DNA of 64,000 nucleotides from the NCBI RefSeq assembly GCF_002025255.2, contig NZ_CP054588.1, forward strand, positions 186,001-250,000. Reading direction: 5' to 3'. The DNA is from Halolamina sp. CBA1230 (lineage in GTDB: Archaea > Halobacteriota > Halobacteria > Halobacteriales > Haloferacaceae). The notes under the pieces are model-generated. The model ran no database searches. It had not been told where the DNA came from and saw nothing but the letters and a program-made list of their open reading frames with translations. Position 1 is the first letter of the stretch, and each line of letters starts with the position of its first letter. Both the position numbers and the translations under genes were made by a program. This document shows positions 1 through 64,000 of this stretch, piece after piece.

Positions 1-118
1 TCGTGACGACGGTGGTTGCGTCGTCGGATTCGGCCGCGGTGGCGGTCTGGAGCGGTGCGGAACAGCCGGCCAACAGGACGATGCCGGCGAGGGCGACTGC
101 GAGTAGCGGGCGGTTCAT
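1..118 (-). CDS. Lipoprotein, N-terminal part only (runs off left edge)
   Basis: Only the first 39 codons are inside the window, so the function cannot be named. The visible part is a signal peptide: a short basic start (MNRP), a hydrophobic core and a lipobox LAGC with the cysteine at residue 19, followed by a Ser/Thr/Ala/Asp-rich stretch typical of the tether behind a haloarchaeal lipoprotein cysteine. There is no twin-arginine pair, so Sec export is more likely than Tat. It is transcribed away from the small zinc-finger gene at 288. The start codon is the complement of 116-118. Confidence 0.75.
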   Translation of the reverse strand, partial: MNRPLLAVALAGIVLLAGCSAPLQTATAAESDDATTVVT

Positions 119-250
119 GCTCCGACGTACGCGTCGTGAGGAGATAACTACGACCGTGAGAACGCGAAGCAGTCGCTCACGGTGTCCGGCCGTCAGACGC
201 GTAGCCTCGGCTTACCCGGCCGTTGACGGGGATCCCGGCCGATAATGGGC

Positions 251-262
251 GTATAACGAAAC
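251..262 (+). promoter_or_regulatory. Promoter-like TATAAC element
   Basis: The sequence gtataacgaaac lies about 28 bases before the ATG at 288. The spacing suits an archaeal TATA box of a nearly leaderless gene. The same core recurs before many genes in the window. Confidence 0.5.
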
Positions 263-287
263 CCGTGAGGAGTACTGGGGGAGACGT

Positions 288-455
288 ATGCCCCAGTGTC
301 GAAACTGCGATGGCCACGTGACGAGCCGGTTCGCCCGCGTGTTCGGCGACAACGGCGACGAGGTGTACCGCTGCCCCGACTGCTCGGCCAACCCCGAACG
401 CTACGACGGCGGGCCGGACGCCGACCGGAGCGCGATCGCCGGAGGGTGGCGATGA
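288..455 (+). CDS. Small CxxC zinc-finger protein (55 aa)
   Basis: A 55-residue protein with two CxxC knuckles, CRNC at residues 4-7 and CPDC near residue 30, which together can bind one zinc ion. Length and layout resemble the small haloarchaeal zinc-finger families (DUF7563-like). The biochemical role of such proteins is mostly unknown; regulation or protein contact is the usual guess. The ATG at 288 follows a TATAAC-type promoter element. The stop lies 13 bases before the GTG of the next gene, so the two may be co-transcribed. The zinc knuckles and codon pattern support a real gene; the family name is an inference. Confidence 0.7.
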   Translation: MPQCRNCDGHVTSRFARVFGDNGDEVYRCPDCSANPERYDGGPDADRSAIAGGWR

Positions 456-468
456 GCCGCCGGGGCCC

Positions 469-867
469 GTGAGCGCCGACAGCCGCGAGCGCTTCGCCCA
501 ACTCGACGGCGAGGCGTTCGCCCGGCTGGTCGCGCGGACGTGGCGGGCGTACGGCCGGGCGATCGAGTCAGATCTGCCCGACGGTGTCGGCGACCTGTCG
601 ACACCGATCGACGGCGGGCGAGTGCTGACGGCACGGGCGGCCGACCGGCGGATCGTCCTCACGCATCCCGGCGGGGAGCAGCTCGCCGCGACAGCGCTGC
701 TGGCGGTGCTCGCCGAGGTGGAGTCGCCCGAGGAACTGCGTGTCGTCTCCGCGGCGGGGTTCGACCCCGGCGCGCTGAGCGTCGGCGACGCCTACGGGGT
801 CGATCTCGTCGGTCCGGGGGCGCTCGCGCGGCTCCGGGATCACCAGCCCGACCGGGCGGCGCCGTGA
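469..867 (+). CDS. Mrr-like restriction endonuclease fold protein, probably inactive
   Basis: A 132-residue protein starting at GTG 469; the ATG at 452 gives only a six-codon frame. The C-terminal third (VVSAAGFDPGALSVGDAYGV and the following LARL) has the shape of the last strand-helix unit of Mrr_cat (type IV restriction) domains, where a conserved Gly-Phe is followed by a helix and a G-(V/I)-x-L-(V/I) strand. The region expected to hold the catalytic D...(Q/E)xK triad reads DRRIVLTHPGG, with neither the Gln/Glu-x-Lys pair nor an obvious metal-binding Asp. I therefore expect a fold relative rather than an active nuclease. It converges end to end with the next gene. Confidence 0.55.
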   Translation: MSADSRERFAQLDGEAFARLVARTWRAYGRAIESDLPDGVGDLSTPIDGGRVLTARAADRRIVLTHPGGEQLAATALLAVLAEVESPEELRVVSAAGFDPGALSVGDAYGVDLVGPGALARLRDHQPDRAAP

Positions 868-1869
868 TCACCCGCGGAGCGAGCCGTACAGCTTCGTGAG
901 CGTCGTCATCGTCCGGCTCCCTGCTTCCAGCGCGTAGTACGGCACCAGCTCCGGCGCGAACTTGGCTTTGAACCGGGCGATCCGGGGGTTGTTCGCGCCG
1001 GCGAGGTCGTAGCTCTCCACCCCCCGCTCCCGGGCGTCGGTGATGTACGCCCAGTCCAGCAGGTCGTTGACGGGCAGGTCGACCGACGGTTTCGCGCCGC
1101 CGATCCAGCAGATCCCCCGCCCGCCGAACTCCACGTTCACGAACCCGCCCGTGAACTCGCCGTCGATCCGGCAGACGTACGGCCGGATCACCCCCTCGGG
1201 CAGCGACTCGTACAGGTCCCGCACCAGGTCGCTCCCGAGCTCGAACGACTCGTCCTGCTCGGCGTGGCGTTCGCGCACCTGCTCGACGATCAGGTCGATG
1301 TCGTCGGCGTCGCCCTCCGCCAGTTCGTAGTTCACGTCGTACTCGTCGGTGACGTTCTTCCGGGCGTCGGTGCTGAACGCCGACAGCAGCTCGTCGGGCT
1401 CGCGGTCGATGTCCACGACGTAGGTGTACCGCAGCGTGGCGTCGTACTCCTGCCAGAGGAACGGCCGCACATCGTCGTACCCCGGCGTGGTCCTGATCGA
1501 GGTGTAGTCGGGGTCGTGTTCGGCCTCGAGCCACTCCAGACAGGCGTCGACGAACCGGCGGTTGCGCTTCTCCGCCCGCCGGCGCTTCAGCTGCTGGCGG
1601 TCGAGCATCCGGGGGCCGAGGTAGGGGAGTTTCACGTTCGGCGGCGGCGAGACCGCCACGGTCACGGGCCCCTTCCGGGTCGTGAACACCGGGAACACGC
1701 CCACCGGCTCCTCGCCCTTGTAGCCGACGAGGCGGTGGCACGTCGCGCCGGTGTGGCGCTCCAGCACGGAAAGCGCCGCGGCGTGGTGGAACCCAGTCGC
1801 CCGGGGGGTGTCGGTCAGTAGCTCGTTCCATCGCTCCGCGTCGTCGGTGGTGGTGACCTCAATACTCAT
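868..1869 (-). CDS. FemAB/GNAT-fold acyl- or aminoacyltransferase-like protein
   Basis: 333 residues, beginning MSIEV. The layout is that of FemAB-related proteins in glycan loci: an N-terminal GNAT half (GYKGEEPVGVFPVF near residue 50, then PPPNVKLPYLGPR) and a C-terminal half with HAEQDESF and the closing block YDLAGANNPRIARFKAKF. Relatives transfer an acyl or aminoacyl group to an amino sugar or lipid-linked precursor; the donor and acceptor cannot be told here. The start codon overlaps the end of the upstream phosphodiesterase gene by 11 bases, so the two form one operon. A clear paralogue with the same blocks lies at 28462-29469, also in an operon with an AlkP-like gene. Confidence 0.75.
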   Translation of the reverse strand: MSIEVTTTDDAERWNELLTDTPRATGFHHAAALSVLERHTGATCHRLVGYKGEEPVGVFPVFTTRKGPVTVAVSPPPNVKLPYLGPRMLDRQQLKRRRAEKRNRRFVDACLEWLEAEHDPDYTSIRTTPGYDDVRPFLWQEYDATLRYTYVVDIDREPDELLSAFSTDARKNVTDEYDVNYELAEGDADDIDLIVEQVRERHAEQDESFELGSDLVRDLYESLPEGVIRPYVCRIDGEFTGGFVNVEFGGRGICWIGGAKPSVDLPVNDLLDWAYITDARERGVESYDLAGANNPRIARFKAKFAPELVPYYALEAGSRTMTTLTKLYGSLRG

Positions 1870-3472
1870 CGTCGTCGATGTAGCCGAGCTGTGAGAGCCG
1901 GCGGGTGACTGCGTCTTCGTCGTCGGTACTGTCCGGGGCGGCGTCGAACGGCGGGTAGGCGTCCGTGGGCTCCGCTTCCACCGGCGGGAGCGTCCCGCCG
2001 TCCATCCGGGTCGAGGGGGAGACGCCGAGCGAGGAGAGCACCGTCGGCGCCACGTCGAACAGGTGGGCCTCGTCAAGCCCCGCCGCAGTGTCGACGTCCT
2101 CGCCGGCGAGCGCGACGATCCCGGTCGGTTTGTGGTTCCACTCCTCGGACGGGTCGCCGAACGGCTCGCCGCGCAGCGACGCCGAGAGCAGGCGATCGAA
2201 CCCGGCGGGGACGGTGACGATGTCGACCGCCTCGTCGACGTACGGCCCCTCGAAGTACTCCTCGGCGGGGGCGACGTCCGCGAACACGGGGTCGCCGTCG
2301 GGCGTTCGCACGGCCTCGAGCGCGGTGATCAGGTCGTTCCGAACGGAGGGGTATTCGGCGGGCGCGACGACGCCGTCGGGGTCCCGGCCCGCCTTGTTGA
2401 TCCGGACGCCGAGCTCGGTCCGCGAGCGCATGTACGCCGCGGAGTCGGGGAAGTCGACGCGTTCGGTCCCGGCTCGGACCGTGTCCGTGGAGACGTGCCG
2501 GAGCACGAACTCCTTCAGCCCCAGTCGTTCGAGGAGGGTGCCGAGGCGCTGGCTGCTGAGGCCGAGGCTGGACGCCAGCGCGACCAGCCGTTCGCTCGTC
2601 GACGGCGTCGCCGTCTCGTCGTCCTTGATCGCGGTCCAGGAGGGCATCCCGCCCTCGCCGGTCGTCGTCCGGAGGTACTCCTGCTCGGCGAGGAACTCGT
2701 TGACCCGGAACTCGGCGCCGTCGTACGGGCCGATCCCGTGGTCGCTGGCGACGATCACGCGGTCGGGGTCGCAGGCGTCGAGCGTCTCGGCGATCTGCTC
2801 GTCGACGGCCTCGAACACCGCGCGGACGGCCGCATCGTCCTCCGGGCGCTCGTGGAACACGGTGTCGGTCTGCTGGAACTGGAGGAAGCCGAACTCGGGG
2901 TCGTACTCGTCGGCCAGGAAGCGGAACGCCTCGCCCCGCATCCGTGTCAGGCGTTGGTACCACTCGACCGCCTCGTCGCCGTCGACCCCCTCGGGGGCGT
3001 AGACGCGGTACTCCCCGAGTTCGGCCTCGATCCGGTCGAGCAGTCCCTCGGGGTGGCAGGTGGGCTCCTCCGGGCTCACGTACCCCGGGACGAGCGCCCC
3101 GTCGAACGATCGTGGTGGGCCGGTGACGGGGACGTTCACGACGACGCTTGTGCGCCCGTGGCGATCGAGCAGCTCCCAGAGCGCGTGCTCCCGGACGTGG
3201 CTGCGGTTCACCAGTCCCCAGTCGTAGCCGTCGAACGTCAGGAAGTCGAACGCGCCGTGTTTCCCGGGGTTGACGCCGGTGTACAGCGACGGCCACGCGC
3301 TCGGCGTCCACGGCGGGATCTGCGATTCGAGGGGGCCGACGACCCCGCGGTCGAACAGCGACGACAGCGCGGGGAGCCGGTCGGCGTCGAACAGCGGATC
3401 GAGGACCTCCCGGCAGACCCCGTCGAGCCCGACCAGGAGCGTCCGCATTCCGCCCGGATCTCGGTCTGTCAC
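1859..3472 (-). CDS. Alkaline phosphatase superfamily phosphodiesterase (type I NPP-like)
   Basis: 537 residues with the superfamily metal-site motifs: VGLDG (Asp17), the nucleophile region WTPSAWPSLYTGVNPGKHG around residue 60, a TDTVFH metal motif and ASDHGIGPYDG. No signal peptide is seen, so it should act in the cytoplasm or at the inner face of the membrane. Relatives in glycan loci are thought to move or remove phosphate-linked groups; the substrate is unknown. The C-terminus RRLSQLGYI matches those of two other AlkP proteins in the window. Start choice: ATG 3472 sits the usual leaderless distance from the promoter motif, but Met9 (3448) aligns with the start of the paralogue at 24724. 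It is the first gene of an operon with the FemAB-like gene. Confidence 0.8.
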   Translation of the reverse strand: MTDRDPGGMRTLLVGLDGVCREVLDPLFDADRLPALSSLFDRGVVGPLESQIPPWTPSAWPSLYTGVNPGKHGAFDFLTFDGYDWGLVNRSHVREHALWELLDRHGRTSVVVNVPVTGPPRSFDGALVPGYVSPEEPTCHPEGLLDRIEAELGEYRVYAPEGVDGDEAVEWYQRLTRMRGEAFRFLADEYDPEFGFLQFQQTDTVFHERPEDDAAVRAVFEAVDEQIAETLDACDPDRVIVASDHGIGPYDGAEFRVNEFLAEQEYLRTTTGEGGMPSWTAIKDDETATPSTSERLVALASSLGLSSQRLGTLLERLGLKEFVLRHVSTDTVRAGTERVDFPDSAAYMRSRTELGVRINKAGRDPDGVVAPAEYPSVRNDLITALEAVRTPDGDPVFADVAPAEEYFEGPYVDEAVDIVTVPAGFDRLLSASLRGEPFGDPSEEWNHKPTGIVALAGEDVDTAAGLDEAHLFDVAPTVLSSLGVSPSTRMDGGTLPPVEAEPTDAYPPFDAAPDSTDDEDAVTRRLSQLGYIDDDEY

Positions 3473-3496
3473 GGAGGCGTGTACCCATCCCCCGGA

Positions 3497-3510
3497 AATT
3501 GTTATGGAGA
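3497..3510 (-). promoter_or_regulatory. Promoter-like element TCTCCATAACAATT
   Basis: On the minus strand this reads tctccataacaatt, identical over 14 bases to 24668-24681. Both copies precede AlkP-superfamily genes (starts at 3472 or 3448, and at 24724). Confidence 0.5.
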
Positions 3511-3542
3511 GGGTGACGGGCCGTCGCCGGCGCGTCGCGCCC

Positions 3543-3630
3543 GTACGACGTTCCTACCCGGACCGTATCGATCGCGATGAACGACGACGACGTTCGGTCG
3601 CGGTCGTACGGCGCTCCTACCCGTCGTATC
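3543..3630. repeat. Imperfect 25-27 base direct repeat, two copies
   Basis: Copies at 3543-3569 and 3606-3630 share gtacg(a/g)cg(t/c)tcctacccg followed by gtatc. They lie in the spacer between divergent genes. Regulator binding is possible but not shown. Confidence 0.4.
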
Positions 3631-3713
3631 TTCCCGTTGCCCAGTTCGCCCCGCCAGTTGGAACGATCCTACCGGCCGTCGCCGCGCGCCGCTCGAACGG
3701 TAAGGGCCGCATA

Positions 3714-3763
3714 CCGGTTCCGGTCGGGGACCGGTCGAGATCCGGTCGTGATCCGGTTGACAG
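3714..3763. promoter_or_regulatory. Phased 11-base repeats (CCGGTyG), candidate operator array
   Basis: CCGGT occurs at 3714, 3720, 3731, 3742 and 3753. The last four are exactly 11 bases apart: ccggtcgggga, ccggtcgagat, ccggtcgtgat, ccggttgacag. The phasing is close to one DNA turn, about 100 bases before the beta-helix gene, which suits cooperative binding of a regulator to one face of the helix. Confidence 0.4.
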
Positions 3764-3858
3764 TCGATAGCCATCAGTCCACAAGTAGGGGTGTTTTACC
3801 GCCGCTTGGCCCCCACCTCGTCAGAATCTACTTTCCGGTAATGCTGTTCTACCCGTCC

Positions 3859-6105
3859 ATGGCACACGGCCATGGCGAGGACGATTCGGAACAGGACGGG
3901 ACTACCAACGGCGTCGACGAGGGGGCGGCGCCCACCGACGGCCACGGTCGGCGGTCGGTGATGAAGGCGCTGGGGGCGACCGTCGCGCTGGGGAGCGTCG
4001 GCGTGCTCTCCGGCACCGCGTCTGCGGCGCCCGTGGATCTCTCGGGCGGCGACGTGACGATCCCCGCCGGCGAGTACGAGTGGGACGGCTCCGGGCTCGA
4101 GAACAGCAGCGGCGAAGCGATCGTGGGCGAGGGGAGCGCCGGCGACGTGGTGCTCAACCTCGAGTCCGGGACGATGGACGGCTCGATCGGCGGGCGCCTC
4201 GAGAACGTCGTCGTCCGGGGATCGAACCCCGAGGCGAAATCCGGGATCAACGTCGTCCCCGGCGCGACCGTCGACGGGTTCGTCTGGCCCGAGGGCGGGC
4301 AGCAGAGCGAGGACCGCGCGCTGTACACGCCCGACGGCGGGAACGATCGGCTGACGATCCGCAACTCCGCGTGGGCGTGGTGTGTCAACAACGGCGCCTA
4401 CGTCGACAAGCCGCCGGTGACGATGGAGAACTGCGCGGCGGTGAACAACAACATCGCCAACATCCGCGTCGGCCACCGCGACGGCACCGACGAGAGCGAG
4501 ACGACCTACATCCGCAACAGCCTGATCGCGGTCACCGACGACATCCTGAACGACGACACCAACGACCCCTACTCGCGGGGGATCCGGCTCCGCAGCCCCG
4601 CGAACCTGGTCATCGAGAACTGCTGGTTCATCTACCTCGACGTGAGCGGCACCGCCGACCTGATCGAGCTCCACGACGAGGCCGCCGGCTCCACGGTGGA
4701 GATCCGGAACTGTTCGTTCTACAACGAGTCCGATGGCGACCTGGTCCGGGACAAGTCCGGGGGGTCGATGGACGTGACCATCGAGAACTGTACGGTCGCC
4801 GGCTCCGGCAGCCGGACCATCGAGCCCGACTACGACGGCTCGGGCGTCACCGAGGAGGAGGGCGTGTCGTTCCCGCTCCCCTCGGCGGTCACGGGCTACG
4901 CCGCGGCCGACGAGATCGCCGGCGTCGGCGAGGGGATCGGCCCGTGGGACGGCTCCGCGAGTCCGCCCGCCGACGACGAGGAGGAACTGGCGCACACGCT
5001 CGTGCTCCACGCGACCGAGGAGAACGACGGCACGGTCGAGGCCACGTTCACGGTCGACGGCCCCGTCGAGTACGCTCCCGAGGCCGAGCCTGACACCGAC
5101 GAGATCAGCGAGAACGGCGACGGCACGACCACCGTGACGAGCGTGCTCTCGCCCGACGAGCTCGACTCGTTCCGATTCGACAACAGCGTCGTCGACTACA
5201 GCGTCCCCGAGGGCGCGACCGTGGACGTGTCGCTCGACGGGACGACCACGACGTTCGCCGAGCTGGTCGGCGAGGAGAGTGAGGACGACCAGTCGGACGA
5301 CAGCGACAACGCGGACGACAGTGACGACGGGTCGGACGACAGCGACGCGGGCAGCGAGCAGGTGGTCGAAGTGATCGCCCGGCAGTCCGGCGACCTGAAC
5401 TACGAGTTCACCGTCGACGGCACCGCGGAGCTGCACGAAACCTCGGCGCAGGTCACGGCGGGCCACGGCGACACCGTCACCGAGAACGGCGACGGCACGG
5501 TGACCGTCTCCGGCTTCACCGGCAACGACGGCTACGGCGACGCCTACCTCGTGCAGGGGACCATCCTGTCGTTCTCGGCGTCGCCCGCCGACTACGCGTT
5601 CGACGTGCTGGTCAACGGCGAGGCGGTCGACCCGTCCAGCTTCGGCGAGGACGACGCTGCCGACGACCCAGACGGCGGGAGCAGTGACGACGGCAGTGAC
5701 ACCGACAACGGCGACGACAGCAGCGGTTCGGACGACAGCAACGATTCGGACAACGGCGACGACTCGAACGACAGCGACGACAGCAACGATTCGGACGACA
5801 GCGACGACTCGAACGACAGCGACGACCCGGCCGCGGGCCGTCCGAACCTCATCACCGTCGACGGCGACGGCGATGACGTGACGACGTACACGTTCACGGT
5901 GTCGGGCTCGGTCGTCCGCGACGAGGCAGCCAGCCAGCCGACCGAGGACGGCACCGGCTGGGACCGCGTCGAGGACATCGCCCAGGACGGCAAGGTCATC
6001 GGGCTGGTCGGCAGCGGCCTCGACGCCTACCGCTTCGCCGGCAGCGTGACCTCGATCACCGTCGACGGCGACGCGACGGTCGAAATCCAACGGGACGTCC
6101 AATGA
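3859..6105 (+). CDS. Tat-exported right-handed beta-helix protein with repeated C-terminal domains and Asp/Ser linkers
   Basis: 748 residues from ATG 3859; ATG 3841 (MLFYPS) is an in-frame alternative. A His/Asp-rich leader is followed by a Tat-type signal (GRRSVMKALGA, ending TASA). Next comes a parallel beta-helix of about 260 residues rich in N/D/V turns (VIENCWF, VEIRNCSFYN, VTIENCTV), a fold used by pectate-lyase-like and glycan-binding proteins. The C-terminal half has three copies of a beta-rich domain of about 90 residues, each with a YxFTV(D/S)G strand and two with ENGDGT. Stretches of Asp, Ser and Asn join them. Secreted or cell-wall location is expected. Similar domains occur in the protein at 21954. 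The stop overlaps the next start by 4 bases. No catalytic residues could be assigned. Confidence 0.8.
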   Translation: MAHGHGEDDSEQDGTTNGVDEGAAPTDGHGRRSVMKALGATVALGSVGVLSGTASAAPVDLSGGDVTIPAGEYEWDGSGLENSSGEAIVGEGSAGDVVLNLESGTMDGSIGGRLENVVVRGSNPEAKSGINVVPGATVDGFVWPEGGQQSEDRALYTPDGGNDRLTIRNSAWAWCVNNGAYVDKPPVTMENCAAVNNNIANIRVGHRDGTDESETTYIRNSLIAVTDDILNDDTNDPYSRGIRLRSPANLVIENCWFIYLDVSGTADLIELHDEAAGSTVEIRNCSFYNESDGDLVRDKSGGSMDVTIENCTVAGSGSRTIEPDYDGSGVTEEEGVSFPLPSAVTGYAAADEIAGVGEGIGPWDGSASPPADDEEELAHTLVLHATEENDGTVEATFTVDGPVEYAPEAEPDTDEISENGDGTTTVTSVLSPDELDSFRFDNSVVDYSVPEGATVDVSLDGTTTTFAELVGEESEDDQSDDSDNADDSDDGSDDSDAGSEQVVEVIARQSGDLNYEFTVDGTAELHETSAQVTAGHGDTVTENGDGTVTVSGFTGNDGYGDAYLVQGTILSFSASPADYAFDVLVNGEAVDPSSFGEDDAADDPDGGSSDDGSDTDNGDDSSGSDDSNDSDNGDDSNDSDDSNDSDDSDDSNDSDDPAAGRPNLITVDGDGDDVTTYTFTVSGSVVRDEAASQPTEDGTGWDRVEDIAQDGKVIGLVGSGLDAYRFAGSVTSITVDGDATVEIQRDVQ
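5277..5355 (+). repeat. Asp/Ser-rich linker-coding repeat 1
   Basis: Short gac/agc/tcg/aac codon repeats encode a DDSD-type linker between the first and second C-terminal domains of the beta-helix protein. Confidence 0.7.
5650..5832 (+). repeat. Asp/Ser-rich linker-coding repeat 2
   Basis: About 180 bases of reiterated gacgacagcaacgattcg-type units encode the linker between the second and third C-terminal domains. It probably varies in length between strains through slippage or recombination. Confidence 0.7.
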
Positions 6106-6317
6106 AGGGGGAGTACGCGGCCGACTGGCGGGACGCCCCCGACGATCCCGACCCCGCTGACCTCGGCTACGAGGCGGTCGAACTCGACATGATCGGCACC
6201 ACCACCGACGGCTCCCACCGCGTGCTGGTGCTGCCGACGGACGAGGAGATGCTGGCCGACGACGCGTTCCTGATCGCCGACGAGGGGTCGATCAGGGATC
6301 TGCCGGCGATGATCTAA
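6102..6317 (+). CDS. Small conserved haloarchaeal-type protein, unknown function
   Basis: 71 residues, acidic, with no signal or membrane segment. After a Trp/Asp/Pro-rich start it has a short alpha/beta body (YEAVELDMIGTT, RVLVLPTDEEM, ADDAFLIADEGSIRDLPAM). The tail resembles the small haloarchaeal DUF7511-type proteins, which have a (W/F)L(T/S)AD strand followed by a D-L-x-x-M helix; that link is tentative. Its ATG overlaps the stop of the beta-helix gene (ATGA), so translation is coupled to it. It overlaps the convergent TrmB gene by 4 bases. Confidence 0.65.
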   Translation: MKGEYAADWRDAPDDPDPADLGYEAVELDMIGTTTDGSHRVLVLPTDEEMLADDAFLIADEGSIRDLPAMI

Positions 6318-7150
6318 CCCCGGTCGGCGAGCTGACCGACCGGGTCGTCCTCCGAGAGCAGGCCGGTCGCCATCAGCCGGCGGACGATGGCGACCAGCCC
6401 GTTGTCGAACCCGCGGCCGAAGACGGCCTGTTCGTGTGCGTGGCCCGACTCGCTGTTCCGGGTGAACGAACTCACGAGGATCGCCTGCCGGTCGACGAGC
6501 AGCAGCCGGCTGATCTCGGTGGTGTCGCCGGGCAGCGACGACTGCTGGAGCCACTCCAGCCCGGAGACGAACACCTCCACGTTCGGGAGCGCCGCCTCGA
6601 TCGTCGCCCGGAGCGGCTCGGAGGCGGCGCCGACGATCACCGTCACGCCTCGGTCCTCCGCGTCCTGCAACGCCGCCGCGAGTCGGTCAGTGAAGGTGTC
6701 ATCGTGGCCGATCACCAGCACGACCTCCTCTGACGCGCCCTCGATCAGCTGTTGGGTTCGGCTGGTGATTCCCTGTTCGCCGCTCAGCGACCACACCTCG
6801 TGGGTCACGTCCTCGCTCTCGTCGTCGGGGGGTTCGAGCCCCCTGAGCGCGCTCCGGAGCGACGACACACGGTCGGCGTACTCCGTCCGAAGCGTGTTGA
6901 CGGCCTCGTCGATCGAGACCGCCCGGAACACCTGCGGGCTGGTGTGCTGGGTCTCGACTAACCCCTTCGACTCCAGCACCCGGATCGCGTCGTACACCCG
7001 CGTGCGCGGCACCTCGGACATCTCGCTGATGTCCTTGGCCGTGCCGTTCTCCCGGCGTGCGAGCGCGACGAACGATCTGGCTTCGTACTCCTTGAGCCCC
7101 AGTTCCTGCAGCAGTTCGATCGCATCCTGTCGGTTCGTTCCGTCGTTCAT
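6314..7150 (-). CDS. TrmB-family transcriptional regulator
   Basis: 278 residues. The N-terminal TrmB winged helix-turn-helix (residues about 8-75) includes LQELGLKEYEARSFVAL and a recognition helix with VPRTRVYDAIRVLESKGLVE. A linker helix with LRTEYADRVSSLRSAL follows. The C-terminal half is the phospholipase-D-like effector part found in TrmB proteins (VLVIGHDDTF, VTVIVGAASE, LLLVDRQAILVSSF). Archaeal TrmB proteins sense sugars or metabolites; the ligand here is unknown. It is convergent with the beta-helix operon and could control it or the surrounding sugar genes. Confidence 0.85.
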   Translation of the reverse strand: MNDGTNRQDAIELLQELGLKEYEARSFVALARRENGTAKDISEMSEVPRTRVYDAIRVLESKGLVETQHTSPQVFRAVSIDEAVNTLRTEYADRVSSLRSALRGLEPPDDESEDVTHEVWSLSGEQGITSRTQQLIEGASEEVVLVIGHDDTFTDRLAAALQDAEDRGVTVIVGAASEPLRATIEAALPNVEVFVSGLEWLQQSSLPGDTTEISRLLLVDRQAILVSSFTRNSESGHAHEQAVFGRGFDNGLVAIVRRLMATGLLSEDDPVGQLADRG

Positions 7151-7663
7151 GGTCCTACCTCCCCCGCTTACTCGGGGTTGGTCCCGTGGCGGGTTCAGTC
7201 CGTCGCCGCCTCGAAACCGTTGTCACTCCACCGGTAACAACACTACCCCTATAACTCCCTGTCATATGGTGTTAGCTGCCCTGGTGCGAAAGACGTTCAC
7301 TTGTTTAATCACAGTACACATTTCGCTTCACCGACAGTGCGTGACCGGACGTGTCGCCACTGGACGGCTCGCCCGCACCAACGTTCGGGGCGACACACCG
7401 ACCGAGGTACGTGACCCACTGTTCGGCGACCCCTCCCGGAGCCACGCGACGGGACCGCGATCCGGAGGACCGGCACCACCAACGGGCTAGTGATCGTCGT
7501 CGAGGCACTGTTCACGTGGCAGCTCGGAAATGACAGATAATCTACTGTTCACCCACATCCTCACGACAAAGCTTTAATTCCGTGGGACGTAGTCACCCCC
7601 AGTACGTCATGCACTGCGGTCTCCTATCACAAGGTTCCAGTCTCTCGGGCCGAATGTTCAACC
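7151..7663. other. Intergenic region, no gene seen
   Basis: 513 bases between two divergent regulators. It is less GC-rich than the genes, with AT-rich spots at 7231-7260 (ggtaacaacac, ctataactcc), 7297-7310 and 7566-7578 (aaagctttaattc) that could serve as promoters in either direction. Overlapping short frames at 7305-7533 have Arg-rich, non-acidic products and are not believed. Confidence 0.5.
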
Positions 7664-7960
7664 ATGAGTAAAGATAGCGAGGAACCCTCCCCGGACTCGT
7701 CCCCGTCGGTTCGCGACCGGCGGACGGTCGAATACGAGTGGTCGGGCGAAACCACACCGAGCATCGCCGTCGTCGAAGCCGTCGCCGCCGCCACCGGCCG
7801 GGACCCGCGGGAGATGCCCCCCATTCAGGGTGCCGTCGATACGGACGCGCTCGACGCCCTGCTCACGGCGGGGAAGGACGGCTCCCTCCGAGTCAGTTTC
7901 GAGTACCTCGACGCAACGGTGACGGTCCATCCGGACGGCACGATCGACGTGACGGTCTGA
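7664..7960 (+). CDS. HalOD1 output-domain protein
   Basis: 98 residues. After a Ser/Pro-rich start the body matches the haloarchaeal HalOD1 output domain: VVEAVAAATGRDPREMPPI, then VDTDALDALL, then a two-strand end (SFEYLDATVTVHPDGTIDV). HalOD1 domains occur alone or at the end of response regulators and are thought to be signal-transduction outputs of unknown mechanism. A second stand-alone HalOD1 protein is at 55640. It is convergent with the HTH gene at 7970. Confidence 0.8.
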   Translation: MSKDSEEPSPDSSPSVRDRRTVEYEWSGETTPSIAVVEAVAAATGRDPREMPPIQGAVDTDALDALLTAGKDGSLRVSFEYLDATVTVHPDGTIDVTV

Positions 7961-7969
7961 TCGACCCGT

Positions 7970-8290
7970 TCACCGCTGGTCGGGCCCACAGCAGGGCGCC
8001 CCTCGCCGGAGAAGCGAGACGGCGTCGTCGAAGGCGGCTCCCGGCTCGACCGCTCCGCCCGGTCCAGACTCCACGACGCCGTACTCTTCGAGTTTCGGGA
8101 GATGACGGTGGTGGACGGCGATGGCTCGCGCCTCGTGGGTTGCCTCCCCGTCGATGGCGAGCGAGTCGACGAGCTCGTCCACCGTGACCGTCCCGTCGGT
8201 CGCGGCGATCCGCCGGAGCATCCGTCGGCGCTGGGGGTGTGCGAGCAGTTCGAACAGTCGGTTGTCGGTGATCGTTTCGTGTGAGTGCAT
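7970..8290 (-). CDS. Winged-HTH protein (DUF7344-type)
   Basis: 106 residues from the internal ATG at 8290; an in-frame ATG at 8305 would add five residues. It shows the haloarchaeal layout of a short helix (NRLFELLAHPQRRRMLRRI), a DELVDSL wing-helix, then HHRHLPKLEEYGVVE, where the regularly seen HxHLPKL motif begins the recognition part. There is no membrane hairpin, unlike the related proteins at 50809 and 53738. It is probably a transcriptional regulator; targets are unknown. C-terminal RRGAPCCGP adds two adjacent cysteines. Confidence 0.75.
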   Translation of the reverse strand: MHSHETITDNRLFELLAHPQRRRMLRRIAATDGTVTVDELVDSLAIDGEATHEARAIAVHHRHLPKLEEYGVVESGPGGAVEPGAAFDDAVSLLRRGAPCCGPDQR

Positions 8291-8305
8291 GGTTCTCACG
8301 CCCAC

Positions 8306-8608
8306 CCGTCAGGAGCCCGCGTTAACGTGGCTACGAAGGATTCGGGACGGTAATGCAAAACTCCCGGTGTTACCCCGGATCGTCACGTGACTCTCCGGTC
8401 AGTTGACGAACGGGAAGCCGACGCTGACCGAAGAAGGCGAGTTGGGCCGTCGCGGCCGTGCCGGCCGGGGGGAGCAGCCGTCGGCCGCGGGCCCGTGGAT
8501 CCGGAATGCAGGTGGGGTGAGGGGGAGGCGAGGGGAGCGCCGCCCCGCTCGTCTGGGTCGGGGGCGGAATCGGTCCGCGACCGTTTTCGGTCCGGCCGAT
8601 TCCATTCA
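8306..8608. other. Intergenic region, no gene seen
   Basis: About 300 very GC-rich bases between two minus-strand genes. Frames on both strands are Arg/Pro/Gly-rich shadows. I looked for an SRP or RNase P RNA core and found none. Confidence 0.45.
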
Positions 8609-8659
8609 CGCCTACTACCGGGACCACCATTGTAAGAGAGTCGTTTCCCGCGGTAGGCG
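8609..8659 (-). terminator. Long hairpin after the zinc-finger gene
   Basis: Arms 8609-8623 (cgcctactaccggga) and 8646-8659 (tcccgcggtaggcg) pair over 12 bp with one internal loop and a 22-base loop. It begins directly after the stop of the gene at 8660-8824. It may terminate that transcript or stabilise its 3' end. Confidence 0.35.
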
Positions 8660-8824
8660 TCACGTTCGGTAGTAGTAGACGCCGATCTCGTTCTCGCAGG
8701 TCTCGCAGACGTGGTCGTCGCCCTGGAGACGTCGGCCCACGCCGGACCCGTTCTCGATCTCGTGGCTCGCCGTGGCGAGGGCGAGCCGGGCGCCACAGTG
8801 GGGACAGTTGATCTGCACGCCCAT
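8660..8824 (-). CDS. Small CPxCG zinc-finger protein (54 aa)
   Basis: 54 residues starting MGVQ. CPHCG at residues 7-11 and CETC at residues 40-43 form a two-knuckle zinc site, as in the small CPxCG-related proteins common in haloarchaea. It ends VYYYRT. Such proteins are often linked to stress, motility or biofilm traits, but this one cannot be assigned. It stands alone on the minus strand and is followed by a long hairpin. Confidence 0.75.
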   Translation of the reverse strand: MGVQINCPHCGARLALATASHEIENGSGVGRRLQGDDHVCETCENEIGVYYYRT

Positions 8825-8884
8825 CACGAACGGCTCCGATCCGGTTTGTAAGTCGCTGCCTCCCGCCGCCGCAGTCGGCCGGTC

Positions 8885-9082
8885 TCAGAGAACGATCGAG
8901 ATCACCGCCAGCACGAGGAACAGCAGGACGAGCCACTTCGCGACCGTCATGCTGAGCCCCGCGATGCCGCGGGCGCCGACCGCCCACGCGACCAGGGCGA
9001 GCACGAGGAACACGACCGCCCACTGGAGGAACTCGCCGGTGAACAGTTGCAGCACGGTCGGCGCCGGGGTCGTGAGTACCAT
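8885..9082 (-). CDS. DUF1328-like small membrane protein (65 aa)
   Basis: 65 residues with two transmembrane helices (FLQWAVVFLVLALVAWAVG and WLVLLFLVLAVISIVL) joined by a Gly-rich turn (ARGIAGLSMTVAK). This is the pattern of the UPF0391/DUF1328 family, small proteins of the cytoplasmic membrane with no known activity. The start at 9082 was chosen because upstream in-frame sequence is not membrane-like and because a GTAACGAAGG promoter-like element lies about 25-34 bases before it. Confidence 0.75.
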   Translation of the reverse strand: MVLTTPAPTVLQLFTGEFLQWAVVFLVLALVAWAVGARGIAGLSMTVAKWLVLLFLVLAVISIVL

Positions 9083-9105
9083 ACCGGCCCGTTCGCGGGT
9101 CCCCA

Positions 9106-9116
9106 CCTTCGTTACC
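9106..9116 (-). promoter_or_regulatory. Promoter-like element GGTAACGAAGG
   Basis: Minus-strand copy of the recurrent element, ending 24 bases before the start of the DUF1328-like gene. Confidence 0.45.
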
Positions 9117-9238
9117 GACCCCATTGGCGTCGCCCCCATCGCCGCGTCATCGGCGCGGTCGGCGGCGTCCTCGGTAGCGTCGACCTGCGGGGGGCGGGCG
9201 GTCGATTCACCGCCGGGCGCCCCCGCACGGAATGACCC

Positions 9239-9252
9239 TTCATAACGAAGGG
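9239..9252 (+). promoter_or_regulatory. Promoter-like element TTCATAACGAAGGG
   Basis: Recurrent element ending about 25 bases before the ATG at 9277; it supports that start over the upstream in-frame ATG at 9232. Confidence 0.5.
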
Positions 9253-9276
9253 TGCGCCGGCCACATCGACACCCGA

Positions 9277-10683
9277 ATGAAGCGTCGTGAGCTGATCGCC
9301 TCGCTCGCCGGCGTCGGGAGCGTCGGGATCGCCGGCTGTGGCAGTCGCCCGCCACGCGAGGAGCCACGGCGGGCCGAGCCGACGTCGACGCCGGGTATCG
9401 GGGGAGCGTACCGCCGGACGCCGTCGCGCGATCCCGCGACGATCGCGGCCGCGTGGGGGTTGGACGAGGTGGTCGACGTCGGCGCGCTACGGGACGGGCC
9501 CGAGAAACCGATCGGCGACCTGCTCGACCGCCACGCGGTCGACGGGGCGCTGCTGTACTTCCCGGCCGGCGAGTACCGGATCGAGGAGACGTTCACGGTG
9601 AGCAACGGCGGCCGGATCGGCGTGCTCGGCGACGACGCCGTCGTCAAACCCCCCGACGGGTACGACTCGGCGGTGCTGGGCTTTGGCTACCCGGAGCCGC
9701 TGACCGCGCTGTACGTCCGCGGGCTCACGTTCGACTACCGCGCCGAGAACACCGGGGGGCGCCCGATCCTCGGGGTTGCCGACGACGTCGTCGTGTTCCG
9801 CGATCTGTCCGTCCGCGGGGTCGCTGACGTGCCGGAGGATCTCGTCCGACTCGACGTGACGACGCCGGAGGGCGTCGGCATCGTCGACGGGCTCAGCCTC
9901 CCCGACGGCTCGACGGAGCCGGGCGTGACCGGCTGCGAGGTCGGCGACGACAACCACGGCGACGTCTCCTTCTTCGACTGCCACATCGCGGGGTTCCCGG
10001 ACAACGGGCTGTACGCCGACCCGCCCGCGGGCGCGGTGGGCGTCTACGGCGGCGAGTTCCGGAACAACGGCGTCGCCAACGTCCGGATCACCGCCAGCGA
10101 CCCCAGCGTCGTCCGCGGCGTCCGCGTGCGGTGTGACGATGCCGAGGCCGTCGGGGAGAACATGCGCGGCATCCGCCTCCGCGGCGGCCACGACCACCTC
10201 GTCGAGGACTGCGTCGTCGAGATGCTGGCGGTGCCCAGTAGCGACGGCGCGGTCACGATCGCCTCGGAGCTGGAGTCCGCGACCGTCCGGAACTGCCGGC
10301 TCCACGTCGACGCCGACAACGTGAACGCGATCCGGGTGAAGAGCCCGAACGAGGGCGCGGGCGAGGCGACACGCGAGGGGCCGTTCCGGTTCGAGAACGT
10401 CCGCGTCACCGGCGCGGCTGCCGACGGCGCGGCCGTCGACGCGTCCGGACGGCGGAACTGCTCGTTCCGTGGGCTCCGGATCCACCAGTCCGGCGACGAC
10501 CGCGACGGGATCGTCACCTCGAACGTGGAGGGGGAGATCGTCGACAGCTGTGTCGCCGTCACCAACGACCCGCTCGCGCTCTCGGACTCGCGGATCGAGC
10601 GGCGGAACCTCCGGCTGAACCCGAACCCTCGCGAGGGGTGTTGCTGCCCCGATTCGCCCGCCGACGGCGTAGATGGCTCGTAA
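9277..10683 (+). CDS. Tat lipoprotein with right-handed beta-helix
   Basis: 468 residues. The N-terminus MKRRELIASLAGVGSVGIAG carries a twin-arginine pair and a lipobox ending at Cys21, so export by Tat and lipid anchoring outside the membrane are expected. The rest is a parallel beta-helix of the pectate-lyase-3 type: YFPAGEYRIEETFTV near residue 100, then coils such as VSFFDCHIAGFPDNGLY, VGVYGGEFRNNGVANV and LVEDCVVEML. Such folds bind or cut polysaccharide. No acid pair could be assigned with confidence as catalytic. It ends with an unusual Cys cluster, GCCCPD. It stands directly before the methyltransferase gene. Confidence 0.8.
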   Translation: MKRRELIASLAGVGSVGIAGCGSRPPREEPRRAEPTSTPGIGGAYRRTPSRDPATIAAAWGLDEVVDVGALRDGPEKPIGDLLDRHAVDGALLYFPAGEYRIEETFTVSNGGRIGVLGDDAVVKPPDGYDSAVLGFGYPEPLTALYVRGLTFDYRAENTGGRPILGVADDVVVFRDLSVRGVADVPEDLVRLDVTTPEGVGIVDGLSLPDGSTEPGVTGCEVGDDNHGDVSFFDCHIAGFPDNGLYADPPAGAVGVYGGEFRNNGVANVRITASDPSVVRGVRVRCDDAEAVGENMRGIRLRGGHDHLVEDCVVEMLAVPSSDGAVTIASELESATVRNCRLHVDADNVNAIRVKSPNEGAGEATREGPFRFENVRVTGAAADGAAVDASGRRNCSFRGLRIHQSGDDRDGIVTSNVEGEIVDSCVAVTNDPLALSDSRIERRNLRLNPNPREGCCCPDSPADGVDGS

Positions 10684-10711
10684 CCAACCTTCCCGCGCCA
10701 CGAGGGGGAGT

Positions 10712-11425
10712 ATGCCCAACGAGCAGACTGCGGCGTACTACGATCGGCCGGACGTCGTCGAGACGTGGTACGAGGCCCGCGAGCGTGGGCTCCGCGAAGC
10801 GGAACGTCGCGCCATCGAGGCGTACTTCGACCCGGACGGGCGCGTGCTCGATATCGGTTGCGGCGCAGGCCGAACGTCGACGGTGCTGGCGGCGGCCGGG
10901 TTCGACATCGTCGGGCTCGACATCAGCCGGCCGATGCTGAGGCTGGCGGCCGAGGAGGACCCCGCCGTGACGTACGTCGCGGGCGACGCCGCCGCGCTCC
11001 CGTTCCCGGGGGAGAGTTTCGGGAACGTGCTGTTCTCTCACTGCGGGCTGGACGAACTCAAACCCGAGTCCGCCCGCGGCGAGGCGCTTCGCGAGGCGTT
11101 CCGCGTCGTCGAACCGGGCGGTCGGTTCGCGTTCAGCAGCCACAACCTCCTCAGGCGCCTGCTCCCGCTCCCGCCCACCCGGAACTGGCTCGGGAAGATG
11201 GCGGCGTTCTGGCGGCGGAACTACCGGGAGGGACGGATCGGCTCGGCCTACCTCTCGATCACGGAGGACGCGCCGCTACATATGACCGACCCGCTCTCGC
11301 TGGTCCGCTCGGTGCGGGCCGCCGGGTTCGACGTGCTCGACATCGTTGGCTCGGGCACCCCCGGCTCGACGCTGTTCGGGACCAGCACGTTCGTCGTTGG
11401 CGAGAAACCAATGCTGCCGCGATAG
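10712..11425 (+). CDS. Class I SAM-dependent methyltransferase
   Basis: 237 residues from ATG 10712. It has Rossmann motif I VLDIGCGAGRTSTVLA (about residues 50-65), the acidic end of strand 2 (VGLDISRPML), GDAAALPFPGESFGNVLFS for motif II/III, and EAFRVVEPGGRFAFSSHNLL. This is the Methyltransf_11 type, often acting on lipids, quinones or sugars. A long insertion (NWLGKMAAFWRRNYREGRIG) precedes the last strands. The acceptor is unknown; O-methylation of a glycan fits the neighbourhood but is only inferred. A GTAACCAACC element sits at 10679. Confidence 0.8.
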   Translation: MPNEQTAAYYDRPDVVETWYEARERGLREAERRAIEAYFDPDGRVLDIGCGAGRTSTVLAAAGFDIVGLDISRPMLRLAAEEDPAVTYVAGDAAALPFPGESFGNVLFSHCGLDELKPESARGEALREAFRVVEPGGRFAFSSHNLLRRLLPLPPTRNWLGKMAAFWRRNYREGRIGSAYLSITEDAPLHMTDPLSLVRSVRAAGFDVLDIVGSGTPGSTLFGTSTFVVGEKPMLPR

Positions 11426-11448
11426 CGGCGGCGTAACGCCTGACAACG

Positions 11449-11460
11449 GCTCTATAACTT
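11449..11460 (+). promoter_or_regulatory. Possible promoter of the amino-uronate operon
   Basis: gctctataactt lies in the 180-base spacer before the operon starting at 11605. If used, the leader would be about 120 bases. Nothing else in the spacer looks like a gene. Confidence 0.35.
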
Positions 11461-11604
11461 TGGGCCGGTCGCCGGCATCCTCTGGTACCCGCCATCGGCG
11501 GAACCGACAATGTTCAACGCGTCACATCTACCCGACCAGCCACCGACCGTCAGGCGTTCTAGCACCGCTCGTCGTGCCGCCCCCCACTCGGGAGGTGGGC
11601 GTCG

Positions 11605-12174
11605 ATGACCGACGCCGAGACCGACGCCGACGCGGAGGTCCACCCCGGGGCGACGCTGGGCAGCGCCGCCGGCGGCCCGACGATCGGCGCCGACCCGACG
11701 ATCCGGAGCCACAGCGTGATCTACGGCGACGTGACGATCGGCGACCGGTTCACCACCGGCCACGGCGCGGTCGTGCGCGAGGGGTCGGTGCTCGGCGACG
11801 ACGTGCTCGTCGGCACCCACGCCGTCGTCGACGGCGACTGCACCGTCGGCGACGACGCCTCGCTCCAGACCGGCGTCTACCTGCCGCGGAACACCACGCT
11901 CGGCGACCGCGTGTTCCTCGGCCCGCACGCCGTGTTGACCAACGACCCCTACCCGCTGCGCGAGGAGGCCGACTTGGAGGGGCCGACGATCGAGGACGAC
12001 GTCTCGATCGGCGCGAACGCGACCGTCCTCCCCGGCGTCACCGTCGGCGAGGGGGCGTTCGTCGCCGCCAACGCGGTCGTCACCGAGGACGTCCCCCCGG
12101 AGACGCTCGCTGTCGGCGCGCCCGCCGAGTACGAACCGCTGCCCGACCGACTCGAGGGAGGGAACGACGCATGA
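11605..12174 (+). CDS. Left-handed beta-helix N-acetyltransferase (WbpD-like)
   Basis: 189 residues made mostly of hexapeptide repeats ([LIV]-G-x-x-x-x), for example TIGDRF, VLGDDV, TVGDDA, TLGDRV, SIGANA and TVGEGA. This is the trimeric left-handed beta-helix of sugar O/N-acetyltransferases. VFLGPHAVLTNDPYP with its His, and GANATVLPGVTVG, match the acetyl-CoA-binding blocks of WbpD-type enzymes, which acetylate the 3-amino group of UDP-GlcNAc(3NH2)A. Length is close to that of WbpD. It is the first gene of a five-gene operon, and its stop overlaps the aminotransferase start (ATGA). The pathway role rests on the neighbours. Confidence 0.8.
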   Translation: MTDAETDADAEVHPGATLGSAAGGPTIGADPTIRSHSVIYGDVTIGDRFTTGHGAVVREGSVLGDDVLVGTHAVVDGDCTVGDDASLQTGVYLPRNTTLGDRVFLGPHAVLTNDPYPLREEADLEGPTIEDDVSIGANATVLPGVTVGEGAFVAANAVVTEDVPPETLAVGAPAEYEPLPDRLEGGNDA

Positions 12175-13289
12175 TCCCGATCGCCGCCCCCGACGTCGGC
12201 GAGGCCGAACGCGAGGCCGTCGAAGCCGTGCTTTCGAGCGGCCAGCTCGCCGACGGCCCCGCAGTCAGGGAGTTCGAGTCGGCGTTCGCGGCGCTGTGTG
12301 ACGTCGAGCACGCCGTCGCCACGACGAACGGGACGACCGCGCTGCACGCGACGTTCGAGGCGCTGGGCGTCGGCGAGGGCGACGCCGTGATCACGACGCC
12401 GTTTTCCTTCGTCGCGAGCGCGAACGCGATCCGACTGGCCGGCGCCGAGCCGGTGTTCGCGGATATCGACCCCGAGACGCTGACGCTCGACCCCACCGCA
12501 GTCGCGGAGGTGCTGGCCGAACGCGACGACGTGGTCGCGATGTTGCCGGTCCACCTCTACGGGATGCCCGCCGAGATGGACCGACTGCGCGCGCTCGCCG
12601 ACGCGCACGACGTGGCGCTCGTCGAGGACGCCGCCCAGGCCCACGGCGCGCGCTACGAGGGGGAGGCGGTCGGCTCGATCGGCGACGCCGGCTGTTTCTC
12701 CTTCTACCCGACGAAGAACGCCACCAGCGCCGAGGGCGGGATCGTCACCACCGACGACCCCGAACTCGCCGAGCGCCTGCGCCGGTTCATCGACCACGGC
12801 CGCGTTTCCGGCTACGAACACGCCGAGGTCGGCCACAACTTCCGGATGACGAGCGTCTGTGCGGCCATCGGTCGCGTCCAGCTCGACCGGCTGCCGTCGT
12901 TCAACATCGCCCGGCGGGGGAACGCCGCCTACCTCACCGACCGCCTGCAGGACACCGCGGTCGAGACGCCGCCCGAGCGGTCCGGCGCGCGCTCGGCCCA
13001 CCACCAGTACACGATCCGCACCGACGAGCGTGACGCCCTCGCCGACCATCTCGAGGAGCGCGGCGTGGCCTCGGCGGTGTACTACCCGACCCCGATCCAC
13101 GAACAGCCCGCCTACGCCGACTACGACGCCGACCTCCCGGTCGCGGAGCGGGCGGCCGACCGCGTGCTCTCGCTGCCGGTCCACCCCGGACTCGACGTCG
13201 ACGACCTGCGGCAGATCGCCCGTGCCGTCGAGACGTTCGACGCGGGCGTCGAGACCGCAACGCCGGAGGCGGAGGTGATGGACTCGTGA
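12171..13289 (+). CDS. DegT/DnrJ/EryC1/StrS sugar aminotransferase (WbpE-like)
   Basis: 372 residues with the marks of PLP-dependent UDP-sugar aminotransferases: TTNGTTALHATFEAL (about 51-65), the PLP-contact block VEDAAQAHGA (151-160), and the Schiff-base lysine in SFYPTKNATSAEGG (Lys182). GHNFRMTSVCAAIGRVQLDRL and VYYPTPIHEQPAY complete the family pattern. In the WbpE reaction, L-glutamate donates the amino group to the 3-keto UDP-GlcNAcA made by the WbpB dehydrogenase. It overlaps both neighbours by 4 bases, which points to coupled translation. The specific substrate is inferred from the operon. Confidence 0.85.
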   Translation: MIPIAAPDVGEAEREAVEAVLSSGQLADGPAVREFESAFAALCDVEHAVATTNGTTALHATFEALGVGEGDAVITTPFSFVASANAIRLAGAEPVFADIDPETLTLDPTAVAEVLAERDDVVAMLPVHLYGMPAEMDRLRALADAHDVALVEDAAQAHGARYEGEAVGSIGDAGCFSFYPTKNATSAEGGIVTTDDPELAERLRRFIDHGRVSGYEHAEVGHNFRMTSVCAAIGRVQLDRLPSFNIARRGNAAYLTDRLQDTAVETPPERSGARSAHHQYTIRTDERDALADHLEERGVASAVYYPTPIHEQPAYADYDADLPVAERAADRVLSLPVHPGLDVDDLRQIARAVETFDAGVETATPEAEVMDS

Positions 13290-14251
13290 GCGACCCGCTG
13301 CGGACCGGCGTGATCGGCGTCGGCAGTATGGGCCGCAACCACGCCCGCGTGTACCGCGAACTCGCCGAGAGCGAACTGGTCGGCGTCGAGGACGCGGACG
13401 TGAGCGCGGCCGCGGCCGCGGCGACGGAGTTCGACACGTCGATCTTCGAGCCGGCGGAGCTGCTCGACGCCGTCGACGCCGTCTCGGTCGCGGTGCCGAC
13501 CAGCGCCCACGCGCCGGTCGTCCGGGACTGCATCGACGCCGGCGTCGACGTGCTGGTCGAGAAACCGTTCGTCGCGGACCCCGAGGTCGGCCGCGAACTC
13601 GCCGCCGCCGCCGAGGCGGCCGGCGTCACGATCCAGGTCGGCCACGTCGAGCGGTTCAACCCCGCGGTTCGGACGCTGTTCTCGGCGTTCCAGAACCTCT
13701 CGGTCGTCGCCGTCACGGCCGAGCGGCTGGGGCCGCCGGTGGAGCGCGACATCGAGGCCGACGTCGCCTTCGACCTGATGATCCACGACATCGACCTGCT
13801 CTGTACGCTGCTGGACGACGAGCCGGCGCTCGTCTCGGCGGCCGGCATCGACGGCGAGTACGCGACTGCGACGTGGGACGGCGACGGCGTCGTCGCCACG
13901 CTGACCGCCAGCCGGCTCACCCAGGAGCGGGTGCGTCGGCTCTCGGTCACCGCCGAGGACTGCCGGGTCGTCGTCGACCTGCTCGACCAGACCGTCTCGG
14001 TCCACCGGCGCTCCCGCCCGGAGTACGTCGCGGCCGACGGCGACGTGCGCCACCGGATCGAGAGCGTCGTCGAGCGGCCGTTCGTCGAGAGCGGCGAGCC
14101 GCTGAAGCGGGAGCTGTCGGCGTTCCTCGACGCCGCCGCGAACGAAACCGAGCCCCTCGTCACGGCCGAGGACGGCATCCGCGCGGTCGAACTCGCGGGA
14201 CAGGTCTCCGCGATGGCTGCCGACCGCGAGACCACGGAGGTGTCGCTGTGA
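13286..14251 (+). CDS. Gfo/Idh/MocA-family sugar-nucleotide dehydrogenase (WbpB-like)
   Basis: 321 residues, GTG start at 13286 overlapping the previous stop. The N-terminal Rossmann fold begins VIGVGSMGRNHARVY. VEKPF near residue 93 carries the conserved EKP lysine of the family, and GHVERFNPAVR and DLMIHDIDLL give the substrate-site His and Asp residues. Length is close to WbpB. In that pathway the enzyme oxidises C3 of UDP-GlcNAcA to a ketone, with electrons passed to 2-oxoglutarate. A second, more distant family member lies at 38857. Function is assigned from family plus operon order. Confidence 0.82.
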   Translation: MSDPLRTGVIGVGSMGRNHARVYRELAESELVGVEDADVSAAAAAATEFDTSIFEPAELLDAVDAVSVAVPTSAHAPVVRDCIDAGVDVLVEKPFVADPEVGRELAAAAEAAGVTIQVGHVERFNPAVRTLFSAFQNLSVVAVTAERLGPPVERDIEADVAFDLMIHDIDLLCTLLDDEPALVSAAGIDGEYATATWDGDGVVATLTASRLTQERVRRLSVTAEDCRVVVDLLDQTVSVHRRSRPEYVAADGDVRHRIESVVERPFVESGEPLKRELSAFLDAAANETEPLVTAEDGIRAVELAGQVSAMAADRETTEVSL

Positions 14252-15660
14252 CGCCGTCACTGTACGACTCCGCGGCCCCGCCGGCCGAGCAGCGCGAGCA
14301 GTTCCGGGCGGGCGAGTTCCCGGTCGCGGTGTACGGCCTCGGGAAGATGGGGCTGCCGCTGGCGGCGGTGTACGCCGAGCACACCGGCGCCGTGACCGGC
14401 GTCGACATCGACGAGGCGGTCGTCGAAGCGGTGAACGCCGGCGAGTCGCACGTGCAGGGCGAACCCGGGCTGGACTCGCTGGTCGCGTCGCTCGCCGACG
14501 AGGGCGCGCTGACTGCGACCACCGACGCGGCGAGTGCGGCCCGGGATGCGACGATCCACGTCGTCGTCGTCCCCACGCTGATCGACGAGGAGAAGCGACC
14601 GGACCTCTCGGCGGTCGAGGCGGTCGTGCGCGAGGTGGCTGACGGGCTGCTCCCGGGCGATCTCGTGGTGTTCGAGTCGACGCTGCCCCCGCGGGCGACG
14701 CGGGACGTGCTCCACCCGATGCTGGTCGCCGAGAGCGACCTCGCGCCCGGCACGTTCGGCGTCGCGGTCTGTCCGGAGCGCACCTCCAGCGGGCGCGCGC
14801 TGGCGGACGTCCGCGGCACCCACCCCAAAGTCGTCGGCGGCGCCGACGACGAGAGCGGCCGCGCCGCCGAACTGGTGTACGGCGAACTCGTCGACAACGA
14901 GGTGGTCCAGGTCGCCGACGCCACGACCGCGGAGGCGGTGAAAGTGTTCGAGGGGCTCTACCGCGACGTCAATATCGCGCTGGCGAACGACCTCGCGCGC
15001 CTGACCGACGAGCTCGACATCGACGTGCGGGGGGCGATCGACGCCGCCAACACCCAGCCGTACTGCGAGATCCACACCCCCGGACCCGGCGTCGGCGGCC
15101 ACTGCATCCCCTACTACCCGTACTTCGTGCTCAACTGGCTCGACGGCGACGTTCCGACGCTCTCGACGGCCCGCGGCGTCAACGACTCGATGCCGTCGTT
15201 CGTCGTCGACCGCGTGGCGGAGGGGCTGGCCGCGTGGCCCGACGGCGCGACCGACGGGCGGACCGCGCTCGCGGACGGGTCGGAACGCGAGGGAGACCGT
15301 CCGGCAGACCGTCTCACGGACGCGACGGTGGCGGTGCTGGGGCTGACCTACCGCGCCGGCGTCCGGGAGATCCGTGCGAGCCCGGGGATCGACATCTGCG
15401 AGGAGCTGGCCGACCGGGGTGCGCGCGTGCTCGCCGCGGACCCGCTCGTCGACGCCGACGGGCTGGCGGCGACGGATATCGACGCCGCCGACCTGCCCGG
15501 CCACGCGCCCGACGCGGTCGTGCTCGCGACCGCCCACGAGGCGTTCGACGCGATCGACTGGGACGCGACACCGCCCGCGGTCGTCGTCGACGGCCGGGAC
15601 GCGCTGGACCTCTCGGGGAGCAACCACCGGCAGTACACCGTGGGGCGCGGATGGCGGTGA
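14248..15660 (+). CDS. UDP-sugar 6-dehydrogenase (UDP-GlcNAc/ManNAc type, WbpA/WecC-like)
   Basis: 470 residues, GTG start in a GTGA overlap. The N-terminal NAD-binding motif is VYGLGKMGLPLAAVYAEHTG (about 28-48). Downstream are the ESTLPPRATRDVL block, CPERTSSGRAL, the lysine-containing AEAVKVFEGLYRDVNIALAN and the catalytic cysteine in GPGVGGHCIPYYP (Cys286). The UDP-binding C-terminal domain (VAVLGLTYRAGVREIRASPG) is present after a small acidic insertion near residues 330-350. The enzyme oxidises the C6 hydroxyl of a UDP-HexNAc twice to give the uronate. With its operon partners it probably makes UDP-GlcNAcA, the first intermediate of the diacetamido-uronate route. Confidence 0.87.
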   Translation: MTPSLYDSAAPPAEQREQFRAGEFPVAVYGLGKMGLPLAAVYAEHTGAVTGVDIDEAVVEAVNAGESHVQGEPGLDSLVASLADEGALTATTDAASAARDATIHVVVVPTLIDEEKRPDLSAVEAVVREVADGLLPGDLVVFESTLPPRATRDVLHPMLVAESDLAPGTFGVAVCPERTSSGRALADVRGTHPKVVGGADDESGRAAELVYGELVDNEVVQVADATTAEAVKVFEGLYRDVNIALANDLARLTDELDIDVRGAIDAANTQPYCEIHTPGPGVGGHCIPYYPYFVLNWLDGDVPTLSTARGVNDSMPSFVVDRVAEGLAAWPDGATDGRTALADGSEREGDRPADRLTDATVAVLGLTYRAGVREIRASPGIDICEELADRGARVLAADPLVDADGLAATDIDAADLPGHAPDAVVLATAHEAFDAIDWDATPPAVVVDGRDALDLSGSNHRQYTVGRGWR

Positions 15661-16454
15661 GCGACAGCTTCACGACCGACGCGTACGAGACCCTCCTCGA
15701 CGCAATCGACGCGGGCGGCTACGAGTTCCTCACGGTCCGTGAGTACCTCGGGAGCGACGATCTGCCCGAACGGTTCGTGATCCTCAGACACGACGTTGAC
15801 CGCATGCCGGCGCGGGCGCTCCGGATGGCGCGGGTCGAGGCCCAGCACGGCGCCAGCGCGACCTACTACTACCGCACGTCGACGTTCGAGGCCGACCGCG
15901 TCCGCCGCGTCCGCGGGCTGGGCCACGAGATCGGCTACCATTACGAGGATTACGTCCGTACGAACGGCGACCTGGCGGCGGCCCACCACCGGTTCGCGGG
16001 GAACCTCGACCGGTTCCGGCGGCAGTCCCCCGGGTCGATCGAGACGGTCTGTATGCACGGCAACCCCCTGTCGTCGTACGACAACCGGGAGATGTGGACC
16101 GCCCACGAGACCCCCGACTTCGAGGCGTACGACCTGCTCGGCGAGGCGTACCTCTCGATGGACTTCGCCGACGTGGTCTACTTCTCGGACACCGGGCGGA
16201 CGTGGCTCGACGGGGAGCTGAAGATCAAGGACCACACGATGGGCGAGGGAGAGAAGCGCGTCACCGCCGACACGACCGCCGACCTTGCGGCGCTGTTCCG
16301 CGAGGGGGCGGTCGACCGCGCCTGCGTGCTCGCCCACCCCGAGCGCTGGGCCGACTCGCTGGGCGAACTGCTGGTCGCCCGCTCGACCGACGGCGCCGTG
16401 AACGCGGTGAAACGCGGGATGTCGCTGCTGAACTACGGCGCCGCGAACTCGTAA
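15651..16454 (+). CDS. Polysaccharide deacetylase-like (NodB-fold) protein
   Basis: 267 residues, last gene of the operon, overlapping the dehydrogenase by 10 bases. It starts with a helix (TTDAYETLLDAIDAGGYEF) and the strand FVILRHDVDRMPARAL, where the aspartates match the metal-binding Asp of NodB-type deacetylases. A GYHYEDYVRT block stands where the family has its HxxxH metal site, but the spacing is unusual. CMHGNPLSSYDNREMW and VLAHPERWADS close the barrel; the latter resembles the conserved C-terminal His motif. It may deacetylate the sugar built by the operon, or be a NodB relative with another job. A more typical relative is at 27356. Confidence 0.65.
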   Translation: MAVSDSFTTDAYETLLDAIDAGGYEFLTVREYLGSDDLPERFVILRHDVDRMPARALRMARVEAQHGASATYYYRTSTFEADRVRRVRGLGHEIGYHYEDYVRTNGDLAAAHHRFAGNLDRFRRQSPGSIETVCMHGNPLSSYDNREMWTAHETPDFEAYDLLGEAYLSMDFADVVYFSDTGRTWLDGELKIKDHTMGEGEKRVTADTTADLAALFREGAVDRACVLAHPERWADSLGELLVARSTDGAVNAVKRGMSLLNYGAANS

Positions 16455-16581
16455 CGGCGGCCTGTGGCGACCCTACTGACCGGAAGGACGGTCGTACGTT
16501 CCGTAGCAGGGCTATTACGAAGCCTCGACGGGCCCTCCCCCAACCCGGTGGCGCGCCGAAGCGCCCACCGGAGAGACACCA

Positions 16582-16818
16582 ATGGTACGAGAGTTCCGAA
16601 ACAGCGACGAAGGGAAGACCGTCGTCACCGCGGACGGTGACGAGGTCGGCACGATTCAGAAGATCGAAGGCGACATGGCCCACGTTCGGCCGAAAGGATC
16701 GCTCTCCCGGAGCATCCGACGGCGGCTCGGCTGGGCCGAGGACGACCAGGACGTCTACGAGGTCGACCACGCCAGCGTGCAGCAGATCTCCGGCGACGAA
16801 GTCCACCTCAAGGAGTAG
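16582..16818 (+). CDS. PRC-barrel-like small protein
   Basis: 78 residues with the strand pattern of a short PRC-barrel: EGKTVVTADGDEVGTIQKI, then DMAHVRP, a basic helix (SLSRSIRRRLGW) and a final YEVDHASVQQISGDEVHL. Haloarchaeal genomes encode many such proteins; they are thought to bind RNA or partner proteins, but no function is proven. The ATG at 16582 follows an AT-rich gctattacgaag element by about 70 bases. A second one is at 60385. Confidence 0.75.
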   Translation: MVREFRNSDEGKTVVTADGDEVGTIQKIEGDMAHVRPKGSLSRSIRRRLGWAEDDQDVYEVDHASVQQISGDEVHLKE

Positions 16819-16966
16819 ACCGCCGCGGCGGGACGATCCCCCCTGCCCGGCGGCGACAGCCGTCCTTTCCTCGAAACGCCGTTCGTGAACGGTTCGGAAC
16901 CGACGACCCTACCCACGAGCGATATCTCCGCTATCGCACGCTTTTCGGCTGTATCAGGTCATCCGA

Positions 16967-16988
16967 GTGAAAGATCGTGCTGACTTAT
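16967..16988 (+). pseudogene. 5' fragment of the DUF4397 lipoprotein gene (start codon side)
   Basis: GTG at 16967 followed by AAA GAT CGT GCT GAC TTA T, then the transposon begins. Joining base 16988 directly to 18522 keeps the frame and gives VKDRADLYTADSSESNER (first residue Met when used as a start), leading into the Tat signal of the lipoprotein at 18522-19393. The TTAT at 16985-16988 fits the 4-base AT-rich targets used by IS200/IS605 elements. Confidence 0.6.
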
Positions 16989-17180
16989 CTCCTCTCAAGG
17001 CGTCGTTCCTGACGGTGAGACAAGATGAAATCAGCAATTTCGAGGTGGAGCCTCCGGCCTCAAGGAGCGAACGGAGTGAGCGAGTAGACCGGAGAGGAAA
17101 CCGACATGGGACGACGCAACCAGCACACTGCGACCGGCCGACTCCCCACTATTAAGAACCGTCCGACTCACATCTGAAAC

Positions 17181-18443
17181 ATGGAGGTCCGACGTACTGC
17201 TCCCGTCAAACTCATTGTTCCCGAGGATCGTCGTGACGACCTCCACGAATCCGCCCAGCAATTCCTTCACTGTGCCAACCGTGCCTCCGAGTTCTGTTGG
17301 TCCGATACTTCTCACACAGAGTGCGTTACGACCAACACGACCGCACGAGACGCTCTCTACGACGAACTCCGCGACGAAACCGACCTCACCGCCAACCTCG
17401 TTCAAGAAGCCATTCGACGTGCCGTCCAAGCCGTCAAAGCATGCGTCGAACGGTGGAAGGACGGCAAGCGGGTGAGTCAACCGGAGTTCACGTCGTGGAG
17501 TATGCTCTACGACAAACGGAGCGCCACGTTCTACCGGAACAAAGTCTCGCTCTCAACAGTCTCCGGACGTGTCGAGTGCGACTTTGAACTCCCCTCGGAT
17601 AGCCCAACACCGTACGAACGGTACGTGCTGTCCGAGGAGTTCGAGTTCCGAGCGAGTACGCTCCAGTACGACGCAGTGGATGACGAGTTCTACTTCCATA
17701 TCACTACTCGGAAATCCGACTCCGAAGGAGACAGTAACGACGCAGAGGTTTCGGCAGATACTGAGCACCCCGACCAAACGGTCCTCGGTATCGACCTCGG
17801 CGTTAACTCACTCGCCGTCTCCTCGACGGGCACGTTCTGGCAAGGCGACGACTACGACCACTGGTGCCGCGAGTTCGAAAAGCGACGTGGAGAGATGCAA
17901 CAGCGCGGTACGCAAGCCGCGCATAACGCCCTGCTTCGACTCGGCAAACGTGAAGAAGCATGGCGGAAACAGTACATCCACACCGTCGCCAACGAACTTG
18001 TCACCGAAGCCGTTGAACACGACTGTAACGTAATCGTGTTCGAGGAGTTGACCGATATACGCGAGCGGCTTCCACACGCGAAGTGGCACCACGTCTGGGC
18101 GTTCCGACGCCTCTACGAGTACGTTTCCTACAAGGCCCCCGAACAGGGTATCTCCGTGGAGCAAGTTGAGCCGAACCACACGAGCCAACGCTGTTCGCGG
18201 ACGGACTGTGGGTTCACGCACGAGGACAACCGCCACGGAGAACACTTCGAGTGCCAGAAATGCGGGTACGAGGTGAACGCGGATTACAACGGCGCGAAGA
18301 ACATCGGGCTACGGTACGCCCGAAAGCGAACACACAGACTCCGTTCCTCGCCCAAGTCGGGGGGCGGAGACGCAGAAGTAGACCTGCGTGTGAATGGTGG
18401 GACGGTGAACGGCAAGAGTCACCAGCCTATTGCTGGCGACTGA
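17181..18443 (+). CDS. tnpB: TnpB RNA-guided nuclease (IS1341-type), apparently intact
   Basis: 420 residues. The split RuvC-like site is complete: Asp205 in GIDLGVNSLAV, Glu288 in NVIVFEELTDI and Asp368 in NADYNGAKNIG. A four-cysteine zinc ribbon (CSRTDC and CQKC, about 338-361) lies between the last two. The N-terminal half is the OrfB helix-turn-helix and recognition lobe (FLHCANRASEFCW, FTSWSMLYDKRSATFYR). TnpB proteins are guide-RNA nucleases that help the element persist by cutting donor sites that have lost it. Codon use is less GC-biased than that of neighbours, a sign of transfer. Its 3' end overlaps the predicted guide-RNA region. ATG 17181 follows attaagaa, a likely promoter, at about 17152. 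Confidence 0.92.
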   Translation: MEVRRTAPVKLIVPEDRRDDLHESAQQFLHCANRASEFCWSDTSHTECVTTNTTARDALYDELRDETDLTANLVQEAIRRAVQAVKACVERWKDGKRVSQPEFTSWSMLYDKRSATFYRNKVSLSTVSGRVECDFELPSDSPTPYERYVLSEEFEFRASTLQYDAVDDEFYFHITTRKSDSEGDSNDAEVSADTEHPDQTVLGIDLGVNSLAVSSTGTFWQGDDYDHWCREFEKRRGEMQQRGTQAAHNALLRLGKREEAWRKQYIHTVANELVTEAVEHDCNVIVFEELTDIRERLPHAKWHHVWAFRRLYEYVSYKAPEQGISVEQVEPNHTSQRCSRTDCGFTHEDNRHGEHFECQKCGYEVNADYNGAKNIGLRYARKRTHRLRSSPKSGGGDAEVDLRVNGGTVNGKSHQPIAGD

Positions 18444-18521
18444 TTGGCGGGAGTCCACATCAAAGCCCCACCCTCAAGGACCGAGGCGCGTATGCGCCGA
18501 GGGAGTAGGGTGGGGTAGTTT
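18440..18521 (+). ncRNA. Candidate omega-RNA 3' scaffold / right end of the element
   Basis: A strong fold: ccccaccct (18466-18474) pairs with agggtgggg (18507-18515), enclosing ggcgc/gcgcc (18485-18489 with 18494-18498). In TnpB elements the right end doubles as the guide-RNA scaffold and the bases just outside the element are the guide, here starting acacagcagactcgtc at 18522. The true 5' end probably lies inside tnpB. Assigned by position and structure, not by similarity. Confidence 0.45.
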
Positions 18522-19393
18522 ACACAGCAGACTCGTCGGAGTCGAACGAACGAACACGCCGTCGGTATCTCGCGGTCGTCGGTTCGGTCGCGGGCACCGT
18601 CCTCCTCGCCGGCTGTGGCGGGAACGGGACCGAGACGGAGGGCTCACCCAACGGAACGGGGATGGGGACCGACACGCCGACCGCCGGCGGGACGGAGATG
18701 GAGTCGCCGACGGAGACCGAGGGGACCGAAACGGGAACCGAGGATGGGACGGAGACAGCTACGGGCGGCGCCATGGTCCGGGTCGCCCACCTCTCGCCGG
18801 ACGCGCCGAACGTCGACGTGTACGTCGACGACGAGCCGGTACTGGAGGACGTCCCCTTCGGCGACGTCAGCGACTACCTCCCGCTGGCCGGCGGCACGTA
18901 CACGGTGCGGATCACGCCGGCGGGCGACTCGGAGACGTCCGTCTTCGAGGGTGAGGTGAGCGTCGAGGACGGACAGGCGTACACCATCGCCGCGATCGGC
19001 GAGGTCTCGGAGGACGCCGACCAGTCGTTCGAGCCGCTGATCCTCGAGGACGACAACGAACCGGCGGGCGGCGACACCGCGCGCGTCCGGGCGGTCCACG
19101 CCTCGCCCGACGCGCCAGCGGTCGACATCACCGCCGGTAACGGGGTGCTGTTCGACGGCGTCGAGTACGGCGAGTCCGGCTACACCGAGGTGCCGGCAGG
19201 CGACTACACGCTGGAGATCCGCGGCGACACCGAGGGGAACGACGGCGAGGTCGTCGGCGAGTTCGACGTGACCGTCGAGGGCGGGGAGGTGTACACCGCC
19301 TTCGCCGCGGGCTACCTCACGCCCGACGACGAACCGGCGGAGACCGCGTTCGACCTGGTGGTCGTACAGGACACGGGGGAGATGTCGGGCTAG
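18522..19393 (+). pseudogene. DUF4397-domain Tat lipoprotein, 5' end cut off by the tnpB element
   Basis: The frame is open from inside the element's right end but contains no ATG, GTG or TTG before ATG 18662. Upstream of that ATG it still encodes a complete lipoprotein signal: RTRRRYLAVVGSVAGTVLLA, then Gly-Cys. The mature part has a Thr/Glu/Gly-rich tether and two DUF4397 repeats (VRVAHLSPDAPNVDVYVDD and VRAVHASPDAPAVDI), a beta-sandwich common in secreted archaeal and bacterial surface proteins. If translation starts at 18662 (243 residues) the product lacks its export signal. The missing start is found on the other side of the element at 16967. The gene is therefore probably inactive as a lipoprotein. 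Confidence 0.75.
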
Positions 19394-19523
19394 CGTTCGA
19401 CGTCGGCGCGGTTGCGGTGGGGAACGTCTCCGACCGTTCCCGTTGTCCCGCTTCTCGACCGAGGTTAATCCGCTTGTAGCTTTATGAACTGGTTCCCTCG
19501 GGGTAGTTACCCAGTGGGACGCC

Positions 19524-20459
19524 ATGTCTCTCGTATCCCTCCTCCGTGAGCGGGTTCCCGTGGCGCCGCTAGTGGAGTCCGTACTCCTCGGCACGTCGTC
19601 GCGACGACCGCTCGGCACGAACGTGTTCAGTCGGGAGTGGGATCTCCTGATCGTGCTGGACGCCTGCCGATACGACGCGATCGCCGGTCTCGCTCCGGAG
19701 TTCGACCCCGTGAACGACGTGAACTGGATCTATAGCGTGGGGAGTTCGACCCGAGAGTGGGCCGCGAACACGTTCACGGCCCAGCACCGTGAGCTGATTC
19801 GGAGGACGGCGGTCGTCTGTAGCAACGCGCAGGTACCGCGCACGCTCGAAGCCGGCAACGCGATGGAATCACCGCTCGCCGGGCGGGTCACGTCATGGGA
19901 GACCGTCGGTCCCGACGCCTTCCACACGTTCGACGCCGTCTCGGACTACGCACCCATGGATCCGCATGGGGGAACGTCCCTCCCCGGGATCGCTACGGAT
20001 CGGGCGATCCGCGTCGGACGGGAGACCGACGCCGACCGCCTGCTCGTCCACTATCTCCCGCCCCACAGCCCCTTCCGAGCGACCGCCCTCCGCGAGAACC
20101 GTCCGCTCGAACGGTACGAGTACCGGCCGTTCGACTACCTGCGAGCGGGCGGGGACCGAGACCGCGTGTGGGAGCGGTATCTCGACGAGCTCCGCTGGGG
20201 GCTCGACGAGGTCGAGCGCCTCCTGGACAACGTCGATGCGGAGCGGGCGGTCATCACCGCCGATCACGGCGAACTGTTCGGCCACCTCGGGCTGTACAGC
20301 CATCCAACGGGAGTCCCGCATCCACGGCTGCGGCGCGTCCCCTGGCTGGAGACCACCGCTGTCGATACGGGCGAGTACGAACCGAGCTATGAGAAGCCCG
20401 ACCGGACACACACCACTGAGGAGACGGCGAAACAGCTCGAGTACCTCGGCTACCGCTGA
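19524..20459 (+). CDS. Sulfatase/AlkP-superfamily protein (cytoplasmic type)
   Basis: 311 residues without a signal peptide. The AlkP metal and nucleophile regions are visible: LLIVLDACRYDAI (about 41-53), VGSSTREWAANTF (72-84) with Ser/Thr as likely nucleophile, HYLPPHSPF, and ITADHGELFGHLG. This is the short sulfatase-like family seen in haloarchaeal glycosylation loci. The substrate is unknown; transfer or removal of a sulfate or phosphate on a glycan is the usual proposal. The last residues, QLEYLGYR, repeat the C-terminal L-G-Y motif of the two other AlkP proteins. The likely promoter is the gctttatgaac stretch near 19477. It is convergent with the metallo-beta-lactamase gene. Confidence 0.78.
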   Translation: MSLVSLLRERVPVAPLVESVLLGTSSRRPLGTNVFSREWDLLIVLDACRYDAIAGLAPEFDPVNDVNWIYSVGSSTREWAANTFTAQHRELIRRTAVVCSNAQVPRTLEAGNAMESPLAGRVTSWETVGPDAFHTFDAVSDYAPMDPHGGTSLPGIATDRAIRVGRETDADRLLVHYLPPHSPFRATALRENRPLERYEYRPFDYLRAGGDRDRVWERYLDELRWGLDEVERLLDNVDAERAVITADHGELFGHLGLYSHPTGVPHPRLRRVPWLETTAVDTGEYEPSYEKPDRTHTTEETAKQLEYLGYR

Positions 20460-20493
20460 GTTCTCGCCACCGCGAACGACGCTCGATCGGTCC

Positions 20494-21837
20494 TCACGCG
20501 TGGAACGAGCCCAGACAGTTGTACAGCTGCCGCTCGTAGATGTCGGGCTGCTTGGCGATGCCGAGGTGGGAGCCGATCTTGGCGTCGCTCCAGTGGGCGT
20601 GTTCGGTCCCCTGGAGGAGCCAGTTCAGCAGCCGCGGGTCGACTTCGACCTTGACGTAGCCGTCGTAGCTCCCGAGATCCGGCGAGCGCACTCGCTCGTA
20701 CCCTGTGCCGTCGAAGGTGAGTTCGACGTACTCGTCGCCGAGCAGGCTGACGAGCACGGTCGTGTCCGTCTCGAACCCCACGGACTGGCGGTTCTCCTCG
20801 AACTTCTCGTAGGCGGCGGGGAGGCGGTCGTACAGCTCTTCGGCGTCGGGCATCGGCGCGTCCTCGTAGTCGAGCACTCGCTCCGAAAGTACCTCGTCGA
20901 TGTACTGCTGTTTCGCCGCCTGGTCGATCGGTTCGTACGGCTGTGAGACGCGACCCTCGGCCAGGTCGAGATGCTCGCCCGAGTTGAGGAACACACACTG
21001 GTGGTCGTCGGGGACGTTCCGCTCGAACCACTCGTAGGCCTCGATGCGGGGCGGGTTCGCGGTGTACTCGTTCAGGTCCGCGAGCCCGCCAGCGAGCACG
21101 TACTCGCCCGCGAACGGTAGGTAGTACTCCGGCTCCAGCAGGTCGACGAACTCCGTCGCGAGCTCGTGTTTCTCCTGGATCACCTCGTCGCGGGCCTGGA
21201 GCTTCTCCTCGTGGCTGTAGTCGAGCATGCACTGCGGGTAGAACTGCGCGGCGCTGTACTGGTGACAGAGCAGGTCGATGTCGCCGTAGCGCTGCTTCAC
21301 CTGGCGCATGCTCGTCTCGACCATCGGGTACGGGCAGTCGTTCAGGTTCACGACCGTGTGCTCGCCGTCGTCGATGACGCCCAGCGAATCGACCTGCGTC
21401 GAGCCGAGTTCCGGGTTCTCCTCGACCCACGAGCAGCCGAAGTAGTTGCCACAGATCTCCGGGTCGCAGGCGTCGGCCGCGAGGATGTTGACGTGCAGGT
21501 CGCCGGCGACGGGGGTGCGGGCGTCGTGGTCGAGTTCGGTCACGTCGAAGCCGAGCGCCTCGATCTCTTTCCGGAGGTAGTCCCACCGGTAGTCGTGGAT
21601 GTACACCGGGATGTCGGAGTCCATCCGCCGGAGCGTCGCCGGATCGAAGTGGTCGGGGTGGATGTGGGAGATGTAGATCCCGTCGACGTCGTCGAACTCC
21701 TCCGGGTCGGCCTCAAGTGGCGGGTAGTGACACCACGAGCCGTAGAACGCCCCGTCGACCAGCCAGGGGTCACAGAGCAGTTTCGCGTCGTCGGCCTCGA
21801 CCAGGATCGCCGCCGAACTGAGGTAGGTGACCTTCAT
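20494..21837 (-). CDS. Metallo-beta-lactamase-fold protein, CMP-Neu5Ac-hydroxylase-like, without Rieske domain
   Basis: 447 residues. The N-terminal half is a metallo-beta-lactamase fold with the full metal motif H58-I-H60-P-D62-H63 in YISHIHPDHFDP, preceded by LLCDPWLVDGAFYGSW. A later His (LLCHQYSAAQFYP) and Asp (NLNDCPYP) complete the site. LDYSHEEKLQARDEVI marks the middle. The C-terminal part is SCP2-like (LLNWLLQGTEHAHWSDAKIG, then YERQL), as at the end of CMAH-type proteins. The Rieske iron-sulphur domain of true hydroxylases is absent, so hydroxylation is unlikely; hydrolysis or an altered redox step is possible. A paralogue lacking metal ligands is at 41692. A GGAATAACGAACC element precedes it. 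Confidence 0.75.
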   Translation of the reverse strand: MKVTYLSSAAILVEADDAKLLCDPWLVDGAFYGSWCHYPPLEADPEEFDDVDGIYISHIHPDHFDPATLRRMDSDIPVYIHDYRWDYLRKEIEALGFDVTELDHDARTPVAGDLHVNILAADACDPEICGNYFGCSWVEENPELGSTQVDSLGVIDDGEHTVVNLNDCPYPMVETSMRQVKQRYGDIDLLCHQYSAAQFYPQCMLDYSHEEKLQARDEVIQEKHELATEFVDLLEPEYYLPFAGEYVLAGGLADLNEYTANPPRIEAYEWFERNVPDDHQCVFLNSGEHLDLAEGRVSQPYEPIDQAAKQQYIDEVLSERVLDYEDAPMPDAEELYDRLPAAYEKFEENRQSVGFETDTTVLVSLLGDEYVELTFDGTGYERVRSPDLGSYDGYVKVEVDPRLLNWLLQGTEHAHWSDAKIGSHLGIAKQPDIYERQLYNCLGSFHA

Positions 21838-21862
21838 TCGGCCCGAGGTAGCTATCGCGGTG

Positions 21863-21875
21863 GGTTCGTTATTCC
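21863..21875 (-). promoter_or_regulatory. Promoter-like element GGAATAACGAACC
   Basis: Minus-strand recurrent element, ending about 25 bases before the start of the gene at 20494-21837. Confidence 0.45.
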
Positions 21876-21953
21876 CCCGTTACCCGCTGCGAACCGCCAG
21901 AATGCGAGGGCCGTGGCCTGCGTCACCGCCGGTCCCGAACGAGCGCCGGGCCC

Positions 21954-23786
21954 TCAACAGCTGAGACGGTTGTTCCGGACCTCGTTCCCCGTCGAGTCGG
22001 CGCCCGCGCGGATCTGCATGGCGGCGAGGTTCCGACAGACGACGTTCCGGACGATCACGTTGTCGTGGGAGCGCCGGAGTATCACGCCGCTGTCCCCGTT
22101 GCGCCGGATCTCGTTCTCGCGGACGGTGGTCCGGTCCGCGTGGCGCAGTTCCACGCCGTAGGCGCCGTTCCCGCGGATATCGTTCCCGGCGACGGTCGCG
22201 TCGCGGGCGTCGAACCCCACGAGGCCGGACCCGCCGTTCGCGCGGACGACGTTGCCCCGCACGGTGGCGTCCGCGCTGTCCGACAGCGAGAGCCCGTCGC
22301 CACCGTTCGCGCGGACGACGTTGTCCCGGATCACGGTGTCCTGATCGCCGTTGGAGGTGGCGATGCCGGTGCCGCCGTTGCCCGTCGCCCGACTGTCCCG
22401 GACGACCGTCCCGTCGGGGGCGTCGAACACGACGATCCCGTAGCCGTCGTTCCCGGCGGCATGGACTCCGACGGCGGCGGAGTCCGGCCCGGGCTCGTCG
22501 AGCAGGAGCCCGCTCGCGCCGTTGTTCCGAACGATCGTGTTCAGAACTCGTCCCTCGTCCACGTCCGCGAGATGGACGCCGAAACCGCGGTTCGAGGCGC
22601 TGGTCACGCCGTCGACGGTCACGTCGGTGACGCTCCCGCCGCCGCGGGCCGAGGCGCGGAGCCCGGCGTCCCAGTCGCTCAGTTCGACGTCGCGCACGGT
22701 CACGTTCTCGATCGCGTCGTCGGCGCCGACGGCGACGCCGACGGAGTCAGCGGCGTCGACGCCGTCGATCCGGTGGCCGTCGCCGTCGAACGCGACGTCA
22801 CTGGCCTGGATCTCGACGCAGGCGTCACCGTCGACGTTCCGGAGGTCGCTCGTCAGGACGTACCGTCCCGGGTCGTCGATGCGCGTACACTCGCGGACGC
22901 GAGTCACGTCGCGGCCGTTACTGTCGTCACCGTTGTCGTCCCCATCGTTGCCGTCGTCACCGTCGTCGTTATCGCCGTCATCCCCGTCACCGCCGTCGTT
23001 CCCGCCACCGGGGAAGCGCCCCGCCCCGGCCTCGAGCGTCTCCGGGTCGACGTCGAGCCCGTCGAGTCGGAGCCGGAACCGTGACTCGCCGCCGGTCTGC
23101 CGGAACGAGAGCACCTCCCCGCGGACCCGGAACGCGTCGCCGTCCTGGTCGTCGGTGACGCCGCGGATCGTCACCGTCCCGTCGTCGTTGCGGGTGATGC
23201 GGTCGTCCACGTCGCCGGCGACGTTCTCCTCGGTCCTGATCCGTTCGACGCTCCCGCGGGCCCGGATCGTGTATTCGACTGCCTCGTCGTCGTCGCGCGA
23301 GACGACCTCGACGGTCTCGGTGTTCAGCAGCTCGTCGACGGTGAGCTCCAGCCCGTTCAGGGTGAGCTGCCCGGCGGACTCGCCCTCGGTTTTCCGGAAC
23401 GCGACGATCTCGCCGACGATCACGTAGGCGTCGCTCAGCCCGTTCCCCGTGGTGCCGATGACCGTGACGGTGCCGTCGTCGTTCCGGCGCAGGCGGTCGT
23501 TGGCTTCGGACTTCACCTGGTCGTCGACGCGCGTGCGCTGGACGTACCCGTCCACCCGGAACCGATAGGCGTACTCGCCGTCGTCGACGGCGCGGATCTC
23601 GAGGAAGTCGATCCGGTTCGCGTCCGGCGACGGCGACCGCTGCTGTTCGAGTGCCGTGTCGACCGCCGACCCGTTCGTGGCGTTACTCGCAGCCGCGGCG
23701 GGGGCGACGGCGACTGTCCCCCCGAACACGGCGACGACGGCGACGAGAACCCTGAGCGTCCGGTGCGTGCGTGGGAGTTGTGACAT
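21954..23786 (-). CDS. Secreted right-handed beta-helix protein with two N-terminal beta-domains
   Basis: 610 residues. A Sec-type signal (LRVLVAVVAVFGGTVAVAPA) precedes two related domains of about 90 residues, each with a YxxRxxG(Y/S)V strand, (R/T)RNDDGTVT and DA(Y/F)xVxGE(I/V)xxFR. They match the C-terminal domains of the beta-helix protein at 3859. An Asp/Gly/Asn linker follows, then a CASH/NosD-type parallel beta-helix opening CTRIDDPGRYVLTSDL and continuing with short coils such as TVRGNVVRANGGSGLV. The chain ends in Cys, with another Cys (RNVVCRN) about 27 residues before it. The protein at 43223 has the same start and end of the helix. A surface or glycan-processing role is inferred. 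Confidence 0.8.
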   Translation of the reverse strand: MSQLPRTHRTLRVLVAVVAVFGGTVAVAPAAAASNATNGSAVDTALEQQRSPSPDANRIDFLEIRAVDDGEYAYRFRVDGYVQRTRVDDQVKSEANDRLRRNDDGTVTVIGTTGNGLSDAYVIVGEIVAFRKTEGESAGQLTLNGLELTVDELLNTETVEVVSRDDDEAVEYTIRARGSVERIRTEENVAGDVDDRITRNDDGTVTIRGVTDDQDGDAFRVRGEVLSFRQTGGESRFRLRLDGLDVDPETLEAGAGRFPGGGNDGGDGDDGDNDDGDDGNDGDDNGDDSNGRDVTRVRECTRIDDPGRYVLTSDLRNVDGDACVEIQASDVAFDGDGHRIDGVDAADSVGVAVGADDAIENVTVRDVELSDWDAGLRASARGGGSVTDVTVDGVTSASNRGFGVHLADVDEGRVLNTIVRNNGASGLLLDEPGPDSAAVGVHAAGNDGYGIVVFDAPDGTVVRDSRATGNGGTGIATSNGDQDTVIRDNVVRANGGDGLSLSDSADATVRGNVVRANGGSGLVGFDARDATVAGNDIRGNGAYGVELRHADRTTVRENEIRRNGDSGVILRRSHDNVIVRNVVCRNLAAMQIRAGADSTGNEVRNNRLSC

Positions 23787-23809
23787 CCCCGGCTTTCGGG
23801 CGCCGGCGG

Positions 23810-23821
23810 GTTTCGTTATGA
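23810..23821 (-). promoter_or_regulatory. Promoter-like element TCATAACGAAAC
   Basis: Minus-strand recurrent element, 23 bases before the start of the beta-helix gene at 23786. Confidence 0.45.
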
Positions 23822-23919
23822 ACTGTCGCTCGAGCGGCGGCGATCACCGCCGACCGAGTAAGCTCGGCCAACTGCGCCGCCGATCTGCGGGAGTGGCCTG
23901 CGCACGATCGCCGGCATGC

Positions 23920-24273
23920 TCAGCCCATCTCGCGGAGTATGATCTCCCCAGTGTTGCCGTCGACCTCGATCGAGACGAGGTACGCCCCCGTCGCCGGGAC
24001 GACGAACTCCTCGTGGCCGCTGCTGGCGGCCGTCGACACGATCTCCTCGTCCGTCTCGGCGCGGTGGACGTAGCCGGTGACGGCGCCCAGATCGTCCGAC
24101 CGATCGACCTCGAGCCGCATTCGATCCCCCTCGGTCAGCTCCACCTCCCACTCCGTGGTCGGCGACGTCGCCGAGATGTTGTTCTCGTGCAGCACCGCCT
24201 CACCCTGTAGGCAGCCCGATACCCCCGCCGCCGCGACGCCAGCCACTGACGCCAGATACGCCCGTCTGTGCAT
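23920..24273 (-). CDS. Small Tat lipoprotein, unknown function
   Basis: 117 residues. MHRRAYLASVAGVAAAGVSG is a Tat-type signal with lipobox VSGC (Cys21). The mature part is about 96 residues of beta-strands (TTEWEVELTEGDRMRLEVD, YLVSIEVDGNTGEIIL), giving a compact sandwich like the emp24/GOLD or PPC-type domains of secreted proteins; the exact family is not certain. An AT-rich aacaataaacac stretch on the minus strand at about 24281-24294 is the probable promoter. It is a single gene. Confidence 0.7.
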   Translation of the reverse strand: MHRRAYLASVAGVAAAGVSGCLQGEAVLHENNISATSPTTEWEVELTEGDRMRLEVDRSDDLGAVTGYVHRAETDEEIVSTAASSGHEEFVVPATGAYLVSIEVDGNTGEIILREMG

Positions 24274-24360
24274 ACCTCGGGGTGTTTATTGTTGGAGAAT
24301 AAATGCTTTCCCCCGGAATCAGCCCGTTCGCCGCCGAAAGAGCCAGCTGACGGCCGGGAC

Positions 24361-24531
24361 TCAGTCGTCGGCCTCCATCGGGGCGTCCTCCCAGCCGGCC
24401 CGCACGTCGTCGTCGGCCACCCGTCTCCCGTGGGCGTCGTCGGCGTGTTGCTTGACGAACTCGATCAGTTCGTCGTCGTCGTCGGAGCGAACCATGAACG
24501 CGCAGTCGCCACAGCTGAACTGTCGAACCAT
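24361..24531 (-). CDS. DUF1059-like small protein (56 aa)
   Basis: 56 residues beginning MVRQFSCGDCAFMVRSDDDD, with the CGxC pair at residues 7-10 and the following helix (ELIEFVKQHADDAH) of the DUF1059 family. These are small cytosolic proteins with a conserved C(G)xC motif and a C-terminal xHxxxxH-like helix; here one His remains at HADDAHG. Function is unknown, perhaps metal binding or redox. The start at 24531 is the only one that leaves the family N-terminus intact. Confidence 0.7.
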   Translation of the reverse strand: MVRQFSCGDCAFMVRSDDDDELIEFVKQHADDAHGRRVADDDVRAGWEDAPMEADD

Positions 24532-24667
24532 TGCAGTCGCCCTTCGACCCGGAACGGCCTTGTTATCGGGGCGTTCCGTGGAAAAACACGATCCTACTGG
24601 GGTCGACGCCACGAGACGCGGGACCCTCCGACCCGCCGACGTCGGCGGGGGAGAACGGGTGGCAGCC

Positions 24668-24681
24668 TCTCCATAACAATT
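24668..24681 (+). promoter_or_regulatory. Promoter-like element TCTCCATAACAATT
   Basis: Identical over 14 bases to the minus-strand copy at 3497-3510; it ends 42 bases before the ATG at 24724. Confidence 0.5.
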
Positions 24682-24723
24682 GCGCTCTCTCGGGACTACC
24701 CGACAACGCCCACGGGCACGCTC

Positions 24724-26331
24724 ATGACTACGATCACCATCGGACTCGACGGCGCGAACTGGGACCTGATCCGAGACTGGCTCGAGGAGGGCCGGCTGCC
24801 GAACCTGCAGCGACTGATCGACGACGGCGTCGGCGGCGTCTCCAAGAGCTGTCTGCCGCCGATCACCGTCCCCAACTGGAAGTGTTACGCGACCGGGAAG
24901 AACCCCGGGAAGCTCGACGTGTTCCGGTTCGACCGCATAGACACCGCCGAGCGCGAACACGTGTTCCACGACGCGACCGACTTCCGCAGCGCGGAGCTGT
25001 GGGACTACCTCAACGACGAGGGGCTCTCCGCCGGCGTCGTGAACAAACCCTCGACGTACCCGCCGAAGGAGATCGACGGGTTCGTCGTCGCCGGCGGCCC
25101 CGACGCCTCCGAGACGACGTACCGCTCGCTCGACAGCGGCTTCGCGACGCCGCCGGACGTGGAGCGGTTCCTCCGCGAGGAGCTCGACTACCGCGTCCAC
25201 CCGAACCCGATGATCTCGCCGACCGAGAAGGGCGAGGCCGAGATCGAGGCGGTGCTCGACCTGATCGACCTGCGGTTCGAGGCCGCCGACCGCCTGCTGG
25301 ACCGCGAGGACCCCGACTTCCTCCACCTCACCGTGTTCTACAGCATGGCGCTCCAGCACTACTTCTGGGACGGCGAGCCCGTCCGGCGCGCCTGGGAGCG
25401 CATCGACGAGCATCTCGGTCGCTTCCTCGGCGACGGGCACGACATCCTCGTCATGTCCGACCACGGGACGTGGCACGTCGACACCGTGTTCTACCTCAAC
25501 GCGTGGCTGGCCCAGGAGGGGTATCTCGCGACCGAGCGCGGCGTCGACGAACTGCTCGGCAAGGCCGGGTTCACCAAGGAGCGCGCGCTGGCGGCCGCCA
25601 AGGCGCTCGGGATGACCGAGACGCTGGCGAACGTCGTGCCCGAGCGCGTCCAGCGACTCGTCCCCTGGGAGGAGGGAGTCAAACGCGACCGCGTGCTCTC
25701 GGTGCTCGACTGGGAGGAGACCACCGCCGTCGCGAGCAACCAGGGCCCGATCTACCTCACGCTCCCGCGCGACCACCCCGACTACGAGACGGTGCGTACG
25801 GAGCTGATCGAGAAGCTGGAGGCGCTCACCCACCCCGAGACGGGCCAGCCGATCGTGAAGGCGGTGTACCGCGGCGAGGAGTACTACCACGGCCCCTACG
25901 CCGAGAACGCGCCGGACCTCCTGCTCGATCAGGGCGAGAACGTCCACGTCAGCGACGCGGTCGGCCCCGACGACCCGATCGCCGACGAGGGGGTCTGGGC
26001 CGGCGGCAACATGCCCGAGGGGGTGTTCCTGTTCAGCGGCCCCAGTTTCCGCTCGGCGGGACTGGGCGAGCGCGCGTCGATCACCGACCTCACGCCGACG
26101 CTGCTGCACGCGATGGGCGCGGCCGTCCCCGAGGACCTCGACGGCGAGGTGCTCGACGTGTTCGCGCCCGGCACCCAGGCCGCCGAACGCGCCGTCGAGT
26201 ACCGCACGCCGCTGACGGGCGACCGCGACGGCGACGACAGGGAGGAGCAACGCTCCTCTGGCAGTCGGACGCAGTCCGACGACGACGAGGCGGTCGAACA
26301 ACGACTCGCGGATCTCGGCTACCTGGAGTAA
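24724..26331 (+). CDS. Alkaline phosphatase superfamily phosphodiesterase (type I NPP-like)
   Basis: 535 residues, no signal peptide. Metal and nucleophile motifs: ITIGLDGANWDL (Asp9), VPNWKCYATGKNPGKLDVF (about 57-75), HLTVFYSMALQHYFWDG, and LVMSDHGTWHVDTVFYLNAW. Family members cleave or transfer phosphodiester-linked groups; proteins with this NPGK signature are common in archaeal and bacterial glycan loci. The C-terminus EQRLADLGYLE matches RRLSQLGYI of the protein at 1859. It heads an operon with the DUF354 gene (1-base stop/start overlap), a deacetylase, a FemAB-like protein and a GT4. The start is the first ATG after the shared promoter element; no other in-frame start precedes it nearby. 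Confidence 0.8.
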   Translation: MTTITIGLDGANWDLIRDWLEEGRLPNLQRLIDDGVGGVSKSCLPPITVPNWKCYATGKNPGKLDVFRFDRIDTAEREHVFHDATDFRSAELWDYLNDEGLSAGVVNKPSTYPPKEIDGFVVAGGPDASETTYRSLDSGFATPPDVERFLREELDYRVHPNPMISPTEKGEAEIEAVLDLIDLRFEAADRLLDREDPDFLHLTVFYSMALQHYFWDGEPVRRAWERIDEHLGRFLGDGHDILVMSDHGTWHVDTVFYLNAWLAQEGYLATERGVDELLGKAGFTKERALAAAKALGMTETLANVVPERVQRLVPWEEGVKRDRVLSVLDWEETTAVASNQGPIYLTLPRDHPDYETVRTELIEKLEALTHPETGQPIVKAVYRGEEYYHGPYAENAPDLLLDQGENVHVSDAVGPDDPIADEGVWAGGNMPEGVFLFSGPSFRSAGLGERASITDLTPTLLHAMGAAVPEDLDGEVLDVFAPGTQAAERAVEYRTPLTGDRDGDDREEQRSSGSRTQSDDDEAVEQRLADLGYLE

Positions 26332-27359
26332 TGCGCCTGCTCGTCGACGTGACCCACCCGGCCCACGTCCACCTGTTCCGGAACGCGATCGAGGTCCTGC
26401 GGCGCCGCGGCCACGAGGTCCGGGTCGTCGCCCGCGAGAAGGACGTGACCCTCGACCTGCTCGCGGCGTACGGCGTCGATCACGTCTCGCTCTCGCGGTC
26501 GCGCCCGGGCGCCACGGGCACTGTCCGCGAGTGGGTGGGCCGGGCGGGCGGGCTGCTGCGGCTCGCCCGCTCGTTCGACCCCGACGTCGTGTTGAGCCGT
26601 CTCAACCCCGCCGCCGCGTACGTCTCCGCGGCGCTGGGCGCCCCGAACGTGGTGTTCCACGACACCGAGGTCGCGGGGCTGCTGGACCGCGTGACACTGC
26701 CCGCCGCGGCGGTCGTGGCGACGCCCGCAGCGTTCGACCGCGAACTCCCCGCCACGCACGTCCGGTATCGCGGCTTCCACGAACTCGCCTACCTCCACCC
26801 GGCACGGTTCGAACCCGACGGCGACCGACTCCGCGCGCACGACGTCGATCCAGACGAACCCTACTCGGTCGTCCGACTGGTTGCGATGGACGCCCACCAC
26901 GACCGGGGGAACGAGGGGGTCCCGGCCGAGACGGTCCGGCGACTCGTCAACGAACTCGGCGATCACGGTGCGGTGTACGTCACCAGCGAGGCGCCGCTCC
27001 CGGACGACCTGGCCGAGTACGCCGCGCCCGTCCCCGTCGACGCGATGCACGACCTGCTCGCGTTCGCGGACTGCTACGCCGGCGACTCCTCGACGATGGC
27101 GACCGAGGCGGCCGTCCTCGGCACCCCGTCGGTGCGGTACAACCCCCTCGACGGCGAGATGGGCAACTTCGAGCAGTTGGGGGAGGCGGGGCTGGTCCGC
27201 TCGCACCGCGATCCCGAGACCGCGGCCGACTCGGCGGTCGAACTGGTCGCGGACCCCGAGGCAGGGAAGCGCTGGCGGCGGCGCCGTCGCCACCTGCTCG
27301 CGGAGGTCGTCGACCCCACCGCGTTCGCGGTCGCGCTGGTCGAGGAGGTGGGCGAATGA
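26331..27359 (+). CDS. DUF354-family glycosyltransferase-like protein
   Basis: 342 residues of GT-B-like fold. The opening LLVDVTHPAHVHLFRNAIEV and RRRGHEVRVVAREKDV are hallmarks of archaeal DUF354 proteins, related to UDP-GlcNAc 2-epimerase and MurG-type transferases. The C-terminal half has CYAGDSSTMATEAAVLGTPS, the sugar-nucleotide-binding Gly-Asp-Ser-Ser block. A cytoplasmic glycosyltransferase or epimerase role is likely; the sugar is unknown. Its ATG shares a base with the preceding stop (TAATG) and its own stop overlaps the next start by 4 bases. Confidence 0.75.
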   Translation: MRLLVDVTHPAHVHLFRNAIEVLRRRGHEVRVVAREKDVTLDLLAAYGVDHVSLSRSRPGATGTVREWVGRAGGLLRLARSFDPDVVLSRLNPAAAYVSAALGAPNVVFHDTEVAGLLDRVTLPAAAVVATPAAFDRELPATHVRYRGFHELAYLHPARFEPDGDRLRAHDVDPDEPYSVVRLVAMDAHHDRGNEGVPAETVRRLVNELGDHGAVYVTSEAPLPDDLAEYAAPVPVDAMHDLLAFADCYAGDSSTMATEAAVLGTPSVRYNPLDGEMGNFEQLGEAGLVRSHRDPETAADSAVELVADPEAGKRWRRRRRHLLAEVVDPTAFAVALVEEVGE

Positions 27360-28420
27360 GCGAGAACCCGCCTGACGCCGGCGACTACCCCGGGCTCGCT
27401 GGCGACGAGCGACCGATCCCTGAGGGCCACGAGTTCGTCCTCCTGCTCACCCACGACGTGGACCGGCCGTACAAGACGTACCAGGCGCCGTACTACGCGC
27501 TACGCGACGGCGAGAACCGACGCCACCACCTCGCGTCGCTGCTCCCGTGGCGGGAGCCGTACTGGCAGTTCGACACCGTGATGGCCGTCGAGGAGTCCCT
27601 GGGCGTGCGGTCGGCGTTCTACTTCCTCCAAGAACAGCGCATCTGGGAGCGGCCCGCCCGGGAGTGGCTCAGCCCCCGCGCCTGGCAGCTGTTCGGCGGC
27701 CGGTACTCGCTGTCCGACCCCGAGATCCGCGCTGTCGTCGAGACGCTCGACGACGGCGGCTGGGAGGTCGGCCTCCACGGCTCCTACGAGTCGCCGCGGG
27801 ACCGCGACCGACTCCGGACCGAACTCGCGGCCGTCGAGGACGCGCTGGGCGACGAGGCCGTCGGCGGCCGCCAGCACTACCTCAACCTCGCGGTGCCGGA
27901 GACCTGGCGCCACTACCGTGCGCTCGGCCTGCGCTACGACACCAGCCTCGGCTCCAGCGAGGAGGTCGGGTTCGCCCACGGCTACGGGCTGAAGCGCCCG
28001 TTCGACGACGAGTTCGTCGTGTTCCCGCTGACGATCATGGAGAACGCGCTCCCGGACCCCGGCGACAGCTTCGAGACGGCGTGGACGGTCTGTGACGACC
28101 TGCTCGAGGAGGCCGCGCGCAACGACGCCGTGATGTCGGTGCTCTGGCATCCGCGGGTGTTCAGCGTCGACGACTTCCCGGGGTACGGACGGCTCTACCG
28201 TCGGCTGGTGCAGAGCGCGCTGGACCGTGGCGCGTGGGTCGGGTCGCCCGCGGAGTTCTACGAGGCGGTCGACCTCGGTCAGCCCGGCGACGCTGCCGAA
28301 CCACGGGAGTCCGACCAGCGATCAGGGCCGCTCTGTCGGCGGCTTCGTCCCCCCCGACGGCAGTCGACGGACCGAGGGAGCGAGCGCTGGCGAACACGGT
28401 CCGGGGCGGGCTGTCGGTAA
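27356..28420 (+). CDS. Polysaccharide deacetylase family protein
   Basis: 354 residues. It begins with a NodB-like core: LLLTHDVDRPYKTYQA (metal-binding Asp), FDTVMAVEESLGVRSAFYFL, and WEVGLHGSYES, where the His belongs to the expected metal site. LRYDTSLGSSEEVGFAHG and MSVLWHPRVFSVDDFPGYG resemble the late motifs of long NodB proteins from exopolysaccharide loci. The last 45 residues are Arg/Ser-rich and unlike the rest, so they may be a loose tail. It probably removes acetyl groups from an N-acetylated glycan or precursor. It sits within the operon, overlapping DUF354 by 4 bases, with 41 bases before the FemAB gene. Confidence 0.78.
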   Translation: MSENPPDAGDYPGLAGDERPIPEGHEFVLLLTHDVDRPYKTYQAPYYALRDGENRRHHLASLLPWREPYWQFDTVMAVEESLGVRSAFYFLQEQRIWERPAREWLSPRAWQLFGGRYSLSDPEIRAVVETLDDGGWEVGLHGSYESPRDRDRLRTELAAVEDALGDEAVGGRQHYLNLAVPETWRHYRALGLRYDTSLGSSEEVGFAHGYGLKRPFDDEFVVFPLTIMENALPDPGDSFETAWTVCDDLLEEAARNDAVMSVLWHPRVFSVDDFPGYGRLYRRLVQSALDRGAWVGSPAEFYEAVDLGQPGDAAEPRESDQRSGPLCRRLRPPRRQSTDRGSERWRTRSGAGCR

Positions 28421-28461
28421 CGAGGGGATAACTATCGGGACGGGTGCGCTGGAGCCTGTCA

Positions 28462-29469
28462 ATGGAGATCCGACAGCTCTCGTTCGAGGCGTGGGGCGAC
28501 GCCCTCCCCTCGAGTGGGTTCGAGGTGTTCCACACCCCGGCGGCGCTGCGCGTTCTCGACGCCCACGCGTCGGGCGAACTCCGGCTCTACGGCGGCTTCA
28601 AGGGCGACCGCCCGATCGGCCTGTTCCCGGTCGTCGTCCAGGACCGGGCAGTCGGTCGCGCGGTGCTCTCACCCCCGCCGGGGTTCTCGATCCCGCGGCT
28701 GGGCCCGCTGGTGATGCCCGCAAGCCCGAAGCGTCGCAAGCGCGAGAAAGTGAACAGCGAGTTCACGGCTGCCGTCCTCGACGATCTCGACGCCGACGGC
28801 TCGCTCACGGTGTTCCGGGCGGTCTGCCCGACCAGCTACCCCGATCCGCGGCCGTTCGTCTGGGCGGACCTCTCGCTCGACACGTCGTTCACCTACCGGC
28901 TCGCGGTCGACGAGGACACCGACGCGCTGCAGTCCTCCTTCAGCAAGAGCCTCCGGCGGGAGATCCGCGACGCCGAGGAGCTGGCCGTCACCGTCGAGCG
29001 CGGCGGAACCGACCCCGTCGAACGGATCTACGACCGCACGCAGGAGCGCTACGCCGAGCAGGACCGCGGCTTCACGCTCGATAGGTCGTACGTGACCGAC
29101 CTCACCGACGCGCTGGCCGCCGAGGACCGCTGCCGGACGTACGTTGCCCGCGACGCCGACGGCGAGTTCCTCTCGGGCGTGGTCGTGCTGTACAGCAACG
29201 ACGCCGCCTACTTCTGGCTCGGCGGCACCCGAACGGTCCACGAGGGGACGGGCGTCAACGGGCTGCTCCACTGGCGGATCATCGAGGACATCGCCGCCGG
29301 GGAGCCCCGGGACAGCGTCGACACGTACGACCTGATGGGCGCAAACACCGAGCGGCTCTGCCGATACAAGAGCAAGTTCGGCGCGTCGCTGGCGCCGTAC
29401 TACGCGCTCGAGTCCAACGGCGCGGGGATGGCCGCCGCCAAGACAGCCTACCGGCTGGTGAGTCGATGA
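28462..29469 (+). CDS. FemAB/GNAT-fold acyl- or aminoacyltransferase-like protein
   Basis: 335 residues from ATG 28462 (MEIRQL); an in-frame start 18 bases upstream (28444) is less likely because a GGATAACTA element lies 30-36 bases before 28462. It has the same order of blocks as the protein at 868: GGFKGDRPIGLFPV, PPPGFSIPRLGPLV, YAEQDRGFTLDRSYVTDL, then YDLMGANTERLCRYKSKFG and YYALES. FemAB-related proteins in glycan loci attach amino acids or acyl groups; the acceptor is unknown. The stop overlaps the GT4 start (ATGA). Confidence 0.75.
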   Translation: MEIRQLSFEAWGDALPSSGFEVFHTPAALRVLDAHASGELRLYGGFKGDRPIGLFPVVVQDRAVGRAVLSPPPGFSIPRLGPLVMPASPKRRKREKVNSEFTAAVLDDLDADGSLTVFRAVCPTSYPDPRPFVWADLSLDTSFTYRLAVDEDTDALQSSFSKSLRREIRDAEELAVTVERGGTDPVERIYDRTQERYAEQDRGFTLDRSYVTDLTDALAAEDRCRTYVARDADGEFLSGVVVLYSNDAAYFWLGGTRTVHEGTGVNGLLHWRIIEDIAAGEPRDSVDTYDLMGANTERLCRYKSKFGASLAPYYALESNGAGMAAAKTAYRLVSR

Positions 29470-30452
29470 GCGAGCAACTGGGCGACCCGAGTGAACGGTC
29501 GAGCGAGTCGGCGGACCTGCGCGTCCTCAACCTCGTCCCCAGCGAGGAGTCGCGGTTCTTCCAGCAGCAGGTCGAGACGCTCGAGGGGCTGGGCGTCGAG
29601 AGTACGGTGCTCACGGTGCCCGCCGATCGGGAGTACGAGGACGGCGAGACCTCGGGACGTTCGGTGCTCGACTACGCGCGGCTCTACCCGCCGACGCTCG
29701 CGGCCTCGTTCGGCGACTACGACCTGATCCACGCCAACTACGGGCTGACCGCGCCCCACGCGCTCTGCCAGCCGAACCTTCCGGTGGTGATGTCGCTGTG
29801 GGGAACCGACCTGTTCGGCAAGTACGGTCGGGTGAGCCGGCTCTGTGCCCGCTGGGCCGACGGGGTCGTCGTCATGTCGCCGGCCATGGCCGACGCGATC
29901 GATCGCGACGTGACCGTCATCCCCCACGGGATCGATCTGGAGCGGTTCCAGCCAGAACCGCCCGCCGCCGCCCGGGAGCGACTCGGCTGGGACCAGGACA
30001 CGTACCACGTGCTGTTCCCCTACCCGCCCGAGCGGGCGGTGAAGAACTACCCGCGGGCTCAGCGCGTCGTCGACGCGGCGCGGGAACAACTCGACGGGCC
30101 GGTGACGCTCCAGACGGTCACGGGCGTCCCCCACGAGGAGATGCCGACGTACCTCAACGCCGCCGACGCGCTGCTGCTGACCTCGGACCACGAGGGGTCG
30201 CCCAACGCGGTGAAGGAGGCGCTGGCCTGCAACCTCCCGGTGGTCGCGACCGACGTCGGCGACGTGGCGACGCGGCTCGACGGCCTCGACCACTCACACG
30301 TCGGGCGCTCCGACGCCGAGCTCGCGGACGGGCTCGTCGACGCGCTCCGGACCGACGACCGCTCCCGCGGCCGCGATGCGGTTCGGGAGATCAGCCGCGA
30401 GCACACCGGCGAGCAGCTGCTGGCGCTGTACCGCGAGATCGTCGACGGCTGA
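29466..30452 (+). CDS. Glycosyltransferase family 4 (GT-B)
   Basis: 328 residues. The N-terminal acceptor lobe includes LRVLNLVPSEESRFFQQQVE and DYDLIHANYGLTAPHAL; the C-terminal lobe has VIPHGIDLERF at the domain joint, and the donor-binding E-x7-E motif in SDHEGSPNAVKEALACNLPV. This makes it a retaining GT4 using a nucleotide sugar in the cytoplasm, adding to a lipid-linked acceptor. The sugar cannot be told. It is the last gene of the 24.7-30.5 kb operon. Confidence 0.87.
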   Translation: MSEQLGDPSERSSESADLRVLNLVPSEESRFFQQQVETLEGLGVESTVLTVPADREYEDGETSGRSVLDYARLYPPTLAASFGDYDLIHANYGLTAPHALCQPNLPVVMSLWGTDLFGKYGRVSRLCARWADGVVVMSPAMADAIDRDVTVIPHGIDLERFQPEPPAAARERLGWDQDTYHVLFPYPPERAVKNYPRAQRVVDAAREQLDGPVTLQTVTGVPHEEMPTYLNAADALLLTSDHEGSPNAVKEALACNLPVVATDVGDVATRLDGLDHSHVGRSDAELADGLVDALRTDDRSRGRDAVREISREHTGEQLLALYREIVDG

Positions 30453-30526
30453 GTCGCCGACCGCTCATCGGGAGCGGCCGACCACCCGAACACGTTAATA
30501 CATCCGATACAAATAGTACGACACCG

Positions 30527-30886
30527 ATGCCAATCAGCGCGGATCGGTTCGAGTCGATCGACGACGAGGAGGGGCCGACGCCGGGGACGAACGCACACGA
30601 GATCCTTTCGTTCCTTGAGGTCCACGCCGACGAGGCGTTCACCCAGAGCGAGATCGCAGAAGCGACCGGGATCAACAGAGGCTCCGTCGGGCCGACACTC
30701 AGCCGGCTCCACACGGACGGACGCGTCGATCACAAGGGGATCTACTGGCGGATCAGCGACCACGCCCGGAGCGTGGACGCAGCGGCGAGCCACGCGAACG
30801 AGGCCGCTGCGAGCCGCGAGGACGAACCCATGGCGTACGACGAGTGGCAGGAACACGCAGTCGATCCCCGGAACGACCGTGAGTGA
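30527..30886 (+). CDS. Winged-HTH protein, antitoxin-like partner of the PemK-like gene
   Basis: 119 residues. An acidic start is followed by a MarR-like winged helix: NAHEILSFLEVHADEAFTQ, SEIAEATGINRGSVGPTLSR as recognition helix, then VDHKGIYWRI. A Ser/Ala-rich linker and a short tail (AYDEWQEHAVDP) could bind a partner, as antitoxin tails do. The gene overlaps the downstream PemK-like gene by 8 bases, the usual order for an antitoxin-toxin pair. An AT-rich stretch (cgttaatacatccgatacaaatag, 30493-30516) is the likely promoter and may hold its operator. Confidence 0.75.
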   Translation: MPISADRFESIDDEEGPTPGTNAHEILSFLEVHADEAFTQSEIAEATGINRGSVGPTLSRLHTDGRVDHKGIYWRISDHARSVDAAASHANEAAASREDEPMAYDEWQEHAVDPRNDRE

Positions 30887-31217
30887 GGCGTATCGAGCGG
30901 GCGACGTGTTCTGGGCCCCTGACCCGTTCAGGGAAGGGTCGAACCCCCGACTGTGGCTCGTCCTCGCCGCGGAGAACCTGCCGTACCCCGGCGAAGAGTA
31001 CGTTTGTGCGGCGCTCACGACGAGCGACCTCCCGGCGAACTACGAGGTGGGCGACGACTGGGAGATCGGTCGAGACCCGGAGAAGATCTCGTACTGCTCT
31101 CCCTGGGTCGTCGGCACGATCAAACACCGCGCGATCGCGAACCCACAGGGGAGAGTGACGGAGGCGTTCACGGAACGGATGACCGAACAGTGCCGTCAGT
31201 TTCTGAGGAGCAAGTGA
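30879..31217 (+). CDS. PemK/MazF-like toxin-family protein
   Basis: 112 residues, GTG start at 30879 inside the end of the HTH gene. The frame opens AYRAGDVFWAPDPF, with the Gly-Asp-(V/I)-x-W start of PemK/MazF proteins, then RLWLVLAAE and YVCAALTTSDLPA for the central strands, and VGTIKHRAIANPQGRVTEAF, where I-K-H-R may replace the usual catalytic Arg/Ser-Thr region. MazF-like proteins cut RNA; activity here is not proven because the exact catalytic residues are not conserved. Haloarchaea often carry such HTH-PemK pairs. A longer ORF in this frame starting at 30615 is a shadow over the HTH gene. Confidence 0.7.
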   Translation: MSEAYRAGDVFWAPDPFREGSNPRLWLVLAAENLPYPGEEYVCAALTTSDLPANYEVGDDWEIGRDPEKISYCSPWVVGTIKHRAIANPQGRVTEAFTERMTEQCRQFLRSK

Positions 31218-31337
31218 CCGCGCGAGCGTCGAGGACGACGCCGCGTTTTCGCTGCCGGTCGGTAGTCGGTTGTTTCGCCGTCGACGCTCGTCAGTCCTCG
31301 GAACCGGCGTCGTCACCGACATCTACCGGTATTAAGC

Positions 31338-31350
31338 GTATAACAATCCC
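31338..31350 (+). promoter_or_regulatory. Promoter-like element GTATAACAATCCC
   Basis: Recurrent element ending 30 bases before the ATG at 31381. Confidence 0.5.
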
Positions 31351-31380
31351 CCGTTCGGGCCGAGCCACACCAACGTCTCC

Positions 31381-33174
31381 ATGTCACGACTTTCGAAGAT
31401 CGGGCTCCTCGTGGGGTACGCCTGTCTCGCGCTCGCGGTCGTCGTCGCCCGGCGGGCGCCGGCAGCCAGCTACGAGCTCTCGGTGTACGCCGCGACGCCC
31501 ACGGCGACGTGGCTGGCGCTGTTCGTCGCGCTGCTCGCCGGCGCCGGCGTCGCGCTGGCCGGCTCCCGGGCGCCCGCCACACACACGGCGTCGCTGGGGT
31601 TGATCGGCGCGGTCGGGATGACGGTGTACGCGATGCCGGTGCTCCGGGGGTACGCGTTCTACGGCGCCGGCGACTCGCTGAGCCACGTCGGCTGGGCCCG
31701 CGAGATCGCGGGTGGCACGCTCGAACCCACCGAACTGCTCTACCCGGGTATCCACACGCTCACGGTGATCGTCGGCCGGGTCGCCGGCGTGCCGCTGGCG
31801 CTCGCCAACGAGTACGTCGTGCTCGTCGCGGTGCCGGCCGTGTTCCTGCTGTTCGTGCCCGCGTCGGTCCGGCTGCTCGTCGACCGCCCCGAGGCGGCCG
31901 CAGTCGGCCTGCTGGCGGCAGTGTCGTTCGCCCCGATCAACAACGTCTCCGTCCACCCCAACGCCCACCCGGCGAGCCAGACGATCCTGCTGTTCGCGGT
32001 CGTGCTCTACCTCGCGATCGCGGTCGCCGCAGGCGCGTTCACACCCGACTCGGGGCCGGGGAGCGACCGCGCCCTCGGCGGCAGCGTGCTGCTCGCGGTC
32101 GCGGCGACAGCGCTGGTGTTCGTCCACCCACAGCAGGCGCTGAACGTCGCCGGCTTCCTGGGCGGGATGGCGGCGCTCCAACTGCTCGTCCGGTGGCATC
32201 GGCCCGCCCACTCGCTCGCGGGCACGGCGTCGATGGTCCCCTACACGGTGCTGGTGCTCGGCGCGTTCATGCTGTGGACCCCGCGGTTCGAGCGCGCGAC
32301 CGGGGCGGTGATGGCGACCGTCGAGGGGCTGCTCCAGGGGAGTACGACCGGCGCGGCGGTCGTGAGCGCGAAATCCACCTCGCTGACCAGCGTCGGCGGG
32401 AGCCTCCCCGAACTGTTCCTCAAACTGTTCGGCGCCGCCGCGGTGCTCTCCCTGCTGGCCGCGGCGCTGTTCCTGCTCGCGGCCAGGCGCCACCGCCGCC
32501 ACCCGCTCCCGCTCCTGCTCGCGGCGGGGCTGCTCCCGGTCGTCGGCGTGTTCTTCGTCGTGTTCGCGGCCAACCTCGGGGACATGTACTTCCGATATCA
32601 CGGGTTCCTGATGGTGCCGATCACCGTCGCGGGCGCGGTTGGGCTGCTCCGACTCCGCGACTGGCTCGGCGACGTGGGCGGTGAGCGGGCCGGGAGCGCG
32701 GTCGTGCTCGCGGTCCTGCTGGTGCTCGCGCCGGCCGGGCTGGTCGCGGTCCACGCCTCGCCGTACATGTACCAGCCCTCCCAGCACGTCACTGCCGCAA
32801 CGATCGACGGCCACGAGGCGGCGTTCGAACACCGCGACCCGGACGTCCCGTTCACCGGGCTTCGGGGCGGGCCGCGGCGGTACGTCGACTACCACTACGG
32901 CACCCAGCAGGCCCGCGACCGCCTCGAGTTCCCGGGCTACCGCGAGGGGATCAGACCCGCCGTGTTCGAGGCCGCGAACTACTCGACGGCGTTCGAGGAG
33001 GATCGCTACGTCGTGACGTCGCAAGCGGTTCGTGAGCAGGAGATCCAGCTGTACGACGGGTTCCGCTACCCGGAACGCGGGTTCCGCGCGCTCTCCCGAA
33101 CGCCCGGCGTCGACCGCGTTCGCGCCAACGACGGGTTCTGGCTCTACTACGCCGAGGGAGGTGGTGAGGCGTAG
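31381..33174 (+). CDS. Polytopic membrane protein, GT-C glycosyltransferase-like
   Basis: 597 residues with about 11-13 transmembrane helices in the first 460 residues and a soluble C-terminal domain outside the membrane (about 465-597). The first large loop reads FYGAGDSLSHVGWAREIAGG, with an acidic residue followed by SH, as in the first extracellular loop of GT-C enzymes that use lipid-linked sugars. HPNAHPASQTILL and LGDMYFRYHGFLMV are further polar loops. It is the only candidate in the window for a GT-C transferase or a Wzy-like polymerase. It abuts the flippase gene (TAG directly followed by ATG), so the two are cotranscribed. The exact role is open. Confidence 0.65.
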   Translation: MSRLSKIGLLVGYACLALAVVVARRAPAASYELSVYAATPTATWLALFVALLAGAGVALAGSRAPATHTASLGLIGAVGMTVYAMPVLRGYAFYGAGDSLSHVGWAREIAGGTLEPTELLYPGIHTLTVIVGRVAGVPLALANEYVVLVAVPAVFLLFVPASVRLLVDRPEAAAVGLLAAVSFAPINNVSVHPNAHPASQTILLFAVVLYLAIAVAAGAFTPDSGPGSDRALGGSVLLAVAATALVFVHPQQALNVAGFLGGMAALQLLVRWHRPAHSLAGTASMVPYTVLVLGAFMLWTPRFERATGAVMATVEGLLQGSTTGAAVVSAKSTSLTSVGGSLPELFLKLFGAAAVLSLLAAALFLLAARRHRRHPLPLLLAAGLLPVVGVFFVVFAANLGDMYFRYHGFLMVPITVAGAVGLLRLRDWLGDVGGERAGSAVVLAVLLVLAPAGLVAVHASPYMYQPSQHVTAATIDGHEAAFEHRDPDVPFTGLRGGPRRYVDYHYGTQQARDRLEFPGYREGIRPAVFEAANYSTAFEEDRYVVTSQAVREQEIQLYDGFRYPERGFRALSRTPGVDRVRANDGFWLYYAEGGGEA

Positions 33175-34662
33175 ATGGCGCTGGTCGATCGCATCGCCCG
33201 CGGCGTGAAAGCCAGCTTCGGCGCGACGCTGCTCGACCTCGCCTCGAACGCGGCGCTGGTGCTGATCCTCACCCGGGTACTGTTCACGCCCGCGGAGTAC
33301 GGCCAGCTCAACTTCACACTCTCGGCGCTGGGGGTCGTCACCGTGCTCGCGACGCTCGGGCTCCCCCGCTCGGCGGCGCGGTACGTGACGGAGTTCACCG
33401 AGACCGACCCCGGACAGGTCCGGTACGTGATCCGGCGGTCGGCGATCTTCCTCACGGCGATGGTCGCGCTCGTCGCCGTCGCGACGGTCGTCGCCGGGCC
33501 GGCAGTCGTCAGGCTGACGAACTCGCTCGGCGTCACGGACTCGGCCGCCGTCGGGGGGGTGCTGTTCGTCGGCGCGTTCTACGTCGCCGGACGGGCGTAC
33601 AAGAGCTACCTCACCACCATCTTCCAGGGGCTCAACCGCGTCGACTGGAGCGCGACGGTGACGGCCGTCTCCAGCATCGCCCGCCTCCCGCTGGTGGTCG
33701 GGCTCGTCGTGCTGGGGTTCGGCGTCGCGGGCGCCGTCGCGGGGTACGTGCTCGCGTTCGCGCTCGCGTCGCTGCTCGGCAGCTACGTCGTGTACACGCG
33801 GTTCTACCGCGAGTACGACGAGGCGTCGGCGGCCTCCGAGGGGCTCACCCGGCGGCTGCTGGAGTACAGCGTCCCGCTGACCGCGACGCGGGGCGCGAAC
33901 GTGCTCGACAAGAAGGTGGACACGCTGCTGCTCGGCGTCATCGTCGACATGACCGCGGTGGGGTACTACACCGTCGCCAAGCAGGTGTCGGATTTCGTCG
34001 CCGCGCCGGCGTCCTCGTTCGGCTACACGATCTCGCCGGCGCTGGGCGAGCAGTCCTCGAAGGACCGCGCCGAGCGCGCAGCGTCGCTGTACCAGCAGTC
34101 CCTGGAGTACGTCCTGATCGGCTACGTCCCCGCGCTCGTGGGGCTCGTGCTCGTCGCGGAGCCGACGATCCGCTACGTGTTCGGTTCTGACTACCTCAGC
34201 AGCGTACTCGTGCTCCAGGTGTTCAGCGGCTTCATGCTCGTCAACGCGATCAACAAGGTGACCAGCGACGGGCTGGACTACCTCGGCCGGGCGCGCTCCC
34301 GGGCGATCGTCAAGTCGGTGACGGCAGTCGGAAACGTCTGTCTGAACCTGTTGCTGATCCCGCAGATGGGCGCGGTCGGCGCCGCGGTCGCGACGGTGAT
34401 CACCTACACCGTCTACACCGGCTCGAACGTCTACTTCATCGTCCAGGAGCTCCCGATCGATCTGTGGCGCGTCGTTCGCCTGCTCGGCGTCGTCGCACTG
34501 GTCACCGTGGGGATGGCGGCGGTGGTGGTCGGCGCGCTCCCGTACGTCTCCGGCCTCCCGTCGCTGCTTGGTGTCGTCGCGCTCGGCGGGGGGATGTGGG
34601 CGGCGCTATCGGTGCTCGGCGGCCTGCTCAGCGTCAAGCAGGTGCGCGATCAACTCGTCTGA
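33175..34662 (+). CDS. Oligosaccharide flippase (Wzx/MATE-like)
   Basis: 495 residues, about 14 transmembrane helices. The polysaccharide biosynthesis (MOP superfamily) pattern is visible: an amphipathic start (MALVDRIARGVKASF), LILTRVLFTPAEYGQLNFTL, AARYVTEF, and a mid-protein repeat start with RLLEYSVPLTATRGANVLDK, then MTAVGYYTVAKQVSDFV. It should move a lipid-linked oligosaccharide from the inner to the outer face of the membrane. It directly follows the GT-C-like gene and precedes an epimerase with its own promoter element. Confidence 0.87.
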   Translation: MALVDRIARGVKASFGATLLDLASNAALVLILTRVLFTPAEYGQLNFTLSALGVVTVLATLGLPRSAARYVTEFTETDPGQVRYVIRRSAIFLTAMVALVAVATVVAGPAVVRLTNSLGVTDSAAVGGVLFVGAFYVAGRAYKSYLTTIFQGLNRVDWSATVTAVSSIARLPLVVGLVVLGFGVAGAVAGYVLAFALASLLGSYVVYTRFYREYDEASAASEGLTRRLLEYSVPLTATRGANVLDKKVDTLLLGVIVDMTAVGYYTVAKQVSDFVAAPASSFGYTISPALGEQSSKDRAERAASLYQQSLEYVLIGYVPALVGLVLVAEPTIRYVFGSDYLSSVLVLQVFSGFMLVNAINKVTSDGLDYLGRARSRAIVKSVTAVGNVCLNLLLIPQMGAVGAAVATVITYTVYTGSNVYFIVQELPIDLWRVVRLLGVVALVTVGMAAVVVGALPYVSGLPSLLGVVALGGGMWAALSVLGGLLSVKQVRDQLV

Positions 34663-34689
34663 CGCAGGTGGCCCGATCGGGGTACGGGC

Positions 34690-34702
34690 CTACTAACAAA
34701 CC
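34690..34702 (+). promoter_or_regulatory. Promoter-like element CTACTAACAAACC
   Basis: Recurrent element, 23 bases before the ATG at 34726. Confidence 0.45.
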
Positions 34703-34725
34703 ACGCGTCCGGCGACGGCGCGGGT

Positions 34726-35682
34726 ATGCGACGCGACCGACCGCACGACGACTCGATCACGATCCCCGACCGACTCCACGGCGCGACCGTCCTCGTCACG
34801 GGGGGTGCCGGCTTCGTCGGGAGCCACCTCGCGAGCGCGCTCGCCGAAGCCTGTGAGGTGCGCGTCGTCGACGACCTCTCGGCTGGGGAGCGAGAGCGCG
34901 TCCCCGACGGCGTCACGTTCGTCGAGGGCGACGTCCGGGAGACGGGCGCGCTGGTGCCCGCCGCCGACGGCGTCGACTACGTGTTCCACCAGGCCGGGCT
35001 GTCGAGCGTCCCCGAGTCGGTCCGGCGTCCCGTCGAGAGCCACGGCCGCAACGTCGACGGCACGCTCGCCGTGCTCGAGGTGGCCCGCGAGAACGACGCC
35101 CGAGTGGTGTTCGCCTCCAGCGCCGCCGTCTACGGCCGTCCGTCGACGGTCCCGATCACGGAGGACGAGCCCGCCGACCCCACCTCGCCGTACGGCGTCG
35201 ACAAGCTCTCGGCCGACCAGTACACGCGGCTCTACCACGAGCGCTACGGTGTCGAGACCGTCGCACTGCGCTACTTCAACGTCTACGGGCCCGGGCAGAG
35301 CGCGGGTGTGGTCGGCTCGTTCGTCGACCGTGCCCGGTCGGACGACCCGCTGACCGTCGAGGGTGACGGCGACCAGACGCGGGACTTCGTCCACGTCGAC
35401 GACGTGGTCCGGGCGAACCTCGCGGCGGCGACGACCGACGCCGTCGGCCGCGCGTACAACGTCGGCACGGGCGAGTCCACGCGGATCGACGACCTCGCGG
35501 CGACGATCCGGGAGCTGGCGGACGCCGACGTGGCGGTCCGCCACGCCGAGGGGCGGCCGGCGGATATCCAGCACAGCTGTGCGGACATCTCGCGAGCCCG
35601 CGGCCGGCTGGGGTTCTCGCCGATGGTCACGCTCGAGGACGGGCTGGCGGACATGCTGGCCGTGAGTGCGGCGCGGCAGTAG
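34726..35682 (+). CDS. NAD-dependent epimerase/dehydratase (UDP-sugar 4-epimerase type)
   Basis: 318 residues of the extended short-chain dehydrogenase family. The nucleotide-binding VLVTGGAGFVGSHLASAL (about 22-39) is followed by Asp-Asp of VVDDLSAG, FHQAGLSSVPES, the catalytic Ser of FASSAAVYG and the YxxxK pair in SPYGVDKLSADQY. The C-terminal substrate part has LRYFNVYGPGQ and DFVHVDDVVRANL. Closest in pattern to archaeal GalE/WbpP-type 4-epimerases acting on UDP-Glc, UDP-GlcNAc or the uronates. A role in making a galacto-configured sugar for the local glycan is inferred. Confidence 0.82.
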   Translation: MRRDRPHDDSITIPDRLHGATVLVTGGAGFVGSHLASALAEACEVRVVDDLSAGERERVPDGVTFVEGDVRETGALVPAADGVDYVFHQAGLSSVPESVRRPVESHGRNVDGTLAVLEVARENDARVVFASSAAVYGRPSTVPITEDEPADPTSPYGVDKLSADQYTRLYHERYGVETVALRYFNVYGPGQSAGVVGSFVDRARSDDPLTVEGDGDQTRDFVHVDDVVRANLAAATTDAVGRAYNVGTGESTRIDDLAATIRELADADVAVRHAEGRPADIQHSCADISRARGRLGFSPMVTLEDGLADMLAVSAARQ

Positions 35683-35727
35683 GGTTCGGTGTCGTCAGTG
35701 GCTCGTCGGTGTTCTCTGAATTGAGGC

Positions 35728-35746
35728 GCTGATCACGACGATCAGC
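35728..35746. promoter_or_regulatory. Short perfect hairpin GCTGATC-N5-GATCAGC
   Basis: Seven paired bases with a 5-base loop, 46 bases after the epimerase stop. It may be a terminator-like element or a regulator site of the following serpin gene. Confidence 0.3.
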
Positions 35747-35924
35747 CCGCATCGGAGCTGGGAGAACAGCCCCTATGTCACGCGATTGCTCCAACGCCTC
35801 GACGCGTAACCGGTTTCCGAGTGGCGATACCGAACATCCCGCGCCGCCGACTTCGAAGGAGTCGGTCAAAGGGTGGTTTGTGCTTCCAGAAGATACTCGA
35901 CGCCACCTGCTGAATCCGACGCGT

Positions 35925-37265
35925 ATGGATCGTCGTCGATATCTCTCCGTCTCGAGCGCCCTCATCGCCGGTGCCCTCGCGGGTTGTACAGCACCGGCGA
36001 CGTCGCACGCCGACATCAGCGCGAGCGCACCGTCGATGCCTGCCCGCCAGCCGGACGTCGACGACGACACGCTCGACGAGTTGGTTACTGGAACGAACAC
36101 GTTCGCGTTGGACCTGTTCGACGAGCTCCGTACCGCCGATGCCGCCGAGAACCTGATGGTCTCGCCGATCAGTGCCACCGTTGCGCTGGCGATGACGTAC
36201 GCTGGTGCCGGCGGGACCACTCGCGAGCAGATGCGGGAGGCTCTCGGCTACACACTCGACGACGAACAGCTCCATGCGGCGTTCAACGAACTCCAGCGAA
36301 CGCTGTCCGGCCGCGGCGAGACCCTCGACGAGGAGGACCTCCCGTCGGAGTACGACGACGGCGACGACCCCGTTCCCTTCCAGCTCTCACTCGTCAACGC
36401 CATCTGGGGCCAAGAGGGGGTTCCGTTCCGGGACGAGTTTCTGACCACGCTCGAGAACCACTACGGCGGTGGCCTCAACCAGGTCGACTTCGTCGAGAAC
36501 CCGGACGGCGTCCGCAAGGCAATCAACGCCTGGATCGCCGACCAGACCGACGACCGGATCGAGGAGCTGCTTCCAGCGGGATCGGTCACACCCCGGACCG
36601 TGCTCGTCCTGACGAACGCTATCCACTTCACGGCGAACTGGCGCCACCCGTTCGACGAGGCCCAAACCGAGCCGGCTGCGTTCACTGCGCTCGATGGCTC
36701 GACGAGCACGGTCCGGATGATGTCTCAGGACGTCAAAGTCCCGGCGGCGACCGTCGACGGAGCCCAGGCCGTCGAACTCCCGTACGTCGGCGGGACGACG
36801 GGCATGCTCGTCGTCGTGCCGCCCGCTGGCGAGTTCGAAGCCTACGAACGGACGTTCGACGTCGAGCGACTCGGTCGGATCGTCGACGCGCTCGAACCGC
36901 AGCGTGGCTACGTCAACCTCCCGCGGTTCGAGTTCGATTCGGAGTGCAAGCTCGAGAAACCCCTGGAGACGCTCGGCATGACCGACGCGTTCGACCCGAA
37001 TGCGGCGGAGTTCTCGGGGATGGCCGATCCGTCGGAGACCGGTGGCAACCTCTTTGTCGACCAAGTGTACCACGACGCTTACGTCGCCGTCGACGAGCAG
37101 GGAACCGACGCAGCAGCGGCGACGGGGTCGGTGATGAATTTCGTGTCGCTTCCGCCGACGATACTCGACGCGAACCGTCCGTTCCTCTTCGTGATCCGGG
37201 ACCGACCAACCGGGACGGTGCTTTTCACGGGGCGTGTTGTCGACGCCAGCGCTGCACAGGAGTAG
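35925..37265 (+). CDS. Serpin-family protease inhibitor, lipoprotein
   Basis: 446 residues from ATG 35925. MDRRRYLSVSSALIAGALAG gives a Tat-type lipoprotein signal with Cys21. The mature part is a full-length serpin: NLMVSPISATVALAMTYAGA, FQLSLVNAIWGQ, INAWIADQTDDRIEELLP, VLTNAIHFTANWRHPFD, the hinge EQGTDAAAAT (391-400), and NRPFLFVIRD. The hinge has the small residues needed for insertion, so an inhibitory serpin is likely; the scissile bond probably lies in SVMNFVSL. It would sit on the cell surface and trap serine proteases from neighbours or its own halolysins. Codon use is less GC-biased than in flanking genes. An in-frame extension upstream to 35775 looks non-coding. Confidence 0.88.
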   Translation: MDRRRYLSVSSALIAGALAGCTAPATSHADISASAPSMPARQPDVDDDTLDELVTGTNTFALDLFDELRTADAAENLMVSPISATVALAMTYAGAGGTTREQMREALGYTLDDEQLHAAFNELQRTLSGRGETLDEEDLPSEYDDGDDPVPFQLSLVNAIWGQEGVPFRDEFLTTLENHYGGGLNQVDFVENPDGVRKAINAWIADQTDDRIEELLPAGSVTPRTVLVLTNAIHFTANWRHPFDEAQTEPAAFTALDGSTSTVRMMSQDVKVPAATVDGAQAVELPYVGGTTGMLVVVPPAGEFEAYERTFDVERLGRIVDALEPQRGYVNLPRFEFDSECKLEKPLETLGMTDAFDPNAAEFSGMADPSETGGNLFVDQVYHDAYVAVDEQGTDAAAATGSVMNFVSLPPTILDANRPFLFVIRDRPTGTVLFTGRVVDASAAQE

Positions 37266-37450
37266 GAGACTCGTGGGCGGTCACGAAGCGCGCTAAGTCC
37301 ACCAAGCCTGCAGATGGCGCCACCGAGCGACGTGGTTGGCTGGACAGCGTACGTACCTGCCCGTCCCGCTCGCTGCGACTAGCTGACGAGAGTTCGGGGA
37401 GCCGAGGATTGCTGACCAGAATTTATCCGGTTTGGGCTACAGGGAGCGGT

Positions 37451-38497
37451 ATGAGCACTGAATCGCTCGGTCAGCGTCGGGATTTTCGGTCGCTAGTTGA
37501 TGAACTCGATGGCGTCGCCCTCTGGACTGCCTCCGAGCCCGGGGAGTTCGAGTACATCAGTGCTGGCTTCGAAGAGATCTGGGGTATCCCATCCGACGAA
37601 ATCAAAGACGATGTCAGTAAACTGATCGAGACGATTCACCCCGACGACCGTGATCGTGTCCGAGAAAACATCGAGGAATCAACTCGCGAACTCCGTGACA
37701 CGGAGTACGAGGGGCGCATCGTTCGCCCGGATGGCTCGGTTCGATGGACGCTCAATCGGCAAGTTATACTGCGGGATGAGGCGGGGAACGTTTCGGAGAT
37801 CGTCGGCATTTCCACCGACATCACGGATCAAAAACGTCGCGAGCAGGAGCTCGAACTGCTGAACCGGATCGTTCGGCACGATATCCGCAACGACATGGCG
37901 GTCGTGCTCGGCTGGGCAGAGATGCTGGAAGACCACGTCGACGACGAGGGGCGCGAGTACCTGCAGAAAATCCTTGCTAGCGGCGAACACGTCGTCGAAC
38001 TGACCGAGGTTGCGCGTGAGTACGTGGAAACGATCGTCTCGGACGAAGCGCTCACCGTGGAACCCGTGCCACTGCGTTCGGTCCTGGAAACCGAGCTGTC
38101 GCTTCGCGAGGAGTCCTTCCCGGAGGCCGAGTTCGTACTGGAGAACTCGCCGCCTGATGTGGAGGTAGCTGCCAACAGTATGCTCAGTTCGGTCTTCAGG
38201 AACCTCCTCAACAACGCCGTCCAACACAACGACGCGGATACCCCGCATATCGAGGTGTCGTACGAGGTGCGAGACGACGAGGTCGAAGTCCGAATCGCCG
38301 ACAACGGGCCGGGGATTCCCGACGATCACAAAGACACCGTGTTCGGCAAAGGGGAACGGGGGCTCGGAAGCCCCGGCACGGGGATCGGCCTCTATCTCGT
38401 CGACACGCTTGTCTCCGAGTACGGAGGAGAGATCTGGGTGGAAGACAATACACCGACAGGCGCCGTCTTCGTTGTGCAGCTCCCACTCGCGGAGTAG
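37451..38497 (+). CDS. PAS-domain sensor histidine kinase
   Basis: 348 residues. One PAS/PAC domain (about 20-130: DGVALWTASEPGEFEYIS, WGIPSDEI, GRIVRPDGSVRWTLNR, EIVGISTDITDQK) precedes a dimerisation helix with the phospho-acceptor His in NRIVRHDIRNDMAVVLG. The HATPase domain has the N box (LLNNAVQHN), G1 (DNGPGIP), and G2 (GTGIGLYLV). No membrane helix is seen, so it senses a cytoplasmic signal. No response regulator lies beside it. A gaatttatcc element about 30 bases before ATG 37451 is the likely promoter. Codon use is looser than that of the glycan genes. Confidence 0.9.
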   Translation: MSTESLGQRRDFRSLVDELDGVALWTASEPGEFEYISAGFEEIWGIPSDEIKDDVSKLIETIHPDDRDRVRENIEESTRELRDTEYEGRIVRPDGSVRWTLNRQVILRDEAGNVSEIVGISTDITDQKRREQELELLNRIVRHDIRNDMAVVLGWAEMLEDHVDDEGREYLQKILASGEHVVELTEVAREYVETIVSDEALTVEPVPLRSVLETELSLREESFPEAEFVLENSPPDVEVAANSMLSSVFRNLLNNAVQHNDADTPHIEVSYEVRDDEVEVRIADNGPGIPDDHKDTVFGKGERGLGSPGTGIGLYLVDTLVSEYGGEIWVEDNTPTGAVFVVQLPLAE

Positions 38498-38794
38498 CTA
38501 CATCGACACGCCAAATCCGAGACGACGGATCGTCCTTGGGGACGGCCGGACGAGCGGCAGCGACACCTCGACGATGTCGATCGCGCCGCACATTCCCAAT
38601 CCCTCGTGCGGTTCGCAGACGTACAGTTCGAGGCCGACCTCGCCGAACGTTCGCTCGAAGCTGTACTCGAGCTCGTACTCGTGGAGCGCGTCCGGCACGT
38701 CCGCGTCGGGGCCGAGACAGCCGGCGAGCCCGCCGACGGCCGCGGCGACGCCCGTCGCCCGGAGGAACCGCCGCCGGTTCAGTCGTCGGTCCAT
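38498..38794 (-). CDS. Small Tat lipoprotein, unknown function
   Basis: 98 residues. RRRFLRATGVAAAVGGLAG is a strong Tat motif with Cys26 as the lipid-modified residue. The mature part is only about 72 residues and predicted beta-rich (YELEYSFERTFGEVGLELYV), with two more cysteines (YVCEPHEGLGMCG) that could form a disulphide outside the cell. No family could be named. It is convergent with the kinase gene with no gap, and follows the oxidoreductase gene on the same strand with its own start 62 bases downstream. Confidence 0.65.
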   Translation of the reverse strand: MDRRLNRRRFLRATGVAAAVGGLAGCLGPDADVPDALHEYELEYSFERTFGEVGLELYVCEPHEGLGMCGAIDIVEVSLPLVRPSPRTIRRLGFGVSM

Positions 38795-38856
38795 CTTCCA
38801 GGGTTCGCGCCATCTCGTGATAAGGACAGTGGGCCCACGAACGGCGGCCGACCGCC

Positions 38857-39978
38857 TCACTCGCCGTCGGCTTCGAGGCGCTGGCCCGCGGGGTGGCCCG
38901 ACGGATCGGCCGCGGCGTCGCGGATCGCCTCCATCAGGTAGCTGGTCCAGCGTGACTCCGCCATCGGCACCGGCATCGCGTCGGGGTCGTCCGCCGCGAG
39001 CGCCCGCGACTCGAGATCGTTCTGGTAGTAGTGGGCGTTCAGCAGCCGTTGGGTGTCCCAGTCGTCGCCCGCTCGGGCGCGGCGCGCGACGGCCCGTGCG
39101 TTCGCGACCGTGCCCGCGAGCCGGTCGACGGCGCCGTCGACGTTGTTGAGCGCCCGCGTCGCCGCCGAGGACTTGTAGTCGCGGTCGTGCTCGATCACCG
39201 TCTGGGAGAGCAGATCCACGGTGAGCGAACAGTTTTCGGCGTGGATGAGGATCTGTCGGACCGGCCGGGTGCCGCCGAGGATCTTCGTCGTACAGAGCAC
39301 GTCGTCGTCGGTGACGTACTGGAGCTGGGCGCCGTCGTAGGAGAACTCGTGGTCGTACTCGTCGAACAGCGCGGTGGTCGCGGTGACCGCGTCCTCGCTG
39401 CGCGGGTAGCCGCCGGCCCGGAGCGTGAGGTAGACGGGGTGGGGGATCCCCTCCTCGAACTCCCCGCCGGCCAGTTCGAAGTTCCACGGCCCGCGGTTGG
39501 GGTCGTCCGGCCGGCTGGAGCCGGTGTAGATCACGTCGACGCCGCGGACGTCGCCCAGCTCCCCGTTCCGGCGCTTGGCCATCGCCGTCCGGACCGCCGG
39601 GTCGAAGTTGTGGTTGTGTTTCTCCGAGACGGTGACGCCGTGCTCGGTGGCGTACGCCGCGAGCTCCTGGAACTCCGCGTACGTCTCCGTGATCGGCTTC
39701 TCGATCTGGACGGGGACGCCCGCGTCGATCGCCAGCTTGGCGATCGGGAGGTGGGTCTGGACCGGCGTACAGATGTGGAGCCAGTCCAGGTCGAACTTCT
39801 CGAGCATCGCTTCGACATCGAAAAACGCCGTGATGCCGTACTCGTCGGCGATCTCCCGGGCGACGTCCTCGTCGGTGTCACAGATCGCGACGAGTTCGGT
39901 CCGCGGGTTCAGGCTGAGGCCGTCGAGGTGGACGCCGGAGACGGTGCCGCCCCCGACGACCGCTGATCGGAGTGTCAT
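38857..39978 (-). CDS. Gfo/Idh/MocA-family oxidoreductase
   Basis: 373 residues. The Rossmann start is SAVVGGGTVSGVHLDGL, followed by LVAICDTDEDVA and the family lysine in VQIEKPITETYAEF. Substrate-site histidines are in VSEKHNHNFDPAVRTAM and EEGIPHPVYLTLRAGG. It differs clearly from the WbpB-like protein at 13286 and probably acts on another sugar or sugar nucleotide. The C-terminal 60 residues include a helix (SRWTSYLMEAIRD) often seen in members from glycan loci. A TTATAACAATCCC element sits 23 bases before the start. Confidence 0.82.
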   Translation of the reverse strand: MTLRSAVVGGGTVSGVHLDGLSLNPRTELVAICDTDEDVAREIADEYGITAFFDVEAMLEKFDLDWLHICTPVQTHLPIAKLAIDAGVPVQIEKPITETYAEFQELAAYATEHGVTVSEKHNHNFDPAVRTAMAKRRNGELGDVRGVDVIYTGSSRPDDPNRGPWNFELAGGEFEEGIPHPVYLTLRAGGYPRSEDAVTATTALFDEYDHEFSYDGAQLQYVTDDDVLCTTKILGGTRPVRQILIHAENCSLTVDLLSQTVIEHDRDYKSSAATRALNNVDGAVDRLAGTVANARAVARRARAGDDWDTQRLLNAHYYQNDLESRALAADDPDAMPVPMAESRWTSYLMEAIRDAAADPSGHPAGQRLEADGE

Positions 39979-40000
39979 CGTCCGGAGGTCGCTACCGCGG

Positions 40001-40013
40001 GGGATTGTTATAA
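40001..40013 (-). promoter_or_regulatory. Promoter-like element TTATAACAATCCC
   Basis: Minus-strand recurrent element, 22 bases before the start of the oxidoreductase gene (39978). Confidence 0.5.
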
Positions 40014-40049
40014 GGAGTATATCGGCCGCCCGCGACGACGCGGGGCCGC

Positions 40050-40628
40050 TCAGTCGTCGGCCGCCGGCGTCGCGGCGTCGACCGCCCGTCCGCGTTCTGC
40101 CCGGCGGTCGGCCCGCCAGATGGCGACCGCGAGCCCGAGCAGTGCGGCGTCGGTGAGGAGGTAGAGCACGCCGCCGGGCGACGCGAGCACCGCGGCGAAC
40201 TCGACGAGCAGCTCCGCGAGGTACGGCACGCCGCCGCCCGAGCCGCTGCTGTCGACGGCGACCAGCGGCCACAGCAGGAAGCCGACCCGGAGCTCGCCGT
40301 CGACGAGCAGCGGGTACGCCACGTCGCCCGCGAGGTGGCTCAGGTAGCCGACTGTGAACGCGACCGTGCCGCGCCGCCGATCGAGCGCGACGCCGAGTAC
40401 CAGCAGCAGCGCCAGCGTTGGCGCGGCGATCAGCAGCGAGTGGCCGAGCGACCGCCCGGCCGGGAGCAGCCCCAGCCCCCACGAGAGCGGCTTGTCGATC
40501 AGGTCGGGGAGGAGGCCGGCGACGACGGCGACGATCCCCACCCGACGTGTCGGCGGGGCGCCCCACAGTCCGCGGCTCGCGGCCGAGAGCAGCAGGTACG
40601 CGACGGCGGCGTGATCCCACGGCCACAC
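40050..40628 (-). CDS. YdjM/DUF457-type membrane-bound metal-dependent hydrolase
   Basis: 192 residues, GTG start at 40628, three bases after the previous stop. Four to five membrane helices carry the family's metal residues: MWPWDHAAVAYLL (D-H), GLLPDLIDKP, GRSLGHSLLIA and GYLSHLAGDVAYP. This is the membrane-embedded hydrolase family (LexA-binding, inner-membrane-associated) whose substrates are unknown; some are thought to act on phospholipids. It is translationally close-coupled to the DUF1616-like gene. Confidence 0.75.
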   Translation of the reverse strand: MWPWDHAAVAYLLLSAASRGLWGAPPTRRVGIVAVVAGLLPDLIDKPLSWGLGLLPAGRSLGHSLLIAAPTLALLLVLGVALDRRRGTVAFTVGYLSHLAGDVAYPLLVDGELRVGFLLWPLVAVDSSGSGGGVPYLAELLVEFAAVLASPGGVLYLLTDAALLGLAVAIWRADRRAERGRAVDAATPAADD

Positions 40629-40631
40629 GGG

Positions 40632-41660
40632 TCAGCCCTCCGCTGCTGTCGAGGGCGCCGCGAGCGTCGATACGTTGCCGGTGCCGTCCTCGACGTCGAC
40701 CCAGCGGTAGAGGTGGTAGTCGGCGGAGTCCGACGACGGGCTGGCGGGCGCGTCGCCGGTGTACACGTAGACGCTCAGCCGGAGATCGTCGCCCAGCAGC
40801 GAGGGGGTGAACGCCAGGGACCGCGTCGTCGTCTCGCCCTCCTCGAGCGTCAGCGTCGTTCGGGAGAGCTCGTCACGCTCGAGCAGCGCCGGGAGCGCGG
40901 CAGTCTCGCCGCCCTCGGGCGGGTCGGCGAACCGCTCCAGGACGACGACCGCGGTGTAGGACTGCGCCGTGCCGTCACGGTTCTCGGCTTCGAGCGTCAG
41001 CGCCGCTTCGTCCCCGCGAACGTAGCTGTCGTCCCCGACGGCGGACTGCACGCCGTCCTCGATCACCAGCGCGACCTCGGAGTAGTCCTCCCCGCGGTCG
41101 GGCGCGGCGAGGCCGACCGCGAGCGTCGTCGCGGCGACGACGACCACGAGCGCGAGGGCGACGTTGAGCACCGCGTCGGCCCGGGGCGCCTCCGTCGTGG
41201 CCGCGCGGGCGTCGGCGACGAGGCGGCCGAGTGGGAGTCGCGGGCGGACCGCGGCGGGCGCACGGAGCCGCCGCACGCCAGCCACGAGACAGCCCAGCAC
41301 GGTGATCGCGAGGACGGTCCCGATCACCGTCGACGGCGCGAGCGCCGTCGGCGTGAGCGCCACGCCCGCCAGCACGAGCACGAGCACCGAGGTCGCTACC
41401 CCGAGCGCGGCGCGGTGGCGCCAGCGCGGGTGGCGGTCGCTCGTCCACGGGAGCGGCGTCGTCCGGGGTAGGATCGCGGAGACGACGGCGTACCCCGGGC
41501 AGAACCCGAGCAGCGGCGCGGCGAGTAGCACCCGGAACGGGCCCTCGGCCACGCCGGCCAGGATCGCCCCGCTCGCGACGGCGGCGTAGCCGGCGACGGC
41601 GAACAGGTCGCCCAGCTCCGTGGCGAGTCGGCCGAGCGCGGTGCCGTCGTTGGTGCTCAT
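40632..41660 (-). CDS. DUF1616-family membrane protein
   Basis: 342 residues. Four membrane helices in the first 185 residues, with LLGFCPGYAVVSAILPR (about 50-66), the Gly/Pro signature of DUF1616. A beta-sandwich outside the membrane follows (about 195-342; LTLEAENRDGTAQSYTAVVV), like the C-terminal domain seen in DUF1616 proteins of archaeal glycan loci. Function is unknown; the recurring location suggests a part in export or assembly of surface polysaccharide. It forms an operon with the YdjM-like gene. Confidence 0.78.
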   Translation of the reverse strand: MSTNDGTALGRLATELGDLFAVAGYAAVASGAILAGVAEGPFRVLLAAPLLGFCPGYAVVSAILPRTTPLPWTSDRHPRWRHRAALGVATSVLVLVLAGVALTPTALAPSTVIGTVLAITVLGCLVAGVRRLRAPAAVRPRLPLGRLVADARAATTEAPRADAVLNVALALVVVVAATTLAVGLAAPDRGEDYSEVALVIEDGVQSAVGDDSYVRGDEAALTLEAENRDGTAQSYTAVVVLERFADPPEGGETAALPALLERDELSRTTLTLEEGETTTRSLAFTPSLLGDDLRLSVYVYTGDAPASPSSDSADYHLYRWVDVEDGTGNVSTLAAPSTAAEG

Positions 41661-41691
41661 CGCGGTCCTCCGTGGATGGGAGTGTTTCGGG

Positions 41692-43014
41692 TCACGCCCG
41701 GAGCGCGCTCACGATGGCCGAGAGCGGCTGGTCGCCGGCCGCCGGCCGTTGTCTGATCTCGACGTGGGAGCCGACCTGTGCGTGATCGAACCGGGCTTCA
41801 CCCCGGAGGATCCGTGCGAGCAGGCGGTCGTCCATGCTGAACCGGACGGCGTCGCCCGTCTCGACCGCGCCGGCGCTGGTGATCTCGTAGCCGTCGCCGG
41901 CCAGCGACAGCGCCGCGACCACGTCGTCGGCGAGATCTAGCACCACTCTCGTGTCGCTCTCCCAGCCGATCGTCCGTCGCGTCTCCTCCATCTGATCGTA
42001 CGCCCGGTCGAGCAGGTCGCGCAGCTCCGTGACCGAGGGGTGGTCGTCGTGCTGGTAGGGGAACGAGCGATCGGCGAGCACGCCCTCGGCGTACTCGCGG
42101 CGCTCGGTCCGATCGATCGGGGTGTACGGCTCCGAGGGCGTCCCCGTGTCGAGGTCGAACGACGCCTCGCTGTTGAGCAGGATCGGGTCGGCGCCGAGAT
42201 CGCTTCCGACGAACTGCCAGAACACCTCGTTCCGCGTGGGCGCGGCGACGTACTGGTTCCGGTCGGCGAGATCCCCCGCGAGCACGTAGCTGCCGCCGAA
42301 GGGGACGAAGTAGTCGGGGTCGAGCGCGTCGACGAGCGCCTCGGCCTCCCGATAGATCCGACCGATGACCGCCTCCCGGGCCCGGAGCTTCTCCTCGTGG
42401 CTGTAGTCCGTGACACACTGGGGGTAGCAGTTCGACGCCGCGGACGGCAGCGTGAGGAGGTCGACCGAGTCGTACCGGTCAGCGATAGTCGACCGTGCCC
42501 GGTCGGCAGGGGGCCACTGGCTGTCGGTGGCGTGGACCAGCACCGTCTCGCCGTCGTCGAACACCGCCGTCGGTGGGTTGGCGCGCTCGGTCGGCGGCTC
42601 CGGCCGCCAGCCGGGGGCAGCGTGGTCGCCCCCCGTCCGGGAGTCGTCGCCCGCCCCATCGAAGAGGGTGACGTGGAGGTCGTCCGTGAGGTGGGTCCGG
42701 TCGTCGTGAGCGAGTTCGATGGTCTCGAACCCCAGTTCTTCGACGGCTCGCGCCAGCCGCGACGCGTCCTCCGGGACCAACACCGGCGTGTCGGTGTCCA
42801 GCCGTCGCATCGTCGGCCGGTGGAACTGGTCGGGGTCGTCGTGGGAGACGTAGATGTAGTCGACGTCGGCGTACGCGTCGGGCTCGAACTCGAGCGGCGG
42901 GTAGTGGGCCCACGCGCCGTAGAACGCCCCGTCCAGCAGCCACGGGTCACAGAGCACCTCGGTCCCCTCGTCCTCGACCACCACCGTCGACGACGCCAGA
43001 TAGCTGAGTCGCAT
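41692..43014 (-). CDS. Metallo-beta-lactamase-fold paralogue with lost metal ligands
   Basis: 440 residues from ATG 43014, collinear with the protein at 20494: CDPWLLDGAFYGAWAHYPPL near residue 22 and TDYSHEEKLRAREAVI in the middle are nearly the same. The metal motif is broken: H58-D-D60-P-D62-Q63 (YVSHDDPDQFHR) instead of H-x-H-x-D-H, and the later His (LLCHQYS in the paralogue) reads LLTLPSA. The SCP2-like end is kept (ARILRGEARFDHAQVGSHVE). It is probably not a metal hydrolase any more and may bind a ligand or partner the active paralogue. Its start and TAACAAAG promoter element match the paralogue's arrangement. Confidence 0.72.
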   Translation of the reverse strand: MRLSYLASSTVVVEDEGTEVLCDPWLLDGAFYGAWAHYPPLEFEPDAYADVDYIYVSHDDPDQFHRPTMRRLDTDTPVLVPEDASRLARAVEELGFETIELAHDDRTHLTDDLHVTLFDGAGDDSRTGGDHAAPGWRPEPPTERANPPTAVFDDGETVLVHATDSQWPPADRARSTIADRYDSVDLLTLPSAASNCYPQCVTDYSHEEKLRAREAVIGRIYREAEALVDALDPDYFVPFGGSYVLAGDLADRNQYVAAPTRNEVFWQFVGSDLGADPILLNSEASFDLDTGTPSEPYTPIDRTERREYAEGVLADRSFPYQHDDHPSVTELRDLLDRAYDQMEETRRTIGWESDTRVVLDLADDVVAALSLAGDGYEITSAGAVETGDAVRFSMDDRLLARILRGEARFDHAQVGSHVEIRQRPAAGDQPLSAIVSALRA

Positions 43015-43036
43015 ACCCGGCACCACCGGTGTGCAA

Positions 43037-43050
43037 CACTTTGTTAGGCA
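43037..43050 (-). promoter_or_regulatory. Promoter-like element TGCCTAACAAAGTG
   Basis: Minus-strand recurrent element, 22 bases before the start at 43014. Confidence 0.45.
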
Positions 43051-43222
43051 CCGGTTCACCCGACTGCGCCGGCTGACGGTCCGCAGTCCTGCCGCCGTAG
43101 CCCCTGATTTCGAGCGTCCCACGCCGCGCCGGCGCAACCGGGAAGAACTGGCCCGTCGAGGCCGTTCGCCCGCGGAAAGCTGCCTCTTACATTATGCTCG
43201 TCTCACCTGTGTCGGCCCGGAG

Positions 43223-44734
43223 ATGCACTACTCAACAATCCAGTCGACGGCCCGAGCCCTATCGGTCGTCGTGGTCGCCCTACTCGTCGTGACGGCGGGA
43301 CTACCCGCCCTCGCGACCGCCACGCCGGCCCAGGCTGACCCGGCTCGACCGCTCGACGACTGCGGCACGATCGACGAACCGGGCGAGTACGTTCTCGAGG
43401 GAAACGTCACCGCGACGGACGGGACCTGCTTCGAACTGACGACCGACGGCGTGACCATCGACGGTGACGGCCACGTCGTCGCCGGCGACGGCGACGGAAC
43501 CGCGGTCAGCGCGGCCGGCATCGACGACGTCGCCGTCCGGAACGTGACGCTCGCGAACTGGTCGACCGGCGTCTCGTTCGTCGGCGTGGCCGACGCCCGC
43601 GTGGCCGAAACGACCGTCACGGACACGTCGATCGTCGGTGTGTCGCTCGCCGCTGGGGAGAACGTCACCGTCAGCAACGCGACGATCGAGGACGGGAACC
43701 TCGGCGTCCGGATCGGCGGCGGGACGACCGGCGCCGCCGTCGTCGACACGGCGTTCACTGACCTGCTCGGCGTCGGCGTCGACCTGCGTGGTGAGGGAGG
43801 GCAGGTCGTCGACAGCTCGTTCCGCTCGACCGGTGGCGACGCGGTCCGCGTGACCGGGAGTGACGGCGCCGTCGTCGCGAACAACACCGTCCGGAACACG
43901 ATCGGCGGGATCAGCGTGAGCGACGCGGCGGGCGTGTCGGTCCGCGCGAACGAACTCCGGAACGTGCAGGGGGCCAGCATCCACGTCGTCGGCGGCGACG
44001 AGCGGCTACCGGCGGCCCCGGGCGTCGATACGGTGGCGTTCGGGCTGTCCACTCCCGTCGACGCGTTCGTCGGCTTCGCGGGCGGCAGCGCGGGTGACCG
44101 TCTGACTGTGTTCCCCCGGTACGTGCCGTCCGCCCAGTCACCGCCGGCGCCGGAGCCAGTGCGTGTCGTCGACAACGCGATCCACGACGGCAACGGGAAC
44201 GGGATCTACGTCGTCAACGGGAGCGAGACGACCGTCGCCGGGAACGACCTGCAGAACAACCGTGACGGTGTCCGGCTCAGCGGCGGGCACAACGTCACCG
44301 TCGTCGACAACAACGCGACGGCGAACCGCGACGACGGCGTCTCGATCGGGGCCACCGCGGCCGCAGTCGTCCGGAACAACACGCTCAGCGGGAACGCCGA
44401 CGACGGGCTCTACGTCCTGAGCGAGGGTGCGGTCGTGCGGGACAACGTCGCCCGCGCGAACGCCGACGACGGGGTCGACGTGCAGAACAGCACGCTCGTC
44501 ACGCTTCGCGGGAACCGCCTGCTCGACAACGGCGACGACGGGTTCTTCCTCCGGAACGTCGCGAACAGCAGCCTCGAGATGAACACGGTGACGGGGAACG
44601 CTGACGAGGGGATCGACCTCCGTGGCACCGCCAACGTCACCGTCGCCAACAACTCCGTCTGCGGGAACGAGCACAACGATATCGTTCAGCGCGAGGGCGC
44701 CAGCGGCACCGTCCTCGAGAACAACGCCTGTTGA
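43223..44734 (+). CDS. Secreted right-handed beta-helix protein (NosD/CASH type)
   Basis: 503 residues from ATG 43223. A Sec signal (ALSVVVVALLVVTAGLPALA) precedes a long parallel beta-helix. It opens CGTIDEPGEYVLEGNVTAT, almost the same as the helix start in the protein at 21954, and runs through about 15 coils with N-N/N-T turns (VVANNTVRNTIGGISV, TVVDNNATANRDDGVSI). A non-helical insertion near residues 265-315 (PAAPGVDTVAFGLSTPVDAF) interrupts it. It ends in a C-terminal Cys, with another Cys (NNSVCGN) about 24 residues before. Such proteins are usually surface-bound glycan-binding or isomerase-like; none of the known catalytic residues could be placed. Confidence 0.8.
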   Translation: MHYSTIQSTARALSVVVVALLVVTAGLPALATATPAQADPARPLDDCGTIDEPGEYVLEGNVTATDGTCFELTTDGVTIDGDGHVVAGDGDGTAVSAAGIDDVAVRNVTLANWSTGVSFVGVADARVAETTVTDTSIVGVSLAAGENVTVSNATIEDGNLGVRIGGGTTGAAVVDTAFTDLLGVGVDLRGEGGQVVDSSFRSTGGDAVRVTGSDGAVVANNTVRNTIGGISVSDAAGVSVRANELRNVQGASIHVVGGDERLPAAPGVDTVAFGLSTPVDAFVGFAGGSAGDRLTVFPRYVPSAQSPPAPEPVRVVDNAIHDGNGNGIYVVNGSETTVAGNDLQNNRDGVRLSGGHNVTVVDNNATANRDDGVSIGATAAAVVRNNTLSGNADDGLYVLSEGAVVRDNVARANADDGVDVQNSTLVTLRGNRLLDNGDDGFFLRNVANSSLEMNTVTGNADEGIDLRGTANVTVANNSVCGNEHNDIVQREGASGTVLENNAC

Positions 44735-44794
44735 CCCCCCGACCCCGCTGACCGGCCCTCCACCGCTGTCGTTTTCTCCCCGTTCGCCGGACGA

Positions 44795-47700
44795 CTACGA
44801 CCGCCGACGCAGCAGTACCCCGGCGAGCGCCGCGATCGCGGCGAGCGCGCCGAGGACGCCCAGGCCGGGTGAGTCGGTCGTGGTCGTCGAGTCGGTCTCG
44901 GGCGTCGTGGTGCCGTCGACGACCGTCACCGTCACCGTCTCGTTGCCGACCGTCGCGTCGTAGCTGCCCGACGCCATCACCGAGCGCGTGAACGAGACGG
45001 TGGTCGACTCGCCGGGATCCAGCGACACCTCCCGCGTCGCGACCGTCCCCCCGAACAGCTCCAGCGCCACCGAGCGCTCGCCGGCGGCGTCGCCGGCGTT
45101 GGTGAGGTTCGCGGTCACCGTGAACGCCTCGCCCGCCCCGACCTCCCGGGGCTCGGCAGTCAGCGACGCGACGGCGATATCCGGCTCGCGGGGCCGGACG
45201 ACCACCGTCCGGGTCTCGCCGTGATCGACCTCGACCTCGACGCTCTTGTTGCCGGGCGAGGTGAACTGGTGGCTGAACGCGACCGTTCGGGTCTCGCCGG
45301 GTTCGAGGGGGATCTCGCGATCCTCGAGCATCTCGCCCTCGACCTCGAACTCGACGGACTTCGTGCCGGAGCCGTTCCCGCGGTTGGTCACCGTGGCCTC
45401 GACTACCAGCGTCTCGCCGACGAGCAGCTCCTGGCTCCCGAGCGAGACGTTCGCCTGGCCGATGTCGGGTTCGGGCTCCGGTTCGTCGGTCGACTGGCCG
45501 CCGCCCGCCTGCTGCCCGCCGCCACCACCACCACCGCCAGCCTGTCCACCGCCATCCCCGCCGTCACCACCGTCGTTTCCGTCACCATCGTTTCCATCAC
45601 CGCCGTCGTTACCGCCATCGCCGCCGTCGCTTCCGTCGCCGCTTTCGTTCTCGGCGACCGAAACGGTCGTCGTCGCGTTCGCACTGACGCCGCCCGCGGT
45701 GGTGATCGTCAGCGTCACGTCGTACTCGCCCGCGTCGTCGTACGTGTGATCGACGGTGGCGCCGGTCGCGCTCGCGTCGTCGCCGAACGCCCACTCGTAG
45801 TCCACGATCTCGCTGGCGGCCGAAGCATCGCCGGCGTCGAACGCCACCGGCTCGCCGGCCGTGGGCTCCGCGGTCCCGACGTCGATCACCGCCGTCGCCG
45901 CATCGGGGTCACCGACTGCGACGGTCGCCGTCGCCGTCGCGGTCTGCCCGTCGTTACCGACGACGGTCACGCCCACCGTCACGCGGCCGGCGTCGGTGAA
46001 GGTGTGTTCGAGCGTCGGGTTCTCGCTCTGCTCGTCGACCTCGCTGTCGCCGTCGAGATCCCACTGATACCCGTCGATCCCGTCGGCGTCGGTCGAACCG
46101 CTCGCGTCGAGCACGACCGACTCGTTCACCGTCGCCGCCTCGGGAACGTCGAGGCTGGCGTTCGGCGGGTCGTTCGGCGCCACGACCGTGATCCCGGCGC
46201 TGTCGGTCGCCGTCCCGTTGTCGTCGTCCACGACCGTGACCGCCGGTTCGACCTCGCCGAGTTCGGTGTAGGCGTGATCGATCGTGGGCGCGGTCGTGTT
46301 GGTCTCGATCGTCCCGTCGCCGTCGAGATCCCAGCGGTACTCGACGATCGTCCCCTCGTCGCTGGAGCCGCTCGCGTCGAGCGTGACCGTCTCGTTCACC
46401 GTCGCCTCCGCGGGCGCGTCGAGCGCGGCCGACGGCGGCGACGGGGGAACCGTGACCGTCACCGACGCCGAGGCGGTCGCGGTGTTCTCGCCCGTGTCGA
46501 CGACAGTGACGGTGGCGTCGAACGTCCCGCCCGTCTCGTACTCGTACGCGACGGTCGGCTCGGCGGTCTCCTCGTCGACTTCGCCGTCGCCGTCGAAATC
46601 CCACCGATAGGCGTCGATCCCGCGGTCGTCGGTGGAGTTGCTCGCGTCGAACGTGGCCGGCTCCCCGACGGTCGCGTTCGCGGGCGCGTCGAGGCTGGCG
46701 TTCGGCGGGCGGTCTGGCGGCCGGACGGAGACGGTCGCGGTCGCAGTGTCGTTCTGCCCGTCCTCGTCGGTCACCGCAACTGCGGGCGCCACGGTGCCGA
46801 TATCGGTGTACGTGTGTTCGAGGGTGGGCTCCCTCGTCTCGACCTCGGCCGTCCCGTCGCCGTCGACGTCCCACTGGTAGCTGGTGATCGTCCCTTCGTC
46901 GGTGGAACCGCTCGCGTCGAGCACGATCGACTCGTTCACCGTCGCCACGTCGGGGACCGCCAAGCTCGCGTTCGGCGGCGTCGACTGCTGGGTGACGGTC
47001 ACCGTCAGTTCGGCCGTGTCGCCGTTGCCGTACGTGTCGAACGCGGTCACGGCGACGGTCCGGTTGCCGACCTCGTCGAACGCGTGGTCGATCGTCGGCT
47101 CGGTGGTCACCTCGTCGACCTCGCCGTCGCCGTCGAGATCCCACTCGTAGCCGCCGATCTCCCCGTCGTCGGTCGTCTCTCCGGCGTCGAGCGTGACCGT
47201 CTCACCGGCTTCGGTGCTGTTCGGCCCGGTTAGCGCCGCGCTGGGCGGCGTCACCACACAGCCGCCGCCGTGGATGAACACCTGGCGGTCGCGGTCGAGC
47301 GTCGTATCCGGACCGTCGGCGTCGATCAGTCGCCACTCATCGACGCGGTACTCATCGCCGGAGTAACTCCAGTCACCCCAGTGATCGGCGTCCTCGTTGA
47401 ACCCCGGGTCGATGGTGACGGTGCCGGACATGTTGCCGAGCCCCGAATAGACGCCGCCGTCGGTTCGGTTGTCGCCCCACTTCCAGTCGATATCCGCGGT
47501 CGTTTCGCCAGTGTTCCAGTCGTCGTCGCGATCGGAGTACTCGTCGTCCTCGACGACCCACTCGCCGTCGGCGGGCAGCCCCTCGAACGCCATCGTGAGC
47601 GTGCTCCCGCCGTCCCCGTCGCCCAGTTCGTCGTGGACCAGGACGAGGTTCCCCCGCTCGGAGCCTTCGTAGAAGAACAGCGCGCTCGTCGCCGTCTCCT

Positions 47701-47944
47701 GGTACTCGCGGGTTCCGAAGGAGCTGAACGTGTCCGACGATGGGTCCGTGTAGGGGTTCCGGTAGTCGTAGAACACCGAGGCGTTCTGACTCTCGTTGGT
47801 CACGGGATCGATGGGGTAGCAGTTCGTCCCCTGTGCCACGGCGTAGCTGTCGTTCTCGACCGGCGCCGCCGAGACGACGACCGCTCCGCCGATCGGTGCG
47901 AGCACGACGAGCGCGACGAGCAACAGGACGCGTCTGTCTCTCAT
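44795..47944 (-). CDS. Large surface protein with six PKD domains, two CARDB-like domains and a PGF-CTERM-like anchor
   Basis: 1049 residues from ATG 47944. A Sec signal (VLLLVALVVLAPIGGAVVV) precedes a unique N-terminal domain of about 235 residues. Six PKD repeats follow, each with a YxWDxDGDG-type or YEWAFGDD core. A Gly/Asp/Asn linker and a Gly/Gln stretch lead to two CARDB-like domains (VSLGSQELLVGETLVVEATV, ASLTAEPREVGAGEAFTVTA). The end is a Thr-rich stalk, SPGLGVLGALAAIAALAG and RRRS, an archaeosortase-type sorting signal with PGL in place of PGF. It probably forms an extended fibre on the cell surface. It is convergent with the beta-helix gene at 43223. The nucleotide repeats make the region prone to recombination. 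Confidence 0.85.
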   Translation of the reverse strand: MRDRRVLLLVALVVLAPIGGAVVVSAAPVENDSYAVAQGTNCYPIDPVTNESQNASVFYDYRNPYTDPSSDTFSSFGTREYQETATSALFFYEGSERGNLVLVHDELGDGDGGSTLTMAFEGLPADGEWVVEDDEYSDRDDDWNTGETTADIDWKWGDNRTDGGVYSGLGNMSGTVTIDPGFNEDADHWGDWSYSGDEYRVDEWRLIDADGPDTTLDRDRQVFIHGGGCVVTPPSAALTGPNSTEAGETVTLDAGETTDDGEIGGYEWDLDGDGEVDEVTTEPTIDHAFDEVGNRTVAVTAFDTYGNGDTAELTVTVTQQSTPPNASLAVPDVATVNESIVLDASGSTDEGTITSYQWDVDGDGTAEVETREPTLEHTYTDIGTVAPAVAVTDEDGQNDTATATVSVRPPDRPPNASLDAPANATVGEPATFDASNSTDDRGIDAYRWDFDGDGEVDEETAEPTVAYEYETGGTFDATVTVVDTGENTATASASVTVTVPPSPPSAALDAPAEATVNETVTLDASGSSDEGTIVEYRWDLDGDGTIETNTTAPTIDHAYTELGEVEPAVTVVDDDNGTATDSAGITVVAPNDPPNASLDVPEAATVNESVVLDASGSTDADGIDGYQWDLDGDSEVDEQSENPTLEHTFTDAGRVTVGVTVVGNDGQTATATATVAVGDPDAATAVIDVGTAEPTAGEPVAFDAGDASAASEIVDYEWAFGDDASATGATVDHTYDDAGEYDVTLTITTAGGVSANATTTVSVAENESGDGSDGGDGGNDGGDGNDGDGNDGGDGGDGGGQAGGGGGGGGQQAGGGQSTDEPEPEPDIGQANVSLGSQELLVGETLVVEATVTNRGNGSGTKSVEFEVEGEMLEDREIPLEPGETRTVAFSHQFTSPGNKSVEVEVDHGETRTVVVRPREPDIAVASLTAEPREVGAGEAFTVTANLTNAGDAAGERSVALELFGGTVATREVSLDPGESTTVSFTRSVMASGSYDATVGNETVTVTVVDGTTTPETDSTTTTDSPGLGVLGALAAIAALAGVLLRRRS

Positions 47945-47969
47945 TAAGAACGGACTGGTCGCTTCGGTC

Positions 47970-47982
47970 GCTTTGTTATGGA
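47970..47982 (-). promoter_or_regulatory. Promoter-like element TCCATAACAAAGC
   Basis: Minus-strand recurrent element, 25 bases before the start of the PKD protein gene (47944). Confidence 0.5.
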
Positions 47983-48100
47983 TCGGCTTCAACACCGGCG
48001 TACTGACAGTTTCCGCCCGCCCTCCCGGGATGAAGCCGCCCGGACGCGCGCCGACGGATCCCGGACGGCGTCCGGAGCCGCCGACGCCGCGGCAGGCGAC

Positions 48101-48112
48101 GGGTAACAATCG
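48101..48112 (+). promoter_or_regulatory. Promoter-like element GGGTAACAATCG
   Basis: Recurrent element about 50 bases before the ATG at 48163. Confidence 0.4.
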
Positions 48113-48162
48113 GCGGTGTGGTCGTAGCCACGGCCAACTCGCCGGCTTCCGGCGACTGAACT

Positions 48163-49317
48163 ATGTACAGAGGACACACGACTGCCGTCGTGATCCCGGC
48201 GTACAACGAGGAGGGGTTCGTCGGCGACACCATCGCGTCGGTGCCCGGGTTCGTCGACCGCGTCTACGCCGTCGACGACGGCTCGACCGACGGAACGTGG
48301 ACCGAAATCCGGGCGGCCGCCGACACGATCGCGGCCGCCGACGGCACCACTCCCGACGACGCCCGCGTGGTCGCGATCCAGCACGAGCGGAACCGCGGCG
48401 TCGGCGGCGCGATCAAAACCGGCTACCAGCACGCCCGCGCGGACCGGATCGACCTCACTGCCGTGATGGGCGGCGACGGGCAGATGGAGCCGGAGATGCT
48501 GGGCGACCTGTTCGACCCCATCGTCGACGGCGACGCCGACTACACGAAGGGGAACCGCTTCCTCGACCGCTCGGGCCGTGGGTCGATGCCGGCCCACCGC
48601 TTCGTCGGCAACGCCGTCCTCGGCGCGCTCACCAAGATCGCCAGCGGCTACTGGCGCTGTGGCGACCCCCAGAGCGGCTACACCGCCATCTCGCTGCGCG
48701 CGCTGGAGACCGCCGCGATCGACGAGATGTACGAGTTCTACGGCTACTGCAACGACCTGCTGGTGAAACTCAACGTCGCGCGGCTCCGGGTGGTCGACGT
48801 CCCCCGCCCCATCACCTACGGCGAGGAGGAGAGCCACATCCAGTACCGTAGCTACGTCCCCCGCGTGTCGCTGATGCTGCTGCGGAACTTCCTCTGGCGG
48901 CTGAAGACGAACTACCTGGCCTACGACTTCCACCCGCTGGTGGGCGCCTACGCTGCCGGCGGGGTGGCGTCGATCGCGTCGGTCGCCGCCGCCGTCTGGG
49001 CGCTGCCGGGCGTCGGCACCGCCGCGACGCCGACCGCCCGCGGCGCGCTCGCGCTGGGGTTCGGCCTGTTCGCGCTGGTGGCGGTCACCTGGGCGATGGC
49101 GATGGACCGGAGCGCGAACGACCACCTCGACGGCACGGTCACGCCCGCCGACCGCCGGCGGCCCACCGAGGATCACGGGCAGCCATCCCGGAACGGTGCA
49201 TCCCCGAGCGACGCACAGCGCGACGAGGACGCCGCCGACGGGAACGGAGCTGCCGACTCGGCCGCGCAGGCCCCGCCGCCGGAGGAGTACGGCGGGCCGA
49301 ACACCGCCTCGGACTGA
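48163..49317 (+). CDS. Glycosyltransferase family 2 (polyprenyl-phosphate sugar transferase type)
   Basis: 384 residues. GT-A motifs: TAVVIPAYNEEGFVGDTI at the start, VYAVDDGSTDGTW, the DxD-like MGGDGQMEPE, and GYWRCGDPQSGYTAIS. Two C-terminal membrane helices (about 265-285 and 300-320) and an acidic tail follow. The layout is that of dolichol-phosphate glucosyl/mannosyltransferases (AglJ/AglD relatives), which charge or extend the lipid carrier at the cytoplasmic face. The sugar is unknown; with glmM next in line a HexNAc is plausible but unproven. The last 60 residues are low-complexity and acidic. Confidence 0.85.
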   Translation: MYRGHTTAVVIPAYNEEGFVGDTIASVPGFVDRVYAVDDGSTDGTWTEIRAAADTIAAADGTTPDDARVVAIQHERNRGVGGAIKTGYQHARADRIDLTAVMGGDGQMEPEMLGDLFDPIVDGDADYTKGNRFLDRSGRGSMPAHRFVGNAVLGALTKIASGYWRCGDPQSGYTAISLRALETAAIDEMYEFYGYCNDLLVKLNVARLRVVDVPRPITYGEEESHIQYRSYVPRVSLMLLRNFLWRLKTNYLAYDFHPLVGAYAAGGVASIASVAAAVWALPGVGTAATPTARGALALGFGLFALVAVTWAMAMDRSANDHLDGTVTPADRRRPTEDHGQPSRNGASPSDAQRDEDAADGNGAADSAAQAPPPEEYGGPNTASD

Positions 49318-49382
49318 CCCCCGGCCCGCCCGTTCTCCAGCCGATCCGCCCCCGTTAGGAGCGTTCTACCGCAGTATTCGGG

Positions 49383-49396
49383 TGCTAACAAACACC
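49383..49396 (+). promoter_or_regulatory. Promoter-like element TGCTAACAAACACC
   Basis: Recurrent element, 21 bases before the glmM start at 49418. Confidence 0.45.
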
Positions 49397-49417
49397 GCGT
49401 ACGTGGCTGTATGGGGC

Positions 49418-50764
49418 ATGTTCGGAACGAGCGGTATCCGCGGCGAGTTCGGCGAGGACGTGACGGCCGGCACCGCGCTGGCGGTCGGGCGCGCGATCGC
49501 CTCCGAGGGTAACGACCACGTCGTCGTCGGGCGCGACCCCCGGGAAACCGGCTCGCTGCTGGTCGAGGCGCTCTCGGCCGGGCTGCGCGAGTGTGGCGCC
49601 AACGTCGCCCGGCTGGGCGAGCTCCCGACCCCGACGATCGCACGGAGCGTCGGCTGGTACGACGCGGACATGGGCGTGGCGGTGACCGCCTCCCACAACC
49701 CGCCGGCGGACAACGGGCTAAAGCTCTGGCACCCCGACGGCTCGGCGGTCGTCGGCGACGCACAGACCGCCATCGCCGACCGCATCCGCCACGCCCGGTA
49801 CGAGTTCGCGCCCTGGGACGACACCGGGACCCGACACCGCTTCGGCGGCGCACGCGGGCGACACGTCGACGCCGTCGCCGACGCCGTGGCCGTCGACCCC
49901 CCGATCCCTGTCGTCGTCGACGTGGGCCACGGCACCGGCGAGCTGACCGCGGCCGCGCTCCGCCGGCTGGGCTGCCCGGTCACGACGCTGAACGGCGTGA
50001 CCGACGGCTCGTTCCCCGCCCGGGAGAGCGAGCCGACCGCCGAGAACTGCGAGCAGCTCCGCCGGGTCGTCGCGGCGACCGACGCCGAACTCGGGATCGC
50101 TCACGACGGCGACGCCGACCGCATGCTCGCGGTGACGGAGTCCGGCGCGTTCGTCCCCGGCGACACGCTGCTGGCGCTGTTCGCCCGCCGGGAGGCGAAA
50201 CCCGGTACCAGGGTTGCCGTGCCGATCGACGCCAGCCTGGCAATCAAAGACGAGTTGGCGGCCGTCGGCGCCGACGTGACGTACACCCGGGTCGGCGACG
50301 GCTACGTCGCCCGACGAGCCGCCGAGGCGGGCGTCGTGTTCGGCGGCGAGCCCAGCGGGGCGTGGATCTGGCCCGACGAGACCCGCGCGCCGGACGGCCC
50401 GCTGGCGGCCGCGAAGCTGGCGGCGATGGTCGCGACCGACGGCTCGCTCGACGCGCTGGTCGCGGACGTGAACACGGTTCCGATCAGCCGTCGGAGCGTC
50501 GAGACCGACCGGAAGGCGGCCGTTATCGAACGGATCGCGGCGGCGATGCCGGAGGACGACGACCGCGTGACGACCGTCGACGGCGTCCGCGTCGAGGTCG
50601 ACGACGGCTGGTTCCTGGTGCGTGCCAGCGGGACGGAGCCGCTTGTCCGCATCACCGCGGAGGCCCGCGAGCAGGATCGGATGGCGGCGCTGCTGGAGAC
50701 GGCCGAGGGGCTCGTAACCGAGGCGATCGAGACCGGGAGCGTCGAACGACAGCCTGTCGATTGA
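49418..50764 (+). CDS. glmM: Phosphoglucosamine mutase / phosphohexomutase
   Basis: 448 residues of the alpha-D-phosphohexomutase family. Motifs: MFGTSGIRGEF at the start, the phosphoserine loop TASHNPPADNG (Ser92), the magnesium loop HDGDADRML, the sugar-binding GGEPSGAWIW and the phosphate-binding RASGTEPLVRI. Length and start fit archaeal GlmM, which converts glucosamine-6-phosphate to glucosamine-1-phosphate; some members also act as phosphomannomutases. The glmS gene 1.1 kb away and a glmU-like gene at 55932 favour the GlmM role. An ATG at 49411 is out of frame; 49418 is the family start. Confidence 0.85.
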   Translation: MFGTSGIRGEFGEDVTAGTALAVGRAIASEGNDHVVVGRDPRETGSLLVEALSAGLRECGANVARLGELPTPTIARSVGWYDADMGVAVTASHNPPADNGLKLWHPDGSAVVGDAQTAIADRIRHARYEFAPWDDTGTRHRFGGARGRHVDAVADAVAVDPPIPVVVDVGHGTGELTAAALRRLGCPVTTLNGVTDGSFPARESEPTAENCEQLRRVVAATDAELGIAHDGDADRMLAVTESGAFVPGDTLLALFARREAKPGTRVAVPIDASLAIKDELAAVGADVTYTRVGDGYVARRAAEAGVVFGGEPSGAWIWPDETRAPDGPLAAAKLAAMVATDGSLDALVADVNTVPISRRSVETDRKAAVIERIAAAMPEDDDRVTTVDGVRVEVDDGWFLVRASGTEPLVRITAEAREQDRMAALLETAEGLVTEAIETGSVERQPVD

Positions 50765-50808
50765 CCGGTTCCCGACCGCCGGGCTATCAGGAGGGCGCCG
50801 ATTCAGAG

Positions 50809-51432
50809 TTAGATGCGGGGAGAAACGACGGCGAGCGTCGCCACGACGAAGAGGAGAACGAAGGCACTGGCGAGCACGTACGCGCCGGACACCTGCGCGA
50901 GGAAGAAGGCGGCAGTGAACGCGACGAAGCCGGCGCCGTGTTTGCGTTCGAACGGCGGCTCGTCGTCCCCGTCGTCGGTGTCGCCGTTGGCGACGTCGAG
51001 GTACTCGTACAGCGGTTCGATATGTTCCCCCGGCGAGATGCGGCCGCGGGACTGGTTGAACTCGATCACGTCGACGTCGTCCATCTTCGGGAGGTGACAC
51101 TGGTAGAGCCCGATGTACACCCGCTTGCGCTGCTGGGCGTTCAACTGGCGTACCGTGGTGTCGTTCTCGATCGCCGCGATGTGTTCCGCGAGCTCGCCAA
51201 TCGTGATCGTCCCGTCCTCCTCGCGGAGGAACTCCAACACTAACTGCCGGCGACGGTTGCGCAGGATCTCGAAGATGATGTCGAGCGAGAGGCTCTCCGA
51301 CGCCGCCTCCTCCGCGTCCGACCCCCCGCGATCCGTTCCGTCGTCCGTCCGCGCGGCCTCGTTTCCGGTCTCGTCGTCGGCTCCTGGTGTGATCTCGGGT
51401 GCCGCGGACTGGGTCTTATTGTCAGTTGCCAT
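50809..51432 (-). CDS. HTH regulator with C-terminal membrane hairpin (DUF7344-type)
   Basis: 207 residues. A disordered acidic start of about 50 residues is followed by the HTH (IIFEILRNRRRQLVLEFLRE, ITIGELAEHIAAIEND, and the marker KRVYIGLYQCHLPKMDDVDV). Two membrane helices end the protein (GFVAFTAAFFLAQVSG, LASAFVLLFVVATLAVV). This domain order, DNA-binding head plus membrane hairpin, is typical of a large haloarchaeal family of unknown targets. Its close relative at 53738 lies on the other side of glmS and is read in the opposite direction. Confidence 0.8.
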   Translation of the reverse strand: MATDNKTQSAAPEITPGADDETGNEAARTDDGTDRGGSDAEEAASESLSLDIIFEILRNRRRQLVLEFLREEDGTITIGELAEHIAAIENDTTVRQLNAQQRKRVYIGLYQCHLPKMDDVDVIEFNQSRGRISPGEHIEPLYEYLDVANGDTDDGDDEPPFERKHGAGFVAFTAAFFLAQVSGAYVLASAFVLLFVVATLAVVSPRI

Positions 51433-51876
51433 TTGTCTTCAACTTGGTAGCAGCCACCATTACTCTTGCGCCGATGCGTGTTGTCGGTGCCAGGGTATCG
51501 AGGATCATGGTCGTTGAGGTGCTCGTAACGGCCACGAGCCACCGTTACTTGAAACCGTACTGATCAGAACAGTTTGTTATCCATCGCATACCAGCCAGTA
51601 CGAGCCAGTTACGACCGCCAAACACACCCGTTGTGGCCGGCGGTGGAACCCCCCGTCAACCAATATCCCGGAATGTGTCGCATAATGTCGGCTCAGGCGC
51701 TGCAAGCGCCGAATAACAATTCCCTGATAGCCTGTCTACGACACGTTGCCTGACCAACGGGTGACGCCAACGATGACTCGACACATACCGAACCTACCGC
51801 CCGCCCGGAACCGTCCGCCCACCACCCCTCCGACCCGGGGGACGCGCCGTCGTCGATCGGCCGACGGGGGGGCGCC
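51433..51876. other. Intergenic spacer before glmS
   Basis: 444 bases between the divergent HTH gene and glmS. It holds the perfect hairpin ggcgct-gca-agcgcc at 51696-51710, directly followed by gaataacaattcc (51711-51723), the recurrent promoter-like element. From there the glmS leader would be about 125-130 bases, long for a haloarchaeon. A 38-codon frame at 51772-51888 runs into glmS in another frame and is Arg/Pro-rich; I do not call it a gene. Confidence 0.45.
51711..51723 (+). promoter_or_regulatory. Promoter-like element GAATAACAATTCC
   Basis: Recurrent element preceded by a 15-base perfect hairpin; it lies about 155 bases before the glmS start. Confidence 0.4.
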
Positions 51877-53697
51877 ATGTGCGGAATAACCGCCTGTGCC
51901 GCCCCCGACGACGAGGACGTGCTCGACACGCTGGTCGACGGGCTCCGGAACCTGGAGTACCGCGGCTACGACTCCAGCGGCGTCGCGGTACGCGACGACG
52001 GCGCGGTCACGGTGGTCAAACGCGAGGGCGAGATCGACGCGCTCGCGGCCGCGCTGGACGACGTCGCCCCGGCGGGCAACGTCGGGATCGGTCACACGCG
52101 CTGGAGCACCCACGGCGCGCCGACCGACGCGAACGCCCACCCCCACACCGGCTGTGCCGACGACGTCTCGGTCGTCCACAACGGGATCGTGGAGAACTAC
52201 GCGGCGCTGCGCGGGGAGCTGGTCGAGCGCGGCCACTCGTTCACCAGCGACACCGACACCGAAGTGATCCCTCACCTCGTCGAACAGTACCGCGAGGCGG
52301 GGCACTCGACCGAGGAAGCGTTCCGGAAGGCGATCGGCCGGCTCGAGGGTCGGTTCGCGGTCGCGATGATCGTCGGCGACGAGGACGACGTGTTCGCCGC
52401 GCGGGACGGCTCCCCGCTGGTGATCGGCGTGGGCGAGGACCGGCGGTTCCTCGCCAGCGACGTGCCCTCGTTCCTCGAACACACCGACCGCGTGGCGTTC
52501 GTCGAGGACGGCGACGTGGTCCGGCTCTCGGCCGACGAGCACGAGGTGACGGACGTGAACGGGAACCCGGTCGACCGCCCGGTCCAGACCGTCGACTGGC
52601 AGCCCGAGGACGCCCAGCGCGACGGGTTCGACCACTACATGCTGAAGGAGATCAACGAACAGCCCGCGGCGCTGGACCGCGCGATCAAGGGCCGCATCAC
52701 CGAGGACTACGACGTCCACCTCGAGGAGTTCCCGCCCGGCTCGTTCGCGGACGTCGGGACGGTCCACCTGCTCGCCTGCGGAACGTCGTACCACGCCGCG
52801 CTGTACGCCCAGCAGCTCCTGGCCGACCGCGGCGTCCCGGCACAGGTGTTCAGCGCGGGCGAGTACACGACCACCCCCGCGCCCGTCCGCGACGACACGC
52901 TCGTCGTCGCGGTGACACAGAGCGGGGAGACCGCCGACACGCTCTCCTCGATCAAGATCGCTGCCGACCGCGGCGCGCGCACGCTCGCGGTGACGAACGT
53001 CGTCGGCTCGACGGCCGCGCGGGTCTGCGACGACGCGCTGTTCATCCGGGCGGGCCCGGAGATCGGCGTCGCCGCGACCAAGACGTTCTCCTCGCAGGTC
53101 GCGGTGCTCGCGCTGCTCGCCGAGCGGATCGCCGAGGACGTGACCGGCGAGATCGACCCCGACCGCGAGGCGCTGCTCGCGGCGCTGGAACGGCTGCCCG
53201 ACCACGTCGAGGAGGCGCTCGACCGCTCCCCTGCGGAGGCGCTGGCCCCGCAGTTCACCGACCGCGACGAGCAGTTCTTCATCGGCCGCGGCGTCGGCTA
53301 CCCAGTCGCACTGGAAAGCGCCTTGAAGTTCAAGGAGATCACCTACGAGCACGCGGAGGGGTTCGCCGCGGGCGAACTCAAACACGGGCCGCTGGCGCTC
53401 GTGACCTCGGACACCACCGTGTTCGCGGTGTTCACCGGCCGGCACGACGAGAAGACGTTGAAAAACGTCGAGGAGGTGCGCAGCCGCGGCGCGCCCGTCG
53501 TCGCGGTCGCCGCCGAGTCCGCCGGCGAGGTGGCCGAGGCGGCCGACGAGTTCCTGCCGATCCCCGACACCCACCCCGTCGCGGCGGGGCTGCTCGCGAA
53601 CGTCCAGCTCCAGCTCGTCTCCTACCGGGTCGCCGACCTGCTCGGTCGGTCGATCGACAAGCCCCGGAACCTCGCCAAGAGCGTCACCGTCGAGTGA
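51877..53697 (+). CDS. glmS: Glutamine--fructose-6-phosphate transaminase (isomerizing)
   Basis: 606 residues, full length. The N-terminal glutaminase domain starts at Cys2 (MCGITACAA) after Met removal, with EYRGYDSSGVAV, HTRWSTHGAPTDANAHPH and HNGIVENY. Two SIS domains follow: HLLACGTSYHAALYAQQLL with VTQSGETADTLSSIKIA, and FIGRGVGYPVALESALKFKE with HAEGFAAGELKHGPLAL. The C-terminus KPRNLAKSVTVE is the conserved end. It makes glucosamine-6-phosphate from fructose-6-phosphate and glutamine, the entry step to UDP-GlcNAc for the glycan genes around it. Flanked by two related HTH-membrane regulators. Confidence 0.95.
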   Translation: MCGITACAAPDDEDVLDTLVDGLRNLEYRGYDSSGVAVRDDGAVTVVKREGEIDALAAALDDVAPAGNVGIGHTRWSTHGAPTDANAHPHTGCADDVSVVHNGIVENYAALRGELVERGHSFTSDTDTEVIPHLVEQYREAGHSTEEAFRKAIGRLEGRFAVAMIVGDEDDVFAARDGSPLVIGVGEDRRFLASDVPSFLEHTDRVAFVEDGDVVRLSADEHEVTDVNGNPVDRPVQTVDWQPEDAQRDGFDHYMLKEINEQPAALDRAIKGRITEDYDVHLEEFPPGSFADVGTVHLLACGTSYHAALYAQQLLADRGVPAQVFSAGEYTTTPAPVRDDTLVVAVTQSGETADTLSSIKIAADRGARTLAVTNVVGSTAARVCDDALFIRAGPEIGVAATKTFSSQVAVLALLAERIAEDVTGEIDPDREALLAALERLPDHVEEALDRSPAEALAPQFTDRDEQFFIGRGVGYPVALESALKFKEITYEHAEGFAAGELKHGPLALVTSDTTVFAVFTGRHDEKTLKNVEEVRSRGAPVVAVAAESAGEVAEAADEFLPIPDTHPVAAGLLANVQLQLVSYRVADLLGRSIDKPRNLAKSVTVE

Positions 53698-53737
53698 CGT
53701 CGGCGGCCGAACCCCGAACTACCCCCCGCCCCATACA

Positions 53738-54259
53738 ATGTCAACGGAAGACCCGAACACGCTGACGCAGGACACGGTTTACGACCTGTTGAGCAACAGG
53801 CGTCGGCGGTTCGTGATCTCGAAGCTGCGACGCGCCGACGGGGCGGTCTCGGTCAACGAGCTCTCCGAGGCGGTCGCCGCCTGGGAGAACGACGTCGAGA
53901 TCGACGAACTCACCGACAAGCAGATCAAACGCGTCTACGTCTCGCTGTACCAGATCCACATCCCGAAGCTCGACGAGGCCGGGCTGGTGGCGTACGACAA
54001 GGAGGCCGGACAGGTCGAACTCACGCCCGCGGTGTCGGAGCTCGACAGCTACCTCCCCGACCAGGAGACCGACGACGAGGGGATCGAGTGGCCGCTCGTG
54101 TACGGCGCGGTCGCGGCGGGCGCGCTGGCGCTGTACGCCGGCGTGTTGCTGCTCCCCGGTGCGTTCGAGTGGCTCCCGCTGACCGTGCTGAACGTCGCGG
54201 TGTTCGGGGCGCTGGTCGTCGTCGCGGCGACACACTACGTGATCGACCAATGGCAGTGA
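53738..54259 (+). CDS. HTH regulator with C-terminal membrane hairpin (DUF7344-type)
   Basis: 173 residues. The head reads TVYDLLSNRRRRFVISKLRR, then VSVNELSEAVAAWEND and the marker KRVYVSLYQIHIPKLDEAGL; two membrane helices close it (VYGAVAAGALALYAGVLLL, LTVLNVAVFGALVVVAATHY). Same family and domain order as the protein at 50809. It starts 40 bases after glmS on the same strand and may be cotranscribed with it. Confidence 0.82.
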   Translation: MSTEDPNTLTQDTVYDLLSNRRRRFVISKLRRADGAVSVNELSEAVAAWENDVEIDELTDKQIKRVYVSLYQIHIPKLDEAGLVAYDKEAGQVELTPAVSELDSYLPDQETDDEGIEWPLVYGAVAAGALALYAGVLLLPGAFEWLPLTVLNVAVFGALVVVAATHYVIDQWQ

Positions 54260-54305
54260 TATCACACCCTTCGGCGGGACGCAGCGCCGGCTCGTGGAGG
54301 AGATC

Positions 54306-54590
54306 ATGACGCCGGACTGGGACGTCGTCGGGCACGTGATCAGCTCCCGCCACCGGACGCTGGTGCTCGGCCGGCTCGCCGAGAGTCCGGCGACGCCGAC
54401 CCAGATCGCGTCCGACGTCGACATCGCGTCGACCCACGTCTCCCGCGCGCTGAACTCGCTGCGGGAGCGCGGCCTCGTCGAACTGCTCGTTCCCGAGGAC
54501 CGCCGGAAGGGACGCGTGTACGGCATTACGAGTAAGGGAAGCGAGACCTGGGAGGTGATCCAGTCGAAAGGGCTGACGAAGGAGGAGTGA
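54306..54590 (+). CDS. Winged-HTH transcriptional regulator (ArsR/MarR-like)
   Basis: 94 residues from ATG 54306; a GTG at 54294 would add four. The compact winged helix reads VIGHVISSRHRTLVLGRL-like at the start (VVGHVISSRHRTLVLGRL), then TPTQIASDVDIASTHVSRAL as helix-turn-helix and VYGITSKGSE as the wing. It ends with a Lys/Glu-rich tail (QSKGLTKEE). Relatives are small haloarchaeal regulators of unknown targets. It follows the HTH-membrane gene by 46 bases. Confidence 0.78.
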   Translation: MTPDWDVVGHVISSRHRTLVLGRLAESPATPTQIASDVDIASTHVSRALNSLRERGLVELLVPEDRRKGRVYGITSKGSETWEVIQSKGLTKEE

Positions 54591-54603
54591 CGCGGAGAAA
54601 CCA

Positions 54604-54618
54604 GCGTATAACCAAACG
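54604..54618 (+). promoter_or_regulatory. Promoter-like element GCGTATAACCAAACG
   Basis: Recurrent element, 22 bases before the small gene at 54641. Confidence 0.45.
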
Positions 54619-54640
54619 CCTCCTCCGGGTAGTGGGAGGT

Positions 54641-54748
54641 ATGCGAAGGAAGCTACTCAGCGTGGCACTGCTCCTGATCGTGGCCGTCGTCGCGATGGCC
54701 GTCGAACGACTCACCCGACCGGATCTCGTCGACGACGCCGGGGCGTAG
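54641..54748 (+). CDS. Small single-span membrane peptide (35 aa)
   Basis: 35 residues: a basic start (MRRKLLSV), one hydrophobic helix (ALLLIVAVVAMAV) and an acidic end (DLVDDAGA). The inside-positive start and the promoter-like element at the normal distance support a real gene, but nothing else can be said of its function. It is convergent with the PadR gene, 7 bases apart. Confidence 0.5.
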   Translation: MRRKLLSVALLLIVAVVAMAVERLTRPDLVDDAGA

Positions 54749-54755
54749 TCGGGCG

Positions 54756-55046
54756 TTAGGTCGGATCGTACAGCTCGTCCTCCCAGCGGCGGCGTCGCCG
54801 CAGCGCCTCCTCGCCGTCGGGCGTCAGCGCGTAGAAGTTCGTCCGACGGTTGATCGCTCCCTTCTCGACGAGGCCGGCCTCGACGAGCTCGTCCAGGTTG
54901 GGGTAGAGCCGGCCGTGAGTGATCTCACACTCCAGCGTCCGCTCGAGCTCGTCGGCGACCGTGCGCCCGGAGGGGTGATCGAAGCCGGCGATCACGTACA
55001 ACAAGTCACGCTGGAAGCCGCTCAGTTCGTGGACCTGGACCACCAT
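54756..55046 (-). CDS. PadR-family transcriptional regulator
   Basis: 96 residues from ATG 55046. The winged helix is typical of PadR: LSGFQRDLLYVIAGFDHPSG, LERTLECEITHGRLYPNLDE with the GRLYPNLDxL recognition block, then NRRTNFYALTPDGEEAL. No long C-terminal dimer helix, as in the short archaeal PadR proteins. PadR proteins are usually repressors responding to small molecules. The minus-strand ataactatag stretch (55066-55076) is the likely promoter. The longer frame from 55112 adds non-acidic residues and is less likely. Confidence 0.85.
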   Translation of the reverse strand: MVVQVHELSGFQRDLLYVIAGFDHPSGRTVADELERTLECEITHGRLYPNLDELVEAGLVEKGAINRRTNFYALTPDGEEALRRRRRWEDELYDPT

Positions 55047-55160
55047 ACCCAGGCCAACGGAGCCGTCACTATAGTTATTATCGAGCAACGGGCCGCTCGG
55101 GCCGCAGCTCACGGGCTGATCGACGCTCGGGTCGGCCAGCCCTGCCCCGACCCGTAAACC

Positions 55161-55190
55161 GACTGTGGCGGCGTCGACGCCGCCACAGTC
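55161..55190. repeat. Perfect 30-base palindrome
   Basis: The arm gactgtggcggcg repeats inverted around tcga with no mismatch (13-bp stem plus a palindromic centre). It lies 46 bases after the stop of the small minus-strand gene at 55236 and about 115 bases upstream of padR. It could terminate the former's transcript or be an operator. Confidence 0.5.
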
Positions 55191-55235
55191 GCCGTCAGAA
55201 TAGCACGGAACTACTCGTCGTCGAACCGGTTCCTA

Positions 55236-55397
55236 CTACCGCTCCGCCGCCACCGTTTGCGGCCGGCGGGCGGCGTCGTCCGTCCCGTCGTCCTCCTCCT
55301 CGTCGTTCGGGCAGAGCTGTTCCGGACTGCGCTCGAACTTGTTCCGCGCGACGAACTCGTTGATTCGATTCATGTCGGCTTCACTGATCCCCGTCAT
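55236..55397 (-). CDS. Small acidic protein (53 aa), unknown function
   Basis: 53 residues: MTGISEADMNRINEFVARNK forms a helix, followed by ERSPEQLCPND and an acidic run (DEEEDDGTDD). The codon bias and acidic composition fit a real haloarchaeal gene, although it is short and no family is recognised. Its single Cys sits in QLCPND. It is divergent from the HalOD1 gene at 55640. Confidence 0.6.
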   Translation of the reverse strand: MTGISEADMNRINEFVARNKFERSPEQLCPNDEEEDDGTDDAARRPQTVAAER

Positions 55398-55639
55398 CGC
55401 CTCTATCGTTCACTGCAGAGGACATAGTAATACGATTCATAGTGACTGGTAATCCCGTTGTAACGTCCCGCCTCGCGAGCGGTTCGCCCACGCCGCCCGG
55501 CTGCGGTTCGGTCGTGAAACCGCCGGCGGACGGCGGGACACGTTCCCTCGTTCTGACGTGTCGGGAAAAACACCAGAAGTTCCGTGAGTACGTTCGCTGT
55601 GTCGTAACGCTTTTGGATAGTTCTTCCAAATCCGGGCTG

Positions 55640-55927
55640 ATGACTAGCCAGAGAAACGTCGGCAGCACAGCAGCAGAAACCACCAAACTGCAGTCCGAAG
55701 GGGCCGATGTCGTGTCGCGTGTCGTCGAAGCCGTCGCCGAACGGGAAGGCATGGAGCCGACGGCGGTCGAACCCCGCCTGTACGAGGTGATCGACCCGGA
55801 CGCGCTGTCAGCGCTCGTCGAAGACCCGCCGGAGTCCGGGCTCACCGTCGGGTTCGACTATGCGGGCTACCGGGTCGTGGTCGTCGCCGATGAGGGACTC
55901 CACGTCGAGGCAACTGCGGAGGCGTAA
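55640..55927 (+). CDS. HalOD1 output-domain protein
   Basis: 95 residues from ATG 55640. After a Thr/Ser-rich start, the domain reads VVEAVAEREGMEPTAVEPRL, YEVIDPDALSALV, and SGLTVGFDYAGYRVVVVAD, the same order of blocks as the HalOD1 protein at 7664. It is probably an output or regulatory domain that partners a haloarchaeal response regulator. It is convergent with the glmU-like gene with a 4-base gap. Confidence 0.8.
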   Translation: MTSQRNVGSTAAETTKLQSEGADVVSRVVEAVAEREGMEPTAVEPRLYEVIDPDALSALVEDPPESGLTVGFDYAGYRVVVVADEGLHVEATAEA

Positions 55928-55931
55928 CGGC

Positions 55932-57167
55932 TCAGCGGTCGCGGGTGACGGATTCTCCGACAGCCGTGCGGCTCCCGGGCGAGAGCGTTACCCCGGCGTC
56001 GATGCTGGTGTCGATCCCGGTTTTCGTCCCGCGGCCCACGACGACGCCGAACTTCCGCCGACCGGTCGAGCGCCGCTCGTCCTTCACGGCCAGATCGACC
56101 GGCTCGCCGTCGTGACGCAGGTTCGCCACGACCGTCCCGGCGCCGAAGTTCACCTCCGGGGCGAGGATGCTGTCGCCGACGTAGGAGAGGTGGGCGACGC
56201 TGGTGTCGCGCCCGATCACGCTGTTTTTGATCTCGACCGCGTGGCCGACCTGTGCGCCCGGGCGGAGCAGCGTCGCCCCACGGACGTACGCGTTCGGCCC
56301 GACGGTCGCGCCGGACTGGATCAGCGCCGGCCCCTCGATCGTGACGCCGTCACGGACGGTCGCGCCCGACTCCACGACCACGTCGCCCTCGAGCGTCGCG
56401 CCGTCGGCCACGTCACCCTCGACAGCCCGGGTGAGTTCGCCGAGCTTCCACTCGTTCGCGGCCAGCAGCTCCCACGGTCGCCCCACGTCGATCCAGCGCG
56501 AGAACGGCACCGCTTTCACGCGGTCGGTGGCACACAGCGACCCGAGCAGGTCGGTGAGCTCGAACTCGCCGCGCTCGCTCTCCGCGATGTCGTCCAGCGC
56601 GTCGCTGGCGCCCGCGGGGAACGCGTACGCGCCGGCGTTGACGAGGTCGCTGTTCGGCTCGTCGGGCTTCTCGGTCACGCCGAGCACGCGGCCCGCGACG
56701 CCGCCGTCGCCCGAGATCGCGCGGTTCTCGCCGGCCTCGTCGCCCGCCAGCGACAGCACGCCGTACTGGCTCGGATCGTCGACGACGTAGGAGCCGACGG
56801 AGGGGACGTGGTCGTACACCCGGGAGAGCGACGGCGCGTCGTACAGCGCGTCGCCGTTGAGTACGACGAACGGCCCGTCGTCGAGCAGCGAGCGCGCGGT
56901 CAACACGGCGTCGGCAGTGCCCCGCTGCTCGGCCTGGTGACAGTAGTCGATCGGAACGCCCGCGTGGCTGTCGCCGAGCACGCCGCGGACCTGGTCGGCG
57001 CCACAGCCGACGACCACCACGAACCGCGACGCCCCCGCCACCGCGGCGGCGTCGAGCGTGTGGCTCACCAGCGGTCGCCCGGCGACCGGCAGGCACGGTT
57101 TCGGCGTCTCGTCGGTCAGCACGCCCATACGGCTGCCTTTGCCGGCAGCCAGCACGACGGTCTGCAT
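55932..57167 (-). CDS. glmU: Bifunctional sugar-1-phosphate nucleotidyltransferase/acetyltransferase (GlmU-like)
   Basis: 411 residues. The N-terminal half is a nucleotidyltransferase: VVLAAGKGSRMGVLTDETPK (3-22), VVLNGDALYD with the metal-binding Asp, VTEKPDEP and FELTDLL. The C-terminal half is a left-handed beta-helix (GATLEGDVVVESGATVRDGV, ALIQSGATVGPNAYV, NFGAGTVVANLRHDG, KTGIDTSI), as in the archaeal ST0452-type enzyme that acetylates glucosamine-1-phosphate and couples it to UTP. Together with glmM and glmS it would supply UDP-GlcNAc. The GlmU assignment is likely, but a glucose-1-phosphate thymidylyltransferase role is not excluded. Confidence 0.8.
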   Translation of the reverse strand: MQTVVLAAGKGSRMGVLTDETPKPCLPVAGRPLVSHTLDAAAVAGASRFVVVVGCGADQVRGVLGDSHAGVPIDYCHQAEQRGTADAVLTARSLLDDGPFVVLNGDALYDAPSLSRVYDHVPSVGSYVVDDPSQYGVLSLAGDEAGENRAISGDGGVAGRVLGVTEKPDEPNSDLVNAGAYAFPAGASDALDDIAESERGEFELTDLLGSLCATDRVKAVPFSRWIDVGRPWELLAANEWKLGELTRAVEGDVADGATLEGDVVVESGATVRDGVTIEGPALIQSGATVGPNAYVRGATLLRPGAQVGHAVEIKNSVIGRDTSVAHLSYVGDSILAPEVNFGAGTVVANLRHDGEPVDLAVKDERRSTGRRKFGVVVGRGTKTGIDTSIDAGVTLSPGSRTAVGESVTRDR

Positions 57168-57255
57168 GGCCCGTTCCCATCGCGCCGGCGCCTAAGTAAC
57201 GCGGCGGCTAAACGTGGCACCGAGAGTATTAGTTCCGAGCGAGCCAGTTCCGGGT

Positions 57256-57777
57256 ATGAGTCGAGCGTCCGAGACCGTCGCCCGCATCCGTCGCCTCCCC
57301 CGCGACCGCCCGCTGCTGACGCTCGGGCTCGCGGTGTTGGTCGTCGAGCTCGTCGGCGCCTCCGGCGCCGTGTTCACCGCACAGGGGCTCGCGGGCTGGT
57401 ACGGGACGCTCGAGCGCCCCGCGCTGGCGCCGCCGAACTGGGTGTTCGGCCCCGTGTGGACCACGCTGTTCGCGCTGATCGGCGTCGCGGCGTGGCTGGT
57501 GTGGCGCCGCGCCGACGAGTCGCCGCGAAAGGTCCGCCTCGCGGCCATCGCCTTCGTCGCGCAGTTCGCGCTCAACCTCGCGTGGTCGGCGGCGTTTTTC
57601 GGGTTGCAGCGGATCGGGGTCGCACTCGTGGTGATCGTGCTCCTCTGGCTGCTGATCGCGGCGACGATCTCGACGTTCGCCCGCGTCGACCGCCGCGCGG
57701 GCGCGCTGCTGGTGCCGTACCTCCTCTGGGTCTCCTTCGCAGTCTACCTCAACTACGGGTTCTGGACGCTCAACTGA
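57256..57777 (+). CDS. tspO: TspO/MBR-family tryptophan-rich membrane protein
   Basis: 173 residues from ATG 57256. Five membrane helices with the family signatures WYGTLERPALAPPNWVFGPV (about residues 58-77, the ligand-pocket loop), FALNLAWSAAFFGLQRIG and LLWVSFAVYLNYGFWTLN. TspO proteins bind porphyrins and sterol-like ligands and take part in stress and pigment control. In haloarchaea it may be tied to tetrapyrrole or carotenoid metabolism. The in-frame ATG at 57214 would add a non-membrane start and is less likely. Confidence 0.88.
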   Translation: MSRASETVARIRRLPRDRPLLTLGLAVLVVELVGASGAVFTAQGLAGWYGTLERPALAPPNWVFGPVWTTLFALIGVAAWLVWRRADESPRKVRLAAIAFVAQFALNLAWSAAFFGLQRIGVALVVIVLLWLLIAATISTFARVDRRAGALLVPYLLWVSFAVYLNYGFWTLN

Positions 57778-57790
57778 CGCGAATCCCCAC

Positions 57791-58159
57791 TCAGTCGCTC
57801 CCGCAGAGCTCCTCGCGTAACGCGTCGGCCACTTCCGGGCAGTTCTCCCGGATCACGGGCCAGTCGGTGTCGACGAACTCGTCGACGCGTTCGGCGACTA
57901 CCTCCTCGACGGCGTCGCGGTCGGCCTGATCAAGGTGTTCGGTCTGTCGTAAGTACTGGCGCTCCCGTGGGGTGAGCAGACCACCCCCGTCGGGTGCGGC
58001 GACACGCTCCATCCCGTACGCCCGCCGGGACGGCACCGTCTCGGAGAGCCGCGCCGCCAGGCGTTCGGGGGAGTGTGCGGTCGGTCGATCCACCATCTCG
58101 CGGTCGGGCCTATCGCCGGCGTCGGCGCCGCTGTCGGCCGCTGAATCGTCTGGAGCCAT
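57791..58159 (-). CDS. Conserved-type acidic protein, unknown function
   Basis: 122 residues from ATG 58159 (MAPDDS). A disordered acidic start gives way to helices: ERLAARLSETVPSRRAYGME, LTPRERQYLRQTEHLDQADR and AVEEVVAERVDEFVDTDWPV, ending in NCPEVADALREELCG with two cysteines. It looks like a haloarchaeal helical protein; no family is recognised. It overlaps no neighbour and is convergent with tspO. It could be a single gene. Confidence 0.65.
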   Translation of the reverse strand: MAPDDSAADSGADAGDRPDREMVDRPTAHSPERLAARLSETVPSRRAYGMERVAAPDGGGLLTPRERQYLRQTEHLDQADRDAVEEVVAERVDEFVDTDWPVIRENCPEVADALREELCGSD

Positions 58160-58286
58160 CACTCCGCTAATGCGTGTACGCCGGCATAAAGCAGCGTGAC
58201 CGTTCACACGGAAGGTGGACGCTACGCGGCGGGAAGGGGGTGGTTTACAGTGGTTCAGCGACCGCCGACCACCCCCCGCTGGCCGA

Positions 58287-59219
58287 CTACCGGTCGTCGA
58301 GCATGGCGAGGCTGGAGTCGATGGAGCGATCGAGCACCATCTCCGCCTCGTTGGTGTGGGGCGCGTCGAACTTCACGAGTTCGTCGAGCGCGCGCTCGGC
58401 GGTGTCGACGTAGGCCTCGATCACCGTCGGGAGGTTCACCGAGTCGCGGGCGATGAACTCCGCGGCGACCGAGCCGAGGGTGGCGGCCTCGTTACAGAGC
58501 CGGCTGCACTGGGCCATCTCCGGCCCCTGCTCGATACAGCGGTCCGAGCACCAGGCCGCGACCTGGCTCACGTCGATACAGTCGTCGAGGCAGTCCCGGG
58601 CCGCCTCCGAGAGGTGGTCGACGAACGCCTCGGGGTAGATCCCCGAGGCCTGGCTGGTGAGCTGTCCCTGCACCGTGCCCGCGTCGTCGCCGGTCGCTGG
58701 AGCGGTGCTGCTCGGGTCGGCCTGCGCGCCAGCGCCGGCGCCGCCGAACTGGGGCTGCCCCGCGAACGCCTGGCTGCCCGTCGGGACGCCGACGGCGAAC
58801 GGCGCCTGTGGCGTGTACGTGTTCGCCGTCGGCTGCTGCCCGATCCCCGGCTGTTGTGTGAGTGCCTGCTGTCCGGCCAGCTGGGGGAACTGCTGGCTCG
58901 TCGGCTGTTGGGCGACCTGCTGCTGGGCTGCCGGCTGCTGTCCCGCAGGCAGCTGGCCGGCCGGCTGCCCGAACTGTTGCCCCGTCGCCTGCTGTTGGGG
59001 CTGGTTCGGCTGGTTTTCAGTCGTCGGGTTCTGTTGAGTGGGGTTCTGGGGGTTCTGCTGTAGGTTCTGCGGGTTTGGGGGATTCTGTTGTGGGTTCTGC
59101 TGTGGGTTCTGTTGCGCCGGATCCTGCTGTCGCTGCTGGGAACGCGTCCGCTCGCGTCGTGCTCGTCGTTCTGTCCGATCCCGTTCGCGTCGGTCCCGCT
59201 GTCGTCGTCGTTCAGTCAT
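58287..59219 (-). CDS. Q/N/P-rich protein with C-terminal Csp-like cysteine four-helix bundle
   Basis: 310 residues. Residues 1-30 are Arg/Glu-rich, 31-135 are almost only Gln, Asn and Pro (QQNPQQNP repeats), and 136-190 are Gly/Ala/Thr/Gln-rich. The last 115 residues are helical with three CxxxC pairs (Cys210/214, 224/228, 238/242), the spacing of cytosolic copper-storage (Csp, DUF326) four-helix bundles. LPTVIEAYVDTAERALDELV follows. A low-complexity tract of this kind is rare in acidic haloarchaeal proteins and could drive self-association. Copper or other metal sequestration is inferred from the cysteine pattern only. It is divergent from the TraB-like gene. Confidence 0.75.
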   Translation of the reverse strand: MTERRRQRDRRERDRTERRARRERTRSQQRQQDPAQQNPQQNPQQNPPNPQNLQQNPQNPTQQNPTTENQPNQPQQQATGQQFGQPAGQLPAGQQPAAQQQVAQQPTSQQFPQLAGQQALTQQPGIGQQPTANTYTPQAPFAVGVPTGSQAFAGQPQFGGAGAGAQADPSSTAPATGDDAGTVQGQLTSQASGIYPEAFVDHLSEAARDCLDDCIDVSQVAAWCSDRCIEQGPEMAQCSRLCNEAATLGSVAAEFIARDSVNLPTVIEAYVDTAERALDELVKFDAPHTNEAEMVLDRSIDSSLAMLDDR

Positions 59220-59522
59220 GGTGTCACGTCCGGTCGTCCGGACGGGAGAACGTGTCTCGCCGGGGGGAGAAAAACCGGCGCGATAGTTAATGCGGATTCA
59301 GCAGTATCGGTGCTTCTAACCCGTGTTGAGGAGGTATTAGGAACGAACACCGATCGACGAAATACGGGACTACCGAGAGTGGCTCACACACTCACATAGA
59401 TGTCTATCAGAGAATATATACCTCCCTTCGAGCCGATGGATCGTCCTACTCCCGGTCGGCTCGCCGTCGACGGTCGGGGAGCGACCACCCTTGAACGGGT
59501 TGGCCCTCGAAGCCGGGGCGCT

Positions 59523-60317
59523 ATGTCCGGCTCCCGAGAGGATGAAGTGGACCCCGTGTTCGACTGTGCCGCCGTCGCCGAGCAACTCGCGGCAGCCGAC
59601 GACCCCCGCCTCGACCAGCGGTATCTCCGGTGCGTGCCGGGTGGTGGCGGCCGCCACCCCGTGCTGTTGGTCGGCGTCGTTCACGACCATCCCGCGAGCG
59701 TCACGCGGGTGATCCGGGTGCTGGAGCTGGTCGAACCCGAGACGCTGGCGGTCGAACTGCCGCCGCTGGCGATGCCGCTGTTCGGGCTGTACGCCGCCGA
59801 CGGCCATCGGCCGCCGCGGCTGGGCGGCGAGATGAGCGCCGCCATCCAGTCGACCGACGCCCCGGTCGTCGGGATCGACCTCCCGACGCGGCGGTATCTC
59901 TCCCGACTGGGCGAACGCGTCCGGCGGGAACGGCCGTCGCCGCGTGTGCTCGGCCGGCTCGTCCGGGACTTCGGGTCCTCGATCGCCCACGCGCTCGCGT
60001 GTCGCGTCGCCGGCGTCCTCGCCGACCACACGCCGATACGCCTCCGGGTGTACACGCCGATCGTGCACGACTGCTCGCTGGTGGACACGGCCGACGTGCA
60101 GGCCGCCGACGAGCGGGCGTACCTCGACCGGCGCGACTCGCTGTTCCGGGCGATCCGGCCGCCGGCGTCGATCCGGCTGATCGACGACGCCCGCGAGGCG
60201 GCGATGGCCGACCTGCTCGACGCCGCACGCGGGGAGGGCAGTGTGGTCGCGGTGATCGGGATGGAACATCTCGACGAGATCGAGGGTGCGCTCCGAGAAC
60301 CCGGGACGGGCGAGTAG
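59523..60317 (+). CDS. TraB/PrgY-like family protein
   Basis: 264 residues from ATG 59523. The start of the fold reads LLVGVVHDHPASVTRVIRVL with the G-x-x-H motif of TraB-type proteins, then ETLAVELPPLAMPLFGLY with the conserved Glu. VVGIDLPTRRYLSRLGERV and VVAVIGMEHLDEIEGAL give the second half, where the late G-M-x-H would be the other conserved His. TraB relatives in archaea lack a proven function; some are thought to be metalloprotease-like. It has no membrane segment. The gagaatatatacc stretch at 59411-59423 is a likely promoter, giving a leader of about 80-100 bases. Confidence 0.7.
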   Translation: MSGSREDEVDPVFDCAAVAEQLAAADDPRLDQRYLRCVPGGGGRHPVLLVGVVHDHPASVTRVIRVLELVEPETLAVELPPLAMPLFGLYAADGHRPPRLGGEMSAAIQSTDAPVVGIDLPTRRYLSRLGERVRRERPSPRVLGRLVRDFGSSIAHALACRVAGVLADHTPIRLRVYTPIVHDCSLVDTADVQAADERAYLDRRDSLFRAIRPPASIRLIDDAREAAMADLLDAARGEGSVVAVIGMEHLDEIEGALREPGTGE

Positions 60318-60384
60318 CGGGTCGAAGTACCCCTTCGATGGCCAACCCCCGCGAATACGGAGCGAGGCTGCGAACTTCTTCGGT

Positions 60385-60672
60385 ATGACCCCCCGAAGCG
60401 CGACCGAGTTCACGCCCGAAGACGAGGGGAAACGGGTCGTCACCACCAGCGGCGACGTGGTGGGCGAGGTCGTCCGTTGTGAGGACGGCACCGCGTTCGT
60501 CCGCCCGCGCCGGGAGCTGGTGGTCGGCTACGGCTCGCGACTCACTGGCTGCTGGGATCCGTCGGAGCTGTTCCCGCTCGACGGCTCGGCGGTCGTCGCC
60601 GACGCGGAGGGCCGGATACAGATCAAACCCGAGGAGCGAGCTGAATCCGGACCGGTGGCGAGACCGAAGTGA
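60385..60672 (+). CDS. PRC-barrel-like small protein
   Basis: 95 residues. EDEGKRVVTTSGDVVGEVVR is the usual first part of a PRC-barrel, followed by GTAFVRPRRELVVG, a turn with CWDPSELFPL, and VVADAEGRIQI. Same kind of protein as at 16582, but longer. It is 67 bases after the TraB-like gene and could be in the same transcript. Function unknown. Confidence 0.7.
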   Translation: MTPRSATEFTPEDEGKRVVTTSGDVVGEVVRCEDGTAFVRPRRELVVGYGSRLTGCWDPSELFPLDGSAVVADAEGRIQIKPEERAESGPVARPK

Positions 60673-60752
60673 GTCGCGGCCGCTCTCGAAGGGCGAGCCA
60701 ACGGCGCCGAAGGCACCGCCAAACTAATGCGCCGGTCGCCGAGCCGTCGGGC

Positions 60753-61469
60753 ATGAGCCTCTGTGCGAGGGTCTCGCTGTCGGCCGAGGCGTTCCGGCTG
60801 GCGGCGACGTTCTCGGCGCGGGCGGACGTTCGCGTCTCGTTCGAGCGGGTCGTCCCGCTGGACTCGCGGGTCATGCCGTACCTCTGGATGACGGGGACGG
60901 ACGCCAGCGTGGACCACCTTCGGGCGGATCCCGACGTCACCCGTGCCGAGCTGCTCGCGTCGTCGAACGGCGGGCTGCTGGTCGGCGTCGACTGGCGGAC
61001 CGACCACCCGCTGCTCGGCGCGCTGGCCAACACCGACGCCGCCTGCCTGCGCGGCGTCGGCACCGCCGACGGCTGGCAGTTCTCGCTCCGCTTTCCCAGC
61101 CGGGATCGGCTGGCCGACTGCTACCGCGAGTGTGCCGAGGCCGGCGTCCCGCTGACGGTCGAACGGATCCACACGACCGCGTGGTCGCTCGAGGGGGGAC
61201 ACGAGGCCGTGCTGACGGATCTCCAGCGGGAGACGCTCGCCGCGGCGTTCGAACGCGGCTACTTCGCCGTGCCGCGGGCGGCGACGCTTCAGGATCTCGC
61301 CCGCGAGTTCGACGTCTCCGATACCGCGATCTCCCAACGCATCCGCCGGGGGGTTGCCCGCCTGCTGGCCGCGGAGTTGGGGGAGGACCGACCGGCCGGC
61401 GGCACGGGGCGGTCCACGACTGGCGGAGCCGGCGACGCGCCGCCCGGGGACGACCTCCCCCAGTTCTAG
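60753..61469 (+). CDS. Bacterio-opsin-activator-type HTH protein
   Basis: 238 residues. The first 145 form a mixed alpha/beta N-terminal domain (SLSAEAFRLAATFSARADVR, WQFSLRFPSRDRLADCYREC). The C-terminal HTH_10 part is clear: LTDLQRETLAAAFERGYFAV, RAATLQDLAREFDVSDTAIS and QRIRRGVARLLA. This is the Bat-type DNA-binding end that occurs in many haloarchaeal regulators. A disordered tail ends it. The ligand and targets are unknown. It overlaps the convergent membrane-protein gene by 4 bases. Confidence 0.82.
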   Translation: MSLCARVSLSAEAFRLAATFSARADVRVSFERVVPLDSRVMPYLWMTGTDASVDHLRADPDVTRAELLASSNGGLLVGVDWRTDHPLLGALANTDAACLRGVGTADGWQFSLRFPSRDRLADCYRECAEAGVPLTVERIHTTAWSLEGGHEAVLTDLQRETLAAAFERGYFAVPRAATLQDLAREFDVSDTAISQRIRRGVARLLAAELGEDRPAGGTGRSTTGGAGDAPPGDDLPQF

Positions 61470-62854
61470 GCGAGCACCGGCTGCGAGATGATCCAGAGCG
61501 ACAGTACCGTGTAGCCGACCATGAGGACGACCAGCGGTGCGTGGGCGCGCCGCGCGTCCGTGACGGTGCCGTACCGGCGGACGGCGACGAAGTGGGCGGC
61601 GACGACGGCGACGACGTGGCCGAGCACGACGAGGAGGACCTGCGATCCCCAGAACGCGGGGAGCGGGAGCCACCCGAGCGGGCGGATCGGTCCCAGACCC
61701 GGCAGTAACGGGTCGAGCGCGATCTCGAGCGACTGCCCGATACTCCGGGCCACGTAGGGGTAGTTGTGGGCGATCTCGTACGCCGCCGCGATCGGGAGCA
61801 GCGTCGGCGCGAACGCGCGGCGGGCCTCGCCCGCGTCGCCCGCGGCGGCGCCGAGGCGGTCAGAGAGCCGACAGCCCAGCCAGAACGTCGCCAGGAACCC
61901 CGCGAACCCGACGCCGAACACGACCAGCAGCGCCGCCGACCCGAGGCCGGTCGCCTCCCGGACCCGGAACAGGACGGTCTGGAACGCCCCCGTGTTGGCG
62001 AACCCGTCGAAGCTCACGACGTACACCATCGCGACCGCGAGCACGACGAGCGCGGGACCGTTCAGTGGCGACAGGGTCCCCGTCCAGGGGAACCGTGCCT
62101 CGATCGCGTACCCCGAGTCGGCGCGCCGGACCCGGAGCGGGGCGACCGTTCCGAACAGGCGGTAGAACGCCCCCAGCGGGTCCGCCCGCCGGAGCCACGC
62201 CGGCCCGAAGAGGACCGCGCCGCCGGTCATCGCGAGCGCGTACGCCGCGAGGACGGCGCTCGTCAGCCGCGGCACCAGCGGGACGTTCGTCAGGTTCTCG
62301 ACGGCGCCGAACAGACAGAGGAAGCCGACCGTCGCCGGCCACGCGCCGAACGGCGGCTCCCGGGAGAGCAGCGAGACGGTGTCGCCCTCGACCCACGAAA
62401 GCCCTTCGTACACCGTGCGCCACGGCGACAGCAGCGCCCAGGGGTTCCCGACGAGGATCGCGACGATCGCGAGCCCGCGGAACCAGACCGCCCACGTGAA
62501 CACGGCCGCGAAGTTCTCCGCGGGCGCCTGCGACCCGACGACGCCGAGCAGGAGCGCGGCGACCACACAGAGAAGGAACCCGAGCGAGAGCGCGGTTCGC
62601 AGCGGCCCGACGGCCGCCGCCGGCACCGTCAGCAGCGTCCGATCGGTCGTGGGCGGCGTCACGCGGTCGGTCCATCCCAGCCACGCCGCCGTCAGCGCGA
62701 CGGTCGCCCCCGCACCGAGCAGCAGGAACGGGAGCGGGATCGGCGCGTCGAACCGCGACCCCGTGATCGCGTGGGCGCTCGCCCGAGCGGGAGCGACGCC
62801 GAGTGCGAGCAGCCAGACGCCCGCCAGCGAACGCCGGGACGGCGCGGGAACCAT
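61466..62854 (-). CDS. Polytopic membrane protein, unknown function
   Basis: 462 residues from ATG 62854 (MVPAPS) with a short N-terminal signal-like segment and about 11 membrane helices. Notable loops: WAVWFRGLAIVAILVGNPWA, YEIAHNYPYVARSIGQSLEI and LGHVVAVVAAHFVAVRRYG, with several conserved-looking His residues in the last third. This recalls haloarchaeal proteins found near copper or respiratory genes, but no family can be named with certainty. Its position beside a Bat-type regulator may mean shared control. Confidence 0.65.
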   Translation of the reverse strand: MVPAPSRRSLAGVWLLALGVAPARASAHAITGSRFDAPIPLPFLLLGAGATVALTAAWLGWTDRVTPPTTDRTLLTVPAAAVGPLRTALSLGFLLCVVAALLLGVVGSQAPAENFAAVFTWAVWFRGLAIVAILVGNPWALLSPWRTVYEGLSWVEGDTVSLLSREPPFGAWPATVGFLCLFGAVENLTNVPLVPRLTSAVLAAYALAMTGGAVLFGPAWLRRADPLGAFYRLFGTVAPLRVRRADSGYAIEARFPWTGTLSPLNGPALVVLAVAMVYVVSFDGFANTGAFQTVLFRVREATGLGSAALLVVFGVGFAGFLATFWLGCRLSDRLGAAAGDAGEARRAFAPTLLPIAAAYEIAHNYPYVARSIGQSLEIALDPLLPGLGPIRPLGWLPLPAFWGSQVLLVVLGHVVAVVAAHFVAVRRYGTVTDARRAHAPLVVLMVGYTVLSLWIISQPVLA

Positions 62855-63015
62855 CGTGCCGGCCCCTCCGTCCCGCGGGGCAAAAACTCCCCCGTAGTCG
62901 GGGCGCGGTTTCGACCGCCTCGGCGGGGCTCCGTGGCCGGACCCGAGTAGTACGAACGTCGAAAGCCAGGGGCGGACGGGAGCGTTTATCCCTCGGATCG
63001 AAGTAGAGACGAACG

Positions 63016-64000
63016 ATGCGGACAGCCACGGGGGTCGCCCTCCTGGCCGTGCTCGTGGTGCTCGGCGGGGTTGGGGGGCTCGCACTCACGCTCGACGGCG
63101 GCGGCGTGGCGCTCGAGGAGGCGTGGGTGAGCGACACCGGGCGGGACGTCCAGTCGAACCACCACGCCGCGGCCGCGGGTGTCGTCGACGGCGATGGGAT
63201 GGTGTACGCGCCGATCAGCGGCCGCAGCGACACGCCGAACTGCGCGCTGTACGGGCTGTACGGCGCCAACGGCTCCGCGGACTGGCAGTACGGGATCCCG
63301 CCACAGAACTGTACGATCCACTCGGTCGCGAACCCAGCGCTTTCGGACTACGACGCCGACGGTCGGCAGGAGGTGCTGGTCGCGACGACCGAACAGGAGC
63401 TCGTCTCGCTCGACGCTGCGAACGGGTCGGTGCAGTTCCGGGCGCCGCTGTCCAGCTACGGCTACTCGAAGCCCGTCGTGGCCGACCTGCTGGGCGACGA
63501 CGCGAAGGAGATCGTCGTCGTCGACGTGCGCGGGACGGTGTTCGTCTTCGACGACGAGGGGGCGGAGCTGTGGTCGCGCGAACTCGACACGTACACGTGG
63601 GGGACGCCCGCCGTGGACGACTTCGACGGCGACGGCGCGGCGGAGATCGGGATCGGCACCGGCGAGGGGCGCGTGGTCATGTACGACGGGAACGGCTCCC
63701 GGGAGTGGCGAACGCGGCCGATCGGCGACTCGGTGAACTGGATGAACACGGGCCCGGTCGGTGACGGGACCGGGATCGCAGTCGGGATGACCGACGGCAC
63801 CGTCGCGCTGGTCGACGCCACCGACGGCGACGTGCGCTGGCGGAAGGACTTGGGCGACTTCGGCGCCGTCCACGCGTTCGCGGACGCCGACGACGACGGG
63901 ACGGCCGAGGTGTACGCGACCGCGCGGGACGGCGACCTCCGGAGCGTCGACGCCGAGACCGGGCAGGTCGAGTGGACGACGACGCTGACGGCCGCCGACG
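63016..64000 (+). CDS. Secreted FG-GAP/PQQ-like beta-propeller protein, N-terminal part (runs off right edge)
   Basis: 328 codons are in the window. A Sec signal or anchor (GVALLAVLVVLGGVGGLALT) precedes repeats of beta-propeller type: ADLLGDDAKEIVVVDVRGTV, FDDEGAELWSRELDTYTWG, VDDFDGDGAAEIGIGTGEG and DADDDGTAEVYATARDGDL. The D-x-D-G-D loops bind calcium in FG-GAP and related propellers. The extracellular side is expected. The true C-terminus is unknown. Confidence 0.75.
   Translation, partial: MRTATGVALLAVLVVLGGVGGLALTLDGGGVALEEAWVSDTGRDVQSNHHAAAAGVVDGDGMVYAPISGRSDTPNCALYGLYGANGSADWQYGIPPQNCTIHSVANPALSDYDADGRQEVLVATTEQELVSLDAANGSVQFRAPLSSYGYSKPVVADLLGDDAKEIVVVDVRGTVFVFDDEGAELWSRELDTYTWGTPAVDDFDGDGAAEIGIGTGEGRVVMYDGNGSREWRTRPIGDSVNWMNTGPVGDGTGIAVGMTDGTVALVDATDGDVRWRKDLGDFGAVHAFADADDDGTAEVYATARDGDLRSVDAETGQVEWTTTLTAAD

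Follow-up and report, generated by a model that had tools for sequence, protein, structure and literature searches.

Haloarchaeal four-helix bundles related to copper-storage proteins, with glutamine-rich tails and few cysteines

The cytosolic copper-storage proteins of the Csp3 type (MtCsp3, BsCsp3, and SlCsp3; DUF326, PF03860) are four-helix bundles that form tetramers and have histidine at the mouth of the bundle (PMC5171941), the mouth being the route of Cu(I) into and out of the protein (PMC5171941, PMC10155185). Not all members are classical: RkCsp3 is missing the mouth ligands but has retained its core and can bind 18 Cu(I) (PMC10155185). Here we describe a Csp3-like bundle with a long glutamine-rich tail from the haloarchaeon Halolamina sp. 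CBA1230, together with the family to which it belongs. We found no description of this tailed branch in the open-license literature searched, which also yielded nothing on haloarchaea with glutamine-rich or four-helix bundle proteins; the word haloarchaea is absent from a paper treating low-complexity domains in all forms of life.

The Halolamina gene, its bundle, and its tail

The window (the whole stretch of DNA that we analyzed, 64,000 nucleotides of contig NZ_CP054588.1) contains a single ORF matching positions 58287 to 59219. It runs on the minus strand from an ATG at 59219 to a stop codon at 58287-58289, and its features are as follows:

58287..59219, minus strand: whole ORF (310 aa), a Q-rich-tailed four-helix-bundle protein, probably Csp3 derived
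59281..59323, minus strand: upstream block, a likely promoter, kept in four Halolamina species (CGGGTTAGAA ... AACTATCG)
59124..59219, minus strand: Arg/Glu-rich N-terminal segment, residues 1-32; modeled as a helix (pLDDT 83-87) and rich in Arg in each of the four Halolamina orthologues
58821..59141, minus strand: Gln/Pro/Asn-rich low-complexity tract, residues 27-133, predicted disordered from residue 33
58656..58820, minus strand: Ala/Gly/Thr-rich disordered linker between the Q tract and the bundle, residues 134-188 (pLDDT 32-46 over most of it)
58293..58631, minus strand: Csp-type four-helix bundle, residues 197-309, with a short leading helix at 197-202 (pLDDT mostly 93-98)
58494..58592, minus strand: three CX3C pairs, C210/C214 and C224/C228 on helix 1 and C238/C242 on helix 2
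58356..58358, minus strand: His288, at the start of helix 4, aligning with a Csp3 mouth His

The gene is present in four of seven same-genus genomes, including that of Halolamina rubra CBA1107; the other three gave no match. By sequence measures it is a real gene, because the four species retain the domain at 67 to 79% identity, domain dN is lower than dS in every pair of Halolamina orthologues, and the upstream block is conserved. A viral origin is unsupported: phage records gave no match.

AlphaFold2 modeled the domain as a four-helix bundle with a pLDDT of 94, and the bundle is retained in the full-length model. A profile of the window domain and its relatives matched Csp3 (5fig) at E = 7.2e-16, along with other Csp3 and Csp1 proteins; as a single query against Csps, the window domain gave only E = 0.4. 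Csp3 was also the top structural match by both Foldseek (E = 3.4e-4; TM, 0.8) and VIA (Z, 18.2; rmsd, 1.7; 114 residues aligned). The top VIA rows were all Csp type, with Z descending from 18.2 to 14.2, and the first unrelated row scored 11.5. The profile E value, the confident model, and the structural ranking together make homology of the window domain to the cytosolic copper-storage proteins well supported, and the Csp-like bundle proposed by the first-pass annotation is thereby borne out. Neither Pfam nor NCBIfam matched the window domain, and a DUF326 family search of the Halolamina genome found no match; Cys-rich sequences aligned with the window domain do match DUF326. The window protein used alone as a query found no match in genome contigs; a narrower family alignment did.

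The bundle has six cysteines, arranged in the three CxxxC pairs noted at first reading within what the model resolves as four helices, and none lies on helix 3 or 4. A storage core, by comparison, has 13 to 19 cysteines distributed over all four helices. Only one residue remains of the classical Csp3 three-His mouth motif (α3-loop-α4): H100 (in domain numbering, to which 188 is added for the full protein), with F96 and A98 replacing the others. In the model, C36/C40 end helix 1, C50/C54 start helix 2, and H100 starts helix 4, which places all five at one end of the bundle, a grouping read from helix positions rather than from measured distances; the further CX3C pair of the window protein sits at the opposite end of helix 1. 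Sequence and model thus point to the absence of the thiolate storage core, with a small mouth site still possible.

The first 26 residues are 54% Arg. The tract at residues 27-133 consists of 38% Q, 17% P, and 10% N and has three charged residues, confirming the low-complexity tail as first described; QQNP units occupy residues 38-65. The densest 80 residues contain 42 Q+N, compared with 15 for the runner-up among window ORFs of 100 aa or longer. Across 725 kb of DNA surrounding relatives in other haloarchaea, ORFs with at least 18 Q+N per 80 residues were all tailed relatives or other Q-rich ORFs. Within the Halolamina genome, where Q content was checked by DNA pattern and in selected stretches, CAG clusters occurred in the window gene and at a few other sites; two other such stretches held no Q/N-rich ORF, and a search with the tail found nothing beyond the gene's own sequence apart from one match at chance level. 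Gln is encoded by 41 CAG and 7 CAA codons in the window tail, which has no Met past the start.

We compared the tail with three properties of prion-like domains: Q/N richness (at least 30 per 80 residues), lack of ordered structure, and conserved composition. At 42 per 80, the tail is well above the first threshold. The full-length model has a helix at residues 3-32 and predicts no secondary structure for residues 33-190 (pLDDT mostly 32-57). All four Halolamina orthologues have an Arg-rich start followed by a Q/P/A-rich tail, with lengths of 188 to 245 aa, and Q makes up a stable 27 to 32% of the tail beyond residue 45 despite mutual tail identities of 42 to 62%. The prion-like label proposed earlier therefore fits in composition, but the 17% proline argues against amyloid. 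Likewise, the QQNP description is half right: as judged from the sequences, Gln is conserved in the orthologue tails, and Asn is species specific (nine beyond residue 45 in the window species versus zero to three in the other Halolamina orthologues). The first-pass annotation had suggested checking orthologues for the tail, and had named tailless orthologues and a bundle lacking metal binding as findings that would count against it. Every same-genus genome with the gene keeps the tail, which speaks for the original idea; the bundle is without most storage ligands, which speaks against it.

A tailed, cysteine-poor family across haloarchaea

Relatives were gathered from 148 and 392 genomes as well as from named genomes. 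The first set comprised 129 distinct domains, 56 with 2 to 9 cysteines and 73 with 13 to 17. A query with the Halorussus vallis protein WP_253520316.1, which is a relative lacking cysteine and is annotated as hypothetical, had matches in 63 genomes of 17 genera, and the frames listed were all at least 179 aa long. In the enlarged set, a Q-rich tail (at least 6 Gln in 40 residues) is found on 73 of 76 Cys-poor domains (0 to 9 Cys) and on none of the 73 Cys-rich domains (13 to 17 Cys). The three exceptions are L038:706-1407 and L045, whose tails are weakly Q-rich, and L041, for which the reading frame upstream is in doubt; one low-cysteine row, L268, is a partial frame. Q-rich tails occur at one or both ends of the bundle, and at both ends in most genera. 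Conservation of the tail, and its trade against cysteines, are well supported by sequence across the family. What had looked like a new combination in one odd gene belongs instead to a haloarchaeal family of at least 17 genera. The designation as a metal-storage protein does not hold up: the window protein has 6 cysteines against 13 to 19 in storage Csps, helices 3 and 4 have none, and the tail accompanies Cys loss family-wide.

These distributions bear on whether the tail could be a drifting repeat expansion without function. Tail length varies even within Halolamina (188 to 245 aa), partner residues vary as well (Q is combined with G/M or H/Y in other genera), and three of seven Halolamina genomes gave no match, all of which would suit drift. 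We consider it improbable nonetheless, because Q-rich tails divide so sharply between Cys-poor and Cys-rich domains and stand at both ends in most genera, and because tandem repeats in the window DNA are weak only.

In a phylogenetic tree, a single 100/100 branch parts tailed from untailed domains. Near-complete Cys loss took at least two events, with tails retained; where the long Halolamina branch attaches within the tailed side is uncertain. Tailed genera span at least five family-level groups and include Halolamina, Natrinema, Halorussus, and Haladaptatus. Bacterial Csp3s are Cys-rich; taking them as the outgroup, the likely direction is that the tail was gained and cysteines were lost. 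A sample of the phylum (295 genomes) gave no match outside the order. Nothing in that sample, where all matches fall within one order, pointed to an origin of the tailed clade in bacteria or in other archaea.

Several members extend the range of forms within the family. Cys-free bundle domains with Q-rich tails are encoded at L230:5878-6468, L233:1276-1959, and L269:2533-3225. Haladaptatus has a second Cys-poor tailed paralogue near the first (L035:656-1600, L038:706-1407, and L039:1990-2664). A protein from another genus of the same family (G093, L262:2743-4113) has two cysteines and a Q-rich N-terminal tail of more than 300 residues.

C224/C228 and C238/C242 are a near-invariant quartet of the tailed clade: among the 56 tailed domains of the first set, C36 is retained in 54, C40 in 51, C50 in 53, C54 in 55, and H100 in 51, while C22, C26, C82, C86, and C111 are the ligands most widely lost. 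Substitutions within the quartet include C36 to Ser in G050 (Halolamina) and C40 to Met in the L044 group. Since four cysteines and one histidine are kept in 51 to 55 of 56 domains, the sequences suggest a continuing importance of metal or redox chemistry for most tailed members. The same near invariance favors low-capacity copper or zinc handling, in which the mouth CX3C/CX3C/His set would take up and hand on one or a few ions, with the tail only tethering or localizing the protein. The role of the mouth as the point of Cu(I) entry and exit in Csp3 (PMC5171941, PMC10155185) is consistent with this explanation, as is the Met content of Halorussus and Natrinema tails (often 5 to 13%), Met being a possible Cu(I) ligand. 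We nevertheless regard it as doubtful, because members with zero to two cysteines retain their tails, the same-genus G050 protein has Ser at C36, the window tail offers no Met, and no metal genes were noticed beside the window gene.

Because Cys-free members keep their tails, the sequences identify tail plus bundle, not metal storage, as the conserved unit. We favor, with a probability of roughly 0.5, an oligomeric hub that displays self-associating disordered Q-rich arms and acts as a scaffold or condensate. In this mechanism, a haloarchaeal Csp3 branch would have gained long Q-rich disordered tails and shed most of its copper-binding cysteines. The bundle would be an oligomeric hub, by analogy with Csp3 tetramers, and each particle would show several Q-rich arms, which by associating with similar tails would build a cytoplasmic scaffold or condensate. 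The Halolamina arm has at its end an Arg/Glu-rich helix, which could hold nucleic acid or another polyanion. A putative residual mouth site (two CX3C pairs plus His288) perhaps binds one or a few Cu(I) or Zn(II) ions, or forms disulfides; it may tune assembly, and several relatives are without it. We consider this the most economical mechanism because Cys-free members keep both arms and fold. Against it stand the retention of the Cys quartet and His described above and the unfavorable proline content of the window tail for amyloid; moreover, disorder and Q-richness alone are no proof of self-association.

Gene neighborhoods

The neighbors of the window gene are a TraB-like gene (under the Pfam cutoff), a short gene conserved in Halolamina, and the following adjoining gene:

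60385..60672, plus strand: small PRC-barrel-like gene, assigned via relatives, with no Pfam match of its own

Each genome has two to six PRC-barrel-like genes, yet in four of the six genera compared (represented by g16, G358, G392, and Halolamina) such genes lie within ~2.5 kb of the tailed gene; the proximity is absent in Natrinema. With so few copies, chance is an unlikely cause of such adjacency, but we treat it as no more than a lead, and it gives no function. No conserved operon was found beyond the genus Halolamina. Downstream of the window gene, positions 57791-58159 (minus strand) encode a 122-aa protein that is conserved in Halolamina and has no Pfam match.

In some genomes, Q-rich, Dps-like, PRC-barrel, or DUF5789 genes, with a presumed stress role, lie near the tailed gene. 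They would be in keeping with a hydrophilin-like stress protectant whose Q/G/P-rich tails hold water or solubility in saturated brine or during drying, with the bundle as a passive carrier; tails that are disordered, almost uncharged, and rich in Q and G would suit such a role. We think this unlikely, since the bundle fold and Cys quartet are conserved more than a passive carrier requires and the Halolamina Arg/Glu helix is left unexplained.

In G421, the tailed bundle gene is surrounded by genes for Q-rich-tailed helical, CBS-domain, and ferritin-like proteins and by a pure Q-repeat ORF, as expected if such proteins share tail-tail association; a pure Q-repeat ORF also adjoins the tailed gene in G425, G392, and G358. 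Q-rich neighbor clusters of this kind occur in few genomes, and none was found around the Halolamina gene. By extension of the hub reading, haloarchaea might have a dedicated set of Q-tailed proteins, made up of the Csp-derived bundles joined in some genomes by ferritin-like, CBS-domain, and helical proteins, that co-assemble via their tails into a membraneless compartment, with the former copper-storage bundle as oligomeric core; we offer this as a speculative idea that may well be wrong.

The Q-tailed cluster of G421 (contig C12, L073:6164-14272) includes a phasin-like helical ORF and has HalOD1 and DUF5789 genes nearby. An RDPxTGxF motif occurs near the ends of Q-repeat proteins L131:8372-9418, L132:7485-8414, L068:4027-4749, and L070:10050-10727, two of which adjoin tailed bundle genes. 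The protein encoded at L138:4075-5880 (G313) is unrelated to the tailed bundles; it begins with a signal-like stretch and contains NVNV...NAAxGAAQGAV repeats.

Comparison with known systems

With Csp3, the window protein shares the four-helix bundle, profile homology, CX3C pairs on helices 1 and 2, and one mouth His. It differs in having 6 cysteines, none on helices 3 and 4, versus 18 or 19 in MtCsp3 and BsCsp3; in the replacement of two of the three mouth His; in its 188-aa N-terminal tail with a Q-rich tract; and in a domain that alone is unmatched by Pfam and NCBIfam. RkCsp3, like the haloarchaeal branch, is missing ligands relative to classical Csp3s, but in the haloarchaeal branch the pattern is reversed: mouth-end cysteines are kept and the rest are lost. 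The closest untailed relatives are haloarchaeal proteins annotated as "four-helix bundle copper-binding protein" (~120 aa, 13 to 17 Cys), with ~28 to 38% identity over most of the window domain; unlike it, they have the full Cys set and no tail and fall on the opposite side of the 100/100 branch. No untailed Csp was found in the window genome. The tail resembles eukaryotic prion-like Q/N-rich domains in being Q/N-rich (42 per 80), low in charge, and predicted to be disordered; it differs in being proline-rich, in being attached to an archaeal relative of a metal-protein fold, and in an Asn content that the orthologues do not share.

If our reading is right, a metal-storage fold has been turned to other use within one archaeal order, its cysteines traded for Q-rich tails, up to and including Cys-free members, and the automatic name "four-helix bundle copper-binding protein" could be misleading for many family members. 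Because Q-rich prion-like tails are thought to be mainly eukaryotic and the haloarchaeal cytoplasm is near salt saturation, the tailed family makes assembly driven by Q-rich tails under such conditions directly testable.
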